Below are positions 1 through 64,000 of a stretch of 64,000 bases of DNA, piece by piece. The translations under genes and the position numbers were made by a program. Origin of the DNA: an uncultured Pelagibacteraceae bacterium (GTDB taxonomy: Bacteria; Pseudomonadota; Alphaproteobacteria; Pelagibacterales; Pelagibacteraceae); assembly GCA_902523125.1 (NCBI GenBank), contig CABYYA010000001.1:1-64000 (forward strand), in the 5' to 3' direction. Each line of letters begins with the position of its first letter. The first letter of the stretch is position 1. The notes under the pieces were generated by a model. That model did not search any database and was not told where the DNA came from. It saw only the letters and a program-made list of their open reading frames with translations.

Positions 1-856
1 TAGGGTCATAAATTTCTGATTTAAACATTTCATGTAAGGAATAGTTTTTTGAAATCATTCTTTTCAGTAAATAGAAAAATAACAAATAAGTTATAAGAAG
101 GAAAAACTGATATTTGATTTCAAATAGATAATTTAAAATTTTTGCTGTTCCATTCAACGAAAAAAGAAAATGATAACCAGCTTTTCCTGGTAACATATTA
201 TTTAACATGAATGAATAACCTTCCCAGTGAATAAACATATATAGAAAAATTAAGAATGATAACGATAATAGAATTATTAAAATATTTTTTAAATTTCTTT
301 TTTTATCTTCCAAAAAAACAGTAGCTAGTATCGCAACGGGGTAAAATTTGATAAGGGAAAAAATAACACCTAATATCCATGTAACAAAAAAAACTCTATG
401 ATAAGTTGTAAGTAGTATTGTCAAATAGAATAAAGCGTCTAGTTGCATTCTTTCTATTAAAAGCATGCTTGATGGATTTAAAAACGATAAATATAGAACG
501 ATAAATTCAATTTTATTTTTTGGATTAATTGTGAAAGTTGATAAAAAAATCATCAATATAATTAAAATCCATGGAACATAATTTCTATAGATAGTATCTA
601 AAAATTCATTGTAAGGTAAACTTAAAAAAATATATCCATAATTAAATTGTGAAACAGTTCTATTTCCACAATTTAAAGGTTCAAGTGTTAAAAGATTTAC
701 TCCTAAACTATTGCACCTTAGCCATTCAATAGGAATTTTGAAATCTACAAATAAATATGTAGCAGCCCAAATAAAATTTTTAAGATAATCAGTTTGTAAT
801 AAGAATATAACTGCAATCAATATTATAAAAGAATGTAATATGGTTTTTAGTGTCAT
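1..856 (-). CDS. Polytopic membrane protein, possibly GT87/DUF2029-like glycosyltransferase (3' end outside window)
   Basis: Continuous minus-strand reading frame from ATG (CAT at 854-856) to the window edge, read by eye: MTLKTILHSFIILIAVIFLLQTDYLKNFIWAATYLFVDFKIPIEWLRC...; many hydrophobic segments. Absent from the ORF track, presumably because it runs off the window. Confidence 0.7.
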   Translation of the reverse strand, partial: MTLKTILHSFIILIAVIFLLQTDYLKNFIWAATYLFVDFKIPIEWLRCNSLGVNLLTLEPLNCGNRTVSQFNYGYIFLSLPYNEFLDTIYRNYVPWILIILMIFLSTFTINPKNKIEFIVLYLSFLNPSSMLLIERMQLDALFYLTILLTTYHRVFFVTWILGVIFSLIKFYPVAILATVFLEDKKRNLKNILIILLSLSFLIFLYMFIHWEGYSFMLNNMLPGKAGYHFLFSLNGTAKILNYLFEIKYQFFLLITYLLFFYLLKRMISKNYSLHEMFKSEIYDP

Positions 857-886
857 TTTAATATTTATATAATATAAAATATATTT

Positions 887-1594
887 ATGAAGCTATGCCT
901 TATAATTCCAACGTTAAATGAGGAAAATAATATTCATAAAATATATAAAAAGATACTAAATACTAAAATTAAATTAGATATGATTTTTGTTGATGATAAC
1001 TCAACAGATAAAACAAGATTAATTATCAAAAAATTAAGTACCAAAAATAAGAATGTTAAATTTATTTTTAGAAATAATAAAAAAGGAATAGGCTCTGCGC
1101 ATAAAGATGCTATTAAATATGCTTACAAAAAGAATTATAATTTAATTATAACCATGGATGCTGATGGAACGCATGATCCAAAATATTTTCATTCAATGAT
1201 TAAAAAAGCTTATGAATATGATTATGTGATAACAAGTAGGTTCAAAAAATTAAATCTAATTGCAGATTGGCCAATCGAAAGAAAAATAATTACATATACA
1301 CGACATTTTTTGATAAAATTATTTTTAGGTTTATCTTATGATGCCTCAGGTGCATACAGATGTTTTATGACTAACAAAATACCATTAAAAATTTTTTCTC
1401 AATCAAAAAATAATGATTATGCTTTTTTTTGGGAAATAACATATTTAATAAAGTTAAAAAAATATAGTATTTACGAACTTCCTGTTAGATTAGTTTATAG
1501 GAAACTTGGAAAATCTAAAATGCAATTTAAACACATAATAAATTCATTCTTTTATTTACTAAAAATGTTTTTTCAAAGAAAATTTTTAACTTAA
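887..1594 (+). CDS. Family 2 glycosyltransferase, dolichol-phosphate mannosyltransferase-like
   Basis: MKLCLIIPTLNEENNI...FVDDNSTDKT...TMDADGTHDP: GT-A fold motifs. Confidence 0.9.
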   Translation: MKLCLIIPTLNEENNIHKIYKKILNTKIKLDMIFVDDNSTDKTRLIIKKLSTKNKNVKFIFRNNKKGIGSAHKDAIKYAYKKNYNLIITMDADGTHDPKYFHSMIKKAYEYDYVITSRFKKLNLIADWPIERKIITYTRHFLIKLFLGLSYDASGAYRCFMTNKIPLKIFSQSKNNDYAFFWEITYLIKLKKYSIYELPVRLVYRKLGKSKMQFKHIINSFFYLLKMFFQRKFLT

Positions 1595-1598
1595 ATCA

Positions 1599-2381
1599 AT
1601 GAGATCATCAGAAACCCACGAGGGAATTTTTTCTATTTTGGAAAAAATTATACGTGCTCATCCAGCAATTTATATAATTATAAGAAATTTAGTGAAATAC
1701 ACAAATATATTTGAAAAAGATTTTGATGGTTTAAAATTTTTAGACATTAATGAAAAAAAAATGAATATAATTGATGTTGGAGCTAGCGATGGTATCGCCT
1801 CTAAATTTTTTAACAATAATCTTAATGTAGATAAAATATATTGTTACGAGCCAAATGAATATTTTTTAAAAATTTTAAAAAAAACCAAACAAAAAAACAT
1901 TATTATTAAACCATACGCAATTGGAAATAAAAATATTAAAAAAAAAATATATTTTCCTAGATATAATTTTTTTAATAAAAATTATGACATTATTTCATAT
2001 GCCCACTATGACCAAAAATTAATGAACCATTTTTTGTTAGATTTTAAGTTTAGAGAAAATTTATCTATAGCAAGCAGTATTCTCACTATTAAAAAGATTG
2101 GGTTATTTAAAAAAAAGATTCACTTAATAAAAATTGACACTAATGGTTTTGAATTATCAATTATCAAGGGATTAATTCAAACAATAAAAAGAGACTCACC
2201 TGTTCTCTTAGTAGAAATGAATAAAGATGAAAAGAAAATTAGTAATATTCTTAAAAAATTTCATTATGATGGCTATTTTTATTCAATTAGTCAAAAAAAA
2301 TTTACAAAAAGAAAAAAATCTAATGCATTAAATAAATATTTTTTACAAAAAAAACATATAAAAAAACAATTAATAATTTAA
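1599..2381 (+). CDS. FkbM family methyltransferase
   Basis: NIIDVGASDGIASKFF...YCYEPN...IKIDTNGFELSIIKGL...LLVEMN: FkbM-type SAM methyltransferase motifs. Confidence 0.85.
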   Translation: MRSSETHEGIFSILEKIIRAHPAIYIIIRNLVKYTNIFEKDFDGLKFLDINEKKMNIIDVGASDGIASKFFNNNLNVDKIYCYEPNEYFLKILKKTKQKNIIIKPYAIGNKNIKKKIYFPRYNFFNKNYDIISYAHYDQKLMNHFLLDFKFRENLSIASSILTIKKIGLFKKKIHLIKIDTNGFELSIIKGLIQTIKRDSPVLLVEMNKDEKKISNILKKFHYDGYFYSISQKKFTKRKKSNALNKYFLQKKHIKKQLII

Positions 2382-2393
2382 TTTTAGATAATT

Positions 2394-3620
2394 ATGAAAA
2401 TTAATAAATGTAGAATATGTTCATCAAAAAAATTTTCAAAACTTTTTAGTCTAGGAAAACAATCTTTTACTGGAAAATTTCCAAATTCTTTAAATCATAA
2501 AATTGGAAAAGATTATATTAATTTAATATTATGCAATAAATGCAAACTTGTTCAACTTGATAGAAATTTTAATCCAAATTTTTTATATGGAAAAGATTAT
2601 GGTTATAGAACTGGAATTAATTCAACCATGAGCAATCATGTGAAGTCTGTTGCCAAAGAGGCGATTAAAATATCAAAACCTAAACAAAAAGATTATATTC
2701 TAGATATAGCAAGTAATGACGGAACTTTATTAAATAATTATGGAAATAAATTTATTACCGTTGGCATTGATCCATTAGTGAATAAATATAAAAAGTTTTA
2801 TAAAAAAATTGATTACAAGATTTCTAATTTTTTTAGTAGCAAAATTTTAAATAAATATAATTTACATAAAAAATATAAAATTATCACAGCTCTTTCGATG
2901 TTTTATGATTTAAAGGATCCAAATTCCTTTATAAAAGATATTAAAAAAATCTTACATGTTGATGGGGTTTTTATTTTAGAACATGCTGATCTTTTATCAA
3001 TATTGAAGTATTCGTTATTTGATACTATCTGTCACGAACATTTAGAATATTATTCTTCGAAGATAATAATCGAATTAATGAAAAAGAATAAACTTAGAGT
3101 GTTTGATATTAAAAATAGCAAGATAAATGGTGGAAGCACTCGATATTTTATTAGTCACTTTAATTCAAAATATAAGACAAGATTTAAGAAAATTGAAAAG
3201 ACTCTTAAAGAGGAAAAAAAATTTAAACTAGAAAAAAAAGAGACTTTTTTAAGATTTTTTAAAAAAATTAATCTAATTAAAAAGAATATAATGGATTTTT
3301 TAAATAAGATTGTGAAAAACAAAAAGACAGTTCATGGCTATGGAGCGTCAACAAAGGGAAATGTTTTACTTCAATACTTTGGTATTGATAGTAAACATTT
3401 AAGCTATATCGCTGAGAGAAATCCACTTAAATATAATAAATTCACTCCAGGAACGTACATTAAGATAATTTCAGAAAAAAAATCAAGACGGTTAAAACCT
3501 AGTTACTATTTTGTTTTACCATGGCATTTTCAAAATGAAATTGTGCAAAGAGAGACAAAAACCAGAAATTTGGGCACAAAACTTATATTTCCTTTACCTA
3601 AACTTAAGATAATATCCTGA
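2394..3620 (+). CDS. Class I SAM-dependent methyltransferase, NDP-hexose C-methyltransferase type
   Basis: N-terminal zinc-binding CRICSS...LCNKCKLVQL, SAM motif ILDIASNDGTLL, C-terminal VHGYGASTKGNVLLQYFGI typical of sugar C-methyltransferases. Confidence 0.88.
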   Translation: MKINKCRICSSKKFSKLFSLGKQSFTGKFPNSLNHKIGKDYINLILCNKCKLVQLDRNFNPNFLYGKDYGYRTGINSTMSNHVKSVAKEAIKISKPKQKDYILDIASNDGTLLNNYGNKFITVGIDPLVNKYKKFYKKIDYKISNFFSSKILNKYNLHKKYKIITALSMFYDLKDPNSFIKDIKKILHVDGVFILEHADLLSILKYSLFDTICHEHLEYYSSKIIIELMKKNKLRVFDIKNSKINGGSTRYFISHFNSKYKTRFKKIEKTLKEEKKFKLEKKETFLRFFKKINLIKKNIMDFLNKIVKNKKTVHGYGASTKGNVLLQYFGIDSKHLSYIAERNPLKYNKFTPGTYIKIISEKKSRRLKPSYYFVLPWHFQNEIVQRETKTRNLGTKLIFPLPKLKIIS

Positions 3621-3661
3621 CTTTAACATTACTTAAAGGATAAAAAAATTTACTTAAATTT

Positions 3662-3808
3662 TTATCGAGTAGGAAGCAAAGTTTTTTTATCTTTTTTACT
3701 TTTTACTTTTTTTTTTTGATCACAATATCTCTTAAAAGCATAAACTGTTGATAGACCACCAATTAATGCAAATTTTAAAATCTTTAATTTAACGAGTGTT
3801 TTAATCAT
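3662..3808 (-). CDS. Small hypothetical protein (48 aa), one hydrophobic segment and Lys-rich tail
   Basis: Frame read by eye: MIKTLVKLKILKFALIGGLSTVYAFKRYCDQKKKVKSKKDKKTLLPTR*; follows the 67 aa ORF on the same strand. Confidence 0.45.
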   Translation of the reverse strand: MIKTLVKLKILKFALIGGLSTVYAFKRYCDQKKKVKSKKDKKTLLPTR

Positions 3809-3810
3809 GA

Positions 3811-4014
3811 TTAAATATCAAATTTTTCTAATAAGAAGTTGATTACCAAATTATAAAGAAATACAAAGCAAAAAATATAGAATAAAAAAATTATTCCTTT
3901 AGAATTAAAGATGTATCCAGTTGAGGTTAAAAGCACAATAAAGAGGCTAATTGACAAAGCAAGCTTTGATTGTGATTTTTTTTTTAAGTGAGATTTAATA
4001 ATATCTTTTTTCAT
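3811..4014 (-). CDS. Small hypothetical membrane protein (67 aa)
   Basis: ORF track; two hydrophobic segments. Confidence 0.5.
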   Translation of the reverse strand: MKKDIIKSHLKKKSQSKLALSISLFIVLLTSTGYIFNSKGIIFLFYIFCFVFLYNLVINFLLEKFDI

Positions 4015-4069
4015 TAGGTATTATCATAATTATTTGAGATATTTATTCATCATTAATTTTGTCCTACTT

Positions 4070-4130
4070 AACACTCATGAAATTCACAAATGCCCTCTTG
4101 GTGAAATTGGTAGACACAAAGGACTTAAAA
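4070..4130 (+). repeat. Direct repeat copy A: leader plus 5' half of tRNA-Leu(UAA), ending at the anticodon loop (tRNA part 4092-4130)
   Basis: aacactcatgaaattcacaaatgccctcttggtgaaattggtagacacaaaggacttaaaa matches 10292-10352 with one mismatch (T for G at acceptor position 7). Confidence 0.95.
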
Positions 4131-4153
4131 AACATAGGGTAGGGTTATTTCAT

Positions 4154-4180
4154 AGTCTCACACAGTCTCATTCAGTCTCA
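4154..4180 (+). repeat. Three AGTCTCA repeats at 10-bp phase (putative recombinase arm-type sites, cassette 1 left end)
   Basis: agtctca at 4154, 4164 and 4174; first copy starts 24 nt after the core ending at 4130. Confidence 0.8.
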
Positions 4181-4322
4181 AATCCCATAAAATCCTACAC
4201 TTTTATAAAACCCTCATTTATTTTCATTGGAAAATATGAATAATAAATTTTGTCAAACTATAACTAGACTAGAACCTGGTGAGATAAATATATTAAGATA
4301 GATTTATTAATGATTAATTGTT

Positions 4323-6431
4323 GTGAAAAATATTTATAAAATTCATTACATTGTATTTTTTTTAGCATTATTTTTTTCTAAAGCTATAGCGGAGCCAACC
4401 TTTGTGCAAAGTAAATCAATCGAGACAGGCACCCAGGAACTTGGACTTACATTTAATAATGATGGTACAAAAATGTATACTGTAAGAAGTGGAGGAACAA
4501 CGGATGCAGTTATCGAATATATATTAACTAGCGCATATGACATTTCAACGGCAACCGTAAACAATACTAAAGTAGTACATAGAAGTGGAGATGCTGGTAA
4601 TTATTTACCATCACAAGTAGTGTTCAATAATGATGGAACAAAAATGTTTGTTGTCAACCATCACGGTGTAAAGACAGTAGATGAATACTTACTAAGTACT
4701 GCATTTGATGTTTCAACTGCTACATTTGATAGCGAATATAATATCTCTGGTCAAGAAAAGAGAGCAAATTCAGTTGCATTTAATAATGATGGTACCAGAA
4801 TGATTGTTGCTGGTGCAGGAAATATGTCCCAACATCGTATTCATGAATATTCACTAAGCACAGGATTTGATCTTAGCTCCACAGTTACTCATCTTAATAC
4901 TGAAGACCTAAGTTCTACTCACGATTACATAGATGGAGTTACTTTTAATTACGATGGTACTAAAATGTATACCATTAGAGGTGCTGAAGATGACAATAAT
5001 ATTTCTCAGTTTAAATTAACTACACCTTATGATGTCTCTACTTTATCCCTTGAAGGTACCTTCGATGTAAGTTCTGTTAGTGCAGATTCAAGAGAACTTG
5101 TCTTTAGTAATGATGGAAGTAAAATGTTTATCATTGATGATAGTAATAATAAAGTTCATGAATTTAACCTAAGCTGTAATTGGAGCGTAATTGGTGGTGC
5201 TTGTGATGACCCAATAACTACTTCTGATGGGGGTAAAGATATTTTAAGTTCAATCGAGTCTCAAACAGCAACCGCTAAACAAATTGCCATCCACGCCACC
5301 ACTCCGGTATTAAATCGTATGTATTGGTTAAGAAGACACAGAACCAATGATCAATTAAGTAATCAAAATATTAGATTAAACTTTTCTAATTCAATGATGG
5401 CATCGCTTTCTAAAATTATTCCTATATCAAATAAAACAAATGAAGTTCTAGACAAATTATCAGATGATTGGTCATTTTGGAGTGAGGGTAGTGTAAGTAT
5501 TGGTAGAACTGGAGATACATCTAATTCATCATCAAAGAAAATTAATACTAAAGGTATTACACTTGGTATGGATAAAAAGATAAGCAAAAATAGATTATAC
5601 GGTTATGCTTTTAGATTAGGTAAAGATGATGTTGATGTTGGCACATCTGGAACTAATTTAGACACTGAGTCTTTTAGTTTATCTTATTATGGAACTTTTA
5701 TTCATGATGACATAAGGTTTACCGAAAGTATCATTGGAGTGAGCACTTTAAAAACTGATCATGTTAGAAAAGGAGGAGGAAGCACTAGAATAGGAGGAAG
5801 AAGGGGTGCACAAATATTTGGTTCGCTTAACTATTTAACAACATATAAAAAAGAAGATTTTAATATTACTCCTAATTTAAGAATTGATTTAAGCTACACA
5901 GAATTGAATAAATACCAAGAAAATGGTCCTGCGGCTTTAGTTTACAAAGCTCAAACAATTGAAACTGGAATGATATCTACTGGTTTTACTTTAAGCGATG
6001 TTATAAATTTTAATACTTTTACTTTTAAACCAAATGGAGGATTAGAGCTTGGAGTAGATTTTAGTCCATCTTCAGATGCTACTTATCGTTACCTATCGGA
6101 AACTACAGAATATACAAAATCTATCGGTCAAGATTCAAAAAATTTAAGAGCAAATATTGGATTTGATTTAGTAGCTGATAATGGTTTTTCTATAATGACT
6201 ATTTATGAGAGAAATCAAAGTGACAATGCTCATAGCGATACTTTATATTTAGGATTTGGTTATATACCGACAGATAATATTGAATATGCTATGACTTTAG
6301 ATAATGACAAAGCATCTTTGAGTTATAAGAGAAATTTAAATGGTTTCGATATCAGAATGAGTTCGAATTATAGTTTAATGAGTCAAATACCCGAATATGG
6401 TGCAAACCTAGAAATTGTAAGTACATTTTAA
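4323..6431 (+). CDS. Surface protein with N-terminal beta-propeller-like repeats and C-terminal autotransporter-type beta-barrel
   Basis: GTG start, signal peptide (IHYIVFFLALFFSKAIA), five FNNDGTKMY-type repeats, C-terminal barrel ending in aromatic residue (EIVSTF). Paralogue of 11896-14106. Confidence 0.82.
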   Translation: MKNIYKIHYIVFFLALFFSKAIAEPTFVQSKSIETGTQELGLTFNNDGTKMYTVRSGGTTDAVIEYILTSAYDISTATVNNTKVVHRSGDAGNYLPSQVVFNNDGTKMFVVNHHGVKTVDEYLLSTAFDVSTATFDSEYNISGQEKRANSVAFNNDGTRMIVAGAGNMSQHRIHEYSLSTGFDLSSTVTHLNTEDLSSTHDYIDGVTFNYDGTKMYTIRGAEDDNNISQFKLTTPYDVSTLSLEGTFDVSSVSADSRELVFSNDGSKMFIIDDSNNKVHEFNLSCNWSVIGGACDDPITTSDGGKDILSSIESQTATAKQIAIHATTPVLNRMYWLRRHRTNDQLSNQNIRLNFSNSMMASLSKIIPISNKTNEVLDKLSDDWSFWSEGSVSIGRTGDTSNSSSKKINTKGITLGMDKKISKNRLYGYAFRLGKDDVDVGTSGTNLDTESFSLSYYGTFIHDDIRFTESIIGVSTLKTDHVRKGGGSTRIGGRRGAQIFGSLNYLTTYKKEDFNITPNLRIDLSYTELNKYQENGPAALVYKAQTIETGMISTGFTLSDVINFNTFTFKPNGGLELGVDFSPSSDATYRYLSETTEYTKSIGQDSKNLRANIGFDLVADNGFSIMTIYERNQSDNAHSDTLYLGFGYIPTDNIEYAMTLDNDKASLSYKRNLNGFDIRMSSNYSLMSQIPEYGANLEIVSTF

Positions 6432-6435
6432 CAAA

Positions 6436-6457
6436 CTAGGATCTGTCTAGGATCTAG
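6436..6457 (+). repeat. Two CTAGGATCTNN direct repeats at 11-bp phase (cassette 1 right end)
   Basis: ctaggatctgt ctaggatctag, just after the surface-protein stop codon. Confidence 0.7.
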
Positions 6458-6461
6458 ATAG

Positions 6462-6577
6462 GATAAAATAAAAAAAATTTACTTATTCATCTTGTTCAAT
6501 TATAAATATTGGCATAAACACTAATGAAATTCATTAATGCCCTCGTGGTGAAATTGGTAGACACAAAGGACTTAAAA
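6462..6577 (+). repeat. Direct repeat copy B: promoter region plus 5' half of tRNA-Leu(UAA) (tRNA part 6539-6577)
   Basis: Aligns without gaps to 10237-10352; about 9 mismatches in 116 bp by hand count; the 39-nt tRNA 5' half is identical. Confidence 0.93.
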
Positions 6578-6600
6578 GCCGAGGGATAGAAGTTAAAGTC

Positions 6601-6626
6601 AGTCCATAGTAGTCCAAGATAGTCTA
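6601..6626 (+). repeat. Three AGTC(C/T)A repeats at 10-bp phase (putative arm-type sites, cassette 2 left end)
   Basis: agtcca 6601, agtcca 6611, agtcta 6621; first copy starts 24 nt after the core ending at 6577. Confidence 0.8.
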
Positions 6627-6703
6627 AAAACATTTTTAAACTTAATAATCTCATTTCTATTTTTGATTAAGATAATGATTAGCTAATTATTTAGTTGTCA
6701 TAG

Positions 6704-6737
6704 ACTTGGACATGTCTTGGACACAGGGAGATAATAT
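6704..6737 (+). repeat. 34-bp direct repeat, left copy, containing two CTTGGACA at 11-bp phase
   Basis: acttggacatgtcttggacacagggagataatat, 32/34 identical to 10211-10244. Confidence 0.85.
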
Positions 6738-8806
6738 TGTACTCTAATAATATGATAAAAAGTATTCTTTCTTCAATAATTCTAGATAGTAAATATTCTC
6801 TTGATATATTTCCTGTAAAAAAAGTTGATGAACTAGAACAAAAAATAATTTTAAAAAATATTAAGGGTAAAAATAAACCTTTTATTAATTGTATTATAAG
6901 AGAAAAGCTAATCCAATTAAAACCAGAAGAAATTGTAAGACAATTATATGCCCAGGTATTAATTAATGATTACGATTATTCAAAAAAAAGAATTTTTTTT
7001 GAATATCCTGTTAATTTTGGAAGAGAAAAAAAACAAGCAGATATTGTTATAACTGATAAAGACAGGCCTGATACACCATACATAATAGTTGAATTAAAAA
7101 AACCAAAATTAAAAGATGGTAAAGGACAATTAAGATCATATTGTAATGCCACAGGTGCTCCAATAGGTGTTTGGTCAAATGGACAACAAATTTCCCATTA
7201 CAACAGAAAAGATCCAAATTATTTTGAGGAAATATCAGATATTCCTAAAAATAATCAAACCTTAAAAGATATATTAAGTGAAAGGTTTACACTTAAAGAT
7301 TTGATTTTAAGAGACAAAATCTCAAATGAAAAAAAATCGTTAAAAAATATAATCCTTGAAATGGAAGACGAAGTTTTAGCTAATGCTGGTGTGGATGTAT
7401 TTGAAGAGGTTTTTAAACTTATATTCACAAAAATGTATGACGAATTTTTAAGCAGGCAAGATAAAAATAATATTGAATTTTATTTAGATCAAAATTTCAA
7501 AGATAAAGATAAAGGTGATTACGAAAAGTTAAAAAAATCACTAACTGAGCTTGATGACAAAAAATTTCGTGTTATGGAATTTAGAAATACCGGACAAACT
7601 GAAACTGAACTTAGAAATAAAATAGACAACTTATTCTCAGAAGCTAAAAATCAATGGTCAGGAGTTTTTGAAACGGGAACTAAATTTGAATTAACAGATA
7701 GCCATTTATCTGTATGTATTTCAAGTTTACAGGATATTAAATTGTTCAACTCAAACCTTTTGGTTGTTGATGAAGCCTTTGAATATTTAGTTAATAAAAC
7801 ATCTAAAGGTGAAAAAGGTCAGTATTTTACCCCTAGGCATGTGATTGACATGTGTGTTGAAATGCTCAATCCTCAAAAAGGTGAGTATATGATTGATACT
7901 GCTTCGGGTAGCTGTGGATTCCCAGTTCACACTATTTTTAAGTTAACAGGACATTTATTTAAAAATGTTGATATTTCAGAAGACCAAAAAAAAGATATTC
8001 AAAAAGTATTTGGAATAGATTTTGATGAAAAAACTGTTCGTGTTGCTAGAACATTAAATTTAGTTGCAGGTGATGGTGAAACTAATGTTTTACATTTAAA
8101 CACTCTAGATTTTGATAGATGGTCAGATAAAACAGAAAAAAATTCTAATTGGATTAATACTTATGGAAAAGGATTTGAAAGATTAAAAAAATTAAGAAGA
8201 GATAAAGATAGTGATAAATACTTTAATTTTGATTTGTTAATGGCGAACCCACCTTTTGCTGGTGATATAAAAGAAAGTAGAATTTTACATCAATATGAGT
8301 TCGGATTTAAGAAGGATGGTAAAAAAACACAAAACAAAGTAGGTAGAGATATTTTATTTATTGAGAGAAATTTAGATTTTCTTAAACCTGGTGGCCGTAT
8401 GGCAATAGTATTACCTCAGGGTAGATTTAATAACAAAGATGATAAGTTTATTAGAGATACTATCTCCAGTAAATGTAGAATACTAGCGGTTGTAGGTTTA
8501 CATATTAATACTTTCAAGCCTCATACAGGCACTAAAACAAGTGTTCTGTTTGTTCAAAAATGGGATGAAAAACTTTGCCCTAAAGTTGATGATTATTCTA
8601 TTTTTTTTGCAGTATCTGATGAAGGAGGAAAAGATAATTCAGGAAATTATGTTTATCTAAAAGATAAAAATGGAAATTTATTATTAGATGCAAATGGTCA
8701 TTTGGTCGTTAAGCACGATTTACATAACCATGATGGAGTATTGCAAGATGGTATAGCAGAAAAATTTAAAATTTGGGGCATAAAACAAAAACTATCTTTT
8801 TTGTAA
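6737..8806 (+). CDS. Restriction-modification fusion: N-terminal HsdR_N-like nuclease domain plus N6-adenine DNA methyltransferase (HsdM-like)
   Basis: PD-(D/E)xK-like segment (KKQADIVITDKDRPDTPYIIVELKKPK), SAM-binding region (GQYFTPRHVIDMCVEMLNP...DTASGSCGFP) and catalytic NPPF. Start may be TTG 6737 or ATG 6752. Confidence 0.9.
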   Translation: MYSNNMIKSILSSIILDSKYSLDIFPVKKVDELEQKIILKNIKGKNKPFINCIIREKLIQLKPEEIVRQLYAQVLINDYDYSKKRIFFEYPVNFGREKKQADIVITDKDRPDTPYIIVELKKPKLKDGKGQLRSYCNATGAPIGVWSNGQQISHYNRKDPNYFEEISDIPKNNQTLKDILSERFTLKDLILRDKISNEKKSLKNIILEMEDEVLANAGVDVFEEVFKLIFTKMYDEFLSRQDKNNIEFYLDQNFKDKDKGDYEKLKKSLTELDDKKFRVMEFRNTGQTETELRNKIDNLFSEAKNQWSGVFETGTKFELTDSHLSVCISSLQDIKLFNSNLLVVDEAFEYLVNKTSKGEKGQYFTPRHVIDMCVEMLNPQKGEYMIDTASGSCGFPVHTIFKLTGHLFKNVDISEDQKKDIQKVFGIDFDEKTVRVARTLNLVAGDGETNVLHLNTLDFDRWSDKTEKNSNWINTYGKGFERLKKLRRDKDSDKYFNFDLLMANPPFAGDIKESRILHQYEFGFKKDGKKTQNKVGRDILFIERNLDFLKPGGRMAIVLPQGRFNNKDDKFIRDTISSKCRILAVVGLHINTFKPHTGTKTSVLFVQKWDEKLCPKVDDYSIFFAVSDEGGKDNSGNYVYLKDKNGNLLLDANGHLVVKHDLHNHDGVLQDGIAEKFKIWGIKQKLSFL

Positions 8807-8816
8807 AAATAAAAAA

Positions 8817-10196
8817 ATGGAAATTTTTCAGATAAACAAAAACAAACTTCAAAATAGATTATTTAGACTTGATTCAGATTTTTACAAAAAAAAATATATT
8901 GAACTAGAAAAAATTGTTAAAAAAAATGATCATATTATATTAAATGAAATAAGTTTTGTTACAGACGGAGAACATGGGACTGTAAAAGTTCTTGAAAAAG
9001 GACATGCAAAATATTTTGGTGCAAGAAATATTTTTACTGGATTTTTAGAAAATATAAATGTTGGTTTCATCTCTTATGAAGATCATAAAAAAAACAAAAA
9101 AACTATTTTAAAACATAGAGATATATTATTAAGCTGCGTAGGCCATGTTGGAAATGTATCATTTGTCCCCAAAAATATTGGTGAAGCTAATATTGTAAGA
9201 AATGTTATTTTGGTTAGACCAGATGAAACAAAAATAAATACGTCTTATTTGTTTGGATATTTCTTATCTAAATATGGAAAAAATCTTTTTGCCAGGACTG
9301 CCTCTGGTAATAATCAACCTTTAGTGAGTCTGGAAAATGCTAAAGAAATTTTAGTACCTATTTTTAGTAAAAAATTAGAAAAAATATGTGAAGAAATTCT
9401 GAGTAAAAGTGAAAATTTATTGATTAAATCTCAGGGAATGTACAATAAAGCAGAAAATTATCTTCTTTCAGAAACCAAGCTTAATACTTGGATAGAAAAA
9501 AATGAATTATCTTATGAAAAAAATTTTAATCAAATTTCACAATATTCAAGAATTGACTCTGAATATTTTCAACCAAAATATGATGCGCTTATAAAAAAAA
9601 TCAAAGAATACAAAGGTGGCTGGAACACAGTGAAAAATTTGTTAAATATCAAATCAAAAAATTTTAACCCAGAACACAATAAAAAATATAAATATATTGA
9701 ACTTGCAAACATTAATATTAATGGAGAAATAATAGATTGTAGTATTGATTATGGTCATGAGCTTCCATCTAGAGCAAGAAGAACTGTGAAAAATCGTGAT
9801 GTAATAATATCTTCAATTGAGGGGTCTCTAGATAGTATTGCTTTAGTTGATGAAGTCTTTAATAATTCATTATGTTCTACTGGTTTTTTTGTTTGTAATT
9901 CTAATTTCTTTAATTCAGAGACACTATTGATTTTAATGAAAAGTTTCATCGGTCAAAAACAATTAAAAAAAGGTTCAAGTGGAACCATTCTAACAGCAAT
10001 TAACATTGATGAATTAAATAAAATTGTACTTCCTAAAGTTGATAAAAAAATTCAAAGTAAAGTTAAGGGGTTTATAAATGAAGCTTACAGGTTAAGAACT
10101 GAGTCGAATAGACTATTAGCTGATCTTAAAAATATAATTGAATGTGCTATAGAAAGGGACGAGCTATCAGCTTTAAAAAAAAAGAATACTTTATAG
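8817..10196 (+). CDS. Type I-like specificity subunit (HsdS), two target-recognition domains
   Basis: Follows the methylase after 10 nt; two similar half-domains (RLDSDFYKKKYIELEK... and RIDSEYFQPKYDALIKK...) with NNQPLVSLENAKEILVP and GTILTAINIDELNKIVLP. Confidence 0.88.
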   Translation: MEIFQINKNKLQNRLFRLDSDFYKKKYIELEKIVKKNDHIILNEISFVTDGEHGTVKVLEKGHAKYFGARNIFTGFLENINVGFISYEDHKKNKKTILKHRDILLSCVGHVGNVSFVPKNIGEANIVRNVILVRPDETKINTSYLFGYFLSKYGKNLFARTASGNNQPLVSLENAKEILVPIFSKKLEKICEEILSKSENLLIKSQGMYNKAENYLLSETKLNTWIEKNELSYEKNFNQISQYSRIDSEYFQPKYDALIKKIKEYKGGWNTVKNLLNIKSKNFNPEHNKKYKYIELANININGEIIDCSIDYGHELPSRARRTVKNRDVIISSIEGSLDSIALVDEVFNNSLCSTGFFVCNSNFFNSETLLILMKSFIGQKQLKKGSSGTILTAINIDELNKIVLPKVDKKIQSKVKGFINEAYRLRTESNRLLADLKNIIECAIERDELSALKKKNTL

Positions 10197-10210
10197 GACT
10201 TTATAGGATA

Positions 10211-10244
10211 ACTTGGACATGACTTGGACACAGGGAGATAAAAT
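10211..10244 (+). repeat. 34-bp direct repeat, right copy, containing two CTTGGACA at 11-bp phase
   Basis: acttggacatgacttggacacagggagataaaat; partner of 6704-6737. Confidence 0.85.
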
Positions 10245-10266
10245 AAAAAAATTTTACTTATTAGGG

Positions 10267-10293
10267 TTGTTCAATTATAAATATTAGCATAAA
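10267..10293 (+). promoter_or_regulatory. Putative tRNA-Leu promoter within the cassette-borne right end
   Basis: TTGTTC - 15 nt - CATAAA about 20 nt upstream of the tRNA 5' end; same arrangement in copy B (6492-6518). Confidence 0.4.
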
Positions 10294-10313
10294 CACTCAT
10301 GAAATTCACAAAT

Positions 10314-10399
10314 GCCCTCGTGGTGAAATTGGTAGACACAAAGGACTTAAAATCCTTGCCGCTTGCGGAGTGCCAGTTCGAGTCTGGCCGAGGGCACCA
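10314..10399 (+). tRNA. tRNA-Leu(UAA), CCA encoded
   Basis: GCCCTCG/CGAGGGC acceptor stem, anticodon loop CTTAAAA (10346-10352), long variable arm, GTTCGAGTC T-arm, CCA at 10397-10399. Confidence 0.97.
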
Positions 10400-10404
10400 T
10401 TAAA

Positions 10405-11175
10405 ATGAGCAAGATCCAAATTATCTCTGATAAAAATAGCAGATCATCAAATATAAAAAAATCATTAATTAAGATATTAAAAAAAAATGTCGTAAAAAAA
10501 TCAAATCTAACAATTGTAATTGGTGGCGATGGTTTTATGCTTCAAACTTTAAAAAAGAATAGAAATTCAAAAAAATCTTTTTATGGAATAAATTCTGGAA
10601 ATTACGGTTTTCTTATGAATAAATATTCATCAAATAATTTAATTAAGAATTTATCAAAAGCTAAGATGATTTCTATTTCACCATTGGAAATGACAGTTAG
10701 TAACAAGAATAATCAAAAAAAAAAACACATAGCAATTAATGAGGTATCAATTTTACGACAAAGCCGTCAAGCAGCATCTTTATCAATAGATTATGGATCT
10801 AAAAAATTAATTAAAAATTTAGTTTCTGATGGTGTACTAGTTTCTACACCTGCCGGGAGTACAGCTTATAATTTATCTGTTCATGGACCTATTTTAGCTC
10901 TTAATTCAAAAAAGTTGTCGATCTCACCTATAAGTGCTTTTAGGCCACGAAGATGGAAAGGCAAAATAGTGAGTGATAGGTCAAAAATAACGATTAAAAA
11001 TTTAAATCCTAAAAAAAGACCTATTAGTGCAGTGGCTGATAACATTGAAGTAAGAAATGCTAGAGTCATAAATATTAGAACGAGCAAAAAAATAAGATTT
11101 AATCTTTTGTATGATAGAAATAAAAGTCTTCAAAAAAAGATTAAAATTGAACAATTGCGTAATGAGACTAATTGA
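10405..11175 (+). CDS. nadK: NAD kinase
   Basis: IVIGGDGFMLQTLKK and VSTPAGSTAYNLSVHGPIL motifs. ATG at 10405 preferred; the ORF-track start at 10363 lies inside the tRNA. Confidence 0.93.
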   Translation: MSKIQIISDKNSRSSNIKKSLIKILKKNVVKKSNLTIVIGGDGFMLQTLKKNRNSKKSFYGINSGNYGFLMNKYSSNNLIKNLSKAKMISISPLEMTVSNKNNQKKKHIAINEVSILRQSRQAASLSIDYGSKKLIKNLVSDGVLVSTPAGSTAYNLSVHGPILALNSKKLSISPISAFRPRRWKGKIVSDRSKITIKNLNPKKRPISAVADNIEVRNARVINIRTSKKIRFNLLYDRNKSLQKKIKIEQLRNETN

Positions 11176-11894
11176 TTAAGAAAATGCTGGAGACTTTTTA
11201 TGAAAAATTATCTGGTATTCATGGCAAAAAAAAATGGAAGAAATTTTTTAAGTTTATAAGAACTCATTTTGGTGAAGAAAATCCTGGAGATCTTAATTTT
11301 GATTTTGATAATAGAATTTCAAGAATTGAATTGGTTCAAAAAGTAATAGATAAAAAAAATTTCAATACTTATTTGGAAATTGGCACTTTTAAAGATGAAT
11401 TATTTTCAAAAATAAACTGTAAAACAAAGGTAGGTGTTGATCCATTTTCTGGTGGGAATGTAAGAATGAAAAGTGATGATTTTTTTTTACAAAATAAACA
11501 AAGCTTTGATTGTATTTTTATTGATGGCTTACATCATTACTATCAGGTATTAAAAGATATAAATAATTCCCTCAATGTTTTAAATGAAAATGGTATTATA
11601 TTTGTACATGACTGTTTGCCAAAAAGTAGAGACGCTCAATCAATACCAAGGACTGAAGCTAACTGGAATGGAGATGTTTGGAAGGCTTTTGTAAATAAAA
11701 GATCAGACCCAAATCTTGATTGTTATACTTGTTATGCAGACCAAGGTATTGGTTCAATTCTTAAAAGATCTAATAGAAATACTTTAAAATTAAGCATTAA
11801 AAACTTTAAAAAGATGAAATATGTTGATTTTTATAAAAATCACAAAACATATATGAATATAATTGAATTTGATGACTTTATAAAAATGATTTAA
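11172..11894 (+). CDS. Class I SAM-dependent methyltransferase (Methyltransf_24-like)
   Basis: YLEIGTFKDELFSKI...DCIFIDGLHHYYQVLKDI...VHDCLP. ATG at 11184 is an alternative start. Confidence 0.78.
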   Translation: MIKKMLETFYEKLSGIHGKKKWKKFFKFIRTHFGEENPGDLNFDFDNRISRIELVQKVIDKKNFNTYLEIGTFKDELFSKINCKTKVGVDPFSGGNVRMKSDDFFLQNKQSFDCIFIDGLHHYYQVLKDINNSLNVLNENGIIFVHDCLPKSRDAQSIPRTEANWNGDVWKAFVNKRSDPNLDCYTCYADQGIGSILKRSNRNTLKLSIKNFKKMKYVDFYKNHKTYMNIIEFDDFIKMI

Positions 11895-11895
11895 C

Positions 11896-14106
11896 ATGAA
11901 CAAGGTTTTATTATTTGTTTTAGTTTTTTTCACTTTATTGAGCTCCAATTCATCTGCTCAATTTACTTTTGTACAAACAAAAAATGTAGCATTAGATACT
12001 CCTGGTATTAGAGGAATAAACTTTAAGCCAGATGGTACCAGAATGTATATAACCAATCGTTATGATGATCAAAAAGCATATATTATTGAATATTCGCTTA
12101 GTAAACCATTTGACATAAGCACAGCAACAATTTCTTTTACAGGAGGTAAGCCAAAAGGAACTGCATTAACTTGTAATGGAGCTGGAGATGATAATCAAAT
12201 GGAATTACCCCACGCAATTGAATTTAAGCCAGATGGTACACGAATGTTTGTAACCACAAATAAGGATTTCGGTGAAGGAGAGATCGGTGTTGCAGTGTTT
12301 CAATTTAAATTAACGACCCCTTGGGACTCAACCACATTAGTTTGTGAAAAAATATACGAAGTAGACGTCGATGGCACAGGTGCTGAAGATCAAGTAAGAA
12401 CTTTAGATTTTAAACCAGACGGTACAAGAATGTATGTAGGGGGAAAGAAAAAACATAAAATAAGACAATATGATTTAGCAACTCCTTTTGATCTTAGATC
12501 TGGAGTTACCCCAGGAGGAATTTCAGACTCATTAGAGAGTTTTGAGGATAATATGAGAGACATTCAATTTAATCCAGATGGAACTCAAATGTTCTTAACT
12601 GGTAATGAGAGAAATAGTGGACTAATGCAAAAATTCAGTCTAAGCACACCATACGATATAACCACTTTATCCTCTACGACTGAAACATTTTCTTTAACAT
12701 CACCGTCAGACTCAAATCTTGTAAATAATTTGATGGGTTTTATTTTTGCTGTAAATTTTACAAAAATTTTTGTAACTAGTGACGATGGAAATAATGATGA
12801 TGCAGGTAATGACAATCAAATCCATGAATTTGATATTGATTGTGCAGGCACAATAACCTGCGGTGATCCTTCTGCTAATGCTGATGTGAAAGCTATCATC
12901 GAGGCAAATGTTGAGTCTGCTAAACGTATAATTAGAAATAATACTCTTCCGATATTTCATAGGACTGAATGGTTAAGAAGACATAAAAATAAAGATAATC
13001 TAAATAACCTTAATGCAGAGATAGATTTTACAAATGAAAAAATTGCAAGATTAGTAAGTGCTTTAGAAACTCTTAAAAAAGATAAAGATAGAACCTATAG
13101 AAGTGAAGATTGGTTTCAATGGAGTGAGGGAAGAGTAAGCTTAGGTAGAAAAAGTGCAAAAAGCGGGTCATCTAGAGACATTCATGGTTATGGCATTTCT
13201 GTTGGTGCAGATAGAATCAAAGAAGAGGATCGAGATGAAATGTATGGCTATGTTTTTCAATATGGAAATGATGATGTTGATATTGGAAACAAAGGCACAA
13301 ACCTAAGTACAGATACTTACAGCATCGCTATTTATAGTACGAAATTTAAAGATAATGAGTCTTTTACTGATAGTATTATTGGATTTAGTTTACTAGATAT
13401 CAATCATAGAAGAGTAATTAATAACAATACCTTAAAAGGGGATAGAGCTGGACAACAGATATTTGGATCAATCAATTTTGGAAAAAGATTACATGATGAA
13501 AAACTTAATTTAAGCCCAGGGATTAAATTAGATTTAGGTTATACAAAATTAAGAGAATTTAAAGAAAAAACTACACTTGGTGATAGTTTGGCTGACGCAT
13601 TAATTTATAAAGATCAAAATATCAAAACAGCTTTAGCTACAATTGGTTTTCTTTTTGATACAGAAAATGAACAAGAAGAAAGAACAACCAATCATCACGG
13701 AAGAATTGAATATGTTGGAGATTTTAGTCCATCATCAAACGCAGAGTTTATTTATAGGAATGACCAAGGGACTGGTTATAATTATAGTACAAATAATAAG
13801 TCCAAACATAATTACAGAATAGGTTATGGTTTCGATATAACTTCAATAACAGGTTGGTCTGTTGTAACTAGTTTCGAAAGATTTGGTGCTAGCGGGAAAG
13901 GTTTTTATAATGAGCTTTATTTGTTGGTAGGATATGTCCCAATTGATGATATGAAATTTTCATTTGAGTTTGATAATTCAAACACAACAAGTTTAGGATT
14001 TGTTAACAAAATAAATAACTATAATTTTAAAATTAACTCGAATTTTGATCTTTTAAGTGATGAAAGAAATCATAATACGAAAATATCAGTTAGTAATAAA
14101 TTTTAA
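11896..14106 (+). CDS. Surface protein with N-terminal beta-propeller-like repeats and C-terminal autotransporter-type beta-barrel (paralogue of 4323-6431)
   Basis: Signal peptide, FKPDGTRMY repeats, barrel segments (WFQWSEGRVSLGRK, YGNDDVDIGNKGTNL, QIFGSINFGK) matching the cassette-1 protein. Confidence 0.85.
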   Translation: MNKVLLFVLVFFTLLSSNSSAQFTFVQTKNVALDTPGIRGINFKPDGTRMYITNRYDDQKAYIIEYSLSKPFDISTATISFTGGKPKGTALTCNGAGDDNQMELPHAIEFKPDGTRMFVTTNKDFGEGEIGVAVFQFKLTTPWDSTTLVCEKIYEVDVDGTGAEDQVRTLDFKPDGTRMYVGGKKKHKIRQYDLATPFDLRSGVTPGGISDSLESFEDNMRDIQFNPDGTQMFLTGNERNSGLMQKFSLSTPYDITTLSSTTETFSLTSPSDSNLVNNLMGFIFAVNFTKIFVTSDDGNNDDAGNDNQIHEFDIDCAGTITCGDPSANADVKAIIEANVESAKRIIRNNTLPIFHRTEWLRRHKNKDNLNNLNAEIDFTNEKIARLVSALETLKKDKDRTYRSEDWFQWSEGRVSLGRKSAKSGSSRDIHGYGISVGADRIKEEDRDEMYGYVFQYGNDDVDIGNKGTNLSTDTYSIAIYSTKFKDNESFTDSIIGFSLLDINHRRVINNNTLKGDRAGQQIFGSINFGKRLHDEKLNLSPGIKLDLGYTKLREFKEKTTLGDSLADALIYKDQNIKTALATIGFLFDTENEQEERTTNHHGRIEYVGDFSPSSNAEFIYRNDQGTGYNYSTNNKSKHNYRIGYGFDITSITGWSVVTSFERFGASGKGFYNELYLLVGYVPIDDMKFSFEFDNSNTTSLGFVNKINNYNFKINSNFDLLSDERNHNTKISVSNKF

Positions 14107-14142
14107 TTATAAATTGATATTTGTATTAATATTATAGAGAGA

Positions 14143-14218
14143 TGGTGCCCCCGCACGGATTCGAACCGCGGACCTATTGATTACAAATCAATTGCTCTAC
14201 CAGCTGAGCTACAAGGGC
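14143..14218 (-). tRNA. tRNA-Thr(UGU)
   Basis: Reverse complement gcccttgtagctcagctggtagagcaattgatttgtaatcaataggtccgcggttcgaatccgtgcgggggcacca; anticodon TGT. Confidence 0.95.
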
Positions 14219-14247
14219 ATGCGCAATAATTATTAATAATTTTTTAA

Positions 14248-14994
14248 TTAATCAACTCTTTTTTTTAAATAACTTAAGTGATGAAACACAATAGCAGCAC
14301 TATTTGAGATATTTAAACTTTCAACTTTACTGTTAATATCTATCTTTATTAAAAAATCAGCATATTTTGATGTGTGTTGGTGCATACCAAACCCTTCAGA
14401 ACCGAATAAAAGAATATTATTTCCTTTCCATTCTATTTTTGTGAAATCTTTATCACCATTACCATCAAAACCATAAACCCAAAAATTTTTATCTTTAAGG
14501 TTTTTTAAAGTAGAATTGATGTTGGATACTTCAAAAATATTTATGTATTCAATTGCTCCACTTGAAGCTTTGTACATAAGTTTGCTTTCATTTGGATAGT
14601 GTCTTTCCTTAATAATAATCCCATCAATGTTAAAGGATACTGCACTTCTTATTAAAGCACCAATATTTCTAGGATCAGTTACTCCATCTAAACAAACTAA
14701 AGTGATATTATTTTTTTTCTTTATAAATTCTTTAAGAATTGGTTTTTCCAAGTGTTCTATTTCAGCAACATATCCTTGATGTAACAAATTTTCTTTGGTA
14801 CTATATTTGTCTAGTTCTTTTTTAGTTTTAAAATAAACCTTTACTTCATTTAGAAGGTTTTTGTTTGGGCTTTTTCTATGTATATTTTTTTTACTTTCTT
14901 CTGTTAAAAAAACTCTCAGCACCTTTCTTTTTGGATTTTTTAGTGCCTCAATAACAGCGTGTTGGCCAAGAATGAAAAATGATGATTTATTCAT
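14248..14994 (-). CDS. rlmB: TrmH/SpoU-family RNA 2'-O-methyltransferase (23S rRNA Gm2251 type)
   Basis: GQHAVIEALKNPKR, DGVTDPRNIGALIRSA, LFGSEGFGM, LNISNSAAIVFHHL. Confidence 0.88.
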   Translation of the reverse strand: MNKSSFFILGQHAVIEALKNPKRKVLRVFLTEESKKNIHRKSPNKNLLNEVKVYFKTKKELDKYSTKENLLHQGYVAEIEHLEKPILKEFIKKKNNITLVCLDGVTDPRNIGALIRSAVSFNIDGIIIKERHYPNESKLMYKASSGAIEYINIFEVSNINSTLKNLKDKNFWVYGFDGNGDKDFTKIEWKGNNILLFGSEGFGMHQHTSKYADFLIKIDINSKVESLNISNSAAIVFHHLSYLKKRVD

Positions 14995-15048
14995 AAATAA
15001 TCCTATGTTTTACACGTTTTTTTTAATATTTTCCTATTAAATCACGTA

Positions 15049-15076
15049 TTGCAATTGGATAAATAAAATATATAAA
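15049..15076 (+). promoter_or_regulatory. Putative sigma70-type promoter for the tRNA-Tyr/Gly-tuf cluster
   Basis: TTGCAA - 16 nt - TATAAA. Confidence 0.5.
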
Positions 15077-15124
15077 ACGCATGTTGTTTGAAGCTTTATT
15101 GAACAAGGGGACACTTCCCCTAAG

Positions 15125-15210
15125 GGAGGGGTTCCAGAGCGGTCAAATGGGGCGGGCTGTAAACCCGTTGACTTCGGTCTTCGAAAGTTCGAATCTTTCC
15201 CCCTCCACCA
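15125..15210 (+). tRNA. tRNA-Tyr(GUA)
   Basis: GGAGGGG/CCCCTCC acceptor stem, anticodon loop ctgtaaa, long variable arm, CCA end. Confidence 0.96.
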
Positions 15211-15255
15211 TTCAATATATTTTGAACAATACTGGAGTGTATCTCTTGGGGTTGT

Positions 15256-15329
15256 GCGGGTGTAGTTCAATGGTAGAACGCTAGCCTTCCAAGCTGGATG
15301 TAAGGGTTCGATTCCCTTTACCCGCTCCA
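15256..15329 (+). tRNA. tRNA-Gly(UCC)
   Basis: gcgggtgtagttcaatggtagaacgctagccttccaagctggatgtaagggttcgattccctttacccgctcca. Confidence 0.96.
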
Positions 15330-15369
15330 AGAAGATAAATTTAAATTTAAAAAGTGAGGATTAAAAGTA

Positions 15370-16560
15370 ATGTCGAAAGAAAAATTTGTAAGAAATAAAC
15401 CACATTGTAACATCGGTACAATTGGTCATGTTGATCATGGTAAAACAACTTTAACTGCTGCTATCACTAAAGTTTTATCTGAAACTGGTGGCGCACAAGC
15501 TATTGCATATGATCAAATTGATAAAGCTCCAGAGGAAAAAGAGAGAGGTATTACTATATCTACTGCTCACGTAGAATACGAAACTGAAAAAAGACATTAT
15601 GCTCACGTAGACTGCCCAGGCCATGCTGACTATGTAAAAAATATGATCACAGGTGCAGCACAAATGGATGGTGCTATCTTAGTAGTAAATGCTGCAGATG
15701 GACCTATGCCTCAAACTAGAGAACACATTCTATTAGCAAGACAAGTTGGTGTTCCTGCAATTTGCGTTTACTTAAATAAAGTAGATCAGGTTGATGATAA
15801 AGAAATGATAGATCTTGTTGAAGAGGAGATTAGAGAATTACTAACTTCATACAAATTCCCAGGCGACAAAACTCCTATAGCAAAAGGCTCTGCACTTGCT
15901 GCTGTTGAGGGAAGAGATGAAGAAATAGGCAAAAAATCAATTTTAGAATTAATGAAAAATGTTGATGAATTTATTCCCCAACCAGATAGACCAAAAGATA
16001 AGGATTTTTTAATGCCTGTCGAAGATGTATTTTCTATTTCTGGAAGAGGTACAGTTGCAACAGGTAGAGTTGAGTCAGGTGTATTAAAAACAGGTGATGA
16101 ATTAGAGATAGTTGGTATTAGGGAAACAAAAAAATCAGTTTGTACTGGTGTAGAAATGTTTAGGAAACTATTAGATTCAGGTGAAGCGGGTGATAACGTT
16201 GGTGTTCTTTTAAGAGGAGTAGAAAGAACTGACATCGAGAGAGGACAAGTTCTTTGTAAGCCAGGTTCAGTCACACCTCATACTAAGTTTGAAGCACAGG
16301 CTTATGTATTAAAAAAAGAGGAGGGTGGCAGACACACTCCTTTCTTTACTAAGTACAGACCACAATTTTATTTTAGAACTACAGATGTAACAGGTGAAGT
16401 TGAATTACCAGCAGGTACTGAAATGGTCATGCCAGGTGATGATGCTAAGTTTATAGTAAAACTAATAACTCCTATTGCAATGTCAGAAAAACTGAACTTT
16501 GCAATCAGAGAGGGTGGAAGAACTGTAGGTGCTGGAGTTGTAACTAAAATTATAGAGTAA
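15370..16560 (+). CDS. tuf: Elongation factor Tu
   Basis: [18 protein letters not shown]; full-length EF-Tu. Confidence 0.99.
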
Positions 16561-16571
16561 ACTCTATATGT

Positions 16572-16647
16572 AGGAGTGTAGCTCAATTGGTAGAGCGCCG
16601 GTCTCCAAAACCGGAGGCTGAGGGTTCGAGTCCCTCCGCTCCTGCCA
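16572..16647 (+). tRNA. tRNA-Trp(CCA)
   Basis: aggagtgtagctcaattggtagagcgccggtctccaaaaccggaggctgagggttcgagtccctccgctcctgcca. Confidence 0.96.
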
Positions 16648-16669
16648 ATTAATTAAAATATTTTATATT

Positions 16670-16861
16670 ATGAAAAACCCAATTAAATTTATTCAAGAAG
16701 TTAAGCAAGAAGCTTTTAAAGTTAGTTGGCCCTCTGGTAAAGAAACAATTCAAGGTGCCTTGATGGTGTTTGCTATGGCGGTAGTTATGTCATTATTTTT
16801 TCTTTTACTTGATCAAGTTTTAAAGTTTTTCTTAGAGCTTTTACTTAAAGTGAGTTTATGA
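16670..16861 (+). CDS. secE: Preprotein translocase subunit SecE
   Basis: FIQEVKQEAFKVSWPSGKETIQG; position before nusG. Confidence 0.95.
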   Translation: MKNPIKFIQEVKQEAFKVSWPSGKETIQGALMVFAMAVVMSLFFLLLDQVLKFFLELLLKVSL

Positions 16862-17391
16862 TGAAAAACTGGTACATTGTTCAATCACACTCAAGCTTTG
16901 AAAATAAAGTTGCTGGTTTAATCAAGGAAGAGGCAGAAAAAGCAAAGATTTCAGATAAATTTGATGAAATAATTGTTCCAACTCATGATGTAACTGAGGT
17001 TAAAAGGGGCAAAAGAGTTCAAAGAAAAAAAAAATATTTTCCTGGTTATGTTCTTATTAAGAGTGAGATGGATAACAGTATTTATCATATGATAAAGAAC
17101 ATAAAAAGAGTTAGCGGTTTTTTAGGAACAAAAGGTATACCTGTCCCAGTATCAGATAAGGAAATAGAGAAGATTTTAGGTCAAATAAAAGATGGTGTAG
17201 CTCAGCCAAAATCTGGTATAGAGTACAGCGTTGGTGAAAAAGTTCAAGTAGTTGATGGACCTTTCGCTTCGTTTAGTGGAATGGTAGAGGAAATTGATGA
17301 AGAGAAGTCAAAATTAAAAGTTTCAGTTTCTATATTTGGAAGACCGACACCAGTTGAATTAGAATATAATCAAGTGGAGAAAATAAGTTAA
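16861..17391 (+). CDS. nusG: Transcription termination/antitermination protein NusG
   Basis: [16 protein letters not shown]...[14 protein letters not shown]. Confidence 0.97.
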
Positions 17392-17822
17392 TGGCAGCAA
17401 AAAAAGAAATTAGTGGATTTATAAAACTACAAATTAAAGGTGGTCAAGCTAATCCAGCACCACCAGTTGGTCCTGCTTTAGGTCAGCGTGGGGTTAATAT
17501 AATGGAGTTTTGTAAAGCTTTTAATGATAAAACAAAATCTTTGGTGGGAAAACCTGTTCCAGTAGAAATTACTGTTTACAAGGATAAAAAATTTGATTTT
17601 AAAATTAAATCACCCCCTGCATCATTCTTTATTAGGGAGGCAGCAAAATTAAAAAGTGGTTCAAAAGAACCAGGTAGAAATATCGTTGCTTCTATTACAA
17701 AGAAGCAAGCAGAGGAAATCGCTAAACAAAAGATGAACGATTTAAACGCAATAGATTTAGAGCAGGCAGTAAAAATTATTGCAGGTTCAGCGAGATCAAT
17801 GGGTATTGAGGTCAAAGATTAA
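17391..17822 (+). CDS. rplK: 50S ribosomal protein L11
   Basis: [37 protein letters not shown]. Confidence 0.98.
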
Positions 17823-17824
17823 CA

Positions 17825-18511
17825 ATGTCAAAAAGATTCAAAAAACTACCTGAAAAAACTTCTGAATTACCAGCAGAAGTTATTGAAAAATTAATTCCTA
17901 TAATAAAAAAAAATTGTACAACAAAATTTGATGAGTCGATTGATTTGAGTTTTCAAATAAATAACAAACAAAAAAAAAATGAAATTAATATTAGAACTTT
18001 AGTAAATCTTCCAGGAGGTTCGGGGAAAAAAGTAAAAGTTGCAGTAGTTTGTGAAGATGCAAAATCTGCTGATGCAAAATCAGCTGGTGCAGATATTGTT
18101 GGAAGTGACGATTTTATTGAAAAGATTAAAAACGGAGAATTAAATTTTGAAAAATTAATTTGTACACCTTCTATGATGATTAAATTATCTAAATTAGGAA
18201 AAGTACTTGGTCCAAAGGGTTTGATGCCTAATCCAAAACTAGGCTCTGTTACTGAGGATTTAAAGACAGCAATAAAAGATGCAAAATCTGGTCAAGCAGA
18301 GATAAGAAACGATAAAGATGGAAACATTGGTGTGAGTATTGGTAAAAAATCTTTTGCTCATGAAAAACTGATTAAAAATTACAATGCCATAATTGAAACT
18401 CTTGAAAAAGAAAAATCTAATAATACAGTAAAAGGTGAATTAGTTAAGACAGCCTTTTTAACATCAACAATGGGTGTCTCATATAAATTAAAATTAGAAA
18501 AAAGTATTTAA
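17825..18511 (+). CDS. rplA: 50S ribosomal protein L1
   Basis: GKVLGPKGLMPNPKLGSVT. Confidence 0.98.
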   Translation: MSKRFKKLPEKTSELPAEVIEKLIPIIKKNCTTKFDESIDLSFQINNKQKKNEINIRTLVNLPGGSGKKVKVAVVCEDAKSADAKSAGADIVGSDDFIEKIKNGELNFEKLICTPSMMIKLSKLGKVLGPKGLMPNPKLGSVTEDLKTAIKDAKSGQAEIRNDKDGNIGVSIGKKSFAHEKLIKNYNAIIETLEKEKSNNTVKGELVKTAFLTSTMGVSYKLKLEKSI

Positions 18512-18517
18512 ATCTTT

Positions 18518-19039
18518 ATGATGAACAAAGAACAAAAAAAAAATTATATAACTGAAATGACTGCACAATTCGAAAATAGTAAAGCAGTTATGGTAACTCA
18601 TTATCAAGGTTTAACTATGCCTCAACTTGATGAACTAAGATCAAAAATGAGAGAGCATGGAATAGTTTTTAGAATTACAAAAAACAGAATTACAAAATTA
18701 GCTTTGGAAAAAACTAAATGTAAGGATTTATCAAAACTGTTTACTGGACCAACAGCTGTAGCATTTGGAGAGGATGCAATTATGTCTGCAAGAATTTTAT
18801 CGAAATTTGCTAATGATAACGAGAGTCTAAAATTGATTGGTGGAATCATGGATAATGAGCTTTTAGATCAAGCTGGAGTATTAAATGTAGCTAGTTTACC
18901 AACTTTAGATGAAGCAAGAGCAAATATTGTGGGTATTTTGAATGCCTCTGCATCAAAATTAGCAAGTATTTTACTTGCACGATCGGAAAAAATGGGTAAT
19001 TTACCCCCAGAAAATTCTGAAACCCAACCTAAAGAGTAG
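18518..19039 (+). CDS. rplJ: 50S ribosomal protein L10
   Basis: L10 sequence and position between rplA and rplL. Confidence 0.97.
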   Translation: MMNKEQKKNYITEMTAQFENSKAVMVTHYQGLTMPQLDELRSKMREHGIVFRITKNRITKLALEKTKCKDLSKLFTGPTAVAFGEDAIMSARILSKFANDNESLKLIGGIMDNELLDQAGVLNVASLPTLDEARANIVGILNASASKLASILLARSEKMGNLPPENSETQPKE

Positions 19040-19042
19040 AAA

Positions 19043-19408
19043 ATGCCAGACCTAAATAAAATTATAGAAGATTTATCGAGCTTGACTGTTGCTGAAGCAG
19101 CAGATCTTTCAAAACAATTAGAAGAAAAATGGGGCGTTACCCCAGTGGTAGCAGCAGCACCAGCAGTAGCAGGCGCAACGGCAGCGGCAGAAGATAAAGA
19201 TGACTTTACTATTATGTTAGTCTCAGCAGGAGATAAAAAAATTAACGTTATTAAAGAAGTAAGAGCAGCAACTTCACTGGGCCTTAAAGAGGCTAAAGAT
19301 TTAGTTGAGGGTGCGCCTAAAGAAGTAAAAACTGGCGTTCCCAAAAAAGAAGCAGAAGAGATTAAAACTAAATTAGAAGCTGCAGGCGCTAAAGTAGAAC
19401 TTAAGTAA
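19043..19408 (+). CDS. rplL: 50S ribosomal protein L7/L12
   Basis: [19 protein letters not shown]...[14 protein letters not shown]. Confidence 0.98.
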
Positions 19409-19430
19409 ATTAAAAAGGATTTTTTTAGCT

Positions 19431-19451
19431 CTGATTAATTTTGTTAATCAG
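19431..19451 (+). promoter_or_regulatory. Inverted repeat (8-bp stem, 5-nt loop) in the rplL-rpoB intergenic region
   Basis: CTGATTAA ttttg TTAATCAG. Confidence 0.6.
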
Positions 19452-19460
19452 TGTTAAACA

Positions 19461-22400
19461 TTGATGCAAATATCTTTTACTGAAAAGAAAAATATTAGAA
19501 AAAGTTTTGGTAAACTTAAAGAGAGTTTATCAATCCCGAACTTGATAGAAGTTCAAAAAAATTCTTATAAAGAATTAACAGATTTCAATACTGAAAATTT
19601 AGAATTAACAAAAGGTTTTGATAGAGTTTTTAAAAGCATTTTTCCAATTGATGATCTTAATGATAAGGGAACTTTAGAATATGTTTCTTATAGATTAGAA
19701 AAGCCAAAATTTGATGTAGAAGAATGTATAGCTAGAGGATTGACCTATTCTTCTGCATTAAAATGTACTCTTAGATTAGTTGTTTACGAAATAGATCAAG
19801 AGAATAATACTAAAGATATTTTATCTGCAAAAGAACAAGAAGTTTATATGGGAGAGGTTCCAATGATGACTAACAGTGGAACTTTTATAACTAATGGTGT
19901 GCAGAGAGTTGTTGTAAACCAAATGCATAGAAGTCCAGGTGTATTTTTCGATCATGACAAAGGAAAAACTCATGCGAGCGGTAAACTGTTATTTAATTGT
20001 CGTGTAATTCCAAATAGAGGTTCTTGGTTAGATTTTGAATATGATGTAAAAGATTTTTTATATTTTAAAATTGATAGAAAAAAAAAAATCCTCGCTTCTT
20101 CTTTATTACTCGCTCTAGGTTTTACTAAATCAGATATCGCTAACGAGTTTTATGAAAATGAAAAGTTTATTTATGATACTAATTCACAAAAATGGAAAAC
20201 AAAATTTAATCCAGAAAATTATAAAGCCAAAAATTTTTCAGAAGAAGTTATCGACGCGAGCACTGGTAAAGTTGTCATAAAATTAGGTGATAAGATAAAT
20301 TATTTAAATGCAAAAAAATTATCTAACGACGGTTTAAAAAATATTTTAGTTTCAAAAGAGTCCCTGTATGGAAAATTTTTACATACGGATATTAAGATAA
20401 GTGATGAAGAAGGTGGTACTTTCAAAATTGGAACTGAATTAAACGAAACTATTGTTCAACAAATATTAGATGCAAAAATTTATACTCTTGAAATTTCAGT
20501 TACTAACTCAATCAACAAAGGTGGTTATTTATTGACTACAATATTTAATGATAAAAATAATAATAAAGATGAAGCAATTACTGAAATTTATAAAATGCTA
20601 AGACCTGGTGAACCACCAACAATCGAGATAGCAACTCAAATATTTAATAATTTGTTTTTTAGCTCTGATAGATATGATTTATCTGATGTTGGTAGAGTCA
20701 AAATGAATTCTAGATTAAACTTAGAATGTTCTGATAAAATTACAATTTTGAGAAATGACGACATCATTGCAATAATTCATAAAATGCTTGATCTTAGAGA
20801 TGGAAAAGATGAAGTAGATGATATTGACCATTTGGGAAATAGACGAGTTCGATCTGTAGGAGAACTTGTTGAAAATCAGGCAAGGATCGGTGTTTATCGA
20901 ATGGAAAGAGCAATTAAAGAAAAAATGACTACTCTTGATATAGAGTCAGCAATGCCACAAGATTTAATTAATGCTAAACCACTTACAGTTTCGTTGAAAG
21001 ATTTTTTTGCTAGTTCACAGCTATCTCAGTTTATGGATCAAACCAATCCTTTATCCGAAATCACTCACAAAAGAAGAGTATCGGCACTAGGACCTGGTGG
21101 TTTGACACGAGAAAGAGCGGGTTTTGAAGTACGTGATGTACATCCAACACATTATGGAAGAATATGTCCAATCGAAACTCCTGAGGGACCAAATATCGGT
21201 TTGATTAATAGTTTATCTACTTACGCTAAGATTAATAAATATGGTTTTATCGAAAGTCCATACAAAAGAGTTAAAGATGGAGTAGTTCAAGATAAAGTTG
21301 AATACCTTTCTGCCATGGAGGAGACCAAGTACACAATTGCACAAGCTAATACAAAACTTGATAAAAATAGTAAAATTGTTGAGGAACTAGTATCTTGCAG
21401 GCAAAACTTGAACTTTTTATTATCTAAACCTGAAATTATTGATTACATTGACGTATCTCCAAAACAATTAGTATCAGTAGCAGCATCTTTAATTCCATTT
21501 TTAGAAAATGATGATGCTAACAGAGCTTTAATGGGATCAAACATGATGAGACAAGCGGTTCCGTTGTTAAAACCAGAAGCTCCACTAGTGGGAACAGGTA
21601 TTGAAAGCGATGTTGCACTTGATTCAGGCGTAACAATTGTAGCAAAGAGAGACGGTATAGTTGATAAAATTGATGGAAAAAGAATTGTTGTTAAAGTTAC
21701 AGAGGAAACAGATTTTACTAAATCTAGTGTAGATATATATAATCTTCAGAAGTTTAAAAGATCAAATCAAAATACTTGTATTAATCAAAGACCGTTAGTT
21801 AGAGTAGGAGATAAGGTTAAAACTGGTGATATTATTGCTGATGGCCCATCAACTAGATTAGGAGAATTAGCTTTGGGAAAAAATGTTACTGTAGCTTTTA
21901 TGCCTTGGCAAGGATACAATTTTGAAGACTCAATTTTGATTTCAGAGAGGTGCGTGACAGACGATGTATTCACATCAGTTCACATTGTTGAATACGAAAT
22001 AATGGCAAGAGATACTAAACTAGGTGAGGAAGAAATTACTAGAGATATTCCAAATGTTAATGAAGAGGCTTTAAAAAATCTTGATGAATCAGGTATAGTT
22101 TATATTGGTGCTGAGGTGAATGCTGGAGATATTTTAGTTGGTAAAGTCACACCAAAAGGTGACTCAGCTTCAGGACCAGAGGAAAAATTATTAAGATCAA
22201 TATTTGGTGAAAAAGCAATAGACGTAACTGATACATCTTTAAGAATGTCTAGAGGAAGTAGTGGAACAGTGGTTGATGTAAAGGTTTTCAATAGGCATGG
22301 TATTGAAAAAGATGAAAGATCTATTACAATCGAAAGAGCTGAGATTGAACAAGTTCAACAAGATAAAATTGTTGAGGAAGAAATTTTAGAAAGAAGTATT

Positions 22401-23552
22401 AAACAAAGGGCATCTCAAATTTTATCAGGCTCATCATTAACAAAAAAAATAAAGAATATTGATGTGGGTACTAAACTTGATTTTGAAACTATCAATAATT
22501 TAACAATCACTGATGCTTTTAAAATTACTGATGGAAATTCAAAAAATGATGCTGCACTAGCACAATTAAAAGACCAATATAATAAAGCGGAACAGGATAT
22601 TATTGAAAGATTTGAGGATAAAGTTTTAAAAATTAGAAGTGGTGATGATCTTTTACCTAGTGTAATGAAAATGGTTAAGGTTTTTGTAGCAATTAAAAGA
22701 AGACTTAGACCAGGTGATAAAATGTCTGGAAGACATGGTAACAAAGGAGTTGTTAGTAAGATTGTTCCTGTTGAAGACATGCCATACAGAGAAGATGGAA
22801 GACCAGTTGATATAGTTTTAAATCCCCTGGGAGTTCCAAGTCGTATGAACGTAGGTCAGATTTTGGAGACACACTTAGGTTGGGCATGTAAAGAATTTGG
22901 AGAACAAGTTAAAAATTTAGTCAATGAAAATCATAAAAAATTGGAAAAAACTGAAAAGATATCAAATTTCTTAAAGTCTGTTTATGGTGAGGAAATCTAT
23001 AATCAAAAAGTTGACAAGTTAAATAAAACAGAGTTTGAGGACTTATGTGAAAATCTTCAAAATGGAATTGCGATATCAACACCAGTATTTGATGGGGCAA
23101 AAGAGAGAGATGTAACAGAAATGTTAGAACTCGCAAAACTACCAGGCTCTGGACAAACTTATTTGTGGGATGGAAGAACAGGAGAAAAATTTGATAGGCC
23201 TGTAACAGTTGGAATTATCTATATGCTTAAACTTCATCATTTAGTAGAAGATAAGATTCACGCAAGATCTACCGGACCTTACAGCCTAGTTACGCAACAA
23301 CCACTAGGTGGCAAAGCACAATTAGGTGGTCAAAGATTTGGTGAAATGGAAGTTTGGGCTCTTGAGGCTTATGGTGCATCATACACTTTACAAGAAATAT
23401 TAACTGTAAAATCAGATGATGTAGCAGGTAGAGTTAAAGTTTATGAGACAATTGTTAAGGGTGAAGAAAACTTCGAGTCAGGTATACCAGAATCTTTCAA
23501 TGTATTAGTTAAAGAGATAAAATCTTTGGCATTAAATGTGGAATTAAATTGA
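19461..23552 (+). CDS. rpoB: RNA polymerase beta subunit
   Basis: Full-length RpoB ([44 protein letters not shown]). ATG at 19464 is an alternative start to TTG 19461. Confidence 0.99.
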
Positions 23553-23554
23553 TT

Positions 23555-26500
23555 ATGAAAAAAGAACTAACAGACTTATTCAAAAATTCTGAGATATCTG
23601 AAGCTCAAAATTTTAATAGCATCAAAATTTCATTAGCTAGCCCAGAGAAAATAAAATCCTGGACATATGGTGAAATAAAAAAACCTGAGACCATAAACTA
23701 CAGAACTTTCAGACCAGAAAAAGATGGATTATTTTGTGCAAGAATATTTGGTCCTATCAAGGATTATGAATGTTTGTGTGGAAAATATAAAAGAATGAAA
23801 TTCAGAGGTATAATTTGCGAAAAATGCGGAGTTGAAGTTACAAAATCAAATGTTCGTAGAGAGAGAATGGGTCATATTAATCTAGCTACTCCAGTTGCCC
23901 ATATTTGGTTTTTGAAGTCATTACCCAGTCGAATAGCTTTAGCAGTTGATATGAAGTTGAAAGAAATTGAAAGAGTACTTTACTTTGAAAATTTTATTGT
24001 AATTGAACCTGGCTTAACTGGATTAAAAAAAAATCAACTTTTAAATGAGGAAGAGTTAGCAAAATATCAAGATGAGTTTGGTGAGGAAGCTTTTTTTGCC
24101 GGAATAGGAGCCGAAGCAGTTTTAGAAATGCTTAAGAATCTTGATTTAGAATTAGAAAAGAAAAATTTAGTTAGTTTCATTAAAGAGACAAAATCAAAAG
24201 TTAATGAGGAAAGAGCTATTAAAAGGTTAAAATTAATAGAATCTTTTATTGATACAGGTCAAAAACCAGAGTGGATGATCATGACAGTCGTTCCCGTAAT
24301 ACCACCTGAACTTAGACCTTTAGTTCCTTTGGATGGTGGTAGATTTGCTACTTCAGATTTAAATGATTTATACAGAAGAGTTATCAACAGAAATAATCGT
24401 TTAAAAAGATTAATGGATCTAAAAGCTCCTGACATTATTGTGAGAAATGAAAAAAGAATGTTACAAGAATCTGTTGATGCATTATTTGATAATGGTCGAA
24501 GAGGAAGAGTGATCACTGGTACTGGTAAGAGACCATTAAAATCTTTAGCAGAAATGTTAAAAGGTAAGCAAGGTAGATTTAGACAAAATCTTTTAGGAAA
24601 GCGTGTAGATTACTCTGGTAGATCTGTAATTGTTGTTGGGCCTGATTTAAAATTACACGAGTGTGGACTACCAAAAAAAATGGCATTAGAATTATTTAAA
24701 CCATTTTTATATGCGAGATTAAATAAACTAGGATTAGCCTCAACAATCAAACAAGCAAAAAAACTGGTTGAAAAAGAAACTAATGCTGTATGGGACGCTC
24801 TAGAGCTAATTGTAAGAGAACACCCAGTTTTATTGAATAGAGCTCCAACTCTACATAGATTAGGAGTTCAAGCTTTTGAACCTAAATTGATAGAGGGAGA
24901 TGCTATTGAGCTACACCCATTAACATGTGCAGCCTTTAATGCTGATTTTGATGGAGATCAGATGGCAGTTCACGTTCCATTAAGTTTAGAAGCCCAATTA
25001 GAGGCAAGAATATTGATGCTATCAACAAATAATATTTTATCACCATCAAATGGTAAACCAATCATAGTTCCAAGTCAGGATATGATTTTAGGAATTTATT
25101 ATTTATCACAAGAGCCATTAACTGATAAACCAGCAGGATATTTTACAAATGCAGATCAAATAGAATTTGCTTTATCCTCAGGACAATTAAAAGTTCATAG
25201 TACAATTATATCAAGATTTGAAACAATTGATGAGAATGGAAATAAGAAGTTTGAAAAATACACATCAACAGCGGGTAGATTTTTATTAGCAAACTTGTTA
25301 CCAAAAAACAAAGACATTAAATTTTCATTGGTAGACAGATTACTACCAAAAAAAGTTGTTTCTGAAGTAATAGACATAGTTTTTAGATTCTGCGGTCAGA
25401 AAACAACTGTTATTTTTTGTGATAAATTAAAGGATTTAGGTTTTAAACATGCATTTAAAGCTGGAATTTCTTTTGGTAAGGACGACTTAGTTATACCGGA
25501 GAGCAAAACTCAATTAATAGATGATACAAAAAAATTGATTTCAGATTATGAGACTCAATATGCTGAAGGTCTTATTACTAGAGGTGAAAAATACAATAAA
25601 GTTGTTGATGCCTGGTCAAAATGTACTGATCGTGTAGCCGGTGAGATGATGAAAGGTATTTCAGCAACTGAAAAAACTTCAGATGGCTTAAAAATTAATT
25701 CAGTATTTATGATGGCTGACAGTGGTGCAAGAGGTTCAGCTGCTCAAATGAAACAATTAGCTGGTATGAGAGGTCTAATTGCAAAACCTTCTGGTGAGAT
25801 TATTGAAAGTCCAATAACTTCAAATTTTAAAGAGGGATTAACTGCTCTTGAATACTTTAATTCTACTCACGGAGCTAGAAAAGGTCTAGCTGACACAGCA
25901 TTAAAAACAGCAAGCTCAGGATATTTAACTAGAAGATTGTGTGATGTTGCACAAGATCTAACAATTACAAAGCAAAATTGTGACAATCCAGGATTTATTG
26001 AACTCTCAGAAATTTTAGAGGGTGGAAACGTTGTGGTAAGTCTATCTGAAAGATCTCTAGGTCGAGTGACAGCGTCAGATGTTAAACATCCTTTAACAGG
26101 TGAAATAATAATCAAAAAATCAACTATGATCGATGAAGCTGGATGTGATAAAATTGACTCTGCAGGAATTAAATCGCTTAAAGTTTTTTCAGTAATGACA
26201 TGTAGTTCAAAAGAAGGTGTTTGTGCTACCTGTTATGGTAGAGATTTATCTAGAGGTAAAATGGTACATGTAGGTGAAGCAATTGGAATGATTTCGGCAC
26301 AATCAATTGGTGAACCTGGAACTCAATTAACAATGAGAACTTTCCACGTCGGTGGAACTGCTTCAGTAAAACAAGACTCACAAATAGTAAGTAAAAATGA
26401 GGGAACTTTAAAAATCTTGAACTCAAACATTCTAGAAGACTCTAAAAAGAACCTGATAGTAATGGGACGTAATACTCAACTTTCTATCGAGGATGATAAT

Positions 26501-27718
26501 GGAGTACAAATTGCAGTTTATAAAGTTGCATACGGATCGAGACTATTTTTTAAAAATGGTGACAAAGTAAAAGCAAATACCAAAATTTGTGAATGGGATC
26601 CTTATACTACGCCTGTTATTGCTGAGAAAAGTGGTATTTCAAGTTATGTAGATTTAATTGATGGTGTTTCAATTCAAGAAACTACAGATGATGCCACAGG
26701 AATATCATCTAAATCCGTAATAGATTGGAGAGCACAATCCAAAAGTAATGATTTAAAACCAAGAATCACTCTTAGAGATGAAAAAGGTAATGTAATTAAA
26801 AAAGCAGATGATAATGAAGCAAGATATTATCTCGTTCCAGACTCTATTTTATCAGTTAAAGATGGACAAAAAGTTTCTGCAGGAGATGTAATAGCTAGAC
26901 TTCCAAAAGAAACAACGAAAACAAAAGATATTACCGGTGGACTACCAAGAGTTGCTGAATTATTTGAAGCAAGAAAAGCAAAGGATAGTGCAATTATTGC
27001 AGAAAATGATGGACAAGTCATTTTTGGAAAAGAAGTAAGAGGCAAACAAAGAATTTCAATTGTTCCAGAAGATGGAAATGAACCATCAAATTATTTAATT
27101 CCTAAAGGCAAACATATTAACTTTAACCAAGGCGAAAAAATTAAAAAAGGTGAATATCTTCTTGATGGTCAGCCTTTACCACATGATATTTTAAGAATTA
27201 TGGGCATAAAAGAATTAACGGAGTATTTTGTTAATCAGGTTCAGGAAGTTTACAGACTACAAGGTGTTATCATAAATGATAAACATATCGAAACTATTTT
27301 AAGACAAATGTTAAAAAAAGTAGAAGTGAAATCTTCAGGGGACTCATCTTATTTACCAGGAGAAATTGTTGATAGAATAAAATTTGATAACATGAATGAA
27401 AAACTTAAATCAGAAAACAAAACACCAGCAATAGGTGAAAGAGTTTTAATGGGTATAACAAAGGCTTCTTTACAAACGGAGTCATTTATTTCTGCTGCTT
27501 CATTCCAAGAAACTACAAGAGTTTTAACAGATGCTGCAATTAAAGGTAAAATTGACCCATTAAATGGATTAAAAGAGAATGTAATCGTTGGTAGATTGGT
27601 ACCTGCTGGAACAGGTAATATCAAAAATAGATGGAATAAAAAAGCACTCGATGATGATAACAAATTCTTATCTGAACAAGAAAAGATTGAAGCCTCAGAA
27701 ACCCAAGCAAATCAATAG
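23555..27718 (+). CDS. rpoC: RNA polymerase beta' subunit
   Basis: [16 protein letters not shown] catalytic motif; ATG at 23555. Confidence 0.99.
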
Positions 27719-27747
27719 AAAAAACTGACTTAAACTACAGGTTTTGT

Positions 27748-27775
27748 TTGACAAAGTTCAATTAATAAGTATTTT
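27748..27775 (+). promoter_or_regulatory. Putative sigma70-type promoter for rpsL-rpsG-fusA
   Basis: TTGACA - 16 nt - TATTTT in the rpoC-rpsL intergenic region. Confidence 0.5.
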
Positions 27776-27879
27776 GGCGATATTTTTGGTTGGAATGTGG
27801 TACTAATCGAATGTACTAAACGCTGCCATAATTGACCTGTCAGTTATTTCATCAAAAATATAATTAATTTAATAATTTT

Positions 27880-28251
27880 ATGCCAACAATTAACCAGTTG
27901 TTAAAAAAAAAAAGAGTTAAACAAGTTAAGAGGAATAAAGTTCCTGCTTTACAAAAACAACCTTTGAAAAGAGGTGTTTGTGTTAAGGTTTATACAACTA
28001 CACCAAAAAAACCTAATTCAGCTTTAAGAAAAGTTGCACGAGTAAGGTTATCTAATGGTTTTGAAGTTACAGCATATATACCAGGCGAAGGTCATAATCT
28101 GCAAGAGCACTCAGTTGTTTTAATAAGAGGTGGAAGAGTCAAGGATCTACCTGGTGTGAGGTATCACATATTAAGAGGAAATCTTGATACCCAAGGAGTT
28201 GCAAATAGAAAAAAAAGAAGATCTTTGTATGGAACCAAAAAGGGTAAATAA
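27880..28251 (+). CDS. rpsL: 30S ribosomal protein S12
   Basis: [11 protein letters not shown]...[21 protein letters not shown]. Confidence 0.99.
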
Positions 28252-28253
28252 AA

Positions 28254-28724
28254 ATGTCTAGAAAAAAATCACAACCCAAAAAAGACATAGTTCCAGACCC
28301 AAAATTTAATTCAACTATTATTCCTAAATTAATAAATAACTTAATGTACGATGGTAAAAGAGGTATAGCCTCGAAAATTGTTTACGATGCTATAGAAAAA
28401 ATTAAAACTAAATCAAAAGATGAACCTATAAATATTTTTAATGAGGCGATTAATAATATTAAACCGACTGTTGAAGTTAGATCTAGAAGAGTTGGTGGAG
28501 CAACTTATCAAGTTCCAGTTGAAGTAAAAAACAAAAGAGCCCAAGCTTTAGCGATCAGATGGTTAATAGACTCTGCAAGAAAAAGAAAAGATAAAGATAT
28601 GTCTGACAAGATTTTTAATGAACTTTATGATGCCTATGAAAAAAAAGGAGCTGCAGTCAAAAAAAAAGAGGATGTTCATAAAATGGCAGAGTCAAATAAA
28701 GCATTTGCACATTTTAGGTGGTAA
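28254..28724 (+). CDS. rpsG: 30S ribosomal protein S7
   Basis: EVRSRRVGGATYQVPVEV. Confidence 0.98.
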   Translation: MSRKKSQPKKDIVPDPKFNSTIIPKLINNLMYDGKRGIASKIVYDAIEKIKTKSKDEPINIFNEAINNIKPTVEVRSRRVGGATYQVPVEVKNKRAQALAIRWLIDSARKRKDKDMSDKIFNELYDAYEKKGAAVKKKEDVHKMAESNKAFAHFRW

Positions 28725-28730
28725 ATAATT

Positions 28731-30809
28731 ATGTCTAGAACTCATACTTTAGATAAATATAGAAATATTGGTATCATGGCCCATATTGATGCTGGAAAAA
28801 CCACTACGACAGAACGAATTTTATATTATACAGGAAAAAGTCATAAAATTGGAGAAGTTCATGATGGTGCTGCAACTATGGACTGGATGGAACAAGAACA
28901 AGAAAGAGGTATCACAATTACATCAGCCGCAACAACTTGCTTTTGGCAAGATCATAGAATAAATATCATTGATACTCCTGGACACGTTGATTTTACTATT
29001 GAAGTTGAGAGATCTCTTAAAGTTTTAGATGGAGCTGTAGCGGTTTTTGATGGTGTTGCAGGTGTTGAACCTCAGTCAGAAACTGTTTGGAGACAAGCAG
29101 ATAAATATAAAGTTCCAAGAATTTGTTTTGTGAACAAATTAGACAGAACAGGAGCTGATTTTTTTAGATGTGTGGATATGATAAGAGATAGATTAGGTGC
29201 AAAACCATTGGTTATCCAAGTTCCTATAGGTATAGAAGCGTCTTTAACAGGTGTTGTTGACTTAGTAAAAATGAAAGCTCAAGTTTGGAAAAATGAAGCT
29301 TTAGGTGCGGAGTGGGAGTACAAAGACATACCTGCCGATTTAAAAGATATTTCTGAAAAATATAGAACAGAACTAGTTGAAGTAGCTGTTGAACAGGACG
29401 AAAAATTAATGGAGTCGTACTTAAATGGAGAGGAAATAAAAGAGGAAGATTTAGTAAAATGTATAAGAAAAGGCACATTAAATTTTGATTTTGTGCCGGT
29501 TATGACTGGATCAGCTTTTAAAAATAAAGGTGTACAACCTTTATTAGATGCTGTTGTCAATTATTTACCGAGTCCAGTTGATATTGGTTCAATTAAAGGA
29601 ACTAAATTAGGTAGCGAAGATGAGATGGATATGAAATTTGAAGATAGTGCACCATTTTCAGCTTTAGCTTTCAAGGTTGCAAATGATCCGTTTGTCGGGT
29701 CATTAACTTTTATAAGAATTTATTCTGGGACTATTAAAACTGGAACTGCTGTTTATAACTCATCAAAAGAGAAAGAGGAAAGAGTTGGAAGAATGTTGTT
29801 GATGCATGCCAACTCAAGAGAAGATATTAAAGAAGCTAATGCTGGTGACATTGTAGCTTTGGCTGGTTTAAAGAATACGATTACCGGACACACTTTATGT
29901 GATAAAGAAAATAGCATTCTTTTAGAACCTATGGAATTTCCAGATCCTGTAATTGAAATTGCAGTTGAACCTAAAACTAAGGCCGATCAAGAAAAAATGG
30001 GTGAGGCTTTAGGAAGACTTGCTAAAGAAGATCCTTCTTTCAGAGTGACCTCAGATGAGGAGTCAGGTCAAACAATTATTAAAGGTATGGGTGAATTACA
30101 TTTAGACATCATTGTGGATAGAATGAAACGAGAATTTAAAGTAGAGGCAAATGTTGGAGCCCCTCAAGTTGCATATAGAGAAACAATAGAAAATTCATCA
30201 GAAGTCGAATACACACATAAAAAACAAAGTGGTGGTGCTGGACAATTCGCTAAAGTTAAATTGTTAGTAGAACCACAAGAGCCTGGAAAAGGAAGAGAAG
30301 TTGAAAGTAAAATTAAGGGAGGAGCTATTCCTAAAGAATTTATTCCAGGAGTTGAAAAAGGAATTGAAACAGTTTCAGATGGTGGAATTCTCGCCGGATT
30401 TCCTATGATAGATTACAAAGTAACCATTTTAGATGGACTACACCACGATGTAGACTCTAGTGTGTTAGCTTTTGAATTAGCAAGTAGGGCTTGTTTTAAA
30501 GAAGCATGTACAAAAGGTGGATTGAAGCTTTTAGAGCCAGTTATGAGAGTGGAAGTTGTAACACCTGAGGATTACATGGGTGATGTAATTGGTGACTTAA
30601 ATAGTAGAAGGGGCCAAATTAGCACTCAAGAGCAAAGAGGTAATGCTACAGTTATTACTGCAATGGTCCCATTAGCAAACATGTTTGGATACATCAATAG
30701 CTTAAGATCAATGTCTCAGGGTAGAGCTCAGTATTCAATGTTTTTTAATCATTACTCAAAAGTTCCTCAAAATGTTCAGGATGAAGTAACCAAAAAAATT
30801 GCAGGTTAA
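28731..30809 (+). CDS. fusA: Elongation factor G
   Basis: [24 protein letters not shown]; full length. Confidence 0.99.
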
Positions 30810-30810
30810 T

Positions 30811-31119
30811 ATGGAAAAACAAAATATAAGAATTAAACTTAGAGCATACGACAACAAAGTACTAGATGCATCAACTGAAGAAATAGTCAATACCGTTAAA
30901 AGAACTGGAGCAACTATCAGAGGTCCGATACCTTTACCGACTAAAATCGAGAGATATACAGTTTTAAGATCACCTCACATCGATAAAAAAAGTAGAGAGC
31001 AATTTGAGTCGAGAACACATAAAAGATTAATAGACATAGTTGAACCAACGCCACAAACCGTTGAAGCATTGATGAAATTAGATTTAGCATCAGGCGTTGA
31101 TGTGGAGATTAAAATTTAA
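30811..31119 (+). CDS. rpsJ: 30S ribosomal protein S10
   Basis: [14 protein letters not shown]...[29 protein letters not shown] at 30811. Confidence 0.98.
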
Positions 31120-31121
31120 TT

Positions 31122-31832
31122 ATGAGAGATATAGCTTTAATAGGAAAAAAAATTGGAATGACAAGAGAGTTTTATAAAACGGGTCAGTCAGTGCCTGTAA
31201 CTGTTCTTAAGATGGAAAAAGCTAGAGTTATTCAAGTAATTGATGGTGAAAAAAGAGGTTATAAGGCTGTTCAATTGGGATATGGAAAAATTAAAAATTC
31301 AAAACTTACCAAAGCAATGAAAGGTTATTTTACTAAAAAAAATACTGAAGCAAAAAAGAGATTGAAAGAATTCAGAGTTGAAAATATTGAAAATTTTAAA
31401 GAGGGAAATGAGTTTGGTCTTGAAATATTTAAGGATTTAAAATTTGTAGATACGAAATCAAAGACGATAGGTAAGGGTTTTGCTGGTGCTATGAAAAGAC
31501 ATAATTTTGGTGGTTTAAGAGCTACTCATGGAGTTTCAATTTCACATAGATCTCATGGTTCTACTGGACAAAGACAAGATCCTGGCAAGGTTTTTAAAGG
31601 AAAAAAAATGGCTGGACACATGGGAGACAAATTAAGAACTATGCAAAATATCGAAATTATAAAAACTGATTTAGAAAATGAACTACTTTATCTTAAAGGC
31701 TCAATACCAGGCTCAAAAAATTCAGAAGTTATTGTCAAAGGTTCTGTCAAAAATATAAGTAAATTAACAATTGACGAAAAAATTAAAGCTGCTGAGCAAG
31801 CTAAAAAAACACCAGATAAAAAGAAAAAATAA
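31122..31832 (+). CDS. rplC: 50S ribosomal protein L3
   Basis: L3 motifs (SHRSHGSTGQRQDPGKVFKGKKMAGHMG). Confidence 0.98.
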   Translation: MRDIALIGKKIGMTREFYKTGQSVPVTVLKMEKARVIQVIDGEKRGYKAVQLGYGKIKNSKLTKAMKGYFTKKNTEAKKRLKEFRVENIENFKEGNEFGLEIFKDLKFVDTKSKTIGKGFAGAMKRHNFGGLRATHGVSISHRSHGSTGQRQDPGKVFKGKKMAGHMGDKLRTMQNIEIIKTDLENELLYLKGSIPGSKNSEVIVKGSVKNISKLTIDEKIKAAEQAKKTPDKKKK

Positions 31833-32455
31833 TGAAATTAGATAAGCTAAATTTAGATGGAAAAAAAAGTTTTATAGAAGTTTTAGACAAAATTTTTTCA
31901 GCTAAAATAAACCATAAATTAGTAAGTAGTGTTCTATACAAAACTAATGCTAATTATAAGGGTAGAAAGGCGAAGACTAAGCAACAAAACGAAGTAGCAG
32001 GGCCAACTTCAAAAATTTATGCACAAAAAGGTACGGGTAATGCAAGACATGCTAGCAGAAAAGCTCCAATATTTGTTGGTGGTGGTATAGCACATGGACC
32101 AAAGGGACAATTAGCTTACAAAACAAGAAAATTAAATAAAAGTGAAAAAAAGCAGAGCATAGTCTCATTAATAAGTGAAAAAACTAAAAATAAAGATTTA
32201 TTCGTTCTTAATGATTTTAATAACCAAATAAAAAAAACTAAAGAAATGAATCTCATTCTTAAAAAGTTTGAAATCGTAGACGCTTTAATAATTCTTGATA
32301 AATCCTCAAAGGAAAAAGTAGAAAAATCAATAAGAAATATTCCTAACATAAAAGTTACAGACATAAATCACTTTAGTGCTTTTGATGTTATTAAATTTAA
32401 AAAAATAGTTTTTACAGAAAGTTCTGTAAAAGAGCTGGAGAAGAGATATGCCTAA
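31832..32455 (+). CDS. rplD: 50S ribosomal protein L4
   Basis: QKGTGNARHASRKAPIFVGGGIAHGPK. Confidence 0.98.
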   Translation: MKLDKLNLDGKKSFIEVLDKIFSAKINHKLVSSVLYKTNANYKGRKAKTKQQNEVAGPTSKIYAQKGTGNARHASRKAPIFVGGGIAHGPKGQLAYKTRKLNKSEKKQSIVSLISEKTKNKDLFVLNDFNNQIKKTKEMNLILKKFEIVDALIILDKSSKEKVEKSIRNIPNIKVTDINHFSAFDVIKFKKIVFTESSVKELEKRYA

Positions 32456-32750
32456 GATAGAAAAAATTCATTTATATGATAAAATTTTGTCACCTTTATT
32501 GACAGAAAAATCTACTAATTTATCTGGAGAAAACAAAATAGTTTTTAAAGTACGTAGTAGTGCTAACAAAAAAAATCTTAAAAACAATATTGAAAAGATT
32601 TTCAAGGTAAACGTAACAAAAATTAATATTATTAATAAACAAAATAGAACAAAATTTACCAGAGGAAGAAAAGTGAAAGTCTCAGGTTTTAAAAAAGCAA
32701 TAATTACACTTAAAAAGGGTCAGAGCATTGATCTAACAACAGGAATTTAA
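32448..32750 (+). CDS. rplW: 50S ribosomal protein L23
   Basis: ILSPLLTEKSTNL; position. Confidence 0.96.
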   Translation: MPKIEKIHLYDKILSPLLTEKSTNLSGENKIVFKVRSSANKKNLKNNIEKIFKVNVTKINIINKQNRTKFTRGRKVKVSGFKKAIITLKKGQSIDLTTGI

Positions 32751-33589
32751 TGGCATTAAAAACTTTTAAACCATATACAAAATCTACCAGAGGGACAATT
32801 CTAGTTGATAGAACTGATCTTTGGAAAGGAAAACCTTTTAAGTCATTAGTTTCACCCAAAAATTCAATGAAAGGAAGAAATAATAATGGTCATATAACTT
32901 CAATAAATCGAGCTGGTGGTCACAAAAAGATGTACAGACATATAGATTTTTATAGAAAAAAATTTGATGCACCTGCTACTGTCGAGAGAATAGAATATGA
33001 TCCAAATCGATCTTGTTACATAATGTTAGTAAAATTTGAGGATAATTCTCATGCTTATTATTTGGCTCCACAAAAAATTAAAATTGGTGACAAAGTTGAA
33101 AATGGTTCCAAAAAAGAGATAAAAGTTGGCAACTGCATGCCCTTACAAGATATCCCAGTTGGCATAGACATTCACAATGTAGAAATACAGCCAGGTGGAG
33201 GTGGTAAAATAGCAAGATCAGCTGGAACATCTGTTACTATTAGCGGGTTAGATGGTAATTATAGTCTAATAAAATTAGCATCTGGTGAGGTAAGAAAAAT
33301 TGACTCAAGATCTTTAGCCACAATTGGTGTCTTAAGCAATCCAGATCAAAAAAATATAAAGATAGGAAAAGCTGGAAGATCAAGATGGTTAGGAAGAAGA
33401 CCACACACAAGAGGTGTAGTTAAAAATCCTGTTGATCACCCACATGGAGGTGGAGAAGGAAAAAGTGCAGGTGGAAGACATCCAGTTTCTCCAAAAGGTC
33501 AATCAGCCAAAGGATTAAAAACAAGAGATAATAAACGAACAGATAAATTTATTGTGAAGAGAAGAAACAAAAGAAAGGATACCAAATAA
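32750..33589 (+). CDS. rplB: 50S ribosomal protein L2
   Basis: [25 protein letters not shown]. Confidence 0.99.
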
Positions 33590-33888
33590 TGGCTAGAGCG
33601 GTTTGGAAAGGTCCTTTTGTAGAGGAAAGTTTAATGAAAAAGGTCGATAAATATAAAATTGACCCTAAAAAAATTCCAATTAAAACTTGGTCAAGAAAAT
33701 CTACAATACTCCCAGATTTTGTTGGAGTGAGTTTTTTAATATATAACGGTAAAAAATTTATCCCAATAACCGTGTCAGAGGATATGGTTGGTCATAAATT
33801 AGGTGAGTTTGCACCTACAAGAACTTTCTTTGGACACACACCAGCAGACAAGAAAGCAAAACCTGCTGAAGCTGAGGTTAAAAAGTAA
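33589..33888 (+). CDS. rpsS: 30S ribosomal protein S19
   Basis: [17 protein letters not shown]...[14 protein letters not shown]. Confidence 0.98.
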
Positions 33889-33891
33889 TCT

Positions 33892-34290
33892 ATGAGTAAA
33901 AAAAAGAAAACACAAAATAATAAAGATAAGCTTGTGAAATCAATCAACAATAATATTAGATCAAGCATAAGGAAGCTTAATCCAATTCTTAAAGGAATTG
34001 TGGGCAAAAAAGTAGATGTTGCTATAAGAGATTTAGAATTTTCAGAAAAAAGAATAACAAGAGATATTAGAAAAACAATTAGTTCAGCTGTTGCAAACGC
34101 TGAAAACAATTTTCAATATGATATTGATAAACTAGTTGTGAAAGAAGCCTATTGTGGAAAGAAAATTACAATGAAAAGATTTAGACCAAGAGCGAAAGGA
34201 AGAGCTGCACCAATATTAAAACCTTATTCAAGTGTAACAATAATATTATCTGAGATAAAAAAAACGGAGGGTCATGGGGCAAAAAGTTAA
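33892..34290 (+). CDS. rplV: 50S ribosomal protein L22
   Basis: L22 C-terminal motif [25 protein letters not shown]; position. Confidence 0.96.
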
Positions 34291-34951
34291 TCCAGTTGGT
34301 TTTAGATTAGGTGTGAACAGAGGTTGGGACTCTGTTTGGTATGCTAAAAAAAAAGATTTTGGAAATTATCTTATCGAAGATTTTAGAATTAGAGAATACG
34401 TAAAAAAAAATGTAATTAACTCTGGTGTATCTAAAGTTATGATCGAAAGAACCTCAAATAAATGTTACGTAACTATTTATACTTCAAGACCTGGATTTGT
34501 AATTGGAAAAAAAGGAAGCGATATTGATAAAATTAAAAATAATCTTTCAAAGTTTACAAAGAATGAAGTTGCCTTAAATATTAAAGAGGTTAAAAAACCA
34601 GAGACAAATTCCTATTTAGTTGCTGAAAATATTGCACAACAACTAGTTAAAAGAATTTCTTATAGACGAGCTATGAAAAGAGCTATGCAATCATGTTTAA
34701 GACTAGGGGCAAAAGGAATTAAAGTCTCAATCAGTGGAAGATTAGGTGGTAATGAAATTGCAAGAACTGAATGGCTAAGAGATGGAAGTATACCATCTCA
34801 CACTTTAAGAGCAGACATAGATTATGCGGAGGCAGAAGCACTTACAACATACGGTATCATTGGTATAAAAGTTTGGATTTATAAAGGCGAGGTTTTTGCA
34901 AAAGAATTTAGCCAAGAAACTAATAAAGTAATTTCTAAAGAGGGTAAATAA
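34274..34951 (+). CDS. rpsC: 30S ribosomal protein S3
   Basis: [24 protein letters not shown]. Confidence 0.99.
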
Positions 34952-34955
34952 CATT

Positions 34956-35366
34956 ATGTTGCAACCAGTAAGAACTAAATGGAGAAAAGCTCACAAAGGA
35001 AGAATACATGGCAAAGCTTCAAGGGCTAATTTCATAAATTATGGAGCTTACGCGTTAAAAGCATTAACCCCTGAGAGAGTGACAGGCAAACAAATTGAAG
35101 CTGCAAGAGTAGCATTAACAAGACATATGAAAAGACAAGGAAGAGTTTGGACACGAGTGTTTCCTAATATTCCAGTGTCAAAAAAACCAATAGAAGTTCG
35201 TATGGGTAAAGGGAAAGGTTCTCCCGAATTTTATGCTTGTAGAGTAAAACCAGGTAGAATTTTATTTGAAGTTGATGGTGTTTCTGAACAAGTTGCTAAA
35301 GAAGCTTTATATAAAGCCTCGGCCAAGCTACCGATTAAAACAAAAACAATTAAAAGATTTTTATAA
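34956..35366 (+). CDS. rplP: 50S ribosomal protein L16
   Basis: [33 protein letters not shown]. Confidence 0.99.
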
Positions 35367-35367
35367 A

Positions 35368-35559
35368 ATGAAAAAACAAGAGATAAAAAAATTATCTAAA
35401 GACGAAATTTTAAAGAACATTGACAAGCTTAAAAAAGACTTATTTAACTTTAGATTCCAAAAAGTTAACTCTCAAGTAACCAATCCATCTAAGATAGGTG
35501 AAACAAAAAAAACGATTGCAAGACTTAAAACTTCATTGAAAGGAAAAATTAATGCCTAA
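35368..35559 (+). CDS. rpmC: 50S ribosomal protein L29
   Basis: [39 protein letters not shown] at 35368, not the ORF-track start. Confidence 0.95.
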
Positions 35560-35788
35560 AAAAATTTTAACAGGTGTAGTAGTTAGTGATAAGCCAAATA
35601 AAACTGTGACTGTATTGATTGAAAGGAAGTATTCTCATCCAGTATTCAAAAAAGTTATTAAAGTTAGAAAAAAATATAATGCTCATGACGAAAAAAATGC
35701 GTTTAAAGTAGGAGATAAAGTTTCAATTATAGAAAGCAAACCTTTTTCAAAAAATAAGAAATTTCAAGTTATGGAGAATTCAAAATAA
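35552..35788 (+). CDS. rpsQ: 30S ribosomal protein S17
   Basis: [29 protein letters not shown]. Confidence 0.97.
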
Positions 35789-36156
35789 TGATACAAGTTC
35801 AAACTGAATTGCAAGTTGCAGATAACACTGGAGCGAAAAAGATAGAGTGTATCAAAGTTTTAGGTGGATCTAAAAGAAGATATGCCAGTATTGGTGATAC
35901 AATTGTTATTGCTGTTAAAGAAGCAATTCCAAAAGGTAAAGTTAAGAAAGGTTCAGTCCATAAAGCAGTTGTTGTAAGAGTAAAAAAAGGGATACACAGA
36001 GATGATGGATCAAAGGTAAAGTTCGATAATAATGCTGCAGTCTTAGTTGATGACAAAGGTGAGCCAGTTGGAACAAGAATTTTTGGTCCCGTTACCAGAG
36101 AATTAAGAACTAGAGGTCAAATGAAAATTATATCTCTAGCACCTGAGGTACTATAA
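35788..36156 (+). CDS. rplN: 50S ribosomal protein L14
   Basis: [33 protein letters not shown]. Confidence 0.99.
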
Positions 36157-36404
36157 TGATTAAAAAAGGCTTAAAAGTGAAAATTTTAGCAGGTAAAGAT
36201 AAAGCTAAAGAAGGTGAAGTTATTGAAATTGATAGATCAAATAATAGAGCAAAAGTTAAAGACTTAAATATGATTAAAAAACACGTGAAAACAACAAAAG
36301 AAAAAAAAGGTGGTATATTTTCAAAAGAGAATTTTATCCACATCTCTAATCTCAAATTAGTGAATGAGCAAAAAAAAACAAAGAAAACAGAGGCTAAAAA
36401 ATAA
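36156..36404 (+). CDS. rplX: 50S ribosomal protein L24
   Basis: [19 protein letters not shown]. Confidence 0.96.
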
Positions 36405-36958
36405 TGACACCAAGACTAAAGGAACTTTATTTAAAAGAAATTCAATCTGCTTTAAAAACAGAATTTGGATTTAAAAACCTTAATATGGGTCCTAAAATTG
36501 AAAAAATTATTTTAAATATGGGCTTAGGTTTAGATGGCAATGACTCTAAGGTTTTAAAATCATGTGAAGATGATCTTGCCAAAATTGCAGGTCAAAAACC
36601 AGTCAAAACAAAATTCAAAAAATCTGTAGCAAATTTTAAAACTAGGAAAGGCTCTAACGCTGGGTTGAAAGTAACTTTAAGAAAAAATAAAATGTATGAA
36701 TTTCTTGATAGATTGGTGAATATAGCATTGCCAAGAATAAAAGATTTTAGAGGTCTATCCCCAAATGGGTTTGATAAATTTGGAAACTATACTTTTGGTG
36801 TTAAAGAGCACATTATATTTCCTGAAGTTAGCTTTGATAGATCCGATAAAGTAAGAGGATTGGATATTGTAATAGTGATATCATCTTTAAGTAAAGAGCA
36901 TAGTTTTGCACTTTTACAAAAGATGAACTTTCCATTTATAAAAAAAGGAGATAATTAG
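36404..36958 (+). CDS. rplE: 50S ribosomal protein L5
   Basis: LPRIKDFRGLSPNGFDKFGNYTFGVKEHIIFPEV. Confidence 0.98.
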   Translation: MTPRLKELYLKEIQSALKTEFGFKNLNMGPKIEKIILNMGLGLDGNDSKVLKSCEDDLAKIAGQKPVKTKFKKSVANFKTRKGSNAGLKVTLRKNKMYEFLDRLVNIALPRIKDFRGLSPNGFDKFGNYTFGVKEHIIFPEVSFDRSDKVRGLDIVIVISSLSKEHSFALLQKMNFPFIKKGDN

Positions 36959-36959
36959 T

Positions 36960-37265
36960 ATGGCTAAATTAAGTTCAATAAATAAGAATAATAGAAGAAT
37001 AAAACTTTCAGACAAATTTTTTAATAGAAGAGCTAAGTTAAAGAAAATTATTATGGATAAAAAATTACCTTTAGAAGAAAGATTCAAAGCACAACAAAAA
37101 CTTTCTAAACTACCAAGAAACTCTGCAAAAATCAGAGTAATGAATAGATGTCAAATAACAGGTAGACCACACGGTGTTTACAGAAAATTAAAAATTTCTA
37201 GAATTGCGCTAAGACAACTTGGTTTGCAAGGAAAGATACCAGGAATGGTAAAATCAAGTTGGTAA
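36960..37265 (+). CDS. rpsN: 30S ribosomal protein S14
   Basis: RNSAKIRVMNRCQITGRPHGVYRKL. Confidence 0.98.
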   Translation: MAKLSSINKNNRRIKLSDKFFNRRAKLKKIIMDKKLPLEERFKAQQKLSKLPRNSAKIRVMNRCQITGRPHGVYRKLKISRIALRQLGLQGKIPGMVKSSW

Positions 37266-37277
37266 AAAGGAGTAATT

Positions 37278-37673
37278 ATGAGTTTAAGTGACCCAATTGG
37301 AGATATGATTGCTAGAGTAAAGAATGCTCAAGCTAGAAAACATAAAAAAGTGGAATTACCATCTTCTAAATTTAAAAGCAAAATAGCTGATATTCTTAAA
37401 AATGAGGGTTTTATCAAAGACTTTAAAATTTCTACCGAAGAGAAAAAAAATATTCTATCATTAGAGTTAAAATATCACTCAGGCAATCCAGTAATAAGCA
37501 ATTTTGAAAGAGTCTCAAAACCAGGTAGAAGAATTTTTTCAAGTGCAGATAGTTTGCCAAAAATAAATAATGGATTAGGAATTGCAATTTTGTCTACACC
37601 AAAAGGCGTGATGACAGATATAGATGCTAGAAAGCAAAAAGTTGGCGGTGAAATAGTTTGTAAGGTTTTTTAA
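37278..37673 (+). CDS. rpsH: 30S ribosomal protein S8
   Basis: SLSDPIGDMIARVKNAQ...STPKGVMTDIDARKQKVGGEIVCKVF. Confidence 0.98.
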   Translation: MSLSDPIGDMIARVKNAQARKHKKVELPSSKFKSKIADILKNEGFIKDFKISTEEKKNILSLELKYHSGNPVISNFERVSKPGRRIFSSADSLPKINNGLGIAILSTPKGVMTDIDARKQKVGGEIVCKVF

Positions 37674-37674
37674 T

Positions 37675-38214
37675 ATGTCAAAAATAGGAAAAATAAACAT
37701 TGCGATACCAGAAAAAGTAAAAGTAGCTGTTGCTGGTAATATTCTTAACATAGAAGGCCCTCTTGGTAAAAGATCTTTAAACATAGATCTAGATATATTT
37801 AATCTTGATATTAAAGACGGCAAAGAGATATCCATAAAGCCTAAAAAGATTGATCAAAATACCAAAAGATTATGGGGCATGAACAGAAGCTTGATTAATA
37901 ACGCTGTTATCGGATCAGTAAAAGGATATGAGAAAATTTTAGAACTAGTGGGAGTAGGTTATAGAGCTTCAATTAAAGGTAATCAATTGAATCTACAATT
38001 AGGTTACAGCCATGATATAAATTTTGACATACCAGAGGGTATTAAGATTGCAGTTGAAAAACAAACAACATTAAAAATTTCAGGCTTCGATAAACAATTA
38101 GTTGGTTCAATCGCTTCAAAAATTAAGACACTTAGAAAAATTGAACCATATAAAGGAAAAGGTATTAGAGAAAAAGGTCAATATGTTTTTAAAAAAGAGG
38201 GTAAGAAAAAATAA
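37675..38214 (+). CDS. rplF: 50S ribosomal protein L6
   Basis: [23 protein letters not shown]. Confidence 0.98.
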
Positions 38215-38570
38215 TGAAATTGAGCACTAGTACTAGAAAAAAATTTAGAATTACAAATAAACTTAAAAAAGTTTCTAACCCAGGAAGGTTTAGACTAAGT
38301 ATTTTTAGATCCTCTAAAAATATCTCAGCTCAAATTATTGATGACTCGAAGAATATAACTTTATTATCAGCTTCATCAAGTGAGAAAGATATAAAAGAAA
38401 CTAAAACAAAAAATAAGTCAGAACTATCAAAAATTGTTGCAGAAAAATTAGCAAAAAAAGCTCAAGAGAAAAAAATTATCAAGATATATTTTGATAGAGG
38501 TATTTATAAATACCATGGAAGGATAAAAATTTTTGCCGAAACTTTAAGAAAAAATGGAATGGAATTTTAA
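38214..38570 (+). CDS. rplR: 50S ribosomal protein L18
   Basis: [18 protein letters not shown]...[26 protein letters not shown]. Confidence 0.96.
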
Positions 38571-38571
38571 A

Positions 38572-39087
38572 ATGGAAAATTTTAAAGAAAAAAAAACAGA
38601 CGATATTTTAGAAAAATTAGTTCATATAAATAGAATTACTAAAGTTGTCAAAGGTGGTAGACGTTTTGGTTTTTCTGCATTGGTTGTTGTTGGAAATCAA
38701 GCTGGGAAAATTGGTATAGCTCATGCTAAAGCAAAACAGGTTCCAGATGCAATTAAAAAAGCCAATGAAATTGCTAGAAGAAAACTTATTCATATCCCTT
38801 TAAGAGAAGGAAGAACTATTCATCATGATGTTAAGGCAAAAGATGGATCTGGTAAAATTGTTTTAAGATCTGCATCAAAAGGCACAGGAATAATTGCTGG
38901 TGGTCCTGTTCGAGCTGTGTGTGAAGTTTTAGGAGTTAAAGATATAGTAGCAAAATCTATGGGGACATCAAATGCACACAATGTAATAAGAGCAACAATT
39001 AAAGCATTAAAAAAACAAAACTCGCCTAAACAAATATCTTCAATAAGAAATAAAAAGATATCAGAAATAATTGAAAAAAGAGGATAA
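38572..39087 (+). CDS. rpsE: 30S ribosomal protein S5
   Basis: VHINRITKVVKGGRRFGFSALVVVGN; ATG at 38572 likely. Confidence 0.97.
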   Translation: MENFKEKKTDDILEKLVHINRITKVVKGGRRFGFSALVVVGNQAGKIGIAHAKAKQVPDAIKKANEIARRKLIHIPLREGRTIHHDVKAKDGSGKIVLRSASKGTGIIAGGPVRAVCEVLGVKDIVAKSMGTSNAHNVIRATIKALKKQNSPKQISSIRNKKISEIIEKRG

Positions 39088-39539
39088 TGATAAAATTAAA
39101 TAACAGACCAAAACTTAATAAACCTAAAATTAGAGTTGGTAGGGGGATAGGTTCTGGAAAAGGTAAAACTTCAGGAAGAGGTGTGAAGGGTCAAAAGTCT
39201 AGATCGGGTGTTGCAATAAAAAGTTTTGAAGGTGGACAAATGCCTCTATATAGACGTTTACCTAAACGAGGATTTAATCCTATTCAAAAAGAAAATATAG
39301 CTATTTTAAACTTGGATAAAATACAATCTTTCATAAATAAGAAGGCAATTAATACTAACGATATATTAAATTCATCATCATTGAAAAAATTAAAACTTAT
39401 AAATAAAAAAACAAAAAAACTGAAAATTTTAGGCTCTGGTGAAATTAAAGATAAAATTAATATCGAAGCTGATTTAGCATCTAAATCTGCACTGGAAAAG
39501 CTTGAAAAAATTGGTGGATCTATACAACTTAAAAAATAA
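39087..39539 (+). CDS. rplO: 50S ribosomal protein L15
   Basis: RVGRGIGSGKGKTSGRGVKGQKSRSG. Confidence 0.97.
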   Translation: MIKLNNRPKLNKPKIRVGRGIGSGKGKTSGRGVKGQKSRSGVAIKSFEGGQMPLYRRLPKRGFNPIQKENIAILNLDKIQSFINKKAINTNDILNSSSLKKLKLINKKTKKLKILGSGEIKDKINIEADLASKSALEKLEKIGGSIQLKK

Positions 39540-39551
39540 TATCTTAAGATA

Positions 39552-40832
39552 ATGAGCTCTTCATCTTCAAGTATTGATTTAAGAAACAGAATAATCTTTA
39601 CAATTGCTATATTAGCAGTTTACAGATTTGGTACGTTTGTTCCTTTACCTGGTATTGATCCAGAACAATTAAAAGTTTTGATGGAAGGTAATCAAAAAGG
39701 TTTACTTGGGATGTTTAACGTATTTGCTGGAGGCGCTGTAAGTAGAATGGCTATCTTCGCGTTAGGAATAATGCCATATATTTCATCTTCAATCATTGTA
39801 CAATTACTAACTGGTGTATCTGATTATTTTAAAAACCTTAAAGCACAGGGGGAAACAGGAAGAGCGAAGATCACACAAATTACAAGATATGGCACAGTTT
39901 TATTGGCCACTGTTCAAGGTTACGGTCTCTCTGTTGGTTTGGAGTCTTCAGCTAATTTAGTTATTAATCCAGGAATGTTTTTTAAAATATCTACAGTTAC
40001 GACCATTGTAGCTGGTACGATTTTCTTAATGTGGTTAGGTGAACAGATTACACAACGGGGAATAGGAAATGGTATATCATTAATTATTTTTGCTGGAATT
40101 GTTGCAGAAATTCCAAGAGCTTTAGTGACAACATTTGAATTAGGGAGAACTGGAGCAATTTCAACTTTGATGATAATTGCGATTTTTATTTTGTTGATTT
40201 TAACTATTTTATTTATTGTTTTTATGGAAAGAGCTTTAAGAAAAATTTTAATAAATTATCCTAAAAGACAAATGGGTAACAAAATGTATGGAGGAGAGTC
40301 ATCTCATTTACCATTAAAAATTAATCAAGCTGGAGTTATACCAGCTATTTTTGCATCAGCCTTACTATTATTGCCAGTAACTTTTTCAAATTTTGATGTT
40401 TCTGATAGTGAAACTTTTTTAAATTTGAGTTCGTATTTTACGCAAGGGCAACCTCTTTATATGTTACTTTATGCATCAGGAATAATCTTTTTCACCTTTT
40501 TTTATACTTCAATTACTTTTAATCCAACAGAGACAGCTGATAATTTAAGAAAATATGGTGGTTTTGTTCCAGGTATAAGACCAGGTGAAAGTACAGCTCT
40601 TTATATTGAAAATATTTTAACAAAATTAACTACTATTGGTGCTTTATACCTTACTTTAGTTTGTTTAATGCCAGAGTTTTTGATTGCTAATTATCCAATA
40701 CCATTTTATTTAGGTGGAACGTCAATATTAATTGTTGTAGTTGTTGCTATTGATACAGTAACGCAAATCCAAACTCGACTTATGAGCTCTCAATATGAGC
40801 AGTTAATAAAAAAAACCAAATTTGGCAGGTAA
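39552..40832 (+). CDS. secY: Preprotein translocase subunit SecY
   Basis: FGTFVPLPGIDPEQL...GIMPYISSSIIVQLLTG. Confidence 0.98.
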   Translation: MSSSSSSIDLRNRIIFTIAILAVYRFGTFVPLPGIDPEQLKVLMEGNQKGLLGMFNVFAGGAVSRMAIFALGIMPYISSSIIVQLLTGVSDYFKNLKAQGETGRAKITQITRYGTVLLATVQGYGLSVGLESSANLVINPGMFFKISTVTTIVAGTIFLMWLGEQITQRGIGNGISLIIFAGIVAEIPRALVTTFELGRTGAISTLMIIAIFILLILTILFIVFMERALRKILINYPKRQMGNKMYGGESSHLPLKINQAGVIPAIFASALLLLPVTFSNFDVSDSETFLNLSSYFTQGQPLYMLLYASGIIFFTFFYTSITFNPTETADNLRKYGGFVPGIRPGESTALYIENILTKLTTIGALYLTLVCLMPEFLIANYPIPFYLGGTSILIVVVVAIDTVTQIQTRLMSSQYEQLIKKTKFGR

Positions 40833-40841
40833 ATAAAAAAA

Positions 40842-41405
40842 GTGAATGTAATTTTGTTTGGACCACCAGGTGCTGGCAAAGGCACACAAGCTAAATACTT
40901 AGTTAAAAAATTAAACAGTTTTCAAATTTCCACAGGTGATATGTTAAGAGATGAAATTCAAAAAAACTCTGAAATAGGAAAAAAGATAGTTGAAGATATG
41001 AGCGATGGTAGATTTGTTAGTGATGAAATAGTTAATTCTTTAATTGAAAAATTAATTTTTGATCCTGGTAAAAAAAATAAATTAATTTTTGATGGATACC
41101 CAAGATCACTAACTCAAGCAATAAATCTAGAAAAATTATTAGGGAAAACAAATCAAAAAATTGATTTTGTATTCTTTCTAAATGTAAATAAGGAAACAAT
41201 AATCAAAAGAATTGAACAAAGAAAAACTATAGAAAATAGATCTGATGATGATCTTAATACCATTGTGAAAAGATATGATAAATATATGAAAACTACCAAA
41301 CCTGTTTTGGACTTCTATTCTAAAAATTCCAATTTTTATGAATTAGATGGAAATTCTAAAATTAAGGAAATAACAGCTAAAATCAATAGTTTTCTCAATC
41401 TTTAA
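40842..41405 (+). CDS. adk: Adenylate kinase
   Basis: LFGPPGAGKGTQAKYL; GTG start. Confidence 0.97.
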   Translation: MNVILFGPPGAGKGTQAKYLVKKLNSFQISTGDMLRDEIQKNSEIGKKIVEDMSDGRFVSDEIVNSLIEKLIFDPGKKNKLIFDGYPRSLTQAINLEKLLGKTNQKIDFVFFLNVNKETIIKRIEQRKTIENRSDDDLNTIVKRYDKYMKTTKPVLDFYSKNSNFYELDGNSKIKEITAKINSFLNL

Positions 41406-41409
41406 CCCG

Positions 41410-41437
41410 TTGACTTTAAAAGATCATCTTATATAAA
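41410..41437 (+). promoter_or_regulatory. Putative sigma70-type promoter for rpsM-rpsK-rpoA-rplQ
   Basis: TTGACT - 16 nt - TATAAA in the adk-rpsM intergenic region. Confidence 0.6.
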
Positions 41438-41461
41438 AGGCTGAAAATTATCACTAAATAT

Positions 41462-41845
41462 ATGGCTCGTATTGCAGGTATAAATATTCCACAGAACAAA
41501 CTTGTTCACGTAGGGCTTACCTATATTTACGGTATTGGAGATAAATTTTCTTCACAAATTTGTTCATCATTGAAAATTCCAAAAGAAAAAAGAGTGAATC
41601 AATTGACCGATGATGAGATCCTGAAAATAAGAGAATACATTGATCAAAATTTTAAAGTTGAGGGAGATTTGAGAAGAGATTATTCATTAAGTATTAAAAG
41701 ATTAATAGATTTAGCTTGCTACAGAGGATCTAGACACAGAAAAAAATTACCAGTTAGAGGTCAAAGAACTAGATGTAATGCAAGAACAAGAAAAGGTAAG
41801 GCAATCGCAATTGCTGGTAAAAAATTAACACCATTAAAAAAATAA
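41462..41845 (+). CDS. rpsM: 30S ribosomal protein S13
   Basis: [26 protein letters not shown]. Confidence 0.99.
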
Positions 41846-41847
41846 AC

Positions 41848-42297
41848 ATGGCTAAAGTTGAAAAGGTTGATAAAAAAGACCAAAAAAGTGAAAAGACTGT
41901 AAGTAAAGTAAAAAAAAGTTCTTACTCAAAAAAGAAAAAAGTTAAAAAAAATATTTTGAATGGTATTGCTTATGTTCAGTCAACTTTCAATAATACTATT
42001 ATCTCCATCGCAGATACAAATGGAAATATTATTTCATGGGCTTCAGCGGGCCAAAAAGGTTTTAAGGGTTCTAGAAAATCTACACCATATGCTGCACAGA
42101 TAGCAGCTGATGCAGCTGCATCGAAAGCATTAGAATTTGGTATGAAAACATTATCTGTTGAAGTTAAGGGACCAGGTTCAGGAAGAGAAACAGCTTTAAG
42201 AGCTTTACAAGCAAGAGGATTTAAAATTTTATCAATTAAAGATACAACACCGATGCCACACAATGGTACTAGGCCACCAAAAAAAAGGAGAGTTTAA
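41848..42297 (+). CDS. rpsK: 30S ribosomal protein S11
   Basis: [43 protein letters not shown]; extended Lys-rich N-terminus. Confidence 0.98.
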
Positions 42298-43325
42298 TGG
42301 AAACTGAAAATGTAAATATAAAAAATTGGAAATCACTAATTAAACCATCAAAAATTGATGTGCAAATGAGCGATGATTTATCTAAAGCAAAGATAGTAGC
42401 TGAGCCTCTAGAAAAAGGTTATGGTTTAACTTTGGGTAATTCATTAAGAAGAATTTTATTATCTTCGATAAGAGGCGCAGCAGTTACATCCATACAAATA
42501 GATGGTGTGTTACACGAGTTTACTTCTATCAAAGGTGTTAGAGAAGATGTAACCGATATAGTTTTAAATGTAAAATCTTTGGCACTAAAGTCATCTTCTG
42601 AGGGAACTAAAAAACTTATTTTAGATGCAAAAGGTCCTGGTGAAATTAAAGCTTCAGATATTACTCCTGTAGCTGATGTTGAAATTTTAAATCCTGAATT
42701 AGTAATTTGTAATCTAGATGAAAATACAAGCTTTCATATGGAAATGAATGTTAATACTGGAAAGGGTTATGTTCCAGCAGAACTAAATAAACCTGAGGAA
42801 CCACCCTTAGGATTGATTGCTATAGACTCTTTATATAGTCCTGTTAAAAAAGTTTCTTATTCTGTAAGCACTGCAAGAGAAGGTAAAGCTCTAGATTATG
42901 ATAAACTTACAATGGAAGTTGAAACAGATGGTTCAATCTCAGCAGAGGATGCGGTTGCTTATTCTGCAAGAATTTTTCAAGATCAACTTAAAATGTTTAT
43001 TAATTTTGATGAGCCAGTAGAGGCACCAGTTAAAGAAGTTTCAACAGAACCAGAATTTAATAAAAATCTGTTAAGAAAGGTTGATGAATTGGAATTATCT
43101 GTGCGTTCAATGAATTGTTTGAAAAATGATAATATAATTTATATTGGTGATCTTGTGCAAAAGTCTGAAGGGGAAATGCTTAGAACACCAAATTTTGGAA
43201 GAAAATCACTCAATGAAATTAAAGAAGTTTTAACAGGAATGTCATTATATTTGGGTATGGAGATACCAAATTGGCCACCAGACAACATTGCTGAAATGTC
43301 TAAAAAGCTTGAGGAAGCAATCTAA
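42297..43325 (+). CDS. rpoA: RNA polymerase alpha subunit
   Basis: [29 protein letters not shown]. Confidence 0.99.
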
Positions 43326-43775
43326 ATGAGACATGGATTTGCTAATAAGAAACTTAATAGAACATCTGAGCACAGAAAAGCATTGTTAAAAAACATGCTT
43401 AATTCTCTAATTAAATATGAGCAAATTAAAACAACATTACCAAAGGCAAAGTTTTTAAAGCCTCAGGCTGATAAGATTATTACATTAGGTAAGAGAGATA
43501 CTCTTCACAACACAAAAGCTTTAGTTTCACAGTTACAAGATATTAAATCTGCAAACAAAGTTAGAAAAACATTATCAAAAAGATACGAGAAAAGATCAGG
43601 TGGTTATACAAGAATAATTAAAGCAGGCTATAGATATGGTGATAATGCACCGATGGCAATTATTGAATTTGTTGACAGAGATGTTGAAGCAAAAAAAGTT
43701 GATAAAAAGAACAAGTCCGTTTCAAAAGAGCCTGAAAAAAAAGAAGATAAGAAACCAGTTACTGCATCAAAATAA
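43326..43775 (+). CDS. rplQ: 50S ribosomal protein L17
   Basis: [29 protein letters not shown]. Confidence 0.98.
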
Positions 43776-43784
43776 TATTTTTTT

Positions 43785-44702
43785 ATGTTAAAAAGTTACA
43801 TCGTTGACTCAACGTGTAATAATATGCGCGTAGATAGATGGATACGGAATACAATAGGGAGAATTCCTCAAGGACTAATTGAAAAATCTCTAAGATCAGG
43901 CAAAATCAAGGTTAATAAAAAAAAAATAAAAAGTTCTCATAAGATAAAATCTAATGACAAAATTGATTTTTATGATTTTAAATTTGAAGAAAGAATTCTA
44001 CAAAAAAAAATAAGTTTTAATCCCTCTGATCAAATAATCAAAGCAAATGAGGATTTAATAATAGATAACAATGAAAATTTTATCGTTTTAAACAAAAGTG
44101 CTGGTATTTCTGTTCAGGGAGGAACAAAATCAAAAAAAAACTTAATTGATATATTTAAAAAAAGTGAAATTTTTTCAAACTCAAAACCTTTTTCTGTCCA
44201 TAGATTAGACAAAGATACATCAGGTGTATTTTTAATGGCTAAAAACAGAGAAACAGCACAATTATTAACATCATTATTTAGATTAAGAAAAGTTCATAAA
44301 ACTTATCTAGCTATATGTCATGGTGAGCTTGAAAAAAATTCAGGAGAATGGAATGATGATTTAGCACGTTATGATAACGGAAAAAAAATTATTGAAAAAG
44401 CAAAAACAATTTACAAAGTTATTGATAAAAATTCGAATTCTAGTCTTGTTGAGATGAAACCTATTACTGGTAGGAAACATCAATTAAGAAAACAACTTTT
44501 TAATATTGGTCACTCAATTTATGGGGATAATAAATATAAATCTTTCACCAGAACAATTGGTATTAACAAAGAATTAATGCTTCATGCTTACGAAATAAGA
44601 TTCATGATCAAAAACAAAAAATATACTTATAAAGCTTTACTACCTGATTATTTTAAAAAATTATTAAAAATTAAAAGACTTACTTATTCAAATTTGAAAT
44701 AA
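43785..44702 (+). CDS. rluC: Ribosomal large subunit pseudouridine synthase (RluC/RluD family)
   Basis: [21 protein letters not shown]4-like N-terminus. Confidence 0.87.
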
Positions 44703-45300
44703 ATATTTCAACTAGTTTTTTGTTTAATTCTTTATAATCTTGATCTTTGATTTGTTTTAGATTTGTGACTCCTTTATCTTTAATACCACAAGGAATTATT
44801 GCTCTATATTTATCTAAATTGTTATTAATGTTAATTGAAAATCCATGATAAGCTATCCATTTACTAATTCTTACTCCAATCGCAGCTACCTTTTTTGTTT
44901 GTTCGTTATCTTTGTACCATATTCCAATATTTTTTTTATCTGAAAAAGTTTTAATATTAAAAAATTGTAACGTATCTATTATTGTTTTTTCTATAATCGT
45001 AATAAAGTTTCTTATATCTTTTTTTCTTTTTTTTAGGTCAATTACAAAATAACAAATTAGTTGACCAGGTCCATGATAAGTAATTTTACCCCCTCTATTC
45101 GTCTTTAAAATTTTAATTGATTTATCTAAAATGTCGCTTTCATTATAGCCTGTCCCAGCTGTATAAATGTCTGGATGTTCTAAAGTCCAAATTAATTCAT
45201 TTGATTTATTTTGATCCACATTTAACAATCTTTCTTCCATCATTTTTTTAGCGTCCTCATAAATGACTGGTTTTTCAGACTTTTTAATTTCTATGCTCAT
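44680..45300 (-). CDS. lipB: Lipoyl(octanoyl) transferase
   Basis: [20 protein letters not shown]...[23 protein letters not shown]. Confidence 0.95.
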
Positions 45301-45360
45301 TTAAAAATTGTAATCTTTTGATTATGTATTAAAAGATCGACCTAAATAATAGAAAAATTT

Positions 45361-46734
45361 ATGACTTTAATTAAAAAAATCAAAGATAAAAAAGTCAATT
45401 TTGAATTCAATAAAGAGTACATAAAAGTAGTTACCGATAAAATTTCAAATAATGATGCAACTTTTATCACAAATTCTTTTAAAGAAATGCACCCTGCTGA
45501 TGCAGCTGATATCATAGAACACTTAGGGCAAAATGATAGAGAAAATTTAATTAAACTTAACAATTTCAAAATAGATCCTGAAGTTTTTGTTGAGTTAAAT
45601 GAGTCAGTTCAAACAGAAATTATAAAATATCTTTCCTCAGATGCGATAGTTAGAATATTGAAAAATTTGGAGTCTGACGATGCTATAGCTATACTTGAAA
45701 ATGTAGATGAAAAAAATAAAAATTCTATTTTAAGTTTACTACCACCTAAAGATCGCTTTGCTTTATTGGAAGGTCTTAGTTATCCTGAGGATAGTGCAGC
45801 TAGAATAATGCAGAGAGAATTTACTGCAATACCTAGTAACTGGTCTGTAGGTCAAACCATTGATTATTTAAGAGAAAATAAAGATTTGCCGGAACAATTT
45901 TTAGAAATTTATATTGTTGATGAAAATTTTAAACCTATTGGTGCCGTACCATCATCCAAAGTTCTAAGAACACCAAGAGAAACAAAAATGTCATCAATTA
46001 TGGATGACTCTATTTTTTTAGTTCCTGTTGATATGGATAGAGAAGAAGTTGGTAATTCATTTGAAAATTATAATTTAAATTCAGCATGTGTTATTGATAA
46101 GAATAATAAATTAGTTGGAATGATCACATCAGATGATGTTTTAACAGTTTTAAAAGAAGAGGCAGAAGAAGATGCATTAAGGTTAGCCGGTGTAGGTGAT
46201 GAGGAAATTACAGATGGAGTAATAACGAAAACGAAAAGAAGATTTAATTGGTTGTTATTAAATCTTTTTACTGCATTTTTAGCCACATATTGTATTAGTT
46301 TATTTGGAGCAACTATTGAACAAATGGTTGTTCTAGCTTTTTTGATGCCAATAGTTGCATCGATGGGTGGCAATGCTGGAATGCAAACATTAGCTGTAAC
46401 AGTTAGAACTCTTGCCACTAACGATTTAACAAAAAACAATTTTAATCAGAATATTTTTAAAGAATTTAATATTGGGATTTTAAATGGAATTATTTTTGCT
46501 ATTATAAGTTCTTTTATTGTTCAGTTATGGTTTCAGGACATTATACTCTCTTTAATAATTTCAATTTCAATGATTTTGACAATGATCGTTGCGGGTTTGT
46601 TTGGGATATTGGTACCAGTCACATTAAAAAAAATGAATATAGATCCAGCTATAGCATCAAGTGTTTTTGTAACAACTATAACTGATGTTATCGGGTTTGT
46701 ATCATTTTTAGGTGTTGGAGCTTACTTTTTGTAA
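45361..46734 (+). CDS. mgtE: Magnesium transporter MgtE
   Basis: MHPADAADIIEHLGQ; CBS domains; PIVASMGGNAGMQTLAVTVR. Confidence 0.96.
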   Translation: MTLIKKIKDKKVNFEFNKEYIKVVTDKISNNDATFITNSFKEMHPADAADIIEHLGQNDRENLIKLNNFKIDPEVFVELNESVQTEIIKYLSSDAIVRILKNLESDDAIAILENVDEKNKNSILSLLPPKDRFALLEGLSYPEDSAARIMQREFTAIPSNWSVGQTIDYLRENKDLPEQFLEIYIVDENFKPIGAVPSSKVLRTPRETKMSSIMDDSIFLVPVDMDREEVGNSFENYNLNSACVIDKNNKLVGMITSDDVLTVLKEEAEEDALRLAGVGDEEITDGVITKTKRRFNWLLLNLFTAFLATYCISLFGATIEQMVVLAFLMPIVASMGGNAGMQTLAVTVRTLATNDLTKNNFNQNIFKEFNIGILNGIIFAIISSFIVQLWFQDIILSLIISISMILTMIVAGLFGILVPVTLKKMNIDPAIASSVFVTTITDVIGFVSFLGVGAYFL

Positions 46735-46737
46735 ACA

Positions 46738-47550
46738 TTATAAGTTATCAATAAGTCTTACCTTATTAATATAATATGCAATAAAAATTTTGGCATTTTT
46801 AATTTTATTAGTCAATTTAAGATTTTTTGTATTTCTTAATTCAAGATAATCTATTTTAATATTATACTTTTTTTTAAGTTCATTCTTTTTTTTAAAAATT
46901 AGATCTTTTAAATTTTTCTTTTTAGATAATTCTTTTTTAAAGATAATAAGACTTTTTGCTATTTTTCCTGCATTGTTTAAATTATCTTTATTTAAAAGAA
47001 TATTTCTAGAAGATAGTGCCAATTTATTTTTATCTCTAATAGTTTTGCAATAAATAATTTTGGATTTGAAATTTTTTTCAACAAATCTCTTTACTAATAA
47101 TAACTGCTGAAGATCTTTTTCACCCATAAATATTTTTGATGGACTCACTATTTTTGTTAAACGAGTCATTACCTCAATCACCCCTTCAAAATGACCCTTT
47201 CTATACCTAGCACATAGTATTTTATCTTGTTTTTTTAATTTAATTTTTATTTTGTTTTTAGCTTTATAGATATCTTTGATTTTAGGTAAATAAACAAAAT
47301 CCACTTCTAACTTTTTTAAAATTTTTAAATCTTTTTTTATATTCCTGGGATATTTCTTGTAGTCTTCTTTGTTATTAAATTGTTTAGGATTTATGAATAT
47401 ACTTACTATGGTTTTATTGGATAGTTTTAGAGATTTTTTAATTAATGAGATATGACCATCATGAAGGCTACCCATAGTCGGCACAAATCCAATATTTGAA
47501 TTGCCAAATAATGCCTCATTTAAATCAATATTGTTTAATAAAGTTTTCAT
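46738..47550 (-). CDS. panC: Pantoate-beta-alanine ligase
   Basis: GFVPTMGSLHDGHISLIKKS...IFINPKQFNNKEDYKKYPR; ATG at 47550 preferred to the ORF-track start. Confidence 0.95.
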   Translation of the reverse strand: MKTLLNNIDLNEALFGNSNIGFVPTMGSLHDGHISLIKKSLKLSNKTIVSIFINPKQFNNKEDYKKYPRNIKKDLKILKKLEVDFVYLPKIKDIYKAKNKIKIKLKKQDKILCARYRKGHFEGVIEVMTRLTKIVSPSKIFMGEKDLQQLLLVKRFVEKNFKSKIIYCKTIRDKNKLALSSRNILLNKDNLNNAGKIAKSLIIFKKELSKKKNLKDLIFKKKNELKKKYNIKIDYLELRNTKNLKLTNKIKNAKIFIAYYINKVRLIDNL

Positions 47551-47584
47551 TTGTATAAAATATTTTAATAAGTAAAACATTTAA

Positions 47585-48400
47585 ATGATTAAACAAGCAA
47601 TTATTCCATTGGCTGGTCTAGGTACAAGGTTATTACCTTTAACCAGTATATTTGCTAAAGAACTGCTTCCTATTAATGGTAAACCAGGAATTGAGTATAT
47701 TTTAGATGAATGTGCAGATGCTGGTATTAAAAAGATAATTTTTATAATTTCAAAAAAAAAACAAATGATAAAAGATTATTTTTATAAGGATAGCTTTTAT
47801 AAAAAGATAATAAAAAAGAAAAAAGATCCTCGAGTTATTAAAGAGTACAAAAAAATTTTAAAATATAAAAAAATGATTAAATTTGTTTACCAAAATAAAC
47901 CTTTGGGAACAGGTGATGCAGTATTAAAAACAAGAAAATTTATTACAGATGATTTTTTTCTGATGTTATTACCTGATGATTTGATAATTAGGAAAAATTG
48001 CTCGAAGTCGTTGATTAATATACATAATCGCTACAAATCATCTGTAATGGCAAGTATTAATGTTCCAAAAAAAACTGTCTCAAGATGGGGAATTTATAAA
48101 TTAGGAAAAAAAATAAATAAAAATAATTACGTTATAAAAGATGTCATTGAAAAACCTTCAATCTCAGAAGCACCGTCAAATAAAGCTGTAATAGGGCGAT
48201 ATATTCTTCCAAAAATAATATTTTCTAAATTGTTAAATCAAAAACCGGGTAAAGGTGGCGAAATTCATATCACAGACGCAATACAATCATTGATACAAAA
48301 CAATGAAAAATTCATCTCTCATAATTTTGCTGGGAAATATTTGGATTGCGGAAGTATGGATGGCTATATCAAATCAACATTAGAAATAGCAAAATCATGA
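47585..48400 (+). CDS. galU: UTP-glucose-1-phosphate uridylyltransferase
   Basis: QAIIPLAGLGTRLLPLTSIFAKELLPINGKPGIEYIL. Confidence 0.95.
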   Translation: MIKQAIIPLAGLGTRLLPLTSIFAKELLPINGKPGIEYILDECADAGIKKIIFIISKKKQMIKDYFYKDSFYKKIIKKKKDPRVIKEYKKILKYKKMIKFVYQNKPLGTGDAVLKTRKFITDDFFLMLLPDDLIIRKNCSKSLINIHNRYKSSVMASINVPKKTVSRWGIYKLGKKINKNNYVIKDVIEKPSISEAPSNKAVIGRYILPKIIFSKLLNQKPGKGGEIHITDAIQSLIQNNEKFISHNFAGKYLDCGSMDGYIKSTLEIAKS

Positions 48401-49698
48401 AACTTTGTATGATAGGAACTGGTTATGTAGGTTTGGTTAGTGGAGTATGCTTCGCTGATTTGGGCAATAATGTCATTTGCGTTGATAAAGATTTAAAAAA
48501 AATAGATATACTTTCTAGAGGAAAAATTCCTATTTATGAACCTGGACTTACTGAATTAGTGAATAAAAATTATAAAAATAAAAGATTAAAATTTTCATCA
48601 GATTTAGGAAAATCAATAAAAGACTCTGATATAATTTTTATTTGTGTTGGAACACCAACCAAAAAGGGAGGTAATAGTGCAGATCTAAGCCAAATTTTTC
48701 GAGTAGCAAAACAGATAAGTTTATCAATCAATAAGTTTAAGATAATAGTTACTAAGTCAACAGTGCCTGTAACAACAGGTGATGAAATTGAAAAAATTAT
48801 ACTAAAAAAAAAGAGTAATAAGAATAAATTTTCTGTTGTGTCAAATCCAGAATTTTTAAGAGAAGGAGAAGCTATACGAGATTTTATTTTTCCTGATAGA
48901 ATAGTTGTTGGGTCTAATGATAAAAAGTCTAACCGTTTAATGAATAATTTATATGCACCCCTTATTTCCAAAGGAGCTCAGTATATTCATACATCAAGAA
49001 GAGCTGCAGAATTAATCAAATATTCATCTAATGCTTTTTTGGCTACTAAAATTACATTCATTAATGAAATCGCAAATTTATGTGAAAAAACAGGAATAGA
49101 TGTCGAGGATATCTCAATTGGGATGGGTTTAGATAAAAGGATAGGGAGTCGTTTTTTAAGGGCAGGGCCTGGTTATGGCGGATCATGTTTTCCAAAAGAT
49201 ACTAAAGCTATAATTTCTACTGCAGATAAGTTTAAAATAAATCTTTCTGTAATAAAATCAGTAATTAAATCTAATGAAAATAGATCTAATTTTTTACTTA
49301 ATAAAGTCTACAAAATTTTGAATAATAAAATTAAAAATAAAAAAATAACTTTCTTAGGTGTCACATTTAAGGCTAACACAGACGACATGAGAGACTCTTC
49401 TAGTTTAGAAATGATACCTGCACTCTCAAAAAAGGGTGCTAAAGTGAAGTATTTTGATCCGACGGGTCTTAAAAAAGAGTTTTCAGACTTAAAAAATGTT
49501 TTTTATATTAATAATATTAAAGAGTCTGTACAGGGCTCAGATCTTGTAATTATTCATACAGAATGGAATGATTTTAAATCGATCAATTTTAAGAATTTGG
49601 TAAGAGATAAAAAATTTATTATTTATGATATGAGAAATATATACTCTCCAATGAAAATCAAAAATCAAGGTTTTAAATATTATAGTATTGGGAGATAA
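48397..49698 (+). CDS. ugd: UDP-glucose 6-dehydrogenase
   Basis: MKLCMIGTGYVGLVSGVCFADLGNNVICVDKD...GPGYGGSCFPKDTKA; ATG at 48397. Confidence 0.95.
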   Translation: MKLCMIGTGYVGLVSGVCFADLGNNVICVDKDLKKIDILSRGKIPIYEPGLTELVNKNYKNKRLKFSSDLGKSIKDSDIIFICVGTPTKKGGNSADLSQIFRVAKQISLSINKFKIIVTKSTVPVTTGDEIEKIILKKKSNKNKFSVVSNPEFLREGEAIRDFIFPDRIVVGSNDKKSNRLMNNLYAPLISKGAQYIHTSRRAAELIKYSSNAFLATKITFINEIANLCEKTGIDVEDISIGMGLDKRIGSRFLRAGPGYGGSCFPKDTKAIISTADKFKINLSVIKSVIKSNENRSNFLLNKVYKILNNKIKNKKITFLGVTFKANTDDMRDSSSLEMIPALSKKGAKVKYFDPTGLKKEFSDLKNVFYINNIKESVQGSDLVIIHTEWNDFKSINFKNLVRDKKFIIYDMRNIYSPMKIKNQGFKYYSIGR

Positions 49699-49701
49699 AT
49701 T

Positions 49702-50163
49702 TTAATTTAACTCAAATATAGCATCAACTTCAACAGCAACACCCAAGGGAAGACTATTAACACTTACAGCTGCTCTTGTGTGCATTCCTGCATCTCCAAA
49801 AACAGATGCGATTAAATCAGATGCACCATTTAATACTTTAGGTTGATCCTGAAAATTATCAGTAGAATTAACAAAACCTGTTAGTTTAATACAAGATTTA
49901 ATCTTTGTAAGATCATTGTCACATGTCTTCATTATTTGAGAAATAATACTTAAAGCACACCTTTTTGCTGCATTATATCCAGAGACGATATCTAAATCTT
50001 TTCCAACTTTTCCTTTTATTAGCTCACCTTTTTCATTAATTGAAATTTGTCCTGATACAAATAACATCTTTCCTGTTATTTTAGTTGCAACATAATTTCC
50101 AACTGGTGCTTTAGCATCAGGAAGTTTTAACCCAAGTTTTTCTAAATTTTTTTGATAATTCAT
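49702..50163 (-). CDS. RidA/YjgF/Rid family protein
   Basis: LFVSGQISINEKGELIKGKVG...GDAGMHTRAAVSVNSLPLGVAVEVDAIFEL. Confidence 0.9.
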   Translation of the reverse strand: MNYQKNLEKLGLKLPDAKAPVGNYVATKITGKMLFVSGQISINEKGELIKGKVGKDLDIVSGYNAAKRCALSIISQIMKTCDNDLTKIKSCIKLTGFVNSTDNFQDQPKVLNGASDLIASVFGDAGMHTRAAVSVNSLPLGVAVEVDAIFELN

Positions 50164-52739
50164 TTTTTCTTTTTTTTGTTTTTTGTTTTATCGTATTCTT
50201 TTCTTTTCTCAATTAATATTAATGCTTCTTCCATTGTGAGTTCTGTTGGATCCTTTTCCTCAGGTATTGTCGCATTTAGAGATTTATATTTGATATATGG
50301 TCCGTATTGTCCCTTCATAATTCTAACTGGTTTTTTATCCTCAGGGTGTTCACCTAAATCTTTAATCATTGAAGAAGACATTCTTCCTGGTTTAGCTTCA
50401 GCAATTAATGTTATGGCTCTATTCAAACCAATAGAGAAAATTTCCTCAATATTTTCTATTCGAGCCGATTTATTTTCACACTTTAAGTAAGGACCAAATC
50501 TTCCAGTGTTTAAAGTAATTTCTTTTTGATTATCAGGATTTATTCCTAAAGATTTTGGTAATGAGCATAAAAATTGTGCTTTTTCTAGATCAATATTTTC
50601 TAACACCAAACCTTTTGGGATAGATACATTTTTTAAAAGTTCATTTACATCTGATTTAAGTTTTTTTATTTTCTTTTTTTTCTTTGGTGTTTTTTCAATT
50701 TCTATAACCTCAGGAATTTTTTCATATTGAAGATAAGGACCGAATCTTCCGTTTTTAAGATAAATATCATTACCATTTTCGTGTTTTCCAATAAATTTTG
50801 GTTCAGCTAACTGAGCTTGGGCTGCTGCTTTAGCTTTAGATAAAGGTCTTGTAAATTTACATTCAGGATAATTTGAACAACCAATAAATGCACCGCCTCT
50901 AAAGCTATTTTTTAAGCTAAGTGTCCCTGAATTACATAATTGACACTTTCTTACAATATTTCCTTTATCATCTTTATCGAAAACCAAATCTCCCAAACTA
51001 TCATTTAAAAGATCTAAGACCTCTCTTGTTCTTTTTTCCTTTACTTCAGCCACATTGTTATTGAAGTCTTTCCAGAACAGTTCCAAAACTTTTATCCAAC
51101 TTTCTTTACCAGTTGTAATCTCGTCTAACTGATCCTCTAAACCAGCAGTAAAGTTATAATCCACATATTTTGAGAACAGTTTTTCCAGAAAAGCTGAAAT
51201 AAGTTTTCCTCTATCTGTAGGAAAAAATCTTTTATTTAATATCTCTGCGTAACCTCTATTTGCTATTGTAGAAATTATACTTGCGTAAGTAGAGGGTCTT
51301 CCTATTCCTAATTCCTCTAGTTTTTTTACTAAGCTAGCCTCAGAATATCTTGGAGGGGGTTGTGTAAAATGCTGTTCATCTATTAAGGACATAATATTTA
51401 CAAGTTCTTTAGACACAGATGGTAGAATGTTTTCATCATCATCCTTACCTTGATTATTATATATCTTTAAAAATCCATCAAATTTGAGAACTGATCCACT
51501 TGCTTTGCATACTGTATCATTATTATTTGATGTAATCGTTATAGTATTTCTATCAAATTTAGCAGATTGCATTTGAGAAGATAAAGCTCTACTCCATATT
51601 AAATCATAAAGTTTATTTTGATCTGTGCTTAGATACTTTTTTACACTTTGGGGAGTTCTGATTACATCTGTGGGTCTTATTGCTTCATGTGCCTCTTGTG
51701 CATTTTTTGCCTTTTTACCAGAATAATTTAAGGCACTTTCAGGTAAATATTCATTACCGATTTCTTTTTTGATATAATCTCTAAAAGCTAAAACAGCATC
51801 TTTTGACAAATTTGTGCCATCTGTTCTCATATATGTTATCAAACCTATTGTTTCTCCTTCAATTTCGACTCCTTGATAAAGCTTTTGAGCAATTTGCATA
51901 GTTCTCGATGCACCAAACCCTAATCGACTTGAAGCTGTTTGTTGAAGAGTTGATGTAGTAAATGGTCCTGATGGATTACGATTTACCACTTTACTTGATA
52001 TATCAGTAATACTAAATTTTTTTTGATTGATACTTGATATAGCTTTATTTATCTCATCTTTATTTCTAAAAGAGAATTTTTCAATTTTGTTGTTATCTAG
52101 TTGAGTAATACTTGCAAGGATATTTTGATTTTTTTCATCTTTAAATTTGACACTTAAAGTCCAAAATTCTTCTGGTTTAAAGGACTCAATTTCATGTTCT
52201 CTTTCAGTTATCAATTTTAAAGCTACTGATTGAACTCTTCCTGCCGATTTCGAGCCAGGAAGTTTTGTCCATAATATTGGTGAAATATTAAAGCCAACCA
52301 AGTAATCTAAGGCTCTTCGAGCCATGTAAGCATCAACTAAAAGCGGTTCAATTTGTCTTGGATTTTCAATTCCATGAATTACTGCTTTTTTTGTAATTTC
52401 GTTAAAAACAACTCTTTCTATTTCTTTATCTTTAAGAAGTTTTTTTTCGTTTAGATACTCTTTTACATGCCAAGCTATTGCTTCTCCTTCACGATCAGGA
52501 TCAGTAGCTAATATAATTTTTGAGGAGTCTTTGGCTGCGTCAGTAATTTCTTTAAGATATTTTTTTGAAAAGCTATCGATCTCCCATTCCATCTTAAAAT
52601 CTTGATCTGGATCAACAGAACCATTCTTAGAAGGTAAATCTCTAATATGCCCATAACTAGCTAATACTTTATAATTATCACCTAAATATTTATTGATAGT
52701 TTTGGCTTTAGCTGGACTTTCTACAATGACCAAGTTCAT
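50160..52739 (-). CDS. topA: DNA topoisomerase I
   Basis: LVIVESPAKAKTINKYLG...ITYMRTDGTNLS; C-terminal zinc finger (CQLCNSGTLSLK...FIGCSNYPECKF). Confidence 0.97.
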   Translation of the reverse strand: MNLVIVESPAKAKTINKYLGDNYKVLASYGHIRDLPSKNGSVDPDQDFKMEWEIDSFSKKYLKEITDAAKDSSKIILATDPDREGEAIAWHVKEYLNEKKLLKDKEIERVVFNEITKKAVIHGIENPRQIEPLLVDAYMARRALDYLVGFNISPILWTKLPGSKSAGRVQSVALKLITEREHEIESFKPEEFWTLSVKFKDEKNQNILASITQLDNNKIEKFSFRNKDEINKAISSINQKKFSITDISSKVVNRNPSGPFTTSTLQQTASSRLGFGASRTMQIAQKLYQGVEIEGETIGLITYMRTDGTNLSKDAVLAFRDYIKKEIGNEYLPESALNYSGKKAKNAQEAHEAIRPTDVIRTPQSVKKYLSTDQNKLYDLIWSRALSSQMQSAKFDRNTITITSNNNDTVCKASGSVLKFDGFLKIYNNQGKDDDENILPSVSKELVNIMSLIDEQHFTQPPPRYSEASLVKKLEELGIGRPSTYASIISTIANRGYAEILNKRFFPTDRGKLISAFLEKLFSKYVDYNFTAGLEDQLDEITTGKESWIKVLELFWKDFNNNVAEVKEKRTREVLDLLNDSLGDLVFDKDDKGNIVRKCQLCNSGTLSLKNSFRGGAFIGCSNYPECKFTRPLSKAKAAAQAQLAEPKFIGKHENGNDIYLKNGRFGPYLQYEKIPEVIEIEKTPKKKKKIKKLKSDVNELLKNVSIPKGLVLENIDLEKAQFLCSLPKSLGINPDNQKEITLNTGRFGPYLKCENKSARIENIEEIFSIGLNRAITLIAEAKPGRMSSSMIKDLGEHPEDKKPVRIMKGQYGPYIKYKSLNATIPEEKDPTELTMEEALILIEKRKEYDKTKNKKKKK

Positions 52740-52775
52740 AAATGATAAACTACCTAAAAGAGTTAGATAGTCAAA

Positions 52776-53354
52776 TTAATAAATTTTTGTCTTAGTTTCT
52801 TCTTTATTTTTCAATCTTTTAATATTTTCTCGATGGGTAAAAAATATTAACACAAACATGATTATAAAAAAAAATATATCTTTAAATTGACCAGTGACCA
52901 GTAAATAAACAGGAATTGATACAGAAGCAATTAATGAAGATAAAGATGAAAATTTTGATATAGCAAAAATTACAAACCAAGATAAAGCAAAAATAATTCC
53001 GAAATAAATATTTATAACAAATAGAATACCAACGTATGTTGCAACACCTTTCCCTCCTCTAAATTTTAACCATATAGGAAACACATGGCCAAGAAATGCA
53101 CTTAATGAAGCTAAGTATAGAAAATCTGTGTAATAAATTTTAACAAATATAACTGGGATAACAGCTTTTAAAATATCAAGAGCTAGAGTTGTGTATCCAA
53201 CAATTTTATTTCCAGACCTAAGTACATTCGTAGCCCCAATATTTCCAGACCCAATTTCTCTTATATCTTTTTTCAAAAAAAATTTTGTTAATATTAATCC
53301 AAATGGAATTGAACCCATTAAATAGGAAATTATACCTATGATTAAAATGTCCAT
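52776..53354 (-). CDS. plsY: Acyl-phosphate glycerol-3-phosphate acyltransferase
   Basis: YLMGSIPFGLIL...GSGNIGATNVLR...FRGGKGVAT. Confidence 0.95.
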   Translation of the reverse strand: MDILIIGIISYLMGSIPFGLILTKFFLKKDIREIGSGNIGATNVLRSGNKIVGYTTLALDILKAVIPVIFVKIYYTDFLYLASLSAFLGHVFPIWLKFRGGKGVATYVGILFVINIYFGIIFALSWFVIFAISKFSSLSSLIASVSIPVYLLVTGQFKDIFFFIIMFVLIFFTHRENIKRLKNKEETKTKIY

Positions 53355-53355
53355 A

Positions 53356-54666
53356 TTATAGCTTAAATAATTCTTTACCGTTTACAAATGTATTTGTGAC
53401 TTTACCTTGGAGTTTTTTATCCTCTATAGATGTATTTTTTGATTTTGAAATAAGTTTATCTTTCTTTACAATCCAAGGTTTGTCTACATCTACTATACAA
53501 AAATCAGCATCGTTACCAACAGATAAATTCCCTTTATTTATCCTTAATATTTTAGCTGGGTTTGATGTTAATGCTTTGATTATAGTCTCCAGTTTGAGAG
53601 ATCCATTATGATATAATTCTAAACTTAGAGACAACAGAGTTTCTATGCCTGACGCGCCAGTTGCTGCTTGAGCAAACGTTAATCTTTTCGATTCTTCATC
53701 TTCAGGTTTGTGATCTGAAACTATTACATCAATTAGATCGTCTTTTAATCCTTGTACTAAAGCTAATCTATCTTCTTCTCTTCTTAATGGTGGAGATAAT
53801 TTCAAAAATGTTTTGAAATCTCCTATGTCGTTTTCATTTAAAGATAAGTTATTAACTGAAACACCACATGTGAATTTTACTATTTCCTTTCTTGATTTAA
53901 TTACTTCGACAGACTTTTGTGATGATAATTGAGAGATATGATATCTACATTTAACCTTTTCCAATAATGTTAAATCTCTCTCGATTAAAATACGTTCAGC
54001 AATCTCAGGTATACCAGATAAACCCAATTTAGAGGCAATAATCCCAGAATTAATCATACCATTTTTTGCAAGCTCATGATCTTCAGCGTGCTGCATAATT
54101 AAACTTCTCAAATCTTTGGCAGAATTCATTATTCTAGACATTAATCTTGGATTTTGAATTGTTTTAACACCATCAGTAAATGCAATTATTCCTTTACTTT
54201 GTAAGAGACCAAATTCAGTCATGTTTTTACCCTCAGTATTCCTCGTTAAGGAAGCACATGGAAAAATATTTATTTTTGATTTATCTCTTCCTCTTCTTTT
54301 TAAAAAATCGACTATAGATACGTTGTCAATTACTGGATCTGTATTAGGCATTGTTACTACTGAGGTGACACCCCCAGAGAGTGCTGCATTACTTAATGTT
54401 CTAAAATTTTCTTTATACTCATACCCCGGTTCACCAACAAAAACTCGCATATCAACTAATCCAGGAAAAATATACTTTCCTTTTAGATCAGTTGGTTTTT
54501 CTCTACTTGGTAAATTATTAATATTTACTTTTTTTCCAACAGCCTCAATTTTTCCATCTTCACTTATAATCAAACCTCCATTTTCATTTATGAAGTTATG
54601 AGGATCAATTATATTAGCATTTATAAAATATTGTTTTTTCATTATGTACAAAATATTTTTAGACAA
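53356..54666 (-). CDS. pyrC: Dihydroorotase
   Basis: [22 protein letters not shown]...[30 protein letters not shown]. Confidence 0.93.
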
Positions 54667-55622
54667 GCCATTCTTACTGCAACACCTAATTCAACTTGTT
54701 CTTTAATTACACTTTTGTTGATATCATCGGCTAGCATTGTATCTATTTCTATACCTCTATTCATTGGGCCAGGATGCATAATTAAAGCATCAGATTTAGC
54801 GTGTTCTAATTTATCAGGTGTTAATCCGTAATATTCATAATACTCTCTATTGGACGAAAGGTATGAACTTGTCATTCGTTCACTTTGTAATCTTAACATC
54901 ATAACAATATCGCAATCTTTCAACCCTTTTTTCATATCTGTAAAAGTTGAAACACCGAATTTTTCAATTTCTCTCGGCATAAGATTTGTTGGAGCAATTA
55001 TGTTTACTTCTGCACCTAACATACTAAGTAAATAAATATTTGATCTTGCTACCCTTGAATGAAGTATATCTCCACAGATTGCGATTTTTAATCCTTGAAT
55101 TTTATTTTTTCGAGTAATAATTGTTAATGCGTCCAATAAAGCTTGGGTAGGGTGCTCTCTTCTTCCGTCACCAGCATTTAGAACTGCACAATTTACTTTT
55201 TGTGAAAGTAGATTACATGCTCCAGAGTCTTGATGTCTAATTACAATAATATCAGGATGCATTGCATTAAGTGTCATTGCCGTATCTATCAATGTTTCAC
55301 CTTTTTTAATTGCTGAGTTGCTAATATTCATAGACATAACGTCAGCTCCAAGTCTTTTACCAGCTAATTCAAAAGAGCTTTGAGTTCTAGTGGATGGCTC
55401 AAAAAATAAATTAATTTGAGTTTTACCACTTAAAATATCAACTTTTTTATTTTTACTTTGATTTACTTTTATAAATGAATTTGCTTCATCAAGTATTAAA
55501 TTGACATCATTAATCGATAGATCTTGGATTCCTAACAAATGTTTTTGTGAAATTTTAATAGCTTTGTTTGTTTTAATAGCCATTAAAACCAACTCTATAA
55601 CTATAAACCTCTGTAATAGCAA
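54642..55622 (-). CDS. pyrB: Aspartate carbamoyltransferase catalytic subunit
   Basis: [20 protein letters not shown]...[12 protein letters not shown]; internal Met (MAIKTNKAI) is the likelier start. Confidence 0.96.
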
Positions 55623-55625
55623 GTA

Positions 55626-56081
55626 TTAATTGTTTAGAAAATCCAAAGCCCCTTGCAATATAAAAGCAGCAGCGTTTTCATCTATCTTTTTTTCCCTTTT
55701 ACTAACATTAATATCTAATTGACTAGATAGGTTAAAAGCACCAACAGTTGAAAGTCTCTCATCCCACAGGCAAATCGGAATGTCTAAGTTTTTTTCAATA
55801 TTTTCTGTGGTATCTTTCACTGATTGAGCTGACCTACCTGAAGATCCATCCATATTTAAAGGATTTCCAACAATGATCCCTTTTATATTATTTTCATTAA
55901 TAATTAATCTGAGTTCATCAATAAGATCCTTAAGCGAATTTCTATTTATTGTTTTATGCGGAGTGGCTATTAGTTGTTTTTCATCACAGATTGACACACC
56001 AATTCTTTTAGAGCCCAGGTCTAAACCTATCAATCTACACTTATCTGAGTGTTTCTTTTTGAATTCCTCTAAAGTGATCAT
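55626..56081 (-). CDS. ruvX: RuvX/YqgF-family Holliday junction resolvase
   Basis: LIGLDLGSKRIGVSICD...VGNPLNMDGSSGRSAQSV...LWDERLSTV. Confidence 0.94.
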   Translation of the reverse strand: MITLEEFKKKHSDKCRLIGLDLGSKRIGVSICDEKQLIATPHKTINRNSLKDLIDELRLIINENNIKGIIVGNPLNMDGSSGRSAQSVKDTTENIEKNLDIPICLWDERLSTVGAFNLSSQLDINVSKREKKIDENAAAFILQGALDFLNN

Positions 56082-56131
56082 ATTGTATATTTTAAACTTA
56101 AGTGATACTTTGCGTCATATTTAAATAGCAT

Positions 56132-56419
56132 ATGAGCATAGATCTTAAAACAATAAAGCATATATCTAAATTAGCAAGAATTTCAGTTGATGAGCAAAGA
56201 GCTGAAAAATTGGCTGGAGATTTAAATTCTATTTTTGATTTCATTGAAAAACTTAATGAATTAAAAACGGATAATGTAGAACCATTAACTTCTATTGCTG
56301 AAACAACCTTAAAATTAAGATCTGATGAAGTAAAAAGTAAAAATATAAGAGAACAAATTATTAAAAATTCTCCTCAGGATAATGAGGATTATTTTGTAGT
56401 GCCTAAGGTGATTGAATAA
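56132..56419 (+). CDS. gatC: Asp/Glu-tRNA amidotransferase subunit C
   Basis: TIKHISKLARISVDEQRAEKLAGDLNSIFDFIEKLNELKTDNVEPLTSI. Confidence 0.95.
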   Translation: MSIDLKTIKHISKLARISVDEQRAEKLAGDLNSIFDFIEKLNELKTDNVEPLTSIAETTLKLRSDEVKSKNIREQIIKNSPQDNEDYFVVPKVIE

Positions 56420-57876
56420 TGTCAGATATAACAAAACAATCTCTTACTGAATTAGTTGAAAATATAAAAAATAAGAAACTTTCTTCAACAGATGTAACCA
56501 AAGCATTTATTGATAGATCTGAAAAATCTGAGGAATTGAATGCTTATATTACAAATGATTTTACTTCAGCCATAGATAAGGCAAAAAAATTTGATCAAAA
56601 ACCTAATTTAGATTTAAAACTGCCTGGTATTCCAATGGCGGTTAAGGATTTATTTTGTACCAAAAATATTAAAACAACTGCTGGTAGTAAAATTTTGAAT
56701 AACTTTGTACCAACTTATGAATCAACCGTAACCGAAAATATCTGGAATGAAGGTGCAATACTTCTAGGTAAGTTAAACTGTGATGAGTTTGCAATGGGTT
56801 CATCAAATGAAACAAGTTTCTTTGGTAATGTACAAAATCCTATTGATAAAAATTTAGTCCCAGGTGGATCATCTGGTGGTTCAGCTTCAGCTGTAGCTGG
56901 ACAACTAACACCTATTACAATTGGTACCGATACTGGTGGATCAATTAGACAACCAGCCTCTTTCACTGGAATTGTAGGATTAAAACCTACATATGGAAGT
57001 TGCTCAAGATATGGGATAGTTGCTTTTGCTTCATCATTGGATCAAGCCGGACCTATGGCACAAAATGTTAAAGATTGTGCTTTATTACATGAAGTGATTA
57101 GTTCCTACGATCCTAAAGACTCTACTTCGATAAATTTTAAAAGAAATCATTTCAGCAAGGAACTTACAAATAACATAAAAGGAAAAAAAATTGGAATACC
57201 AAAAGAGTATAGAGTTGATGGTATGCCAAAAGAAATTGAAGATCTTTGGCAAAAGGGCATTCAGTATATTAAAGATTGTGGTGCTGAAACCATTGATATT
57301 TCTCTACCATATACAAGTTATGCCTTACCAACATATTATATAGTTGCTCCAGCAGAGGCATCATCAAACTTAGCAAGATATGATGGAGTTAAGTATGGAT
57401 TTAGAGCCAAAGGAGAAAATTTAATTGATATGTATGAGAAAACAAGATCAGAAGGTTTTGGAGCTGAAGTTCAAAGAAGAATTATGATTGGAACTTATGT
57501 TTTGTCTTCAGGATATTATGATGCATATTATCTTAAAGCTCAAAAAGTAAGGAAACTCATTAAAAATGATTTTGATGAAGCATATAAAAAAGTTGATGCA
57601 ATTTTAACTCCATCAACACCTAGCTCAGCATTTAAAATAGGTGAAAAAACAAATGATCCAGTTTCAATGTATCTAAATGACATATTTACTGTTCCTGTTA
57701 ACTTAGCTGGACTCCCAGGCGTCTCAATACCTGCCGGACATGACTCAAAAGGTTACCCTTTAGGTTTACAAATTATTGGCAAAGCTTTTGATGAACAGAA
57801 TATATTGAATATAGCTTATGCTATGGAAGAAAAGATCAATTTTAAAAACAAAATTACTGATTGGTGGATAAAATGA
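56419..57876 (+). CDS. gatA: Asp/Glu-tRNA amidotransferase subunit A
   Basis: Amidase signature [36 protein letters not shown]. Confidence 0.98.
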
Positions 57877-59348
57877 GTAAAAAATATTCAGAATACTTTA
57901 TTAATCGAAAAGATAATCAGTATGAGGTTGTAATTGGTTTAGAAGTTCACGCTCAAGTCTTATCTGAGTCAAAATTATTTTCTAATTCAGCAACCAAATT
58001 TGGAGCAGAACCTAATACGCAAGTTAGTTTAGTTGATGCTGCATTTCCAGGAATGTTACCAGTAATAAATGAATTTTGTGTCAAACAAGCAATTAAAACT
58101 GGTATTGGCCTTAACGCAAAAATTAATAAACGTTCAGTATTTGATAGAAAAAATTATTTTTATGCTGATTTGCCCCAAGGATATCAAATTTCACAATTTA
58201 AAGATCCAATAGTAGGTGAGGGCAAAGTTATTTTGGATATGCCTAATGGTCAAAAAGAAGTTGGAATAGAGAGATTACATTTAGAACAAGACGCTGGAAA
58301 AAGTATTCATGATCTCGACCCACAAAATACCTTTGTAGATTTAAATAGATCAGGGGTAGCTTTAATGGAAATAGTGAGCAAACCTGATCTAAGATCACCA
58401 GATGAGGTTAATGCTTACATCAAAAAACTAAGATCTATAATGAGGTATCTAGGAACTTGTGATGGTAATATGCAAGAAGGTTCTTTAAGAGCTGATGTAA
58501 ATGTCTCTGTCAGACCAAAAGGCTCAAAAGAATTTGGGACTCGATGTGAAATTAAAAATGTTAATTCAATAAAGTTTATGCAGATGGCAATAGAATATGA
58601 GGCTAATAGGCAAGTTGATTTAATAGAAGAAGGTAAAACTATTGATCAAGAAACTAGACTTTTTGATACAAAAAAAAATGAGACAAGATCAATGAGATCA
58701 AAAGAAGATGCTCATGATTACAGATATTTTCCTGACCCTGATTTGCTACCTTTAGAGGTTTCAGAAAAATTTATTGAAGAACTTAGAAATGATATTCCAG
58801 AACTTCCAGATGATAAAAAGAAAAGATTTATTGAAGAGTTTAAATTGTCTCCTTATGAAGCAAATATTTTAGTATCTGATATTGATACTGCGAAATACTT
58901 TGAAGAGGTTGTAACTAAAATGGGTAAAAACAAAAATATTAAGTTAGCAGTCAATTGGATTACAGGAGAACTATTTGCTGTTTTAAATAGCAAAGGTTTA
59001 GAAATTTCTCAAAGTCCAGTGAGTGCTAAGAATTTCGCTATTTTGATAAATCTAATTAAGAATGGAACTATCTCGGGAAAGATAGCAAAAACTGTTTTTG
59101 AATTGATGATTGATGGTGATAAAGATCCTCAAAAGATTGTAGAAGAAAAAGGATTAAAACAACAAAGTGATCCAAAAGCTTTAGAGGCATTAATTGATAA
59201 AATAATTAATGATAACAGAGAAAAAGCTATTGAATATAAACAAGGTAAAGAAAAATTATTCGGTTTTTTTGTTGGTCAAGCGATGAAGGCATCAGGTGGA
59301 AAAGCTAACCCTCAGTTAATCAATGAGATCCTAAAGAAAAAATTATAA
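57861..59348 (+). CDS. gatB: Asp/Glu-tRNA amidotransferase subunit B
   Basis: [21 protein letters not shown]; start may be ATG 57873. Confidence 0.97.
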
Positions 59349-59352
59349 GGTT

Positions 59353-60003
59353 ATGGGTTCAGACCTTAACATCACTAAACATTTACAAGACTATATCCTT
59401 AAGAATGGTTTGAAATTGCATCCAATTCAAAAAGAAATAATAGATTACAACTTATCACTTGGTGATACAAAAAGAATGCAAATCTCTATTTCTCAATGTC
59501 AATTTCTACATCTGATTATTAAGGTTTCCAAAATCAAAAAAGTCCTAGAGATTGGAACTTTTACAGGTTTAAGTACGTTATCTATGGCTTTAGCATTACC
59601 AAATGAAGGAAGCATAATAGCATTAGATAAAAATGAGGAGACAAACAAAGTTGCTCAAAAATTTTTTAAAAAAGCTAAACAAGATTATAAAATTAAAACT
59701 ATAATTAAACCAGCATTAGAAACCTTGATGAGTATTAGAAATGAAAAATTTGATTTAGTCTTTATTGATGCAGATAAAATTAATTACAAAAAATATTATG
59801 AGATTTCGTTAGATTTATTGAATAAAGAGGGTTTAGTGATAATTGACAATGTATTATGGCATGGAGAAGTTATTAATAAAGATATTAATGATAAATTTAC
59901 TAAAAGTATAAGAGATTTGAATGATTTTATCTCTAAAGATAAGAGAATTGAAAAAGTCATGGTACCATTTGGTGATGGAATGACTGTTTGTAGGAAGGTT
60001 TAA
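59353..60003 (+). CDS. O-methyltransferase (caffeoyl-CoA OMT family)
   Basis: VLEIGTFTGLSTLSMALALP...FDLVFIDADKINYKKYYEISLDLL...GLVIIDNVLWHGEV. Confidence 0.92.
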   Translation: MGSDLNITKHLQDYILKNGLKLHPIQKEIIDYNLSLGDTKRMQISISQCQFLHLIIKVSKIKKVLEIGTFTGLSTLSMALALPNEGSIIALDKNEETNKVAQKFFKKAKQDYKIKTIIKPALETLMSIRNEKFDLVFIDADKINYKKYYEISLDLLNKEGLVIIDNVLWHGEVINKDINDKFTKSIRDLNDFISKDKRIEKVMVPFGDGMTVCRKV

Positions 60004-60911
60004 TGTTCACTATATTCGGTTTTTATAAATTTCAAAAAATAAATAATTTAAAAAAAAACCAAATAAAATTAAATAATCTCTTGTTAGATAAAAACATAAA
60101 TGGATCAATTATTATATCCAAAGAAGGTTTAAATGGATCTATTTCTGGAATAAATAAGGATATTAAAACTGTAATTATTCAAATCAAAAAATGTTTGAAT
60201 ATAAAAGAATTTGATAGTTTTAATAATTCTAAAAGTAGATTTCAACCTTTTCATAAACCAAAAGTTAAAATCAAAAAAGAAGTTGTACCGATGGACCTAA
60301 AAATAACGAATAGATTAAAAAAAAAGAATAGTCATATAGAGCCAACAGAATGGAATAAATTAATAAAAAATAAAAAAACTCTTTTATTAGATGCAAGAAA
60401 ACCTTTTGAACATAAAGTTGGTTCTTTTAAAAAATCAGTAAACCCTAAAATAGGTAACTTTAGAGATTTTCCAAAATACTTAAAAAAGTTAAAAAAAGAT
60501 GAGCCAATAGCAATGTTTTGTACTGGAGGAATAAGATGTGAAAAAGCGTCTGTATATTTAGAGAAAAAGGGTTTTAGGAATATTTATCAATTAAAAGGTG
60601 GAATTCTGAATTATTTAAAGAAAGTAAAACAAAAAAATAGTCTATGGAAAGGTGAATGTTTTGTATTTGATAACAGAGTAAGTTTAAAGCACGGTCTAGA
60701 ACAGGGAACATATTCAATTTGTGGTGGATGCAGGCAACCAATTTCAGTGAAGGATAAAAAATCTGATAAATATGAAGAGGGTGTAACTTGCCCTAATTGT
60801 TTTAATAAACTCTCAAAAGTTCAAAAATCTCGTTTTAGAATGAGACAAAGTCAGATATATAAAGCAAAGCTATCAGGAAAAAAATATAATTTCCAAAAAG
60901 AATTTAATTAA
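60003..60911 (+). CDS. trhO: tRNA uridine(34) hydroxylase / rhodanese-domain protein
   Basis: SIIISKEGLNGSISG...LLLDARKPFEHKVGSF...AMFCTGGIRCEKASVYL. Confidence 0.92.
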   Translation: MFTIFGFYKFQKINNLKKNQIKLNNLLLDKNINGSIIISKEGLNGSISGINKDIKTVIIQIKKCLNIKEFDSFNNSKSRFQPFHKPKVKIKKEVVPMDLKITNRLKKKNSHIEPTEWNKLIKNKKTLLLDARKPFEHKVGSFKKSVNPKIGNFRDFPKYLKKLKKDEPIAMFCTGGIRCEKASVYLEKKGFRNIYQLKGGILNYLKKVKQKNSLWKGECFVFDNRVSLKHGLEQGTYSICGGCRQPISVKDKKSDKYEEGVTCPNCFNKLSKVQKSRFRMRQSQIYKAKLSGKKYNFQKEFN

Positions 60912-60919
60912 GGATTTAT

Positions 60920-62290
60920 TTGTCACAATCTTTCAAATTAACTAAAGATCCAATATGGTTTTTGCTTAGAAAAGTTACTATCCCAGCAAGTGTTGGTTCA
61001 TTATTTCAAACTTTTTACAATTTAGTAGATACTTGGTTCGCAGGAAGAATATCTGCTGAAGCAATAGCAGCAATTGAAAAATCTTTTCCAATTTACTTTA
61101 CCATTATTGCGATAGGAGTTGGATTAACGGCAGGGACTAATACTTTAATTGGAAATAATATAGGTGCTAAGGATAAGAGGAAGGCGTCATTATTTGTTGC
61201 ACAGTCAATTATATTTGCAATCTTTTTGTCGATTCTAGTAACTTTTTTTGGTTTGAATGTTTCAGATTTTTTACTTTCCTTAATGGGATCAGACCAAGAG
61301 GGAATTATTTTAACTAGAAAATATCTTGATGTAATTTTTTATGGAACAATAATAGTTTTGATCCAGATTTCATTAAATGGAACTTTAAATGCACAAGGGG
61401 ATACAAAAAGCTATAGAAACGTTTTAATTTTTAGTTTCTTTTTAAACATTATTCTAAATCCATTATTTATTTTTGGTTATAGTTTTGTACCAGCTTTTGG
61501 TATAGCTGGACTTGCTATTGCAACTGTAGTAGCACAATTTATTGGTCTTCTATATTTAGCCTACAAAGTTTATTGTTGTGAGTTAAAACAATATCTTAAG
61601 CCTGAGTGTTTTATACCAAAATTCAACCTTCTAGGAGAACTCCTATATCAGACAATTCCTGTAATGTTCAGTATGTTATTAATTGGTGTAGGTATATTTA
61701 ATATTCTTTACTTCATTGGTAAATTTGGAGATTTAGCTACTGCTGGTTACGGTGCTGCTTTGCGAATTGAGCAAGTTTTTTTACTTCCGGTAATTGGTTT
61801 AAATACTGCAGTATTATCTATTGGGGGACAAAATTTTGGTGCAAAAAATTTTGATAGATTAAGAGAATTATATAAAAAGGCTCTTTTTTTTGGATCATCT
61901 TTTATGATTTGTGCGGGAATAATAATTTTTTTGGGTGCAGAATTTTTAGTTTCATTATTTACTGATAATTCAGAGGCTATAAAACATGGCACAATATATT
62001 TAAAAGTTGCTGCATTGATTGGTCCAATTTATCCTGTTTTTTTTATAACAACTGCAGTATTCCAAGCAGTTAAAAAACCACTATATAGTCTTTACTTGAG
62101 TGTTTTAAGACTAACAGCGCTTCCATTTTTAAGTTTGTGGTATGTAATTAATATTAAAGGGGGAGATTATCAGGATATTTTTTACACAATATTAGTAACA
62201 AATTGGTTTATGGGAATTGCAGTTCTTATGTTTATTGGGTATTTTTTGAACAATGTTTTCAAACAAAATAAAAGTCTTTTTACTTATTAG
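60920..62290 (+). CDS. MATE family efflux transporter
   Basis: SVGSLFQTFYNLVDTWFAGRISAEAIAAI; multiple TM segments; TTG start. Confidence 0.92.
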   Translation: MSQSFKLTKDPIWFLLRKVTIPASVGSLFQTFYNLVDTWFAGRISAEAIAAIEKSFPIYFTIIAIGVGLTAGTNTLIGNNIGAKDKRKASLFVAQSIIFAIFLSILVTFFGLNVSDFLLSLMGSDQEGIILTRKYLDVIFYGTIIVLIQISLNGTLNAQGDTKSYRNVLIFSFFLNIILNPLFIFGYSFVPAFGIAGLAIATVVAQFIGLLYLAYKVYCCELKQYLKPECFIPKFNLLGELLYQTIPVMFSMLLIGVGIFNILYFIGKFGDLATAGYGAALRIEQVFLLPVIGLNTAVLSIGGQNFGAKNFDRLRELYKKALFFGSSFMICAGIIIFLGAEFLVSLFTDNSEAIKHGTIYLKVAALIGPIYPVFFITTAVFQAVKKPLYSLYLSVLRLTALPFLSLWYVINIKGGDYQDIFYTILVTNWFMGIAVLMFIGYFLNNVFKQNKSLFTY

Positions 62291-62732
62291 CATTTGTCTA
62301 ATATTTTTTTTAATCACTTCTTTTGATGTCAAATCTAACAAAGCAAAGGTTGTTGATGGAGATACTATTCATTTAAATGGGGAAAAAATTCGCTTTAGTG
62401 GCATTGATGCTCCTGAAATTAAACAAGTATGTATCAAGAATAATGAGGTAATTAAATGTGGGATACGGGCAAAAGAACTACTTATTAATAAGATAGGTAA
62501 AAATAAAGTAAAATGTGTAAATGAGGGTGTAGATCGATATAAGAGAATTTTAGCTGAATGTTTTGTAAATAATCAAAGTCTATCCAAGTATCTTGTAAGG
62601 GAGGGATTTGCTTTTGCTTACAGGAAATATTCAACAAAATTTATTGAAGATGAAAATTATGCAAAAAAAAATAAAAAAGGTATGTGGTCAATGACTTTTG
62701 AGTATCCTTGGGATTATAGAAGAAAAAATTAG
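62253..62732 (+). CDS. Thermonuclease-family (SNase-like) secreted nuclease
   Basis: KVVDGDTIHLNGEKIRFSGIDAPEIKQ...GMWSMTFEYPWDYR; N-terminal signal/TM; overlaps the MATE 3' end by 38 nt. Confidence 0.9.
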   Translation: MFSNKIKVFLLISICLIFFLITSFDVKSNKAKVVDGDTIHLNGEKIRFSGIDAPEIKQVCIKNNEVIKCGIRAKELLINKIGKNKVKCVNEGVDRYKRILAECFVNNQSLSKYLVREGFAFAYRKYSTKFIEDENYAKKNKKGMWSMTFEYPWDYRRKN

Positions 62733-63460
62733 TCTTTTTGTAATTTTTTTTCTAACTTCCTTACTAAATAAGATACAATCAATATTAGTACCAAATATTC
62801 AAGAATCAGAAATGTATATATTTCTAATGGCCTATAAGTTGTTACAACTAATTCATTAGCTTTTCTTGTTAGATCTCCAATACCAATTATTGATACTAGC
62901 GATGACATTTTAAGTACATATACAAATTGGTTACCTATAGCTGGTAAAATATTTTTCACAGCTTGAGGCAAGATAACTAATCTTAATTTTCTAAAAAAAC
63001 CTAAACCTAAAGAACTTCCAGCCTCCCACTGCGCTTTTTTAATTGAGTTTATTCCGGCTCTAAAAATCTCAGCTTGGAATGCACTTTCGCTTATAGATAA
63101 TGCTATAATACCTGAAACAAATGGACTAAAACTAATTCCTGTCATTATCGGTAGTCCATAATAAATCCATAAAATTAAAACTAGTAAAGGAATTGCTCTA
63201 ACAATTTCTACATAACCAATATTAATATAAGTTAAGAATTTATTTCTTGAAAGAGATGGTATGGCAATTAAAAGACCAATCAATATTGATATAACAATCG
63301 AAATTATCGAAATATATATAGTGGTAGTTAAACCACTTAAAAGAAATTTAAGATTTGTTAAACCCTCAACGTTTTGAGGAGATAATATCAACCAGTTTAA
63401 TTCACTTTTACCACATGAGGTTAAAGGAAGGATTAAAAGTAAAAAAGCTAAATTTCTCAC
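62729..63460 (-). CDS. Polar amino-acid ABC transporter permease
   Basis: GLTTTIYISIISIVISILIGLLIAIPSLSRN...VEIVRAIPLLVLI...QAEIFRAGINSIKKAQWEAGSSLGL. Confidence 0.93.
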   Translation of the reverse strand: MRNLAFLLLILPLTSCGKSELNWLILSPQNVEGLTNLKFLLSGLTTTIYISIISIVISILIGLLIAIPSLSRNKFLTYINIGYVEIVRAIPLLVLILWIYYGLPIMTGISFSPFVSGIIALSISESAFQAEIFRAGINSIKKAQWEAGSSLGLGFFRKLRLVILPQAVKNILPAIGNQFVYVLKMSSLVSIIGIGDLTRKANELVVTTYRPLEIYTFLILEYLVLILIVSYLVRKLEKKLQKD

Positions 63461-63500
63461 TCTTTATGTTATAAAGAATAAAAAATTAAATACTAATTTA

Positions 63501-64000
63501 TTATAAACTTTTTAGATTGTATTTAGATAATAATTTAGTAAAGAAGCCAGATGATTTTTTCTTCTCGATCCAGCTATTCACATACTCGTTCCATTTATTA
63601 TCACCTTTAGGAACCATCATTGCTAAAAATGCTGGATTTTTTCCACCATCTGGAACGATTGCTAACTGAGGATATTTAATAACTAATTTATTTGCCTCTG
63701 TAGAACTTGTTATATTTCCATCCGCTCTTCCTGCTAATACTTCTTGAAAGTCTCTTGCAGGTGCTTCGATTGAATTTAATTTTGATTTTGGAAAAAATTC
63801 TTTCGCTTTTTCTTCTTGAGAAGTACCAAGAGTAGTTGCAATAGTTACTTTTGAATTATTTAATGAATCCCAAGTTGGAAATTTTTTTAAATTCTTTTTT
63901 AGAACAAGTGGTACAGTAGCATATTTGTAATACGTATTTGTGAAACCAGCCACTTCCGCTCTTTTTGGTGTTTTTGTAACACTAGTTGAAATGTCATATC
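63501..64000 (-). CDS. Amino-acid ABC transporter substrate-binding protein (N-terminus outside window)
   Basis: Frame stays open past the ORF-track start to the window edge (...[34 protein letters not shown]). Confidence 0.88.

Follow-up and report, generated by a model that had tools for sequence, protein, structure and literature searches.

Pelagibacter (SAR11) bacteria are among the most abundant in the ocean; their genomes are streamlined and considered poor in mobile elements, yet their gene content varies widely between cells. The window studied here (the whole stretch of 64,000 nucleotides that was analysed) raises the question of how unrelated genes come to lie between repeated pieces of one tRNA gene, and of what moves them.

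The tRNA-Leu(UAA) locus and its two cassettes

The 5' half of tRNA-Leu(UAA) occurs in three copies in the window: 4092-4130 (one mismatch), 6539-6577, and 10314-10352 within the intact gene at 10314-10399 (found by ARAGORN). A sequence-only reading had described these as three direct copies ending at CTTAAAA, which we confirmed base for base. CTTAAAA is the 7-nt anticodon loop, with the stem AAGGA/TCCTT on either side, and directly past it the copies diverge, continuing as AACATAGGG, GCCGAGGG and TCCTTGCC. Copies 2 and 3 show 92% identity across 119 nt, of which ~77 nt are upstream promoter-like DNA; for copy 1, upstream similarity beyond chance is limited to ~22 nt. The idea that an older right end precedes 4092 was rejected: past the last ~22 nt, the similarity is no better than that of shuffles (29/500). 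The 31-nt core of the tRNA half, read backwards, has no match among the genomes listed.

The features of the locus are given below; by address we mean a tandem pair of 11-bp repeats, 127 bp inside the left end and 141 bp inside the right end of a cassette.

4092..4130, + strand: copy 1 of the tRNA-Leu(UAA) 5' half, partial, farthest upstream (1 mismatch); junction at the end of CTTAAAA 4124-4130
4131..6577, + strand: element 1, a cassette of 2447 bp that begins just past the first CTTAAAA and ends with the second; its ends agree with ~85 cassettes elsewhere
4154..4182, + strand: left arm of element 1 (type B left end), AGTCTC three times with 10-bp spacing
4258..4287, + strand: left address of element 1, degenerate, CTATAAC..CTAGAACC plus GAGATAA
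4323..6431, + strand: cargo of element 1, a 702-aa beta-propeller and autotransporter barrel protein, GTG start (Pfam PF03797, 1.6e-26)
6436..6454, + strand: right address of element 1, CTAGGATC twice, 11-bp period
6462..6538, + strand: element-borne promoter-like right end, 5' of tRNA half 2 (119-nt repeat, 92% identical to 10237-10355)
6539..6577, + strand: copy 2 of the tRNA-Leu 5' half, partial; junction at the end of CTTAAAA 6571-6577
6578..10352, + strand: element 2, a cassette of 3775 bp
6598..6627, + strand: left arm of element 2 (type A), GTCAGTCCATAGTAGTCCAAGATAGTCTAA
6705..6734, + strand: left address of element 2, CTTGGACA twice, 11-bp period, plus GAGATAA
6737..8806, + strand: cargo of element 2, a 689-aa fusion of a nuclease (HSDR_N_2) and an N6 methyltransferase, type IIB/IIG-like
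8817..10196, + strand: cargo of element 2, a 459-aa DNA-specificity (S) subunit (PADLOC Specificity_I, 6.7e-28)
10192..10208, + strand: right inverted-repeat block of element 2, TATAGGACTTTATAGGA
10212..10230, + strand: right address of element 2, CTTGGACA twice, 11-bp period, identical to the left address
10314..10399, + strand: intact tRNA-Leu(UAA); 5' half (10314-10352) from element 2, 3' half (10353-10399) from the host (attB)

The cargo is as had been claimed, a beta-propeller/autotransporter protein in element 1 and a restriction-modification pair in element 2 (the best solved relative of the 689-aa fusion protein is RM.BsaXI), and Pfam finds neither an integrase nor a transposase in either element. 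Element 1 looks worn, because its left address is degenerate and mismatched to the right one. The type A left arm of element 2 is present in 13 of 121 genomes (its backwards-read pattern in none), and the sites that were checked follow tRNA-Leu halves.

Cassettes across Pelagibacter

Two to five copies of the tRNA-Leu(UAA) 5' half are found in 88 of 300 Pelagibacter genomes (87 of 299 others, plus that of the window). The count ranges from 0 to 5 per genome and the cargo of the intervals varies from one genome to another, which fits an additive island growing insertion by insertion at one tRNA. Empty, single and stacked states with differing cargo had been predicted, and at one orthologous base we observed all three: empty (G086), one cassette (G118) and two cassettes (G343), with breaks exactly at CTTAAAA and flanks that, once joined, align without gain or loss of bases. 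A single-contig genome (G303) is also insert-free, reading cinA-GGCT-tRNA-Leu-nadK. The locus has the exact core insertion, the direct repeats and the empty site expected of a tyrosine integrase that uses a tRNA gene. Horizontal movement of whole cassettes is also evident: entire cassettes are 97.1%, 98.3% and 99.4% identical across genomes whose adjacent nadK genes are only 75-80% identical.

Relatives of known integrases are encoded in four of 90 intervals, or in two of 88 if intervals picked for an integrase are left out; the remaining 86 show no such similarity, and their cargo Pfam lists likewise name none. The integrase-less nature first noticed in the window's elements is that of nearly all cassettes. 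L135_c1 and L153_c1, large intervals of 15.2 and 11.8 kb, have no hidden integrase among the proteins tested. Cargo ORFs are mostly in tRNA orientation (117 of 124).

The ends of the cassettes follow a common plan. A triple AGTCTC is found in the first 75 bp of 61 out of 89 cassettes, versus once in 484 kb of cassette interior; 75 of the 89 have the promoter-like right-end block and 50 the right inverted-repeat block, and the right address pairs are spaced at 11 bp in all 71 cases (71/71). The address core is alike at both ends of a cassette, but unlike between cassettes: 31 of 39 match exactly within a cassette versus 3.6% between cassettes, and in a replication 17 of 20 versus 7.4% (p<1e-4), with 26 core sequences tallied so far. 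This pairing, matched within and different between cassettes, is new in this analysis, and the matched short repeats probably indicate which integrase can move a cassette. GGGAGATAA is reminiscent of the start of a T7 promoter; but a T7-type phage promoter was rejected as the identity of the address, as an IMG/VR scan for GTAC-type addresses plus tail returned nothing and the tandem 11-bp form is unfitting.

Autonomous relatives and the source of the integrase

The cassettes have rare autonomous relatives of 7.7-8.9 kb, which encode a tyrosine integrase of ~545 aa (with weak similarity to PF00589) and a primase-helicase, and have left-arm repeats in common with the cassettes. Such elements lie within cassette arrays in G168, G120 and AG-909-L14, and also in G202 (with a divergent integrase); in AG-909-L14 (L128) a non-autonomous cassette is immediately upstream of the autonomous element. 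Others are closed circles (L094, L109 and L112, with terminal repeats of 99-123 bp), the IMG/VR contigs being circles, not virions. L094, L068_c1 and L122 combine an integrase and a primase/helicase with the absence of capsid genes, as phage satellites do, and no conjugation genes were seen in the autonomous elements examined. Left arms are nearly identical between non-autonomous L061_c1 and autonomous L068_c1, and between L060_c1 and L122. Four addresses are common to autonomous and non-autonomous elements (CCAGCACA, CCAGTACC, CTAGAAAC and CTAGGATC), the last being both the right address of element 1 and the address of circle L109; the address CTTGGACA of element 2, like most addresses, has no autonomous partner among the elements found so far. 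IMG/VR scans gave no circular form of a non-autonomous cassette and, using left arms, no cassette within virus-like contigs. The L094-type integrase is absent from the window's genome, which is only 66% complete.

The address covaries with the N-terminal domain of the integrase, not with its catalytic part (partial Mantel p=0.003, n=7 integrases). For example, the integrases of L128 and L129 agree to 59% in this domain versus 93% in the remainder, and the same-address integrases of L094 and L126 to 96% versus 94%. A weak structure model of the integrase (mean pLDDT 52) has a beta-beta-beta-alpha arrangement at residues 73-125, at a pLDDT of only 60-72; a search of solved structures with the integrase profile gave no match. 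In Tn916 and Tn1549, paired ~11-bp direct repeats in both arms are bound by a three-stranded beta-sheet N-domain. The geometry of the Pelagibacter repeats agrees with this, N-domain binding being only predicted; unlike those of Tn916/Tn1549 (integrase structures of Tn1549: PMC5871717), they vary between elements yet match within one, and the conjugative transposons target many sites, the cassettes one tRNA.

Anatomy, exact insertion, horizontal movement, the arms and addresses common with autonomous elements, the circles of the latter and the covariation of address and N-domain are evident from the sequences, and it is likely that satellites encode the integrases that mobilise the non-autonomous cassettes in trans and that the address serves as the arm site. 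An integrase encoded elsewhere had already been proposed, and the exact insertions, differing cargo and integrase-poor cassettes support it. At its left end a cassette has three AGTC-type repeats (20-50 bp from the junction), in many cases an inverted repeat, and the address pair at +127; past the cargo operon, its right end has an inverted repeat, then the matching address pair at -141, and finally a promoter with the tRNA-Leu(UAA) 5' half. The recombinase would be a lambda-type tyrosine integrase that comes in trans from an autonomous satellite-like element sharing the tRNA, and it would join the cassette attP to the intact gene at the CTTAAAA of its anticodon loop. The displaced 5' half would stay upstream as a scar while the promoter and 5' half of the cassette would restore a working tRNA, so that the site is regenerated and further cassettes can stack. 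The N-terminal beta-sheet domain of the integrase most likely reads the address pair, and the address would thereby set integrase/cassette compatibility.

That the intervals are relics of phages or satellites that integrated one after another, lost the integrase by deletion and no longer move is very unlikely. Integrase-bearing relatives are indeed known at the same site, upstream scars erode (mismatches in 11 of 41 most-upstream tRNA halves versus none of 10 middle ones) and the left address of element 1 is degraded; but most of the intervals, although ~86 of 88 are without known integrase relatives, retain both arms and a matching address pair, and cassettes 97-99% identical sit between much more divergent flanks. 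That an integrase had simply been deleted here was the sequence-only reading's own counter-case, and it holds as far as autonomous relatives exist; but the cassettes are not plain deletion derivatives, because those relatives lack the promoter block found at the right end of most cassettes and the inverted repeat found in many. Homologous recombination between arrays at shared ends could have moved some cassettes: cassettes have ends in common, the cargo of L071_c1 matches that of L076_c1 at 99.8% while their ends differ (the switch begins exactly at both addresses), and L054_c1 and L065_c1 are alike only in the first part of their cargo. As the main means of spread, with the integrase merely historical, it is improbable, since it does not account for exact-junction insertion at an empty site where cargo and target have no homology, for circular autonomous elements with a rebuilt attP, or for the match of a cassette's two addresses.

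A phage had been suggested as the integrase source, and a search of pelagiphages for an attP with the tRNA 5' half did find HTVC105P and AP013542, in which the half adjoins the integrase gene, besides several IMG/VR contigs with other attP versions of it. But the attP flanks of all of these lack the AGTC triple and the address pair, and the L094-type integrase has no occurrence in 50,697 phage records. HTVC105P has the right tRNA half and the wrong arms, and because of this its integrase is most likely not the mobiliser; we give hardly any credence to temperate pelagiphages of this type acting in trans at the same tRNA, the likely helper being a sibling satellite. Trans mobilisation may be real with the address bound by something else, e.g. 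a replication initiator, an excisionase or a regulator of a helper phage or satellite. The tandem 11-bp repeats, with GAGATAA after them, do look promoter- or operator-like, and a small protein encoded in the autonomous elements (L122: 107 aa; L094: 97 aa), which belongs to no known family and has no match in Pfam or PHROG, resembles, by eye only, an AlpA/Xis-type regulator. We consider such a binder unlikely, as the address tracks the integrase N-domain and not the remainder of the protein, and as the number, period and position of the sites recall the paired 11-bp DR2 sites that the Tn916 integrase N-domain binds.

Relation to known systems and meaning for SAR11

CIMEs are decayed ICEs. The Pelagibacter cassettes are like them integrase-less, att-flanked, stacked, found beside a related integrative element (AG-909-L14) and, as we propose, movable by its integrase, but they form a numerous class marked by an end structure of its own and by a matched address; tandem accretion of ICEs/IMEs has been described (PMC5357655, PMC5704250). 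With integron cassettes and CALINs (integron-related cassette arrays without an integrase; review PMC11389934) they have in common cargo modules in one orientation and, as proposed here, trans mobilisation by a site-specific tyrosine recombinase and growth at one end. Unlike these, they have no attC hairpin sites between cassettes and no attI: the junctions are tRNA-Leu 5' halves and full two-armed, attP-like ends, and the cassettes enter a tRNA anticodon loop, rebuild the tRNA and hold whole operons plus a promoter; the ~545-aa integrase encoded by their autonomous relatives is also a different one from the integron IntI. Tycheposons of Prochlorococcus are also marine, tRNA-anchored and cargo-bearing with a tyrosine recombinase, but are, according to PMC10872708, elements of 4-200 kb with their own recombinase, whereas most cassettes are 1-6 kb and recombinase-free. 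The autonomous relatives, with integrase, primase-helicase and RusA-like protein but no capsid, resemble phage satellites (P4, PICI, PICMI (PMC10803314), VEIME); the cassettes, unlike satellites, have no integrase or replication genes, and no helper phage was found. In the flexible islands of Methylopumilus, repeated partial tRNA copies (tRNA-Lys 20-bp repeats, the last 20 nt of the gene) similarly mark successive insertions of unrelated genes, but no element ends, helper or address are described there (PMC10872708). We are evenly divided on whether this is a cassette system of Pelagibacter's own, in which integrase-less cassettes with swappable address-coded ends and satellites with interchangeable integrase N-domains would form compatibility groups pairing helper and cargo. 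If so, lambda-type recombination would underlie a modular counterpart of integrons, and the last cassette would provide the working 5' half and promoter of the one tRNA gene.

SAR11 cassettes apparently insert serially at one tRNA-Leu anticodon loop, with the integrase coming from larger but less common relatives at the same site. This gives SAR11 a defined and countable route by which genes enter and leave, in units of 1-6 kb at a known base; the cargo ranges from defence functions, such as restriction systems and genes of caspase or protease type, to genes for transport or metabolism. For tyrosine integrases, cargo elements that are not autonomous are here the common form (about 40 to 1), not the exception, and the pairing of address and integrase offers a testable specificity code for integrases.

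Arrays at tRNA-Leu(UAA) and their empty sites

The three tRNA-Leu(UAA) 5' halves lie where the sequence-only reading had placed them (4092-4130, 6539-6577 and within the intact gene at 10314-10399), and they do share, as it noted, a common end at CTTAAAA, with unrelated bases after it. CTTAAAA is the 7-nt anticodon loop (AAGGA on one side, TCCTT on the other). Two elements are delimited in this way:

4131-6577, element 1: cargo is a single autotransporter-type propeller protein
6578-10352, element 2: cargo is BsaXI/type IIB-like: a nuclease-methyltransferase fusion and a specificity subunit

As that reading also held, neither element yielded a recognisable integrase or transposase. For cassettes in general, the lack of an integrase was assessed by comparison with known integrases and among the Pfam matches listed, up to 25 families. 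A 736-aa propeller/autotransporter protein is encoded at 11896-14106, directly downstream of nadK; because it is related to the element 1 cargo over its full length (34% identity), the cassette carries a variant from a surface-protein family that is already resident in the genome.

The empty, single and stacked states that had been anticipated exist: a common upstream flank is followed by the intact tRNA in genome G086, by one cassette in G118 and by two in G343. When the flanks of each occupied locus are joined, the empty locus results without gain or loss of a base (matches of 187-188/200 on the left and 152/160 on the right). A further genome, G303, has purL-purQ-purC-purB-map-sfsA-cinA-GGCT-tRNA-Leu-nadK on one contig with the insert absent (gene names assigned from reading translations). 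Mismatches occur in 11 of 41 most upstream halves, in none of 10 middle halves and in none of 57 intact genes; such confinement of decay is what one would expect from the addition of new cassettes at the intact gene. Site-specific insertion is well supported.

The 31-nt tRNA-Leu core is present in 215 of 300 genomes of the genus. Besides the genome of the window, two copies occur in 71 of the other 299, three in 15 and five in one, counts that are minima as many genomes are incomplete. Of the genomes with a completeness of 94% or more, about half contain at least two copies, the near-complete and single-contig genomes give the same multi-copy picture as the whole set, and in members of another family of this order the core is single-copy. 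Three array carriers are single-cell genomes (we take AG-... names to denote single-cell isolates), so the pattern is not accounted for by assembly chimeras.

Cassette anatomy and address repeats

Loci were required to contain a tRNA half, and multi-copy loci were taken first. One plan is common to the initial set of 54 intervals (0.27-7.8 kb) and the later 33. Three AGTC-type repeats lie <75 bp from the left junction in 61/89 cassettes (one occurrence in 484 kb of cassette interior), followed at about +127 by a tandem pair of 11-bp repeats, the address; 117 of 124 ORFs are in tRNA orientation. TATAGGA-N3-TATAGGA (50/89) follows the cargo and precedes the right tandem pair at -141 (11-bp period in 71/71), after which come GAGATAA, a promoter-like block (75/89) and the tRNA half; where the cassette is intact, transcription of the working tRNA therefore presumably starts at the last cassette's promoter.

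Address cores vary widely between cassettes (26 forms by an automatic finder, register variants among them), but left and right addresses match exactly in 31/39 cassettes of the first set, versus 3.6% across different cassettes, and in 17/20 from loci fetched afterwards, versus 7.4%; none of 10,000 permutations was as good. A 2654-bp cassette found in four genomes has CTAGAAAC at both ends in two copies and CTAGTAGC-type cores in the other two. In one pair aligned at single-base level, five differences fall in the ~2.4 kb between the addresses and the other 43 of the 48 at or outside them; the exchanged segment would be one contiguous attP stretch if the cassette were circularised.

Short intervals, 1.0-1.5 kb in length (L052, L063, L141, L147, L151), represent a second end class at this same tRNA (left AGTATTCAAA..., tandem address CTAGTGTAGTT, a different right end, AAAAAAGTAAGTAAA...), probably served by another integrase. 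A third class, with right end GATATAACAATG, is found from L044 17228 to L045 7929 (G202) and in L067, L078, L136, L150 and L155. In G202 this is a 10.2-kb element downstream of three cassettes; its divergent integrase is 33% identical to that of the L094 circle, and it represents a more divergent class of autonomous relative.

No description of this cassette system was found in the openly accessible literature searched; closest to it come phage satellites, CALINs, tycheposons and those additive islands in which tRNA ends are repeated.

Autonomous relatives and their integrase

Three circles (L094, 7.70 kb; L109, 7.85 kb; L112, 8.91 kb), closed by 99-123-bp terminal repeats, have the tRNA half as attP, and integrated relatives lie within the arrays of G168, G120 (AG-414-K15) and AG-909-L14. 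The autonomous elements examined lack capsid genes; their products include a ~545-aa integrase, a primase-helicase of AEP/DUF5906 type and a RusA-like protein. Integrases of this kind occur in only 6/300 genomes. Autonomous elements and cassettes share left arms (L068_c1 with L061_c1; L122 with L060_c1) and the addresses CCAGCACA, CCAGTACC, CTAGAAAC and CTAGGATC, the last also being the right address of element 1.

Integrase residues about 25-120 vary with the address, and the remainder of the protein does not: identity in this region versus the rest is 59% versus 93% for L128/L129, 77% versus 94% for L094/L109, and 96% versus 94% for L094/L126, which have the same address (partial Mantel p=0.003, n=7, rounded identities). 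For L112/L130 the pattern is reversed (77% versus 59%), as if this domain had been exchanged. A low-confidence structure model has three strands and a helix here, the topology of known arm-binding domains. The address is likely the integrase arm site.

In IMG/VR contigs (L095, L098-L101, L103, L106, L110, L111, L115) the tRNA-Leu half is observed in several attP-like contexts; since their flanks differ, it seems that several lineages of phages or elements use this anticodon loop as their target.

Cargo and movement

The cargo includes restriction systems, GmrSD, trypsin-type and caspase-type proteins, transporters, an aldolase, dehydrogenases, MORN proteins and pilin-like proteins. L044_c2 and L072_c1 consist of as many as eleven consecutive small proteins, some of which bear N-terminal methylation motifs of the pilin-like kind, and one cargo protein (L153, 8176-9390) matches neurotransmitter-gated ion channel domains. 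Cargo is itself modular: L054_c1 and L065_c1 are 95% alike over the first ~1 kb and then wholly different.

Cassettes are 97.1% (L037/L058), 96.8% (L039/L139) and, in the 2654-bp family, 98.3% and 99.4% identical over their full length, in host genomes whose nadK genes are 75-80% identical. Horizontal movement of the cassettes is well supported, and the best reading, a probable one, is that the satellite integrase mobilises them in trans.
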